Below are positions 1 to 32,766 of a stretch of DNA of 32,766 nucleotides, one piece after another (the stretch's first letter is position 1; every line of letters starts with the position of its first letter). The notes beneath the pieces were generated by a model, which did no database searches, was not told the origin of the DNA, and saw nothing but the letters and a program-made list of their open reading frames with translations. Source of the stretch: Armatimonadota bacterium (GTDB lineage Bacteria > Vulcanimicrobiota > JACPDT01); the NCBI GenBank assembly GCA_016183865.1, contig JACPDT010000317.1:1-32766 (forward strand), given 5' to 3'. The position numbers and the translations under genes were made by a program.

Positions 1-295
1 AATCCATTCTCTCCCTTGGAAGCCGCTGGTTCAGTACTCTCGCCATTTCCGCTTCGGTCGCCCCCCGGGCCCCTGTGAGGGACATGGACATGGCGATTCC
101 GATGCTTAAGGGTGAAATAACCAGGTTCCCCGAGTCCTTCTTGAGCTCCCCAAAGAGTTTCAGCGCTGTCTTGTTGTAAGATTCGGCAACTTTCCTCTCA
201 TCGGAAGCGGGGCTTTCCTCAGCACGGCAGGGCGTGCCGAAGAAAAGCCCAATCATGATTGCAGCCAGCGCGATGAGCGATTTCAGATTGCGCAT
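1..295 (-). CDS. Serpin family protein, secreted, truncated by window edge (N-terminal part only)
   Basis: Manual minus-strand translation MRNLKSLIALAAIMIGLFFGTPCRAEESPASDERKVAESYNKTALKLFGELKKDSGNLVISPLSIGIAMSMSLTGARGATEAEMARVLNQRL...; signal peptide followed by serpin N-terminal motif (N-x-SPLSI-x-x-A-x-x-M-x-x-x-GA-x-G-x-T). ATG at 295. Not in ORF track because it runs off the window. Confidence 0.85.
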   Translation of the reverse strand, partial: MRNLKSLIALAAIMIGLFFGTPCRAEESPASDERKVAESYNKTALKLFGELKKDSGNLVISPLSIGIAMSMSLTGARGATEAEMARVLNQRLPRERMD

Positions 296-372
296 GGTGG
301 GGACGGTCTGTTCAATCATTTAGACGCATCTTATCACGAGGATTGAGAAATGTCAAGGAGGTGTTAATCCGT

Positions 373-846
373 TTAGGGAAGCGGGGGCGAGGGAGCAGGG
401 ATCGGGGGGACCTGGTCCTTACTCTTATACAGCATGCCATCCTGACACCATGGTCCCGATTCTCCCCTGCCCGTCATATTTTCGTGGTTTATTCCCGAAC
501 ATCCAAAGGAGTAGCTGTCTCTGGGATGCATCGTGGAACGGTATTCCAGGAGATATGTGGAGCTCCCTGCCGTCGGGCATTTGGGCATGGTCTTCAAGTA
601 GATTGGAGTGACCAGGACCAGTCGGCCTGTTGGAGGATAGTGTCCATCATTGTCCATGGAATATATTTCCAGGGCGGTGGATAAGTTCTTGACATTGATC
701 TGGCAAGCCGTAAACTGGCCGCTGGGGCGACGTGACTGGTGAAAAATGTTCAGGCGATCCATCACAAAGAGGGCCGCTCCAGCCGCAAGTATCAGGAGAA
801 CCAAGAGTTCCCAGAAAGTCAGCCCTTTTTCGCAGCTTGTCATCAT
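373..846 (-). CDS. Type IV pilin / type II secretion pseudopilin-like protein
   Basis: N-terminus CEKGLTFWELLVLLILAAGAALFV: prepilin-type G|xxxxE site then hydrophobic helix; central CQINVKNLSTALEIYSMDNDGHYPP...YLKTMPKCP as in pseudopilin-like proteins. Confidence 0.75.
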   Translation of the reverse strand: MMTSCEKGLTFWELLVLLILAAGAALFVMDRLNIFHQSRRPSGQFTACQINVKNLSTALEIYSMDNDGHYPPTGRLVLVTPIYLKTMPKCPTAGSSTYLLEYRSTMHPRDSYSFGCSGINHENMTGRGESGPWCQDGMLYKSKDQVPPIPAPSPPLP

Positions 847-891
847 CGGCCCCCTCTCAGGTACTCTACTCCATTGGGTTTGGTTTGACCT

Positions 892-1545
892 TCATCTGTT
901 CATGCGGATACGCAACTCGAGTCCGAAAGTGGTCAATTCTTCGCCCATGGATTCCGGCTCACGAACGATTCTGGCTTCTTCGAGCCAGATCGGCTCCGTG
1001 AGCGGTGGGACGGAGAAAGCTTCTTCATAAGGTTGAAAGCCTCCCGCTGTTGCTGTGACTTTATACGTTCCAGGGGGGACCAGCGCCTTGAAGCGGCCGG
1101 TGGCATTGCTTGTGACCTCCAGGAGCTTCCTTCCCTGACTGATGAAGGCGATTTTGGCCTGCCCGATCGCCCCGGGGACGGGTTTCCTTGGATCCCGCTC
1201 AAGCATGAGCTGAGCGCCAGGAGCATCTTCTTGCGGATAGGCGCCCTTGTCGAAGACCACGCCTTTTACGGCAACAGGGTGCTTTGGTCCCGGGATGATC
1301 ACCTGCACTTTTCCCTTTCCCTTGCACGCCGGGCAAGGCCCCCCGGGTCGCAAGCGCGGGTCGCCTTCATAGGCATCGCCCCTGATCTTGCCGCCCCCTC
1401 CGCATTCACGACAGGTCCTTGTTTCAAGACGATCTCCAGGGGAGAGACTCGGTTTCTTCATAAAGTGAATGGTCAGCGGAGTCACAATGAAAAGCAGGAG
1501 GAAAGCCATGACAGCCAGAGCAATGAGCGATTTCGGGTTATTCAT
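892..1545 (-). CDS. Membrane-anchored/secreted protein with DnaJ-type CxxCxGxG zinc-finger motifs and carboxypeptidase-regulatory-like domain
   Basis: ORF 892..1578; likely start MNNPKSLIAL at 1545. N-terminal hydrophobic segment, CRECGGGGKIRG and CPACKGKGKV motifs, then VKGVVFD...LVPPGTYKVTATAGGFQPYEE typical of CarboxypepD_reg-like folds. Confidence 0.65.
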   Translation of the reverse strand: MNNPKSLIALAVMAFLLLFIVTPLTIHFMKKPSLSPGDRLETRTCRECGGGGKIRGDAYEGDPRLRPGGPCPACKGKGKVQVIIPGPKHPVAVKGVVFDKGAYPQEDAPGAQLMLERDPRKPVPGAIGQAKIAFISQGRKLLEVTSNATGRFKALVPPGTYKVTATAGGFQPYEEAFSVPPLTEPIWLEEARIVREPESMGEELTTFGLELRIRMNR

Positions 1546-1709
1546 TCCGCACCCCCTGTGCCTGTTCTTGGATGTCAAAGGCTTTGTTTCCTTGGGAACG
1601 GCGAAAATTTAACAACAAAACGCGAAATGGATCCACTTTGGAACTTGAAAGGATCCTGCGCTCATGGAATAATGTTTATGGCAAACATGGAAGTCAGGAG
1701 GCAGAAATC

Positions 1710-2180
1710 ATGATCACCAGCACAGCAAACTATGCGGCAAACATCCGAAAACCTGCGGGCACGCCAAAGGCCGGCCCTGAAATGGGAACCGGGATGAGTA
1801 TCAAGTCCTTGAAAGAGGCACTAAGGGAATTGAAAGGGGATGAGCTCAAGGCTACTTCGGTAGTGGAGATGGGTTTCGGACCCGGCGGACCCGACTATCG
1901 AGGGCTCATCATCGTCAGTAACAACCAGCAGATGCCGAAATGTCCGAATGAGAAGCTTCCCGTGAACAATCAGGCCCTGAAGACAATGGTCGAGGCATTG
2001 TCCGACTATTATGGCTCAAAGGCAGATAATGCGGAAGTGGCCTTCCTGAAGGGCGGGTTCAATCCTCCGGGGTATTGCCAGATCACTCTGCTCAAATCGG
2101 ACGGGTCCCCGACAGGGCTTGGACTTTACTTCAGCAAAGAGACCGGAGAACCCATGGGAAAACTGACAGGGAAACTTTGA
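1710..2180 (+). CDS. Hypothetical protein
   Basis: In-frame ATG at 1710 preceded by AGGAGG SD; 156 aa; no recognised domain. Confidence 0.6.
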   Translation: MITSTANYAANIRKPAGTPKAGPEMGTGMSIKSLKEALRELKGDELKATSVVEMGFGPGGPDYRGLIIVSNNQQMPKCPNEKLPVNNQALKTMVEALSDYYGSKADNAEVAFLKGGFNPPGYCQITLLKSDGSPTGLGLYFSKETGEPMGKLTGKL

Positions 2181-2225
2181 GGCGAAAGCAGGTGTGGCAA
2201 TGGGGTCACAAGAACCCCATTGCCC

Positions 2226-2756
2226 TCACTCCAGCACGGTGGCTGCCTTGAGTTTCGCGCCACAGGAAGGGCAGCTCGGCAGGGGCTCCTCTTCTCTTAT
2301 TTCATAGGTTCCGCCGCAATACTCGCAGATCTTTACGGGCTTCCTTTTCTTGAAGCCCGGGAAGATGTAGACAATTTGCCCGTTTCTGTCCTGGACGGAG
2401 CAGAGGCTCTTTTTGCGGATTCCCTCAAGGGTTCTGACTGCCACGTCCTGCCTGACATCAAGACCCGACATGACTTGAGACACCGTCAACTCTCCTGCCT
2501 TCTCCTCGGCGAGCTTCATGGTCTCCGTTGCCAAACGGTTGGGGTCGTTTTTTGCAATCTCATCGCCGATGGCTCTTTCGATATTCTGTACGCCCTTCAC
2601 CAACTCTCTTTCCCCCACATTCAGCACTCTCTCCATTGCCCGATTGGCCACATTTCTCAGGGAGCTTTGAACTGCCTTGATCACCGCGAAAATCACCACA
2701 AGCCCTGCGATGGCGATGAAAAGAAATGCCAACAACCCGATGCCGACGACCTCCAT
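2226..2756 (-). CDS. Hypothetical membrane protein with C-terminal zinc-ribbon
   Basis: N-terminal TM helix (MEVVGIGLLAFLFIAIAGLVVIFAVI); C-terminal CEYCGG...CPSCG zinc-ribbon pattern. Confidence 0.65.
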   Translation of the reverse strand: MEVVGIGLLAFLFIAIAGLVVIFAVIKAVQSSLRNVANRAMERVLNVGERELVKGVQNIERAIGDEIAKNDPNRLATETMKLAEEKAGELTVSQVMSGLDVRQDVAVRTLEGIRKKSLCSVQDRNGQIVYIFPGFKKRKPVKICEYCGGTYEIREEEPLPSCPSCGAKLKAATVLE

Positions 2757-2851
2757 AACAAGGGACCTCTCATGAAGTATTTTATTGCATTATACCATTG
2801 ACTCTATCTGCGCGCAAGATCACGCAAATTAACTTGGAACCCATTTGAGAC

Positions 2852-2880
2852 TTGATTGTCACGGGCGAAAGGGTTATAAT
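2852..2880 (+). promoter_or_regulatory. Putative sigma70-type promoter (TTGATT - 17 bp - TATAAT)
   Basis: -35-like TTGATT 2852-2857, 17-nt spacer, consensus -10 TATAAT 2875-2880, about 31 nt upstream of the GTG at 2912, with AGGGAGG SD between. Confidence 0.55.
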
Positions 2881-2911
2881 GTGAACAAGAGCATCCAGGG
2901 AGGACGAGACG

Positions 2912-4222
2912 GTGATACCTGAACTTAATCCCAGCGGTCTGATCGGGGTTGGCGAGACTCCGCAGCAGCTTCAGGAAAAAGCGCCAAAAAAGGACGAGAC
3001 AGATCAGGGGGAGCACTTCTCCTGGCAGAACAGGGCAGATCTCAAGGTTTATGGCCCTTATTGCCCGCGAGCTGGAACGGAGTCGGATCAGGCCGTTGAG
3101 ACAGGAATGGAGGACACTCCTGTCCGAAGGCTCGAAGATAATGGGCAAGCCCGTGCGCCCATCCATCTGTTGATGGAGGAGCCTCAGGAGACCGAAGCCC
3201 CATCGGCTCTGGACAGGGTGATGGAAGAGGCCCGGACTTCTTCCAATCCTGTTTTGAAAAGTCTGGAGCCCATACTGAGAGATTCCAGATTCGTCAAAAT
3301 CAACCATGACCGGATCAGGGAGATCGCCAAAGGCCTCACAGAAAAAGAGCTGACCCCGGCCAACTGGAAATTCCCCGTTTTCATTGACGAAGACTCCGAT
3401 CGAACCATTGATTTCTTCATGCTCGGAAATGCCATTAACTTCAAATTTTGGGAAAATCAGGACCCGAATCAGAAATTTGCGACAGAGTACAATGGATCAA
3501 ATTGGGACGGCGCCTTCGGCATGTGGGCATGCCTGAAACGGGCTCTGGATAGGGGCATCCCTGTCCTGGATGCCGATTATCTCGGGAACCTCACCATGGA
3601 GCAGGGGAGAGAGATTTTTTCAGGCAATATGGAGATTCCCATGCTGAAGGAAAGGGTGGAGATCTTCAGGCAAGTGGGGCAGGTCCTCAAAGAAAAATAC
3701 AATGGCCATTTTTCAAATCTGGTCAAAGACGCGGGCTACAAGTGTTTTGACGATGGAAATGGCATTGTGGAGAGGCTGGCCAGGGATTTCTCCTCATACA
3801 ATGATGTGAGCAGGCTAGATGAAACAGGGGAAGATCTGAAATTCCACAAGAGAGCGCAACTGGCTGTAGGCATGCTTTATAATCGCCTGAAGGGAACCGG
3901 CCTTTTTGATATCAAGGACATAAACGAGCTTACCGTTTTTGCCGATTATGAGCTCCCAAAGGGTCTGCGAAAGCTGGGGATCATGGAATACACCGATTTC
4001 CTCGCGGAGAAGGTGGATTCTCGAGAATTGATCCTCGGGGATTCCCGAGAGGAGCAGGAAATCAGGGCAAATACGATCTATGCCGCGAAACTCCTGGAAG
4101 ATGAAGTAAACCGGCTGGGCAAGCACAAGGTCAATGCCCTGAACATAGACTTCTTCCTCTGGTGGAACGGATCCCACAGCTCAGACAGTTATCACCACCT
4201 GACGGAGACGACAGCTTACTGA
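2912..4222 (+). CDS. Queuosine salvage protein (Qng1/DUF2419 family), with ~95-aa N-terminal extension
   Basis: GTG start with SD. Family-like motifs: FIDEDSDRTIDFFMLGNAINFKFW, GAFGMWACLKRALDRGIPVLDADYL, CFDDGNGIVERLARDFSSYNDVS, FADYELPKGLRKLGIMEYTDFLAEKVDSRELILGDSREEQEIRANTIYAAKLL, NALNIDFFLWWNG...HHLTETTAY. Confidence 0.8.
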   Translation: MIPELNPSGLIGVGETPQQLQEKAPKKDETDQGEHFSWQNRADLKVYGPYCPRAGTESDQAVETGMEDTPVRRLEDNGQARAPIHLLMEEPQETEAPSALDRVMEEARTSSNPVLKSLEPILRDSRFVKINHDRIREIAKGLTEKELTPANWKFPVFIDEDSDRTIDFFMLGNAINFKFWENQDPNQKFATEYNGSNWDGAFGMWACLKRALDRGIPVLDADYLGNLTMEQGREIFSGNMEIPMLKERVEIFRQVGQVLKEKYNGHFSNLVKDAGYKCFDDGNGIVERLARDFSSYNDVSRLDETGEDLKFHKRAQLAVGMLYNRLKGTGLFDIKDINELTVFADYELPKGLRKLGIMEYTDFLAEKVDSRELILGDSREEQEIRANTIYAAKLLEDEVNRLGKHKVNALNIDFFLWWNGSHSSDSYHHLTETTAY

Positions 4223-4776
4223 GCCTCTTCTTCCGCGTTCCTCCAAATGTCAACAACCGCGCCCAGGCAGAGGGCGTTTGTGAGCTTTGCCGCAACCGGG
4301 CCGACCACGGGGAGGTGCCACAACAGCCATATCAGGAGGAATCCAGCCACACTTTGGATGGCGGGCTGTACTGGCCCCAACTGGGGGAGGTATTTCCAGA
4401 TTTCCTTTCCAAGCCGGAAGGACAACCCTGAGATCCCTACGAGAAAAGCGCAGAATGACAGGATAAGCAAGCCAACGATCAGTGTGACCAGAAGCGGGGC
4501 AATGGGATTGTGAATACTCACGCCCCTCGGTATGGGCACGATCTTTCGAAGCAGCCACACCAGGACATACATGGTTCCCATCCACACGGCGCCGTAAATC
4601 AGGCAGTTTGCCGGTCTTTTTTCAAGATGGATTCCGATGGATTCCACGGAGCGGGAGAGAAAGCCGGTGATGGCGTAGATCAAGAGCCCCATGATCAGCA
4701 GACCTTGAAGCTCCCCCCCGGCGCCCTGAAGTATTTTTCCGCCTGCCCAAAGCCCGAATTCCGTGATCTGACCCAT
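4216..4776 (-). CDS. Polytopic membrane protein, unknown function
   Basis: Several hydrophobic segments; start MGQITEF at 4776 favoured by GGAGGG SD 7 nt upstream (ORF opens at 4926). Confidence 0.6.
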   Translation of the reverse strand: MGQITEFGLWAGGKILQGAGGELQGLLIMGLLIYAITGFLSRSVESIGIHLEKRPANCLIYGAVWMGTMYVLVWLLRKIVPIPRGVSIHNPIAPLLVTLIVGLLILSFCAFLVGISGLSFRLGKEIWKYLPQLGPVQPAIQSVAGFLLIWLLWHLPVVGPVAAKLTNALCLGAVVDIWRNAEEEAQ

Positions 4777-4840
4777 GTATGCACCCTCCAAGTGAGTCAT
4801 AATTGCCGCGCACTGCGGAAGATTCTTTGAACTTTCGTAT

Positions 4841-5605
4841 TTACCTTTGACCGTCAGGATTCCTCTTATGCCTTTTCTTGGCCGATTCTGCCGGGACGCC
4901 GCAATAGACTTCGTTGGCCCCGACATGGGTGTCCTTGCTCAAAACCGCTCCCGCTGCGATCAGCGCCCCATCGCCGATTTCGCACCCCGGCAGAACCACC
5001 GAATTGAGGCCCACAATGGCTTTCTTGCCTATTTTCACCCTTTTCAGGATGAGTCTGTGCCGTTCAAAGGAATGGCATATTACCGTGGCATGGCCCCCTA
5101 TCACCGCTTCATCACCGATTTCAAGCAAGGACATGTCACCACAGAATTTTGAATTGATCTGCGCATTTCTGCCCACTTTCGCCCCCATGAGACGGTAGAA
5201 GATGTTTGCAAACGGCGTCAGGAGAATGAAATCCATGAATGTCGCCGCGACGACCAGATACAACGAATTGGCAAAAAGCCACTTGAAGAGCCCCAGGGAA
5301 GGGATGCGATATTCCCCTTCCTGCAAATCCAGCCTGAAAATAATCCTCAGGATGCCTGCGAGCAGCATCAGAGTGATGCCATACAGGAAGAATGCGGCTG
5401 CGATGCCAAGAGAGAGCACGAAAAGGCGAAGTTGCAGCGACTGATGCCAGTTCCACAGATAATAGCACAGGGTCACCCCCGGCAACACAGCCAGCCCCAG
5501 GACCACCGTCCCTAATGAATACAAGAAAAGAGTGAATAGATATTGAGAAAGCCCCACAATATGTTGTCTCATGGTCCTTCTTCCCAAGGATTCGAAATCC
5601 CCCAT
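4841..5605 (-). CDS. Membrane-associated hexapeptide-repeat (LbH) acyltransferase-like protein
   Basis: TM segments then left-handed beta-helix repeats (VGRNAQINSKFCGDMSLLEIGDEAVIGGHATVICHS...VKIGKKAIVGLNSVVLPGCEIGDGALIAAGAVLSKDTHV). Start may be MRQHIVG at 5572. Confidence 0.8.
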   Translation of the reverse strand: MGDFESLGRRTMRQHIVGLSQYLFTLFLYSLGTVVLGLAVLPGVTLCYYLWNWHQSLQLRLFVLSLGIAAAFFLYGITLMLLAGILRIIFRLDLQEGEYRIPSLGLFKWLFANSLYLVVAATFMDFILLTPFANIFYRLMGAKVGRNAQINSKFCGDMSLLEIGDEAVIGGHATVICHSFERHRLILKRVKIGKKAIVGLNSVVLPGCEIGDGALIAAGAVLSKDTHVGANEVYCGVPAESAKKRHKRNPDGQR

Positions 5606-5827
5606 GGCGCGTCAAGCTCGTAATTCTGTATGAGCCGGGTCAGGGCCTTTTTCAAACCACTTTTTTTGCTTTCCTCGGAAGGAAACTCCGCCTTCCTGAC
5701 TAAGAAAAAAAATGGAAAATGGAAAGAAGACAATCTTTACAAGGCGTTCAACAAAGTGATACGAAAAAGATGTGGGAATGAGTTTTTTTTGAGAAGGAGA
5801 TTGTATTATAAGTGTAGAAAGTGAAAC

Positions 5828-5916
5828 TGAACGGCGGCTAACGAGGCGAAAAGGTTCTTAATCCTCTCCCTCCCCAAGAATCCTCGCAACCTCGGGAACC
5901 GCCGTTCATATTTTTT
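5828..5916 (+). terminator. Long nested stem-loop followed by T-tract (terminator or structured RNA)
   Basis: Perfect 10-bp outer arms TGAACGGCGG (5828-5837)/CCGCCGTTCA (5899-5908), nested CGAGG/CCTCG and AGGTTCTT/AAGAATCCT (one bulge), then TATTTTTT. Confidence 0.5.
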
Positions 5917-5973
5917 ATTGCAGGGATTCGGCGGCCGGCAGGAAAAGGAGAAATCGGCACTCTCAACCAGGCA

Positions 5974-6537
5974 ATGGAGGAAACAATAGTGATTGATCTA
6001 GCCATCGAGGTCGCCGCAAAGGCCCATCGCACCCAGATTCGCAAAGGAACCGATATCCCCTACATCTCCCACCCTTTTGCTGTCGGACTTCTTCTGGCAA
6101 GGGAAGGATGCTCCGATGAGGTCGTTGCTGCAGCCATTCTTCACGACACCGTTGAAGATACCCCCATCACACTTGACTACGTCAGGCAGATTTTCGGTGA
6201 AAAGGTTGCCTCCATTGTGGATGGATGCTCAGAGCCGAACCGCCACCTTCCCTGGGAGGATCGCAAGAAACATACCCTGGAGTATCTGCGAACGGCCCCT
6301 GCCGAGGTTCGCATGGTGGCCTGTGCGGACAAGCTTCATAACATGCGGGCTATCGCCTCCGATTGGCGCAGAATCGGCGACGAAGTCTGGAAACGGTTCA
6401 AGAGGGGGAAAAAGGAACAGGAGTGGTATTACAGGGGGCTTGTGGACAGCCTGTGCAATCACTCCGCGCCGGAGGAAGGGCTCGCCCTTTTTCAGGAATT
6501 CAAGGAAGAAGTCGAGAACTTGTTCGGAAAACAATGA
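5974..6537 (+). CDS. HD-domain phosphohydrolase, small RelA/SpoT-hydrolase (MESH1-like) type
   Basis: RKGTDIPYISHPFAVGLLL, AAILHDTVEDT, ACADKLHNMRAI match RSH-type HD hydrolases. GTG 5989 with GGAGG SD 8 nt upstream is an alternative start. Confidence 0.8.
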   Translation: MEETIVIDLAIEVAAKAHRTQIRKGTDIPYISHPFAVGLLLAREGCSDEVVAAAILHDTVEDTPITLDYVRQIFGEKVASIVDGCSEPNRHLPWEDRKKHTLEYLRTAPAEVRMVACADKLHNMRAIASDWRRIGDEVWKRFKRGKKEQEWYYRGLVDSLCNHSAPEEGLALFQEFKEEVENLFGKQ

Positions 6538-7874
6538 TTCTCCAGAGAATCGCCCTTCGTTTGACTCGCTGGTCGGAGAGATTTGTGCCGAGCGCTTTTT
6601 CCATCGCCTGTCTTCTGACCCTGGCCACATTCCTTTTCGGGGTATTCCTCGCCAGGAAGAGCTTCTTCCAATGTGTGGGATACTGGGGGGACGGATTCTG
6701 GACCCTCCTCGATTTCGGGATGCAGATGTGTCTCGTTATGATGACAGGCGCCATTCTGGCGGGGGCGCCCCTTTTCAAGCGAATCCTTGATGCTTTCACT
6801 TCCCTGGCGAAGACTCCGAAATCGGCCGTTCTCTGGATGGCCTTTGCTTCACTGGCATTGGCCTGGCTCCATTGGGGGCTGGGTCTGGTGGCCAGCGCCA
6901 TCCTGGTTCGCGGTTTCGCCAGGAGACATCCTGGGGTGGATTTCCGGGTTCTCACGGCTGCGGCTTATTTCGGGATGGGCGCCATCTGGCATGCAGGGCT
7001 GTCCGGCTCCGCTCCCCTTCTTGTGGCAACCCCGAATCATTTCATGGAAGCCCAGATAGGGCTCATCCCATTGACGCAGACACTTTTCACCCCCTTCAAT
7101 CTTGGCCTTTCCGCCGTCACCGTACTGGCTCTGCTTCTCCTGGCCCGTTGGTACTACCCGTCAAATCCGAAAGACGTTTGGACCGTATCTCCTGAAGTTC
7201 TGAAAAACTTTGAAGAGAGCGATGCCGTCCATCAGAAGCCCCAGGCCCGAACCTGGGCAGAGAAGGTTGAGCACACCTATGTTCTGAATTTTCTACTCGG
7301 CGCCCTTGGCCTGCTCTGGGCTTTCCAGACTCTTCGGTCAGGCAACTTTCACTTGACCCTGAATACCTTGAATTTTCTGTTTCTCTCACTTGCTTTTCTG
7401 GCCCATCCATCTCCCGCGGCTTTCGTGAAGGCAGGGGAGGAGGCGGTCACCTTCGTTCATGGGGTGATCCTTCAATTTCCGCTGTATGCGGGAATGTACG
7501 GAATCATCAAGGGAAGCGGGTTGGACCAGATTATTGCAGAGGGGTTCATCGGGCTGGCGGATTCCAGGAACTTCCCTTTCATCATTTACTGGTATTCCGG
7601 GATCCTCAACTACTTCGTGCCATCAGGGGGATCGAAATGGGCCATTGAGGCGCCATACATTCTGGAAGCGGCGAAAGTCCTGCATGTCCCGTATTCAAAA
7701 GTGGTTCTGGCCTATGCCTGGGGGGACATGGTGACAGACATGATCCAGCCATTTTGGTGCATTCCGATCCTCACTGTTGCCAGGATCGAGTTCAAGGAGA
7801 TCCTCGGATATTGCGCCATCGCTTTTCTGGTTTGCTCTCTAATCGGGTCTCTGGCCTTCCTGCTCATTTTGTGA
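6534..7874 (+). CDS. atoE: Short-chain fatty acid transporter, AtoE family
   Basis: Start MILQRIALRLTRWSERFVPSAFSIACLLT at 6534, overlapping the upstream TGA (ATGA). Polytopic; motifs HWGLGLVASAILVRGFARR, YFGMGAIWHAGLSGSAPLLVATPNHF, YWYSGILNYFVPSGGSKWAIEAPYI, YAWGDMVTDMIQPFWCIPIL. Confidence 0.85.
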   Translation: MILQRIALRLTRWSERFVPSAFSIACLLTLATFLFGVFLARKSFFQCVGYWGDGFWTLLDFGMQMCLVMMTGAILAGAPLFKRILDAFTSLAKTPKSAVLWMAFASLALAWLHWGLGLVASAILVRGFARRHPGVDFRVLTAAAYFGMGAIWHAGLSGSAPLLVATPNHFMEAQIGLIPLTQTLFTPFNLGLSAVTVLALLLLARWYYPSNPKDVWTVSPEVLKNFEESDAVHQKPQARTWAEKVEHTYVLNFLLGALGLLWAFQTLRSGNFHLTLNTLNFLFLSLAFLAHPSPAAFVKAGEEAVTFVHGVILQFPLYAGMYGIIKGSGLDQIIAEGFIGLADSRNFPFIIYWYSGILNYFVPSGGSKWAIEAPYILEAAKVLHVPYSKVVLAYAWGDMVTDMIQPFWCIPILTVARIEFKEILGYCAIAFLVCSLIGSLAFLLIL

Positions 7875-7887
7875 GGCTGCCCCTCAC
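7871..7887. terminator. Small inverted repeat spanning stop codons of convergent atoE and pntB
   Basis: GTGAGG (7871-7876) - CTGCC - CCTCAC (7882-7887); atoE TGA at 7872-7874 and pntB TGA complement at 7884-7886 lie inside the two arms. No strong T-tract. Confidence 0.35.
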
Positions 7888-9305
7888 TCTTCCTTAAGCG
7901 CTGTCACCAGTTTTTGTGCCGATGCCTTGGCATCCCCGAAAAGCATCCTGCATTTTGGATCATAATACAGCTCATTGTCAATTCCCGCGAAGCCGGGCTT
8001 CATGCTGCGCTTCATGATGATGATGTTCTTGGCGTGATCCACATTCAGAATCGGCATACCATAGATGGGACTTTGAGGGTTGCTTCGGGCGGCAGGGTTC
8101 GTGACATCATTGGCGCCGATGACCAGGGCCACATCGGTGCGCTCAAAGTCGTCATTGATCTGGTCCATTTCCAGAAGCTTGTCATAGGGGACATCGGCTT
8201 CCGCAAGAAGTACATTCATATGACCCGGCATGCGCCCCGCCACAGGATGGATTGCATATCGCACCTCAACCCCTTTTGCCTCCAGGAGATCCCCTAATTC
8301 CCTTACGGAGTGCTGCGCCTGGGCCACAGCCATTCCATAGCCTGGGACAATAATTACACTGCGGGAATAGGCCATGAGGGTGGACGCATCGTCGGCAGAG
8401 ATCTCCTTGATGACAACCCCTGCCGGACCCGCTACAACGCCTGCTTTGCCGTCGGTTCCGAAACCGCTGAAAAGGACATTGCCGATGGAGCGGTTCATGG
8501 CTTTGCTCATCAGGTGCGTCAGAAGTGCGCCCGATGCTCCCACAAGGGTGCCGCTTATGATCAGAATGTTGTTGTGAAGTTGAAATCCTGTAGCGGCAGC
8601 GGCAAGACCTGTGCAGGAGTTGAGAAGAGAGATTACCACAGGCATATCGGCGCCGCCGATGGGGATGACCCCAAGGACGCCTATGAGGAGGGCGCAGCCA
8701 CCCAGGACCAGAAAAAGGGTCTGATTGTGCGGACCGGCCACCTGCGAGGCGGCCAGGCCCAGAATGCCCAGGAACACAAGGCCATTCACGGCGTTCTGCC
8801 CCGGAAAGAGCAAGGGTCGGCCAGGGAGGATCTCCTGGAGCTTTCCAAAGGCGATGAGGCTTCCTGTAAAGGAGATGGACCCGATGATCGTCCCAAACAT
8901 TATGGAAAGAGCGTTCACGAGAGGCAGATGCTCACCTGTTGCCGCCGCGTGCAGGAATTCCGCCGCCGAGACAACCGCCGCTGCGCCGCCTCCGACGCCA
9001 TTGTAAAGAGCCACCATTTGCGGCATGGCGGTCATTTTCACTTTATAGGCGGTGACGGCGCCTGCGATTCCGCCTATGGCGATACCCAGCGCGATCAGGC
9101 CGATGTTGAGGGTCTGGTGGGTTTTCACGATATTCAGAACCGCGGGACTGGACAGGGTCGCTGCAAGGGCGATGAGCATGCCGATGGTTGCGACCCGGTT
9201 GCCCAGGCGCGCCGTGGCGGGCGAGCTGAGCTGGCGCAGGCCCAAGATAAAAAGAATCCCTGCCACGAGATAAGCCAGTGCGATGGCAATATGAAGCAAG
9301 TCCAC
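7884..9305 (-). CDS. pntB: NAD(P) transhydrogenase subunit beta
   Basis: Motifs VEVRYAIHPVAGRMPGHMNVLLAEADVPYDKLLEMDQINDDFERTDVALVIGANDVTNPAA, IYGMPILNVDHAKNIIIMKRSM, GYAGIDN-like PGFAGIDNELY. Confidence 0.97.
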   Translation of the reverse strand: MDLLHIAIALAYLVAGILFILGLRQLSSPATARLGNRVATIGMLIALAATLSSPAVLNIVKTHQTLNIGLIALGIAIGGIAGAVTAYKVKMTAMPQMVALYNGVGGGAAAVVSAAEFLHAAATGEHLPLVNALSIMFGTIIGSISFTGSLIAFGKLQEILPGRPLLFPGQNAVNGLVFLGILGLAASQVAGPHNQTLFLVLGGCALLIGVLGVIPIGGADMPVVISLLNSCTGLAAAATGFQLHNNILIISGTLVGASGALLTHLMSKAMNRSIGNVLFSGFGTDGKAGVVAGPAGVVIKEISADDASTLMAYSRSVIIVPGYGMAVAQAQHSVRELGDLLEAKGVEVRYAIHPVAGRMPGHMNVLLAEADVPYDKLLEMDQINDDFERTDVALVIGANDVTNPAARSNPQSPIYGMPILNVDHAKNIIIMKRSMKPGFAGIDNELYYDPKCRMLFGDAKASAQKLVTALKEE

Positions 9306-9601
9306 TAGCGGGCACCCCCTGGTTTCTTTTTGAACATCTGGAGCATCCTGTCGGTAACGAGAAAGCCCCCCGCCACGTTCATCGCACCGAACATCACGGC
9401 TATGAAGCCCAAAGCGAGCTGAAGATTGGTCTGGGCCGTTGCGGTGACCAGAATTCCGCCCACCAGAACGATGCCGTGAATGGCATTGCTTCCCGACATA
9501 AGCGGAGTGTGAAGAATCGTCGGAACTTTGGAGATGACCTCAAACCCCACAAAGACAGCAAGACAGAATACGTAGAGCTCAGCCAGGAGTTGCTCGTTCA
9601 T
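9305..9601 (-). CDS. pntAB: NAD(P) transhydrogenase subunit alpha, membrane part
   Basis: VFCLAVFVGFEVISKVPTILHTPLMSGSNAIHGIVLVGG; overlaps both pntB and pntAA ends. Confidence 0.95.
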   Translation of the reverse strand: MNEQLLAELYVFCLAVFVGFEVISKVPTILHTPLMSGSNAIHGIVLVGGILVTATAQTNLQLALGFIAVMFGAMNVAGGFLVTDRMLQMFKKKPGGAR

Positions 9602-10770
9602 GATGCCCCCTTCACGGAAGCGCCTTCGAGTTTTGCCCTCGTCTGCTCGTGCAGGATCTTTCCTTCATGTGTCAGGCAGGTGTCGCGAATGATCTCATCC
9701 TCAAAATTGAGATTCAGTTCCCCTTCTTTCACCATGTTCAGGAGAAATGCGGCCATATTGCGTGAATACATCTGACTGGCATGGTAGGGGAGGGAGGCGG
9801 GAAGATTCAGAGGTCCCATTATCAGGACACCGTGGCGGACCACGTCCTCTCCTGCTTTTGAAAGAGGGCAGTTTCCTCCTGCCTCGGAAGCCAGGTCCAC
9901 AATCACAGACCCCGGTTTCATGTCCTTCACCATTTCTTCGGTCACAAGGACCGGAGCAGGCTTCCCGGGAATCAATGCCGTTGTGATGACCACATCCGCA
10001 TCTTTCACGTGTTTGTGGATCAGCTCTCTTTCCAGACGGACATGCTCCGGAGAAAGCTCCTTGGCATAGCCCCCGGCATCCTGAGTGTCCTCATGACCAA
10101 GATCCACTTCCAGGAATCGCGCTCCAAGGCTCTGAACCTGCTCCCTGACAACAGGGCGAACATCAAAAGCCTCGACAACGGCCCCAAGACGCTTTGCTGT
10201 GGCAATGGCCTGGAGCCCCGCCACCCCTGCGCCAAGTACCATCGCCTTGGCGGGGCGCACCGTGCCGGCTGCCGTCATGAACATGGGAAAGAATCTAGGC
10301 AAAGCGTTCGCTGCCGTGAGCACCGCCTTGTACCCAGCCACTGTGCTCATGGATGAAAGGGCATCCATGCTCTGGGCCCTGGTGATGCGTGGGATCGCAT
10401 CCATGCTGAAAGCCGTGACCCCTCTCTCGGCCAGTTGTTTCACAAGATCAGGATTGGTGAGAGGCTGAAGAAAAGCGACCAGGGCGGATCCCTTGGGAAG
10501 GAGGTCCATCTCATGCTTCCCCAGAGCTTGATTCGGCAAGGGTTTTTGGATTTTCAGGACAAGCTCCGCCTGTTGATACAGTTTTGCAGTATCGGCCACA
10601 ATTGCGGCCCCGGCTTCCTGATAAGCAGTATCAGGGAAGCCTGCCTGCTCTCCGGCCCCGGCCTCTACCAGGACCTCCAGCTTGGCCGAAACGAATTTGG
10701 CAACCGTTTCAGGCACAAGCGAAACCCGCCTCTCCCCTGATGCGATTTCCTTGGGGACAGCCACCTTCAT
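9598..10770 (-). CDS. pntAA: NAD(P) transhydrogenase subunit alpha, soluble NAD-binding part
   Basis: MKVAVPKEIASGERRVSLVPETVAKF start at 10770 with AGGAGG SD; MVLGAGVAGLQAIATAKRLGAVVEAFDVRP; PAPVLVTEEMVKDMKPGSVIVDLASEAGGNC. Confidence 0.95.
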   Translation of the reverse strand: MKVAVPKEIASGERRVSLVPETVAKFVSAKLEVLVEAGAGEQAGFPDTAYQEAGAAIVADTAKLYQQAELVLKIQKPLPNQALGKHEMDLLPKGSALVAFLQPLTNPDLVKQLAERGVTAFSMDAIPRITRAQSMDALSSMSTVAGYKAVLTAANALPRFFPMFMTAAGTVRPAKAMVLGAGVAGLQAIATAKRLGAVVEAFDVRPVVREQVQSLGARFLEVDLGHEDTQDAGGYAKELSPEHVRLERELIHKHVKDADVVITTALIPGKPAPVLVTEEMVKDMKPGSVIVDLASEAGGNCPLSKAGEDVVRHGVLIMGPLNLPASLPYHASQMYSRNMAAFLLNMVKEGELNLNFEDEIIRDTCLTHEGKILHEQTRAKLEGASVKGAS

Positions 10771-10953
10771 CTTTGCGCCTCCTTTAGTGGCTCCTGACAC
10801 GAATCCCATCACGCCTTGGCGAGTCGCATCCATTGCCAAATCACTGACGCTATTCATGTCGTGGGCCACTTAGCCTTGCAGCCCTCTTCCCTCAGTGAGT
10901 CAATGGGGTTATTCTTACATCAATCTTGGCATTCCTGCAACCGGAAGAGCCGT

Positions 10954-11000
10954 AATTCACCACCTCCCCCTCGAAGGGGGAGGGCAGGTTGTGGTGGATT
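10954..11000. repeat. Two-part inverted repeat in divergent pntAA/VKOR intergenic region
   Basis: Inner CTCCCCCT (10964-10971) CGA AGGGGGAG (10975-10982); outer AATTCACCAC (10954-10963)/GTGGTGGATT (10991-11000), 9/10 complementary. Confidence 0.6.
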
Positions 11001-11040
11001 CTGGAGGACGAGAAGAGGGGAGGGGGAAAAGAGAAATGAT

Positions 11041-11460
11041 ATGAGTTATTTCATTTTTGTTCTCGCATTTCTTGGCTTCTATATAGCGGCTTATTTCTGG
11101 CTTGTCGGCCGTGGGCTGCTGAAACAAGACAACCGGATTGTTCCTTCGTTTTGCAGGCTCCATGAGGGTACGTGCAGGAAAGTGCTTGAAACGGGCTATG
11201 CCAGTATTTTCGGGGTTCAGAACTCCTTCCTGGGGATCATTTACTATAGCGCCGTATTGATCGCCCTTGGAACGGGACAATGGCTCACACACTGGGTGTC
11301 GGCCGCCCTTGCAGCGGTAAGCTGGTTCACGACGGCCGTCAGCCTGTACCTGATCCATGCCCTTTTCTACAGGATCAAAGTCCCATGCCCCTTGTGTCTT
11401 GTGAGCCACGGGATCAATCTGGCTCTTGCAATAGCCTTGACCTTTGCCGCCACTCATTGA
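11041..11460 (+). CDS. Vitamin K epoxide reductase (VKOR) family protein
   Basis: ATG at 11041 (ORF opens upstream). FCRLHEGTCRKVLETGYASIFGVQNSFLGIIYYSAVL...YRIKVPCPLCLVSHGINLALAI: loop cysteine pair plus CPLC in a small TM protein. Confidence 0.85.
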   Translation: MSYFIFVLAFLGFYIAAYFWLVGRGLLKQDNRIVPSFCRLHEGTCRKVLETGYASIFGVQNSFLGIIYYSAVLIALGTGQWLTHWVSAALAAVSWFTTAVSLYLIHALFYRIKVPCPLCLVSHGINLALAIALTFAATH

Positions 11461-11475
11461 CTCAAGCTACAAGCA

Positions 11476-11497
11476 GGACAGGCGTCCCGCCCTGTCT
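11476..11497. terminator. Bidirectional hairpin between convergent VKOR and NHL genes
   Basis: GACAGG (11477-11482) ... CCTGTC (11491-11496), loop CGTCCCGC; 35-nt convergent gap. Confidence 0.45.
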
Positions 11498-13007
11498 ACC
11501 GTGGCGATCCGGCCCTGCCTGCGGTCTCCAGAACCTTCGGTTCCAGAGTCTTGACTGTCCCTGTTTTGAGGTCGGCGATCCTCACGGCATGATTGCCTGT
11601 GTCTGCTATATACAGGCATCCGCAAGCCGCACTCAGACCCTCGGGCGAGTCGAGCAACGGACTTTCTCCGTCGCGAAATCCCCTTTCCCCTGTTCCCAGA
11701 TACGTGACCGACTCCCCTGTAAAGTCGGAGAGTTTCTTGATCTTGTTGTTATAAGTGTCCGCCACGTATATGATACCATCATGCCAGGAAACTCCGGATG
11801 GATGCTGCAGGCGCACTTCCGCTCCTGCCCCGTCCCTGTCACCGAATTCCAGGAAACCGTTCCCCACAAGGGTCTCCACTCTCCCGCCGGGATTGGGGTC
11901 GGCCCTTCGAAGGGAGCTGGTTTCGCTGTCGGCAAAGTACAGCCTTGCTCCATCTGTTGTAATGCCGCTCGGTTGCGCCAGGGCACAGGCGCCGAGGGGC
12001 CCGTCTATCCTGGCTTCAAGGCCGGCGCCTATCAGAGGGGATGCGATGCCTGTTTCCAGATCCAGAAGCCAGATCTGGTTGGTTCCTGCCATGGCGATAT
12101 AGAGCATTCCCCCGCACAAAGTAAGATCCCAGGGAGAGCTGAGCCTGATCTGTGTTCCCGGACCGGTCTGATGTCCTCCAAGCGCTCGCTTGCCTGTTCC
12201 TGCAATCGTTCCGACCCTTCGGGTCCGGAGATCCAGCATCCGGATGGCGTGGTTTTCCGTGTCCGCCACATACAGGGTATCGCCGGCCAGGGCAAGACCC
12301 TGGGGCCGGTTGAATCGTGCTTCCTCGAAGCTTCCGTCTTTGAAGTCTGCCGTTGCGGTTCCGGCCGTGTCCTGCACGACCCCATCGGGAAGAGAAAGAA
12401 TCACGATTCGGTTGTGGTTGGAGTCGGACACGAACAGCCTCCCGCCGTCAGGCTCGGCGAGAACTTTGCCTGGAAAAGAGAAGATGGAATCATGGATGTC
12501 GTTCCTCTCCTGGATTGCGTCCAGCCGCTTGCGGGAAAGTTGTCCTCTTCGCTCGAAGCTGCGTGCCGTTTCGGCGATCATCTCGTCGAGGACGCCGTGG
12601 GATCTCTCTCCAGAGATGCGCTCCACAATGTTCCCTGCGAGATCAATCAGAATCAGGGTTGGTCGGACCTGAACCTCATACCGGTTCCAGAGGATTCGTT
12701 CAGGATCGCTGACAACGGGATGGGCGATTTCGTATCGCAGGACAGCCTTTCGGACATTCTCGGTGAGCCTCTCGGCGGGGAATTTGGCCGAATGAACTCC
12801 AATTGCAAGCAGCTCTTCCCTGTACCTGCTCTCCAGTTTCCGCAGATCGGTCAGGATGTGCAAAGAGGCAACGGAACCGTAAGTCCAGAAATGAAGGAGA
12901 ACGACCTTACCTCGCAGATCCCTCAGTGTCAGAGGCTGACTTACATTCAGCCACTCAAGCCCCTCAGGGAACTCGATGGCCGGTACTTTCCATACTTCCT
13001 GCAACAT
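11496..13007 (-). CDS. NHLRC2-like protein: thioredoxin-like N-domain + NHL-repeat beta-propeller
   Basis: LRGKVVLLHFWTYGSVASLHILTDLRKLESRYREELLAIGVHSAKFPAE (thioredoxin-like) followed by repeated RPQGLALAGDTLYVADTENHAIRMLDL type NHL repeats. Confidence 0.85.
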   Translation of the reverse strand: MLQEVWKVPAIEFPEGLEWLNVSQPLTLRDLRGKVVLLHFWTYGSVASLHILTDLRKLESRYREELLAIGVHSAKFPAERLTENVRKAVLRYEIAHPVVSDPERILWNRYEVQVRPTLILIDLAGNIVERISGERSHGVLDEMIAETARSFERRGQLSRKRLDAIQERNDIHDSIFSFPGKVLAEPDGGRLFVSDSNHNRIVILSLPDGVVQDTAGTATADFKDGSFEEARFNRPQGLALAGDTLYVADTENHAIRMLDLRTRRVGTIAGTGKRALGGHQTGPGTQIRLSSPWDLTLCGGMLYIAMAGTNQIWLLDLETGIASPLIGAGLEARIDGPLGACALAQPSGITTDGARLYFADSETSSLRRADPNPGGRVETLVGNGFLEFGDRDGAGAEVRLQHPSGVSWHDGIIYVADTYNNKIKKLSDFTGESVTYLGTGERGFRDGESPLLDSPEGLSAACGCLYIADTGNHAVRIADLKTGTVKTLEPKVLETAGRAGSPR

Positions 13008-13043
13008 CGGTCAACACCACCCCGGAAATTCCTTTGGCGGGCA

Positions 13044-13475
13044 TCAGGGATAGGCGGCCCTGTCTCTTTCCCCGTAATTCACAAGCTCAAGCAGATTTCC
13101 GCTGGGATCCAGGAAGTAGCAGCATTGATGGTCTCCCCACTCTATCGGCCCATGGGTGGGGACTTTGTTTTCATTGAAAAGAAAGCGAAAACGTTCAAAA
13201 TCATCATTCTCCACCAGGAAAGCGTGATGAGGCTTTCCCAGGGGGTTCAGGATGAGATCGGCATTGATCTTGTCCATGTAAGGGGCGTGAAAGATGCCCA
13301 TGTTCTGATGTCCGCACCGCAGCAGAATCTGGTCTGGAAGTCTGAGCTCAATGGTCATTCCCAGGAGTCCGCAGTAAAATCGTTCCGATTCCGCCAGATC
13401 CCTCACGGGCATTCCCCAGTGATCCAGCCCCAGGACTCTGACCCTTGCTTCCGTTCGCTCCCGCAAAAGACTCAT
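13044..13475 (-). CDS. VOC (glyoxalase/bleomycin resistance/dioxygenase) family protein
   Basis: VLGLDHWGMPVRDLAESERFYCGLLGMTIELR ... CYFLDPSGNLLELVNYG. Confidence 0.85.
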   Translation of the reverse strand: MSLLRERTEARVRVLGLDHWGMPVRDLAESERFYCGLLGMTIELRLPDQILLRCGHQNMGIFHAPYMDKINADLILNPLGKPHHAFLVENDDFERFRFLFNENKVPTHGPIEWGDHQCCYFLDPSGNLLELVNYGERDRAAYP

Positions 13476-13554
13476 GGCCCATCACCCGACCTTCCGCTGA
13501 AATAGGGTAAAAAGGATGTCCTTAGTATGATTTTACCAGAAAAGGGAAAAGAAG

Positions 13555-15360
13555 TCAAGAATCTGTTTTCAATTTTCTGCGCCAGTGGAGGAAGGAATCC
13601 AGCAGAATGGTCACAGTCAAGGCCATCATTACGGCGGTCAGAATCGAATTCAGGGCGCCTATCAGTGCGGTTTCGGGCTTCCATGTCTGGGGTAGGAAGA
13701 TCTCAATAATACTGCGGTAGCCGGCGGTTAGTGTCGTTGTCGCCACGAAGGACATGGGCAGCAAAGTTACCCAGACATAGCGGGTCTTGCCCTCATTGAC
13801 CAGTACGGTCGTTCCCACACATAGGGCCACAACGGCGAGCAACTGGTTCGCGGTTCCGAACATGGGCCAGATTGTCGAAATGGTTCCTGTCAGGATGAAA
13901 TAGGACCACAAGACTACTATGACCGCGCTGGACAGGACGGTTCCAGGCAGCCAGTCCGTGCGCTCAAAAGGCTTCCATTTCCTCCCTACGAACTCCTGAA
14001 GAATAAAGCGCGCCACCCGGGTTCCCGTATCTATTGTGGTGAGAATGAACAGGGCCTCAAACATGATGGCGAAATGGTACCAGAGATCCATCACTCTTGG
14101 GAGGAATGGAACCTTGCTGAAGATTTGGGCCATCCCCACAGCCAGGGAGACTGCGCCTCCGGTGCGTCCCGCCAGCTCCTCCCCGACCTGTTTGGAGAGA
14201 AGGGCGAGGTTTTCCGGGTGCATCCCCAGTGTCTCGAAGGCGGCCTTCGGGACATTTATGGCAAAATAGTCTCCTGGGAAGAGGGAACATGCGGCGATCA
14301 GGGACATGATGCCCACAAATCCCTCGCAGAGCATGGCGCCATAACCGATGATCCTGGCATCCGATTCCCGATTGATCATCTTGGGAGTGGTCCCGGAGCC
14401 CACAAGGGCATGGAAGCCGGAAATCGCCCCACAGGCGATGGTGATGAATACAAAGGGAAAGACCTTTCCGGGGATGATCGGTCCTCCTCCTGCCGTGAAT
14501 TCGGTCAGAGGGGGCATTCGAAGCTCCGGCGCCACGATGACGACTCCGAGAGCGAGAAGGCCGATGGTTCCGATCTTCATGAAGGCAGAGAGATAATCCC
14601 GAGGACACAGGAGCATCCAGACGGGGAGGATGGATGCGGTGAAGCCATACACTCCCATTGCTATCGTAAGCTGAGTGTCGTTCATGGTGAGAAAATGACC
14701 CATCCGGGTGCCAGGGATGTATTTGCCTGCCACAACGGCAATGACCAGAAGGATCACGCCGATCACGGTTCCTTCCGTGATTTTCCCTTTCCGGAACCGG
14801 TACATGTAAAGGCCCATAAAAAGGGCGATCGGTATGGTGAGCCCCACTGTGAATACACCCCAGGGGCTTTTCATCAAAGCCATCACAACCACTTTGCCAA
14901 GGCCCGCAAGGGCGATGACTACGATAAACAGGATCGCAATGGATGCTATCGTTCCTGAAAGGGGACTGATTTCCGATCTGGCGATCTCTGCGAGAGACTT
15001 TCCCTTGCGTCGCATGGACGAGGCCAGGATGATGAAGTCGTGGACCGCGCCGCCGAGACACACCCCGATCAAGATCCACAGGAATCCCGGAAGAAAGCCG
15101 AACTGGGCAGCCAGCACCGGACCGATGAGGGGACCGGCCCCTGTGATGGCCGCAAAATGATGCCCGAAAAGGACCCAGCGGTGGGTGGGATAGTAGTTGT
15201 GTCCATCGTAAAGCGTGTGGGAAGGGGTCTCCCGGGCATCGTCCAGAACCAGGAGCCTTGTCGCGATAAAGGCAGAGTAGTACCTGTAGGCGACAGCCAT
15301 GACGCACAAAGTGCCTAAAACGATGGGAAGCGCGTTCGTAGTCTCACCCCTGTTCCACAC
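13555..15360 (-). CDS. cstA: Carbon starvation protein CstA family (peptide/pyruvate transporter)
   Basis: [86 protein letters not shown] start at 15360. Confidence 0.93.
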
Positions 15361-15401
15361 AGGGGTTTCGAGGAAACAGGGAACAGTCCTCTGAAAAAGA
15401 T

Positions 15402-15431
15402 TTGCGGGACCGTCAGAGGACGGTCCCGCAA
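15402..15431 (-). terminator. Strong intrinsic terminator downstream of peroxiredoxin gene
   Basis: Perfect 13-bp inverted repeat TTGCGGGACCGTC-AGAG-GACGGTCCCGCAA; followed on the minus strand by ATCTTTTTC. Confidence 0.8.
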
Positions 15432-15454
15432 GTCGTGGAAGTGCTGCCGGATGT

Positions 15455-16591
15455 TCAGACTCCTGTGAGAACCTTCTCCTTTTCCAGGTTCTTGTAGCAC
15501 AAGTAGAAGTCTTTCATCTCGTATTCCTTGTGCCCAAAACGATCCTGCACATCCTTCATCTGTTTCGGTGCGGGAACAACAACCTTGTCGCCAGGTTTCC
15601 AGTTCACAGGCAGCGCAACTGCATGCCTGTCTGCAGTCTGCAGAGCGGTCACGAGCCGGAGGACCTCGTCCACGTTCCTTCCCGCGTTCATGGGGTAGTA
15701 AATGATCGCTCTGATCGTTTTCTTCGGGTCAATCACGAAAAGGGCGCGCACTGTGGCTGTGCTGCTCGCCCCCGGGTGAATCATCCCATACAACCTTGAC
15801 ACTCTCATGTCGCTGTCTGCAATCAGGGGGAAGGGAATCTCAATTCCCAGCTTTTCCTTCAAGTTCTGGACCCAGGCCAGGTGGGCGTGGATGCTGTCAA
15901 CACTTATGCCTATGATCCTGGTTTGAATCTTCTCGAAATCATTGACCCGGCGGGCGAATTCGGTGAGCTCTGTGGCACATATGGGCGTGAAGTCCGCGGG
16001 ATGTGAGAAAAGGACCACCCAGTTATTCCCTTGCCATTCGTGAAATTTCATCTCAAGGGAAAGGGTGGTGGCTGCCGTAAAATCGGTGGCATAGTCGCCG
16101 ATCTTGGGAAGTGAGGCGCTCATCGGTGCGTAAGCCAGTGCGCCCATTTTTGCGCCGTTTCCGGCCATCTTCTCGACAAGGGGGGCAACGCCGAGTTGCT
16201 GCATGAGACCCTGTTCATCAATGTTCGACCAGTGCTCCACTATTTTGCCTCCGGAGCAGCGGGCAAGATGGGTTTCGGTCCAGGAGACCGGTTTCCCTGT
16301 GGGCGGAATGCCCATGAATGTTCCGAAATGGGTACCATGACACAGAATACGAAGAACTACTTTATCCTCTTCGGCCAATGCGTGCTCCACGACGTAATGC
16401 AAGTCGGGAAAAGCACTTCGCAGTATGGTCACGATCTGCTGGACTCCTTCCCTGCCTGGTGCAAGGCCGGGCATTCGCCAGTGGTCAACGAAATCGGGGG
16501 CAAAAAGCTCGTCAATAAGCTGCAAATTCCCCTTGTTGAAGACTTCCTCGGGGACGCGACGGGCCAGGGTTTTGTTTTGCTCTGCTGACAT
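15455..16591 (-). CDS. Fusion: SnoaL-like (ester cyclase) domain + Prx6-type peroxiredoxin
   Basis: aa ~1-140 SnoaL-like ([38 protein letters not shown]...[19 protein letters not shown]...[19 protein letters not shown]); aa ~160-378 peroxiredoxin ([89 protein letters not shown]). AGGAGG SD upstream. Confidence 0.88.
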
Positions 16592-16654
16592 AGTATTACC
16601 TCCTGAAAAACTAGAATTTGGGTGGAACTTTCAACGAGATGCACAACAACCGGG

Positions 16655-17932
16655 TCAGGGGAAAAGTTCCCTTCCCATTGGTTGTCTTGAGGGGAGGGTT
16701 TCCCTCATCCTGATCGCCACAACCAGGCCGGAGAGAAGGGTGATGGCTGCGATGACATGGATGGCAGTCGCCATACCCAGGAGATCTGCTATGAGACCGG
16801 AGAGGAGGGCGCCTACGGCATATCCCAGGTCCCGCCACAGACGGTAGACACCCATGGATGTGGCGCGCCAACCTGGATGGGCCACATCTCCGATGCTGGC
16901 GAGGAGGACAGGATATACCATGGCGGTACCCAGACCCTGGAGCCCCGCGCCGATGATCCACCATCCATACTGAGGCATAAGGACAGTGAGCCAGATTCCC
17001 AAAGCCTGGACTCCCATGCCCGCTGCAATCAGCCATTTCCGTCCCAGCCAGTCGCTCAAGGGGCCTGTGATGAGCTGGAGAATCCCCCATGTTGCCGGAT
17101 AGACCGCTTTTATGACACCTATGGGGACAATGCCAAGGCCCAATGAGGCGAAGAAGAGGGGATAAATTCCCCAGGACATGCCGTCATTCAGGTTGTTCAC
17201 AAGCCCCGACTGGCTGCAGGCAGAGAGAGACGGCTCCTTCCATGTCGTCAATTTGAAGATTTCACCGAAAGAAAGGTCTCGTCCGTGTGCATTGTGAGCG
17301 ATCTCCCGCGCCTCCAGTCTGGCATGTCCCAATGTGTCACGGGAAAAGAAAGAGGACAGCAAGCCCGCGAGGACGATCCCGATTCCAAGATAAAAGGGGT
17401 GGGGTCGCAGTGACCAGGTGGCGCCGATGTAGCCCGTGAGCAGGGCCGTCAGTCCCACGGAAAGATATCCCGCAAATTCGTTCAGCCCCAGGGCAAGGCC
17501 TCTTTGTTTCGGTCCTACAAGGTCCACCTTCATGATGACCGTCATGGACCATGCAAGGGCCTGATTCACGCCGAGGAGGACATTGGCGACATCAAACCAG
17601 ATCCAGTTGTTTGCCCAGATAAGGATAAAGGGAACAGGGAGGCCGAAAAGCCAGCCAAGAACCAGAACTCTCTTCCTGCCCCAGGTTTCGGAAATTCTTG
17701 CCGCAAAAAGATTGCAGAGCGCTTTTACGATTCCAAAGCTTACGATGAAGGAGACGATTGCCGTCCTGGAGGTCAAGCCGAATTCCCGTTCTCCTATGAG
17801 GGGAACCACAGTGCGCTCCAGGCCCACCATGGCCCCCACAAAAGCATTGATCAGCACCAATAAAACGAACTGGTCCAGGTTTTCCTTGAGGCCCAGTCGG
17901 ATCGGCTCGGAATGGGGCGGGGAGGGTGGCAT
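16655..17932 (-). CDS. Major facilitator superfamily transporter
   Basis: 12-TM-like; VGLERTVVPLIGEREFGL, GRKRVLVLGWLFGLPVPFIL, ITGPLSDWLGRKWLIAAGMGVQALGIWL. Start MPPSPPHSEP at 17932 abuts the upstream MBL stop (ORF opens at 17983). Confidence 0.85.
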   Translation of the reverse strand: MPPSPPHSEPIRLGLKENLDQFVLLVLINAFVGAMVGLERTVVPLIGEREFGLTSRTAIVSFIVSFGIVKALCNLFAARISETWGRKRVLVLGWLFGLPVPFILIWANNWIWFDVANVLLGVNQALAWSMTVIMKVDLVGPKQRGLALGLNEFAGYLSVGLTALLTGYIGATWSLRPHPFYLGIGIVLAGLLSSFFSRDTLGHARLEAREIAHNAHGRDLSFGEIFKLTTWKEPSLSACSQSGLVNNLNDGMSWGIYPLFFASLGLGIVPIGVIKAVYPATWGILQLITGPLSDWLGRKWLIAAGMGVQALGIWLTVLMPQYGWWIIGAGLQGLGTAMVYPVLLASIGDVAHPGWRATSMGVYRLWRDLGYAVGALLSGLIADLLGMATAIHVIAAITLLSGLVVAIRMRETLPSRQPMGRELFP

Positions 17933-17933
17933 T

Positions 17934-18683
17934 TTATATGGGTACAGGAACCAGCCCCAGATTTTTCTGACGGTTTGTTTCAAATTCGGGGGGCTGGGCG
18001 GGCAGATCGGAAAGCATGAAACTGATGAATTCTTCCCTGGAACGAGGTTTCAGCGCCACGTTGTACCGCCGCTCGAATCCGATGGTGGAATGGGGCTTTC
18101 CGCTCAGGGACCTGCCGCAGGCAGAGCCGCCGAAGTGGGAAGGATAGACCTCAATATCATCCGGAAGGCGCATCAGCTTGTGGAAAAGGCTGTCATAGAG
18201 CTCTCCAGCCAGTTTCCTGGCCGTTTCTCTCCCATGAAGGTCCGGTCTTCCCGCATCCCCCACGAAAAGGGTGTCCCCTGTCAAAACAAACCATGCTTCG
18301 GGCCCCCGACTCTTGTCGGTGACCAGAAAACAGACGCTGTCCGGAGAATGCCCCGGGGTGTGGATGACCTTGACGTGGACATTGCCCATTTCCAAGCTGT
18401 CCCCGTCTGCCAGGAGTTGAGCAGGGAAGACCACGGGCGCTGATTCGTGGATGCCGATGACGGCGCCGGTCACGCTGCCCAGGTCACGGCAACCGGAAAG
18501 GTGGTCTGCATGTACATGGGTTTCCAGCACGTAGAGAATGCCCATCCCCGTTTCCCGGGCCGTTTCCAGATAAGGATCAATGGCTATCTGTGGATCCACC
18601 ACAGCGGCAACGCCCCTACCGGCTCACCCGAAGAAATAGGAGATGCACCCTGTTTCCGGACGAAGAAACTGCCTGAAAATCAC
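17934..18683 (-). CDS. MBL-fold persulfide dioxygenase-like (ETHE1/glyoxalase II-like) protein; candidate selenoprotein with in-frame UGA at codon 20
   Basis: Track ORF 17934..18602 has ETHVHADHLSG, HTPGHSPDSVCFLV, LTGDTLFVGDAGRPDL. Manual upstream translation in the same frame from GTG 18683 (SD GGGGAGG): V-I-F-R-Q-F-L-R-P-E-T-G-C-I-S-Y-F-F-G-[TGA 18626-18624]-A-G-R-G-V-A-A-V-V-D-P-Q-I. Downstream part certain; recoding is a hypothesis. Confidence 0.7.
18588..18604 (-). promoter_or_regulatory. Candidate bacterial SECIS-like hairpin
   Basis: Minus strand CTGTGG-TGGAT-CCACAG: perfect 6-bp stem, 5-nt loop with G at loop position 2; loop starts 26 nt after the in-frame TGA. Confidence 0.4.
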
Positions 18684-18767
18684 GGCGGCGCCTCCCCTGC
18701 CTGTTTTTTCTGCATGGCAAATGCAGCCAATGAATAAAACAGCCGACTTCGCCCGGGAATTCCCGAC

Positions 18768-21437
18768 CTATCTCGATGTCCTTGCCGGTGCTGGCTCCAA
18801 CTGGCGCAGCAATTGCGCTTTGAGGGCCTCATCTGCGAGGGAGAGTGCATTTCGATAGTGGGCGTCTCCGTACTGCCCTTCTGCGTCCTTCTTCCCGTTT
18901 GCCGGATGTCTGGACAGGGAGGAGGCGAGACTATGGCGCAACCGCACAAGCTCCGACCGGGCAAGGGCCCTGGCATCTTCCGGAGTGCCGGGGGCAGGGG
19001 CTACCAGGAGCTTGATCAGTCGTTTCAGGTATTCCTGTTGGACGGCCCTTCGGAAGCTTCCCCTTGCCGGCTTGCCTGCCAGCGATTCGCTCCAGATTCG
19101 GTTTGTGAGAAACTCGAAGTATTCGGGCAATGACAGGGTGTCTTTCGGGCTCTGACGCCGCTCGTTATCCGCCATGCGGGCAAGTGTCCTGGGATGGAGA
19201 AGGTGATCCAGAGTACTTCGCTGTATGCTTGCCACCCATTCCTGGAGAGGAAAATCCACACGAAGAGAGAGCTGCTCCGTTGTGCTGAACTGGTCGTAAA
19301 GGCGGTCAGGGGCGAGTTTGTTCAGAAGGTCCGGAGAAAATCGGAAGGGACCTTCCCTGAAAACGGCCTGATCGAGAAGATCGAGGGCCTCCAATTGCTT
19401 CTTTCGGGAGACGGGGACGAAAGGGGGCGTCCTGGCCGAATCTCCGGCATGCATTCTCTTGTAGACCACACCCCCCACATACTTGACAGGGACTTCCAGG
19501 GTGGAGGCATACATGCTGAAAGCGGCATTCATGGCGTTTCTCAGGATGTAATAGCTCTCTCCCCGGCGGGGGAGTTTCGCCGGAACACGCTTCCACAGCT
19601 CCCGAGCCAGCTCCAGCCTCTGCCGGGCAAAGCCCAGGGGGTCGTCGCTCAGATCATAGAGATTCGCCATGGGGTCAAGGGCGGAGGGATCGGCGCCCCG
19701 CGCGTCTTCATCCGTAGCATAAGCAAGCTCAGGTCTCGTTCCCGCCTGGCGTGCCATGGCATCGAGCTCATCCCGCTCACCTTCAGGTGTGGAAGCGGAG
19801 ATGGGGAGGTAGCCGTACTCGATTGCCCAGTAGTCATAGGGCCCGATGGAGGCAGGGAAGTACTGCCCCTGTTTGACGCCCCTGGGGGAGATGTTTGTGG
19901 GGAGATATTCCATGATGGAAGCTGCAAGGCCCAGTTTCCCCGTTATGGCCCTGTTGTGAAGGTCTCGGAGCGGGAGCATTGTGCTCGCCCTGAAATTGTG
20001 TCTCAATCCGAGGATATGGCCCACTTCGTGAGTAATCGTCTTGCGGAGGTAGGCACAGACATATTCCAATGGGGCTTCATCCCCGATGAGATCTCCCCGA
20101 GCCGCCATGGTGAGCGCGCCGATGGCGGCGTCCTGGACTCCATCCCTGGCGATCGTGCATATCGCAGGATCGGAAGCCGAGGATGGAGGCTCTGATGCAG
20201 TCTCAAGTGGGGCGATCTGATACTTGTAGCCCCGTCGAACATTTCTCAGGGTCTCCGCCTCGATCAAGATATCCGCATCCAGAATCTGACCTGTAAGGGG
20301 ATTGACCCTGCTTGGCCCCATCCCGCCAAAGGCGGGCCTTGAGGAGGTAATCCAACGAATCGTGTTGTATCGGATGTCCGCCGGATCCCATTTGGCGTCA
20401 TCAGGCTGTATCTTCACATGGATTGCTTCCTTGATGCCTATTTTCTCATAGGCCTTGTTCCATTCGAGAATTCCATCCCTTACGGTGTCCCTGTATTCCA
20501 TGGGGGTTGTATTCTCGATCCAGAAGACAATCGGCGCCTTGGGCGGGGAAAGGGGGAGCTGGGGATCGGCTTTCTCGATATGCCATCTGTGAATATAACG
20601 AACTATGGGAGTCTCGCCAGTGTCCCTGGAGAAATCTTTCCTCGCGGTCATGAAGTACCCGACTCGATCATCCACAAGACGGGGGCGATAGCCGTCCTCC
20701 GGAAGGGCCGAGAAGCTGTAGTGAACGCGCAGGGGAATGCTTCGGGGATCGGCCAGAGTGGGCAGCCGCAAATCAGGCGGCTTTGCTGTGGAGTAGTGAA
20801 GCTCCACATCCATCTCGATATTGAGAGGGAACGCCTTGAAGGCGCCCGCATGACTCTTCTCCTTGTCCAGAGAGTAAGGGGCTTGCAAGGTTGCGGTAAG
20901 GCGCTGGGCCAGACCCGGAATGTCCGTTAAGAGGAGTCCTCCAAGATTGATGAGAAGGGATTTCCGCTCAGGGTGGATCGCCTCCAATTTTGCCGCACCC
21001 ATGATTGCGTCAGGAAAGGACTTCTCCACAGCCCGGCGGATCGGGCGGTCAGGGTCCGCGGTGAAGGAGGTGTTTTTCTTGAAGAGAAAGAGCTGATTGT
21101 TTACCTTGTGCCAGAAATAAAGATCTCCCCGATTTAGAGGGATTCCCGCTTGTAGAAAGAGATCCCCCAGACCGGTTTCCATCGTAATATTGGCCAAAAA
21201 GGGTTGATCCAACTGCCTGGGGTTGATCTCCGCGAAAAGGTCCCCTTTTCTTGTTTTGTACAGAGTGAAAAGACCCGGGGAACGGGCGGCGTCTTTTACG
21301 ATTTCATCGAAGGGATTTTTCTCCTTAGGGGCTTCAGGCGCCCTGGCCTGGTCTCCGGGGGCCTCCTGGGGAAAACCGGGTCCGCAAAGAGCGAACAGGA
21401 AAAGAATGCACACAACTGCCCTGATCCAAGGGTACAT
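18768..21437 (-). CDS. Secreted zinc-dependent metalloprotease (large, DUF5117/DUF5118-type)
   Basis: Signal peptide MYPWIRAVVCILFLFALCGPGFPQ at 21437 (ORF opens at 21485); active-site TITHEVGHILGLRHNFRAS (HExxHxxGxxH); IMEYLP Met-turn-like. Confidence 0.88.
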   Translation of the reverse strand: MYPWIRAVVCILFLFALCGPGFPQEAPGDQARAPEAPKEKNPFDEIVKDAARSPGLFTLYKTRKGDLFAEINPRQLDQPFLANITMETGLGDLFLQAGIPLNRGDLYFWHKVNNQLFLFKKNTSFTADPDRPIRRAVEKSFPDAIMGAAKLEAIHPERKSLLINLGGLLLTDIPGLAQRLTATLQAPYSLDKEKSHAGAFKAFPLNIEMDVELHYSTAKPPDLRLPTLADPRSIPLRVHYSFSALPEDGYRPRLVDDRVGYFMTARKDFSRDTGETPIVRYIHRWHIEKADPQLPLSPPKAPIVFWIENTTPMEYRDTVRDGILEWNKAYEKIGIKEAIHVKIQPDDAKWDPADIRYNTIRWITSSRPAFGGMGPSRVNPLTGQILDADILIEAETLRNVRRGYKYQIAPLETASEPPSSASDPAICTIARDGVQDAAIGALTMAARGDLIGDEAPLEYVCAYLRKTITHEVGHILGLRHNFRASTMLPLRDLHNRAITGKLGLAASIMEYLPTNISPRGVKQGQYFPASIGPYDYWAIEYGYLPISASTPEGERDELDAMARQAGTRPELAYATDEDARGADPSALDPMANLYDLSDDPLGFARQRLELARELWKRVPAKLPRRGESYYILRNAMNAAFSMYASTLEVPVKYVGGVVYKRMHAGDSARTPPFVPVSRKKQLEALDLLDQAVFREGPFRFSPDLLNKLAPDRLYDQFSTTEQLSLRVDFPLQEWVASIQRSTLDHLLHPRTLARMADNERRQSPKDTLSLPEYFEFLTNRIWSESLAGKPARGSFRRAVQQEYLKRLIKLLVAPAPGTPEDARALARSELVRLRHSLASSLSRHPANGKKDAEGQYGDAHYRNALSLADEALKAQLLRQLEPAPARTSR

Positions 21438-21444
21438 GAATGTC

Positions 21445-21861
21445 TTACCTCCCATCAAAATAAGGGGCCAGTATTCCTGTGACAAATGCCGGGGCTCGGA
21501 CCGGCCTCATCGTTTCAGCATTCACGAATACGAGGGTTGTTGATCCTGTAGCGACCGTTTCCCGCCCTGAGTCGTGGCTGATGGTGTACTCGAAATGGAT
21601 CGAAGCCTTCGGAAGTTTCGGAATGACGGTGGTCACAAGCAGAAGATCGTCATACTTTGCAGTTCGCTTGTACTGAACGGTTGCCTCCGAGACAGGCAGA
21701 AGGACACCCTGGGACTCCACCTGGCGATAAGGCAAGCCCAGTGAGCGGAGCAGCTCCGTGCGGGCCACCTCAAAATATTCCAGATATTTGCCATAGTAAA
21801 CGATTCCCATCTTGTCCGTATCCGCATAACGGACCCGGAGCTGTGTGGTATGCTCGATCAT
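21445..21861 (-). CDS. 4-hydroxybenzoyl-CoA thioesterase (4HBT/YbgC-like) family protein
   Basis: TTQLRVRYADTDKMGIVYYGKYLEYFEVARTELLRSLGLPYRQVE: hot-dog 4HBT motif. Confidence 0.9.
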   Translation of the reverse strand: MIEHTTQLRVRYADTDKMGIVYYGKYLEYFEVARTELLRSLGLPYRQVESQGVLLPVSEATVQYKRTAKYDDLLLVTTVIPKLPKASIHFEYTISHDSGRETVATGSTTLVFVNAETMRPVRAPAFVTGILAPYFDGR

Positions 21862-21978
21862 GAGAAAAGCATTCCACAGCGAGGAATCGGGAACCTCCTG
21901 TCAGAATGCCCCTCTCTCGCCTGAATTCACCACCTGAATTTTGCCACTCTAACCTTTTCCCCCGGGAGGGATGATCAG

Positions 21979-22416
21979 ATGGCTCTGGTTAGGGAAACCC
22001 CAAGAATCGGCAAGGAACCCACCACTCATCCGCCGAAAACATCGGGCAAACCCTTCAAATTTCGGAGCTGGAGAACATTTGGGGAGGCATCGAGTGGTGT
22101 GAGACGGCTTTGGGTGTGGACGATTGCATTACTGATAGGGCTTCTGGGCTTCGTTCCCTCTGTCTATGGCCAGCAGGCTTCCTTCGGAGGGGGACAGGGA
22201 CAGCAGACCGTGAGACTCGAATGGGCGCAGGGCTCCAACCCGGGCGGCACCGGGCACCGCAATGGGACGCTCTCCACTGAACGGCCCGCGGGAGTGACAG
22301 GGCCTCCTGCAAGAGAAGGCTTGCTTTGGGGGGAATTGTCGCTCGGCCCTTCCGGGCGGTACACTTTCGCCGCCAAGGCGCCTGGCGGTGCAGGCGCTGA
22401 TGCAGTCACAGCATAG
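21979..22416 (+). CDS. Putative exported Gly-rich hypothetical protein
   Basis: ATG 21979 with GGGAGGG SD; hydrophobic RRLWVWTIALLIGLLGFVPSVYGQQ signal-like segment; stop codon falls inside the 57-bp repeat. No family recognised. Confidence 0.4.
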   Translation: MALVRETPRIGKEPTTHPPKTSGKPFKFRSWRTFGEASSGVRRLWVWTIALLIGLLGFVPSVYGQQASFGGGQGQQTVRLEWAQGSNPGGTGHRNGTLSTERPAGVTGPPAREGLLWGELSLGPSGRYTFAAKAPGGAGADAVTA

Positions 22417-22462
22417 CGGAAGGGATAAGTGGCAATCAAGTTCCAGCGGGGATCCAACTGTG
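22406..22462 (+). repeat. 57-bp direct repeat, copy A
   Basis: TCACAGCATAGCGGAAGGGATAAGTGGCAATCAAGTTCCAGCGGGGATCCAACTGTG; 53/57 ungapped identity with copy B (25084-25140). Confidence 0.85.
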
Positions 22463-22464
22463 GA

Positions 22465-22495
22465 AGAAGGGGACAGATTCGATCTGCCCCCTTCT
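22465..22495. repeat. Palindromic hairpin next to repeat copy A
   Basis: AGAAGGGGACAGAT-TCG-ATCTGCCCCCTTCT: 14 paired positions with one mismatch (A/C), REP-like. Confidence 0.6.
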
Positions 22496-22556
22496 CAAGA
22501 CCCCGGCAGGGCTGCTTCTCGCAAAACAACCCCGCATTCATTTCGTCAAAGCCCGG

Positions 22557-23075
22557 TCATTTAACTTCGTTGCTGAGCCGCAGCGGAGCCATTAACTTAC
22601 CTGCCATAAGGGCGGCTGCCACTGTGGAGAATCCTACCATGATGCCCGGAGCCCCTCCCAGCGCAGAGATGACTCCTCCTGCTGTCAGGCAAAGCCCTGC
22701 CGCGATCCCCATGGCGGAACTTGCTGCTCTCGCATCGCTATTCGATTTGCTGGCCTCGATGATCTGGTCCACTGTGTATACTATTCCAAGACCGATATTC
22801 GCAAAAGCCAGGGCGGACGACGAAGCGGTGGAAAACCCCGCGCTGGCTCCACTTTTTGCAATAGTCAACGCAGTGAGTCCCACAAGACCGGCGCTGACTC
22901 CCAAGTCCACGGCAGTTCTGGCCAGGTTGTTTTTCGACTCGGAAGAAGCTGGAACAGGTTGCGCCGTCTCAGGTTGAGGCGCCGTGCTCCCTTTGGCGGC
23001 ATTCAGTCCAGGGCGAACGAACACCGCAGTGGAAGAAACATTTTGACGAAGAGCTCCTAATTGTGGCTGTATCAT
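22557..23075 (-). CDS. Small Gly/Ala-rich hydrophobic (membrane) protein, paralogue 1
   Basis: SD AAGGAGG; disordered Pro/Ser-rich N-terminus then hydrophobic segments; shares DxGxxAGxxGLTxLTxxxSGA...AFANxGxGIxYxVDQ...STxxAALMAxK with 23095..23589. Confidence 0.7.
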   Translation of the reverse strand: MIQPQLGALRQNVSSTAVFVRPGLNAAKGSTAPQPETAQPVPASSESKNNLARTAVDLGVSAGLVGLTALTIAKSGASAGFSTASSSALAFANIGLGIVYTVDQIIEASKSNSDARAASSAMGIAAGLCLTAGGVISALGGAPGIMVGFSTVAAALMAGKLMAPLRLSNEVK

Positions 23076-23094
23076 TCTCTTTATCCTCCTTGAT

Positions 23095-23589
23095 TCAAAG
23101 CTTCATTTGAGCTATCGCTTTGCTGGCCATGAGGGCTGCAGAGATTGTGGAAAGCGCCACCACAAATCCGCCCGGCCATCCGACCGCCTGCGAAAAGCCT
23201 GACGCGGCCAGGGAAATTCCGGCTCCGAGACCGAGCAAACCCCCGGCAAATTTTCCCAAGTCTTCCGGAGCGTCGTGATATCTGCCACTATTCGTAGGGA
23301 CGGAAGCGACCTGCATCAACTGGTCTACTACATAAAAGATCCCGGCGCCCATATTCGCAAAAGCGATTGCCGGAGCCCCTGTTTTGGGGACTTCCAAAGC
23401 GGCTCCGCTGTTGAGAACAGTAAGCCCTGTGAGCCCGATCATCCCTGCGCCGATGCCCACATCGGCCGCTGTCTTGAGAATTTCCCTTGGCTCCTGCTTT
23501 CCTGGCTTATCGGTTTTCTGCTTGAGGCTGCCGCCATTGAGGGGAAGATGAGATGTGGATAGTGTTGGAAAAGGCGAAATAATAGTCAT
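23095..23589 (-). CDS. Small Gly/Ala-rich hydrophobic (membrane) protein, paralogue 2
   Basis: SD AAGGAGG; same motif set as the adjacent 22557..23075 ORF; tandem duplication. Confidence 0.7.
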   Translation of the reverse strand: MTIISPFPTLSTSHLPLNGGSLKQKTDKPGKQEPREILKTAADVGIGAGMIGLTGLTVLNSGAALEVPKTGAPAIAFANMGAGIFYVVDQLMQVASVPTNSGRYHDAPEDLGKFAGGLLGLGAGISLAASGFSQAVGWPGGFVVALSTISAALMASKAIAQMKL

Positions 23590-23716
23590 GTACCCCTACC
23601 TCCTTGATATAGTTTTTCTTATCGCCTGTACTACTCTAACAGAAAACAATGTGAAAAGATACAAGCAAAATGTAACAAATTTGAGAACTATTTGAAGGTT
23701 CCGTGGAAACCAGAAA

Positions 23717-25045
23717 TTAGTAACCCCTGAGCTCGTCCATTCTGCGAAGCTCATCTGCTTCTTCTCTTAGTGCAGCGATCTCCACATCAAACTCGGAATC
23801 CTCTGATGTCGTGAACATGGCTTTGGGCGCAATCTGGTTCAGGTCGTGTTCGGAACCGGTGATCGTCATGGGCGCTGCGCCGTGAAGGGCCTCTTTTCGC
23901 TTGGAATCGTGGCGAGGTCCAAGATAAATCGGATCCACGGATATCCTGGAGCTCCAATCTTCCTGGAAAATGGTCTCGAATTCGCTGTTTACTTCCTTTG
24001 AGATGATATCTGCCCCAGCTTCTCTGTGGACGTGGAAGCCCGCGTGTGTCCAATTGGCGCTTCCCACGATGACGCGATCGCCGTCAAATGCGGCGGCTTT
24101 TGCGTGGAGCTTTTCCGCAGTTTCAGGATTACAGGTGTACCACATCGCCTGGATTCCCGACTGTCTCAGCTCCTGCACAGCTCTTTCGTTTACAGGAAAA
24201 CCGTTTATTCTCAAAGGATGTACAATAACTTTTACATCTACACCGCGCTCATGGGCATCTTTAAGAGCCTGGATCACCGGTTTTGATGTAAGAGCGAAAA
24301 GTTCTGCATGAACTGAGCGCTTTGCTCCAGAGACTGCTTCCAGGACAGCTTCCTCATAAGGGGCGCCGGATTTGGGTCCTGATGTCACGACCCGCACAAG
24401 GGCATTCGCTTCCGGATGCGCGGGGGTCTTATTCATTGCAGGGAGGTCCTCTTTATCGCCTCCAGACTTGATCCAGTCTTGCCGGAAGTTCCGCTTCGCG
24501 TCATCTACGGCAGGACCGACGATTTCCACATCATAATCGTGATTCAGAGGAGAATGTTTGCCCCAGTTCATCCCTCCCAGAATGGCCTGATGCCCGTCTA
24601 TGATCAGCATCTTTACATGACACAACTGGCCTTTTCGTGCAGGATAGAAAAGAACCTCAACGCCGCTCTTCTCAAGCTTCTCTTTGATCTCATCCCGAGG
24701 CGCCTCGAATTTATCATTAGGAGGGTCCATAATGACCTGGACCTTGATTCCTTTCCTGGCTTCCTGGATCAGGAGATCAACCATTTCCGGCTTCTGGAGA
24801 TCATACATCTCGAGCCGTATGGAGGATTCGGCCCCCCGGATCGCTTCTTGTATATGAGCAAAGATCTCGTCCGAAGAGTCGGCAGGAGTGACGCTCTTGC
24901 CGGAAAGAAGGGCAACCTTGTTGCCGCTCAGATAAGAGGAGTCACCTTTGTCTCCTGGGGATCCCGGTTGATCGGACGCCTTCTTGTGTTTCTCCTTTTT
25001 TGGCGCCAGATCGCTGGGAAACGCGGCGCCGATGTTCTGAATCAT
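23717..25045 (-). CDS. Phospholipase D superfamily (cardiolipin synthase-like) protein, two HKD motifs
   Basis: LCHVKMLIIDGHQAILGGMNWGKHS and KLHAKAAAFDGDRVIVGSANWTHAG: HxKx4DxxxxxxGxxN twice. Confidence 0.9.
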   Translation of the reverse strand: MIQNIGAAFPSDLAPKKEKHKKASDQPGSPGDKGDSSYLSGNKVALLSGKSVTPADSSDEIFAHIQEAIRGAESSIRLEMYDLQKPEMVDLLIQEARKGIKVQVIMDPPNDKFEAPRDEIKEKLEKSGVEVLFYPARKGQLCHVKMLIIDGHQAILGGMNWGKHSPLNHDYDVEIVGPAVDDAKRNFRQDWIKSGGDKEDLPAMNKTPAHPEANALVRVVTSGPKSGAPYEEAVLEAVSGAKRSVHAELFALTSKPVIQALKDAHERGVDVKVIVHPLRINGFPVNERAVQELRQSGIQAMWYTCNPETAEKLHAKAAAFDGDRVIVGSANWTHAGFHVHREAGADIISKEVNSEFETIFQEDWSSRISVDPIYLGPRHDSKRKEALHGAAPMTITGSEHDLNQIAPKAMFTTSEDSEFDVEIAALREEADELRRMDELRGY

Positions 25046-25083
25046 GTGACAGCCCTCATTCTTGCGAACGGATTATGATGCGA

Positions 25084-25140
25084 TCACAGCATAGCAGAAA
25101 GGATAAGTGACAATCAAGTTCCAGCAGGGATCCAACTGTG
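25084..25140 (+). repeat. 57-bp direct repeat, copy B
   Basis: TCACAGCATAGCAGAAAGGATAAGTGACAATCAAGTTCCAGCAGGGATCCAACTGTG; differs from copy A at 4 positions, all G/A. Confidence 0.85.
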
Positions 25141-25307
25141 TGCCTGTCCCCGCGGTCCCCCAAGGCTATGGTATATGAGTTTCCATTGCCGGTGTCGCCA
25201 TTCTGATAGACCGCGAGTCTCTTGCAATTGGAATTCGTCTGTACTATAATAGTAAAAAAGATCCAGGCCGACATTCGGGTCCCTGGTGACCCTGAGAGGG
25301 TGAGCAT

Positions 25308-25619
25308 GTGAAAAAAAAGGATGAAAACAAGGAGCAAGGACACGAGGTTTTGACCCGACGGGCGGCCATGAAACGAATCGCCGCCGCGATGGGCGGGGCA
25401 GCGTTGGGAGTCGGAATGTTCGGGCAGGCCCCGGAGGCCTGGGGCCAGTACTCAAGCTCCAGGCAGATCGCCCGATACATAAGCATTGAGGGCTCATACG
25501 TAGACACCGTCTATGTAGACAACAAGTACGTCAACCGCGGCCCGAGCTATAAAGACTACGTGTCTTTCTATAAGAGCTACTCAAGCCACAGGCCGCCGCC
25601 GCCTCCGGGCAAGAAGTAG
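25308..25619 (+). CDS. Short Tat-signal-bearing Tyr-rich peptide; candidate RiPP precursor
   Basis: GTG start; twin-arginine leader LTRRAAMKRIAAAMGGAALGVGMFG; mature part GQYSSSRQIARYISIEGSYVDTVYVDNKYVNRGPSYKDYVSFYKSYSSHRPPPPPGKK, nine Tyr each in Y-x-[S/D/N]. Confidence 0.65.
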   Translation: MKKKDENKEQGHEVLTRRAAMKRIAAAMGGAALGVGMFGQAPEAWGQYSSSRQIARYISIEGSYVDTVYVDNKYVNRGPSYKDYVSFYKSYSSHRPPPPPGKK

Positions 25620-25729
25620 CGCTCTCTTCGGAAGGATACCGGCTGTGCTCGGCGGTGGGAAAGGAGGGACGAGCTTCGTCGCGTCCGGCGTCTCTTCTCT
25701 CGATGGGGAGGAATAAGGCCCGTGGCTGT

Positions 25730-27751
25730 CTATAAGAGCCCTCTAATGGCTTTGTAAATGATTTTCAGGCTCAGTCCATTCATACAGTGTCCGTCCCCTT
25801 CCGGGCAGTCCGTCTGGTAGCTGTCCGCACTGCCCTTCCCGATGCACCCTTTCGCATACTCACAATTCACGTCCGCCTGCAGATGGACTTGTCCCGAGTA
25901 GCCGTAGACTCGATGATCGGTCGGTCCCCAGAGGACGACCGCCGGAATTCCGCACAAATGGGCGGCATGCATGATGAAATTGTCTGATGTGACAACAGCA
26001 TTGAAGCGCCCGACAAGAGAGATCAATTGTCTGGGCGTTGTCAATCCCAGCAGACTGTGGGCTCCCCGGATATAGCGATCCCTCATTCTCCCGGCCTGGA
26101 CGATCCCGATCCCGTCTCGATTCAGAACCTCCACAAGGGATTCCCATCTATCGAGGGCCATCTGTTTTCTGGGAGAATCGGAGCTCTGGCAAACCAGAAC
26201 ATTGCGCTTTTTCCACGGTATGAGGCCAGGGAGAACGGGATCATCCTCCGGCGTCCAGGGGATGTAGAGGAGCTCCGGAACAGGAGTCGCGATGCCGAAC
26301 ATGCGGGCCAGAACCTGATAAGCCCTCTTCCCGTGAAGCTTGTAGTCTTCCTGGTCCCAGTAATTTGTGCCGATGAATCCGGCCCCTGGAGGGGGATGGC
26401 CGATGTGAGCGATTGCCGGGTGGCCCTTAAGAAGAGGAGGATATTTTGTTCGGGAAACCAGGTTGAATTGTCGAGAGGGATCCTGTTCCACAACCTGTTT
26501 CAGGACTCCCGAAATCATCAGGGTATCTCCCAATCCCCCGACGGGGTTGATCCACAAGAGATCTCCGTTTCCCATCGCGGGTTCAAGCTGCCTTTTTCCC
26601 GCAACCTTTGTCCCTTGAAGGTGAAGGGCATTTTCCGCCTGAGCCGGCTCGGCAACCGCCGATTCGCCTCTTACTGTGGGCTCGAAATATTGCTCAATAA
26701 GATCCCTCTTTGCCGCACACCATTCCGTTTTGTGAAGAAATGACCCTGAATGGGACCACGAGTCGAGGGGGCAGCCCCCGTGGCAGATGTTCCAGAACCG
26801 GCAGCCTTTGCATTCCCCCTTGGGTAGAACCTTGTTGCGCTCAAGAAGGGCAGCCCTCTGGGGATCTGCAAAAACCTGGGAAAAGGACTTGTCGAAAACG
26901 GAGCCATAGGGGAGCAGGCCCCAGTCCCCCGAACGGCCGCAATGCGACAGGCTTCCATCGGGCAGCAGGTTCAAGTGCGTATGGGCGCAGGCCCCTGAGT
27001 CGCAGCACATCAATGATGGGCTTCCCTCAAGAAGATTGCGAGTCAGGGAAAAGAAGGGCTCCACCTGGCCATACTGTTCACGGCGCTTCCACCATACGGG
27101 AAAGATCGCCCCGAGAAAATGGGCGTATTCCTCGGGGGTGATTTTCAATTGCCAGGGGTCCCCGCCATAGAGAAGGACAGGGTTGAACATGAATGATCCC
27201 TTCGGGGAGAGGTTGGAAAGAAACTGAAACACCTCGAGGGGTTTCGCCAGAGATCGCCTTGTCACCACATAGATGACTCCCCAACTGAATCCTTCTTCTT
27301 CCACGAGACGGAGAGCCTCCATGAACCTCTTGTTATAGGTCTTTGAGTCGCGTTTGGGCCCCAGACCTCTGATATCTCCTATGGGATCGTAGCTTGTGCC
27401 TATGCTTCGAATTCCCAGCTTTCCAAGAATCTCCGCGAACTTCCGGGAAAAGAGAGTAAGGTTGCTCTGCATATCATGCCTGATGCGGTCGCATGTTTTG
27501 GGGCAATGCTTCTCCTGAAAAGAAAGAGCCTGTGAGAAAAAGTCAGGACCCAGCAAAAGGGGTTCTCCACCGTGCCAGATGATTTCCATGTGCTCTTGGG
27601 GTCGTTCCAGCAGGAACTCATTGATCCGACAAAAGAAGATCTCCAGGGTCTCGGCGGACATGGTGGGTGTACGGGGTTTCTTGCGCACAACGTCGCAATA
27701 GGCGCATCTCCCGTTACATGCCTCCGTGGGCTTGAAAATTACGGTTGCCAT
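25730..27751 (-). CDS. Radical SAM/SPASM protein fused to a glycosyltransferase family 9 (heptosyltransferase-like) domain
   Basis: N-terminal CNGRCAYC (CxxxCxxC) rSAM core; SPASM-like CCDSGACAHTHLNLLPDGSLSHCGRSG...CKGCRFWNICHGGCP; C-terminal ~270 aa NPVGGLGDTLMISGVLKQVV...VTSDNFIMHAAHLCGIPAVVLWGPTDHRVYGY as in GT9. Confidence 0.85.
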   Translation of the reverse strand: MATVIFKPTEACNGRCAYCDVVRKKPRTPTMSAETLEIFFCRINEFLLERPQEHMEIIWHGGEPLLLGPDFFSQALSFQEKHCPKTCDRIRHDMQSNLTLFSRKFAEILGKLGIRSIGTSYDPIGDIRGLGPKRDSKTYNKRFMEALRLVEEEGFSWGVIYVVTRRSLAKPLEVFQFLSNLSPKGSFMFNPVLLYGGDPWQLKITPEEYAHFLGAIFPVWWKRREQYGQVEPFFSLTRNLLEGSPSLMCCDSGACAHTHLNLLPDGSLSHCGRSGDWGLLPYGSVFDKSFSQVFADPQRAALLERNKVLPKGECKGCRFWNICHGGCPLDSWSHSGSFLHKTEWCAAKRDLIEQYFEPTVRGESAVAEPAQAENALHLQGTKVAGKRQLEPAMGNGDLLWINPVGGLGDTLMISGVLKQVVEQDPSRQFNLVSRTKYPPLLKGHPAIAHIGHPPPGAGFIGTNYWDQEDYKLHGKRAYQVLARMFGIATPVPELLYIPWTPEDDPVLPGLIPWKKRNVLVCQSSDSPRKQMALDRWESLVEVLNRDGIGIVQAGRMRDRYIRGAHSLLGLTTPRQLISLVGRFNAVVTSDNFIMHAAHLCGIPAVVLWGPTDHRVYGYSGQVHLQADVNCEYAKGCIGKGSADSYQTDCPEGDGHCMNGLSLKIIYKAIRGLL

Positions 27752-28608
27752 ACCCGCGACTCCTCATTCTGCAGTTTTCGGGCTCTGTTCTGACAGGCTG
27801 TTTCCAACATTTCACGGAAAAAAGCGGAGCACCCATTGTTTCCGGGCTTATTTGGAGCGAATCTTCCAAGGCAAGCTTTCCATCCGACGCAAGAGGCGCA
27901 GTGGTGGTTCTCGGCCAGGAGTCGTCTCCACCTGTTTGTCCTTTCCCTGATCGCTGGAAATTCGGCATCTTCTTCGATTTTTGAGAGATCATGGGCGATG
28001 AACTTCCTTGCCTTGAGATCCCCTCGATACAGCGCCACTCGCCCTGTTGCATCAAGATGCAGAAAATGCCTCGGGTCATCGAACCATATGGACCCCCATT
28101 CCAGGTATGCGGAGGGGTCATAGTTGGAAGCAATGAAGGCAAAAGGCTCGATTGAGGCGTGGGGAACGCGCTCAAGCACGGCATAGGTCATCAAGTCTGT
28201 GAGGGCATCCCAGTCCGTCCCGCCGTCGCCGAAAACCGCGCAAGAGTGAATCCCCACAGAAGACAGGATCCGAAGGGCAACGATATTGTCGGGATGGTTG
28301 CAGGGCAGGTAAACTCGCAGATCAAGATCCCGCAGCAAGTTGAGACCTTTTGCAAGATTGCGGAATTTCCCCAGAGATGGCGCCATGATTGCCAGGGGAG
28401 TTCCTTTCAGGTTTTCCCAGAGGTCGAGGTCGGACAGCGGAGAATCGGATTCCACCATCACGCAAAGGAGGTTGTTCCCGCTTTCTCGCACATGCCTCGC
28501 AGCCTTCTGAGCGTGATGGAGGCCGGTCACCTTCACGGCCACCGTGTATCCCTGAAGGCTTCTCAGCAGGGTCTTGTTATGGGGACAGACGATTTTTGGC
28601 AAGCTCAT
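27739..28608 (-). CDS. rSAM-associated protein lacking the CxxxCxxC motif but with a C-terminal Cys cluster
   Basis: Overlaps both neighbouring rSAM ORFs; C-terminus HHCASCVGWKACLGRF...NNGC resembles a SPASM/auxiliary-cluster remnant; no N-terminal CxxxCxxC. Confidence 0.6.
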   Translation of the reverse strand: MSLPKIVCPHNKTLLRSLQGYTVAVKVTGLHHAQKAARHVRESGNNLLCVMVESDSPLSDLDLWENLKGTPLAIMAPSLGKFRNLAKGLNLLRDLDLRVYLPCNHPDNIVALRILSSVGIHSCAVFGDGGTDWDALTDLMTYAVLERVPHASIEPFAFIASNYDPSAYLEWGSIWFDDPRHFLHLDATGRVALYRGDLKARKFIAHDLSKIEEDAEFPAIRERTNRWRRLLAENHHCASCVGWKACLGRFAPNKPGNNGCSAFFREMLETACQNRARKLQNEESRVWQP

Positions 28609-29605
28609 CCTCGATTTCCGGAAGCCTCACAGGCGCCTCAGGGATAAGGCGGTTCAGGACCTGGCACAGCCCACCCCCGGCGCAAACACAGTCTTCCTGG
28701 TATCTGCAGCCATCGCATTCATCATAAATTCCAGGAATCTCCGCCTTGATCTCATCCCTGAGTTTCCAGAAATGATCCTCGATCTGTTTCATCGAGTTGA
28801 ATTCAAAGAGCGATTTTCTCCGGTAATTGGAAAGGGGAAAGCAGAAATAGACACCCATATCGGGCGATATGTCGCAGGCCGGGCCGCAACCAAACTCGAC
28901 AGCGCCTCTGAAGCGGTGAAGCCATCCCAGCTCCTCATCATTGAACCGACAGATGGGAAATCCGCAGTCCAGTCCGGGCCTGACCCGGAGCGTATCGAAA
29001 AGGGACCGATAGGAGTATAGCCGCTCCACGACATGTCTGATTTCCTTCGGGTGGATGAAACGGCTCCCTGCACCCGGGATGGGGTGGGCGATGCCGATGC
29101 GCAAATGTCGCTTCAAGCCGAAACGGTTGATGAGGTCAAAGAGAAAATCGAGCTTGAAATCGGGGCGATAGATATTGAAGCCCGGACTGACCCAGGGCCC
29201 CATGAGGGAGAGAAAACGTTGGATGCTCCCTGTTTCCTTTTCTGAAGCGGGTGTCTGCGCAGGATCATTCAGGTTGCACACAAGGGAAAATCGGTCTGTG
29301 TTGACATCGCAGAGGTGATGCTTGAGCTCTTCGAGCCTGGAGGGGCTCAGGATTCCATTCGTGAAGACTGTAACATCAAAGCCTCGTTCCAGCAGATAGA
29401 GGACAAAATCAACAAATTCGGGGTGTACCGTCGGCTCCCCGCCCAGAAGGGACAAATGCCTCTCCCCTGATGCCTTGAGGAAATCCGCGATGTAGATGAG
29501 GTTCTCCCAGGACATGCGAATCCCGGTGTCCCCCGACATTTCTTCCTTTGCGAAACAATAGGGACAGGAGCGGTTGCACCGTGTGGTAAGAAGTATATTC
29601 GCCAT
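28577..29605 (-). CDS. Radical SAM/SPASM protein
   Basis: LLTTRCNRSCPYCFAKEEMS (CxxxCxxC), GGEPT, C-terminal CGPACDISPDMGVYFCFPLSNY...CDGCRYQEDCVCAGGGLC SPASM-like. Confidence 0.88.
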   Translation of the reverse strand: MANILLTTRCNRSCPYCFAKEEMSGDTGIRMSWENLIYIADFLKASGERHLSLLGGEPTVHPEFVDFVLYLLERGFDVTVFTNGILSPSRLEELKHHLCDVNTDRFSLVCNLNDPAQTPASEKETGSIQRFLSLMGPWVSPGFNIYRPDFKLDFLFDLINRFGLKRHLRIGIAHPIPGAGSRFIHPKEIRHVVERLYSYRSLFDTLRVRPGLDCGFPICRFNDEELGWLHRFRGAVEFGCGPACDISPDMGVYFCFPLSNYRRKSLFEFNSMKQIEDHFWKLRDEIKAEIPGIYDECDGCRYQEDCVCAGGGLCQVLNRLIPEAPVRLPEIEDELAKNRLSP

Positions 29606-29612
29606 GCCTGGG

Positions 29613-29653
29613 GGTAAGCAGTCAGCAATCGGTCACCCATCTGACAGCTTACC
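29613..29653. repeat. Hairpin between PKD-like gene and rSAM gene
   Basis: GGTAAGC-A-GTCAG / 15-nt loop / CTGAC-A-GCTTACC: 12 bp paired with one central A/A mismatch. Confidence 0.6.
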
Positions 29654-29655
29654 GC

Positions 29656-30312
29656 TTATCTGGCCTCCTCGATCGTGACCGTCACGCTTCCTCCCCTGTT
29701 CGAGCCGTCAAAGACGGTAAGGACGTATTTACCTGTATCCGGCAATTTGCCTTCCCAACTGTTGACCCCATCCCTGGCACCCTCGTTGGGGGGATGGTAG
29801 TTGCCGCCTGACGCAGATTCGAGATGGCCATAAGGCTCCATCCCCGCGGCCTGGGCCTGCATATGGATGCGTACCTTCTGCCCGCGTGTGGCCTGGAACC
29901 GGATCTCCGATGCTCCGCCTTCTCCCGCCACTGTAACGGTCTTTTTCACGGCGACATGGATCGGCTGGTTCCAGGAGGCGCTTTGGGTGCCGGAACGGAC
30001 GAGGACCCCTGCGGTGAAGTCTCCGATACGCTCATAAGTGTGGGCAGGGTTTTGCTCACCGGATGTAGAGCCTTCCCCGAAGGTCCATCGGTAAGAGTAT
30101 TTGCCTTTTCCGCCGACGGCTTTGCACTGGAACTTCACTGTCAGTGGGGGCGCTCCATCGGTGGGCGTTGCGGCGCAGGAGATCGTGAGGGGCAGCTTCT
30201 CCGCGGACAGGGTCCATCCCGCCAGAAAGCCGATCAGGACCAGGAAGGCCGTGCAGCAATACACGAAGGCACGGCCACCGGGTTGTGGTTTCCAGGTAAG
30301 CCGAATGTTCAT
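29656..30312 (-). CDS. Secreted/membrane-anchored PKD-like domain protein
   Basis: N-terminal TM/signal; TPTDGAPPLTVKFQCKAVGGKGKYSYRWTFGEGSTSGEQNPAHTYERIGDFTAGVLV is a PKD domain pattern. Confidence 0.8.
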   Translation of the reverse strand: MNIRLTWKPQPGGRAFVYCCTAFLVLIGFLAGWTLSAEKLPLTISCAATPTDGAPPLTVKFQCKAVGGKGKYSYRWTFGEGSTSGEQNPAHTYERIGDFTAGVLVRSGTQSASWNQPIHVAVKKTVTVAGEGGASEIRFQATRGQKVRIHMQAQAAGMEPYGHLESASGGNYHPPNEGARDGVNSWEGKLPDTGKYVLTVFDGSNRGGSVTVTIEEAR

Positions 30313-30534
30313 TCAAGATCCCCCCATTCATTTCACGTTGTCCCACCGATTTGATCCGGACCAATTCCCTCATTCTTCCACAATTTTCAGGCAGTTCCTT
30401 CGGCCCTTGTACCGCCCCTGCCCAATTGGCCGAAAAAGCATCTTCCAAATCCCTCGACGAACCGGTACGCAGTTTTGCGAACAAGCAATCACGTCCCCTG
30501 TGTGGCTGAATGCCGACCGCTGGATGCTGAACGT

Positions 30535-32559
30535 TTACAGGCTGGCGCTCGGCCGTCGGGGCCTGTCGTTCACCAGGCGTGTTCCCTGACCGACAAGCTT
30601 CATCACATTCTGCTGGAGAAATGCGGGGGCACTGTTCGCGGCGATTTGAAGGAGGGTGTTCCATCTGAAAGGTGGCGGCACGTCCCACTCAACCTTGAAT
30701 TCGGCTCCGGAGGCCGCGTCATGTTCAAATTCAGATTCAAAAACCGTCTTTAGATGCCGGGCAAGGTCAGGGTCCGATATCCGCAAATTCAGCTCCTTGT
30801 TCAAGTAGAAAGCCTGCGGCGTCCAGTCGCACGAACCTGCAAGAACTATCTCATCGTCGAAAAGGGCCATTTTTGTGTGAAAGTGGCGCCGGCAGTCGTC
30901 GGGTGAGCGCTTTTCATCCTTGAAGATTCGCGTCTCCACGCCCGATTCCGTCAGTCTCTCCCATGCTTCCCTGTTGACCGGAGCATTCGAAAGAAGAACC
31001 CGTATCTTCACACCCCCCTGGTGTGCTTCGATCAGCTCATTCACTACATTTTTGTCCGTGAGCCAGTACATTCCCACATCTATGGATTTCTTTGCCTCCC
31101 TGATGCTCCGGTTCACGTGTTCCGCGATTCTATCGTTTCCCGGCTTGCTTCCCACGATCTCGACGGCGGGGCTTTGATCGTAGTGAATCACGTAGCGGGG
31201 TGTGCCGCCCGATTCTCTCCAATCTTCCTCAAAGAGCCTGCGGGTTTCATTTACAGTATCGCCTGTGACAAGAAAGGAGAGATCAAAGTTCTCATTTTTT
31301 CCGAACATCTCGCCCCAGTTCTTGCTGCCCACGATGGCCGCTTTGTCGTCAATAATGGCCAGTTTCGTGTGATTGAACTGCCAGAGGGACTTCGTGATCG
31401 GATATTCCAGAACGGCAGCCCCTGCGGCCCGAAGATCATCCATGGTTTTGCGGTGTATTTCTTCATCCTTTTCAGACCAGCCGAGAGGATTGTTCATGAT
31501 CCGGACTTTCACTCCCTCTGCCAGCTTCTCTTTCAACAGGTCAGCCATGATTGTGCTCTTGAAGGAGAACATCTCCACGTCAATGGAACGGACGGCTGAG
31601 CGGACCAGACTCAGTGCCGCGGGGTCAATCGCCTCATTCGAGAGGGGAACCAGGGTCGTAGCTCCGACTTTGAAGGCAGGCTTGTCCCCCAGCCCGATGG
31701 AGCCGGGGTCGAAGGGTTCAGGGGGCTCGGCCTGGCCTTTCTCCGTGGTGTTCCTTTCCTTCTCCCCATGAAAAACGGAATCCCCGAACAAACGGCCATA
31801 TTGGCTGCCGATCTCAAACCCTTTTCGTCCGCCGCGATAAAGGCCGACAACGAGGCCAAGGGGGGTGCCGATCACCATTCCCGCCGCGTTTGCAATCGCG
31901 TTGCTCCCCGTCGTTTCCTCCAGGAATTCGTGAATTCTGTAAGTCGGTTTTGCAAGAGTATTTTCGATCTTGCCGAATCCGTACACCGATTCAGGTGAGT
32001 ATTTGCACGCAATCTCTGCATTCACATCGTCAATCTTGTCTCTGGCCGCCCTGTCCGAGAGATAGGCGCCAAGGCCGGCGCCGACAGTTCCCATCAATGC
32101 CGCCCCTGCCAGGCCGCCTGCCAGGGTGACCGCCGCTCGGCCCAGACGCTCCAGATATCCCTTTTCGGTGGTCCCTGTTGACTCTTGCGGCTTCCTGTTT
32201 TCGGAAGTATTCCTCAGATAATGGGTCTCATAAGAGAAAATCTTTTCACCAGGTTCATACCGGTAATTCATGTGGGCAGGCACGAAGTCGTGCCCATGAC
32301 CTGACTCCTGGTGGGAGACGACGGGGTCTTCGCCGCCGGAAGCGGTCTTGTGGCAGCGCATCATACGCATGAAGCCCATGGTGCCGCCCTTGAAGAGTCC
32401 GTATTCCTTCACCGCTTCCAGGGTGTATTGGGAGCATGATGGAGTATACTTACAGCCATAATTTCGGTCATCCCGCAGGCCTGCCGAAACATGCTTCTGG
32501 TACTTCCTGATGGCCCAGACGCCGAATTTGCCGAGCACTGGAGAGACAGGATCTCGCAT
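30535..32559 (-). CDS. Fusion: N-terminal YidD domain + Gly-rich hydrophobic segments + PLD-superfamily domain (two HKD motifs)
   Basis: aa ~10-75 AIRKYQKHVSAGLRDDRNYGCKYTPSCSQYTLEAVKEYGLFKGGTMGFMRMMRCHKTASGGEDPV = YidD signature; AAVTLAGGLAGAALMGTVGAGLGAYL glycine-zipper-like; FNHTKLAIIDDKAAIVGSKNWGE and HFHTKMALFDDEIVLAGSCDWTPQ = HKD motifs. Confidence 0.88.
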   Translation of the reverse strand: MRDPVSPVLGKFGVWAIRKYQKHVSAGLRDDRNYGCKYTPSCSQYTLEAVKEYGLFKGGTMGFMRMMRCHKTASGGEDPVVSHQESGHGHDFVPAHMNYRYEPGEKIFSYETHYLRNTSENRKPQESTGTTEKGYLERLGRAAVTLAGGLAGAALMGTVGAGLGAYLSDRAARDKIDDVNAEIACKYSPESVYGFGKIENTLAKPTYRIHEFLEETTGSNAIANAAGMVIGTPLGLVVGLYRGGRKGFEIGSQYGRLFGDSVFHGEKERNTTEKGQAEPPEPFDPGSIGLGDKPAFKVGATTLVPLSNEAIDPAALSLVRSAVRSIDVEMFSFKSTIMADLLKEKLAEGVKVRIMNNPLGWSEKDEEIHRKTMDDLRAAGAAVLEYPITKSLWQFNHTKLAIIDDKAAIVGSKNWGEMFGKNENFDLSFLVTGDTVNETRRLFEEDWRESGGTPRYVIHYDQSPAVEIVGSKPGNDRIAEHVNRSIREAKKSIDVGMYWLTDKNVVNELIEAHQGGVKIRVLLSNAPVNREAWERLTESGVETRIFKDEKRSPDDCRRHFHTKMALFDDEIVLAGSCDWTPQAFYLNKELNLRISDPDLARHLKTVFESEFEHDAASGAEFKVEWDVPPPFRWNTLLQIAANSAPAFLQQNVMKLVGQGTRLVNDRPRRPSASL

Positions 32560-32766
32560 ATCTTATTCTAGCACTATCCATAGGGCTTGTGAATAAAGGA
32601 AATGTGAACAGTCAGAGGGTTGCAGCCATAATCCCCCATCAAAAAAATGTTGAACTTGGTGGCGCCTGTATGGTCAAAGGAATCAGGGTTTGTTCAGTGA
32701 TTTTTCGATCACCAACGAGGTGCACTCTTGTTACGTTTCTAAGGAAAAAGCGAGGGTGAGCTTGCG

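Follow-up and report, generated by a model that had tools for sequence, protein, structure and literature searches.

A putative radical SAM RiPP cassette with Tat-leader, tyrosine-repeat precursor peptides and a GT9 domain fused to a radical SAM enzyme

Several described systems bear comparison with the locus analyzed here. In the His-Xaa-Ser system (HxsABCD), two radical SAM (rSAM) enzymes act with an aromatic-x-Ser repeat protein; to our knowledge, this system has no partner protein or GT9 domain of the kind described below. The precursors of dynobactin and darobactin are short and Trp-based, and are not known to be borne by the Tat pathway, which, unlike Sec, takes folded cargo. TIGR04347 and TIGR04150 represent types of pseudo-rSAM/SPASM partner proteins. 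For the triceptides, precedents of crosslinks between residues i and i+2 include Tyr-Asp (YxdB), Tyr-Arg (YhhB), Phe-Ser, and Trp-Asn and Trp-Arg, the last two exemplified by OscB and XncB (PMC11002830). A search of the open-access full-text literature returned no relevant paper on Tat-linked, tyrosine-rich or heptosyltransferase-linked rSAM RiPPs.

The window, i.e. the whole 32,766-nt stretch of DNA that was analyzed, assigned to an Armatimonadota bacterium, contains three genes on its minus strand, which encode rSAM1 (342 aa, 28577-29605; CNRSCPYC motif, PF04055 at 63.5 bits), a partner protein (289 aa, 27739-28608), and a 673-aa fusion (25730-27751) of a second rSAM/SPASM enzyme, rSAM2 (approximately 26687-27751), with a GT9 domain (approximately 25733-26632). 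An earlier, sequence-only reading of this DNA had delineated these ORFs and that of a nearby peptide, and the coordinates, strands and lengths of all four held on re-checking. It had also described the three genes as mutually overlapping, two of them as rSAM/SPASM, and the GT9 domain as fused to rSAM2; we find the same, with overlaps of 32 and 13 nt, which make the three genes probably translationally coupled, with CxxxCxxC in both rSAMs, and with a PF01075 match of 26 bits against a cut-off of 22 bits. For rSAM1, for the partner and for the peptides, a specific model is lacking in both NCBIfam and Pfam. The cassette is flanked by two twin-PLDc phospholipase D-like proteins (30535-32559 and 23717-25045), the former with a YidD domain fused N-terminally. 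The 4.4-Mb genome to which the window belongs (G000) yields 69 Radical_SAM matches, several of them in tandem clusters (e.g. C116, C302, C141, C55).

The precursor peptide gene (25308-25619, plus strand, GTG start) encodes 103 aa. Its 46-aa leader (25308-25445) comprises the twin-arginine signal LTRRAAMKRIA and a hydrophobic stretch, and ends at a probable signal peptidase site, assigned by eye between AWG and Q; the proposal that this is a Tat leader is upheld by a TIGR01409 (TAT_signal) match of 17.9 bits, above the cut-off of 16.7. The core (57 aa and stop, 25446-25619) contains nine Tyr residues, all of them, as had been claimed, in Y-x-[S/D/N] (YSS, YIS, YVD, YVD, YVN, YKD, YVS, YKS, YSS), an arrangement with zero occurrences in 200,000 shuffles of the core; the most lenient post hoc test, which allows any offset and any three residues, gives p = 0.0015. 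Sequence comparison indicates that the window peptide is under coding constraint; it aligns with its 104-aa homolog from the locus L044 with a score of 165, compared to a shuffled maximum of 29.5, and the pN/pS value for the pair is 0.52. A possible promoter of the peptide gene (TTGCAA-17-TATAAT, 25222-25250, plus strand), found in a scan for the sigma-70-like consensus with 10/12 positions, is weak evidence, since 0.5 such sites are expected by chance in the region. The gene is convergent with the rSAM operon and lies outside of it, a caveat that had rightly been raised for the window; in other loci, the peptide gene either precedes rSAM1 or comes after GT9, and has the same direction as the cassette.

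A single-sequence scan with the full-length rSAM2-GT9 protein found no relatives, whereas the rSAM domain of the window protein, aligned to remote relatives and scanned over GTDB species genomes, recovered a family. According to rSAM2 identity, its closest members are L044 (74%) and L048 (64%) from deltaproteobacterial MAGs, L045 (73%) from a Geobacter-labelled MAG, L047 (51%) from Bacteroidetes and L046 (47%) from Muribaculaceae; all five retain the order rSAM1-partner-rSAM2, and four of them possess Tat-leader Tyr-rich peptides. Scans with profiles of the partner protein, which covered about 1,100 genomes, detected it, within the Muribaculaceae order, in 6 of the 393 genomes sampled (profile A3; G151 and G152 included) and, among 396 genomes of the phylum of L044, in the genome of L044 itself (G149) and in four strong and three remote members. 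No homolog of the partner was found in a plasmid collection. Together, 14 cassettes are known, from the window and at least 13 other genomes, which are MAGs of deltaproteobacteria and Bacteroidales, and rSAM1, partner and rSAM2 are observed in all of them in the same order. The four proteins have diverged in step, with r 0.78-0.95 between their pairwise distances. One apparently degenerate cassette, L110 (G473, 7910-12270), has KK instead of RR in the leader, no GT9, and a transposase-like gene directly downstream, in a genome that has TatC.

The cassette of the window looks horizontally acquired: among 149 genomes of the window's phylum, the Tyr-type partner is found only in the window's own genome, the closest relatives of the cassette are deltaproteobacterial, and the flanking gene for PntB (7884-9305) encodes a protein up to 57% identical to those from genomes of the window's own phylum. 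None of the seven deltaproteobacterial genomes with the cassette that were tested yielded PntB. The GC content is uniform (0.55) over the cassette and its flanks.

The 16 peptides of the family contain from 4 to 77 Tyr residues, which make up to 57% of the core, and most of the cores are covered by triplets of the form Y-x-[S/N/D] or Y-x-[N/R]. In 13 of 16 cores, there are more non-overlapping Y-x-[SDN] tiles than in shuffles of the same composition (p<=0.01); the shuffles ignore tandem duplication, and these p-values therefore overstate independence. The evidence for the motif is the agreement among unrelated repeat units. Y-[S/T/A]-S repeats make up the core of L112 (YSSAYASGYSSGYSSTYPSGYTS), the third position (X3) is mainly Asn/Asp or Asn/Arg in the cores of L111 (NYANYADYTNYAN), L113 (YYYNYGDYYYNYGD) and L114 (YYNYSRSYRRYYNYYNYSRYNRS), with Arg at X3 and Y-x-[N/R] tiles in the two L114 peptides, and a further core is that of L118 (YYNYYNYYNYYSYSSYYSYYS), from the same contig as L046. 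Cores rich in Tyr-Tyr (Y-Y-N-Y-Y-S) can also be read in other registers, and the core of L048 has only four Tyr residues, half of them in register. All the residues found at X3 in the cassettes (S, N, D and R) have triceptide precedents (PMC11002830). As to the leader, RR-x-A-[ILM]-[KE]-R is common to 15 of the 16 peptides, i.e. conservation is seen beyond the Tat motif; one of the L046 peptides scores above the TIGR01409 cut-off and two others below it. TatC is present in 17 of 17 tested genomes with the cassette or a remote relative of it. The Muribaculaceae genome G151 has a single TatC gene, which lies immediately after three Tyr-repeat Tat peptides of the cassette (L046, 8564-9379); a special relation of this gene to the cassette was rejected, as 133 of the 149 genomes sampled have TatC.

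The CxxxCxxC motif and the auxiliary Fe-S cysteines of both rSAM1 and rSAM2 are invariant in all 14 loci. In rSAM1, 42-72% identical to its counterparts in five other genomes, CNRSCPYC is accompanied by seven more invariant Cys residues in a SPASM/twitch-like arrangement, and the structural model resembles SkfB, SuiB and PqqE. A role of rSAM1 in defense was considered and rejected, as matches to viperin (pVip; 56 bits) span only the common rSAM core. A second rSAM2 paralog is found between rSAM2 and GT9 in L112 (11472-12521). On a plasmid of Candidatus Chlorohelix allophototropha (NZ_CP128402.1, L156), genes for three rSAMs are accompanied by small proteins of unknown kind, and the middle rSAM shares 33% identity with rSAM1 across 94% of its length; this is a different multi-rSAM cluster, not the same cassette, and the two small proteins that were read are not Tyr-rich.

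The partner had been described as a Cys-cluster protein without CxxxCxxC, and the family bears this out, with four invariant cysteines (C237-x2-C240-x5-C246-x13-C260) in addition to the conserved EPF, H150 and H184. The window partner has no sequence match in Pfam, NCBIfam or PDB. Its AF2 model has a pLDDT of 62, and the best PDB matches, several of them TIM barrels, all have E>0.01, so that the model is too weak to name the fold, including that of a pseudo-rSAM, with a (beta/alpha) barrel and a SPASM-like cluster. A weak match to the partner in the genome G090 was discarded: the frame contains a stop, no cassette surrounds it, and the 14-member profile does not recover it.

With multi-member profiles, and not convincingly with the window partner alone, the partner could be linked to a protein encoded between peptide and rSAM in a family of W-x-N loci (HHalign 98.3%, E 2.6e-14, 241 columns). 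These loci (L024, L025, L026, L055-L059, L061, L062, L068, L069, L073, L079-L081, L086) come from Verrucomicrobiota (including Chthoniobacter flavus), MAGs of the Eremiobacterota phylum, and Accumulibacter; their rSAM resembles the anaerobic sulfatase-maturating enzyme (anSME), and W[IVL]NR repeats follow a Tat leader. None of the W-x-N peptides tested matches an NCBIfam precursor model, and neither rSAM1 nor GT9 was noted beside peptide, partner and rSAM in the flanks read. With no GT9 seen there, the peptide, partner and rSAM look like the core unit; given the homology of the partners, the Tat leaders and the known Trp-Asn and Trp-Arg crosslinks, ring formation and Tat export would be the natural common denominator of both families. 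L116 (G903, 10034-13569) is a system intermediate between the Tyr-type and W-type families: its Tyr-repeat peptide (YTNYGA...) has a leader like that of the W family (RRDFLKNLRKWSL), and it is accompanied by rSAM1, rSAM2 and a partner that is divergent.

We propose, with moderate confidence, that the locus is an rSAM RiPP cassette, whose precursor would acquire triceptide-like rings between Tyr and X3 in the cytosol, be glycosylated by GT9, and be exported by Tat. That the precursor is modified at all is an inference: the core of Y-x-[S/N/D/R] triplets would be processed in the cytosol by the two rSAM enzymes and the Fe-S-type partner. The ring chemistry, likewise inferred, would join each Tyr ring by a C-C bond to the beta-carbon two residues further on (i+2), and the product would be a rigid multi-ring rod. 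As the division of labor we infer that rSAM2 would be the likeliest ring-former, and that rSAM1 and the partner may serve in leader recognition or in a second modification. The modified peptide would be glycosylated by the GT9 domain, which is fused to rSAM2 or encoded directly after it, both sugar and acceptor being inferred. In the presumed order of the steps and of export, the folded, crosslinked peptide would then leave by Tat, and its leader would be cut at the signal peptidase site; Tat would fit because a ring-locked peptide is a folded cargo. As for a final role that is not known, no dedicated genes for immunity or a peptidase are recognizable, and the peptides reach 77 Tyr residues, which would fit a material of the envelope or surface better than a small antibiotic that diffuses. 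Against the rings it must be noted that there is no product mass or structure, that rSAM2 scores far below the cut-off for every characterized three-residue cyclophane-forming enzyme (3-CyFE) family, and that L110 and L048 are atypical.

It could be objected that the peptide is an ordinary exported Tyr-rich structural protein and only an incidental neighbor of the cassette, as the genes are convergent in the window and Tyr-rich low-complexity proteins exist elsewhere. The sequence-only reading had asked for co-occurrence in other genomes, and would have been refuted by cassettes that consistently lack the peptide or peptides that occur without rSAMs. An adjacent Tyr-repeat peptide is observed in 12 of 14 cassettes from distant taxa, which are all 12 of those not cut by contig ends; L045 and L108 lack it, but their contigs stop right after rSAM2, and the peptides of the Bacteroidales relatives lie past GT9. 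Within the genomes scanned, neither of the refuting patterns was found, no Tyr-repeat peptide was present in about 70 control loci (remote rSAM relatives and TatC genes), and the leader is specific to the family; coincidence seems to us scarcely credible. Another view would make GT9 the main decorator, with the rSAMs acting on its sugar or on a cofactor instead of the peptide. Sugars are indeed substrates of some rSAMs, BlsE comes third in the fold comparison of rSAM1, and GT9 follows rSAM2 in 11 of 12 loci that extend that far, fused in three (the window, L044 and L048) and as a separate gene in eight, i.e. the link persists where the fusion is two genes; only L110 lacks GT9 despite enough sequence beyond rSAM2. 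Moreover, L044 (6735-7925) and L045 (2122-3354) encode directly before rSAM1 a protein of 396 and 410 aa, respectively, with a DDD motif and no Pfam match, which is a probable further glycosyltransferase-like gene. However, both rSAMs resemble peptide maturases, and no GT9 was seen in the flanks read of the W-x-N family, where peptide, partner and rSAM look like the core unit; we find little to recommend a sugar-directed role.

The rSAMs may also modify the peptide in a way other than cyclophane formation, such as conversion of Ser to formylglycine in the manner of anSME, oxidation of alpha or beta carbons, or Tyr-Tyr or Tyr-ether links. The nearest PDB structure to rSAM2 is anSME (4k37, E 1e-18), and Ser is the commonest X3 residue in several peptides. 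Among NCBIfam models, sulfatase_rSAM (132 bits, cut-off 349) is second only to DynA (144, cut-off 450) and precedes DarE (108, cut-off 650), and rSAM2 fails all three. The comparison with triceptide and other rSAM-RiPP models had been advocated in the sequence-only reading; cyclophane-forming families (GrrM/OscB, FxsB, XyeB, AmcB, YhhB) are among the matches of rSAM2, which falls below every NCBIfam cut-off (e.g. YhhB 84 vs 445 bits, FxsB 73 vs 370) and cannot be placed within any of these named 3-CyFE families. The SPASM cysteines and CHGGC of rSAM2 are invariant. Against an anSME-like activity, the position aligned to the Asp that follows a SPASM Cys of anSME, its catalytic base, is in all 14 loci an invariant Gly; nor would Ser/Cys oxidation of the anSME type use the X3 residues of L111, L113 and L114. 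A chemistry of this kind remains conceivable, and we regard it as unlikely.

If correct, the proposal of Tyr-X3 rings, glycosylation and Tat export would define a RiPP family not described so far, with precursors extremely rich in Tyr and an rSAM-fused glycosyltransferase, an enzyme that works iteratively on dozens of sites in each substrate, and a new family of rSAM partner proteins. It would also allow for a direct test of whether Tat exports pre-crosslinked peptides, and make the peptides candidates for an envelope material of Bacteroidales, among them a gut Muribaculaceae genome, as well as of deltaproteobacteria and the phylum of the window. It is tempting to go further, although here we can only speculate and would not be surprised to be wrong, and to consider an export-coupled class of RiPPs, in which glycosylated, cyclophane-laddered poly-Tyr rods with tens of tandem three-residue rings would be made by a complex of two rSAMs, partner and GT9, and moved whole through Tat because they are locked beforehand; with the W-x-N family included, the export of aromatic-ring peptides by Tat may be a general strategy in uncultured bacteria.

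Among the known systems, dynobactin and darobactin are close insofar as DynA and DarE are among the best NCBIfam models for rSAM2, with scores far below their cut-offs; for the His-Xaa-Ser system, the score is 48 bits versus 370 for HxsB. The window partner resembles the pseudo-rSAM/SPASM partner proteins in its Cys cluster without CxxxCxxC, which may be SPASM-like, but differs from them in that it matches no NCBIfam model. The cassette GT9 is akin to the heptosyltransferases of PF01075, with scores of 26, 29.7 and 32.7 bits above the gathering score of 22 and, around the G-x-GD motif, an Asp that is invariant; it differs by the fusion to an rSAM and by three invariant C-terminal Cys residues, and it is distant from the LPS heptosyltransferases I-III (23 bits for the GT9 of L046 versus 135). 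With the triceptides and their 3-CyFEs (XncB, OscB, MscB, YxdB, YhhB, HaaB), the cassette has in common an rSAM/SPASM maturase beside a precursor with aromatic-x-[N/D/S/R] repeats, but departs from them by the family-wide Tat leader, two rSAMs with an Fe-S-type partner, GT9, up to 77 Tyr residues, and a maturase below the cut-offs. The W-x-N family differs from the Tyr cassette by Trp in place of Tyr, Gly-rich spacers and the leader RRxFLxxxGKWSxAA, and shares with it the Tat leader as such, a homologous partner, a related rSAM and aromatic-x-N repeats.
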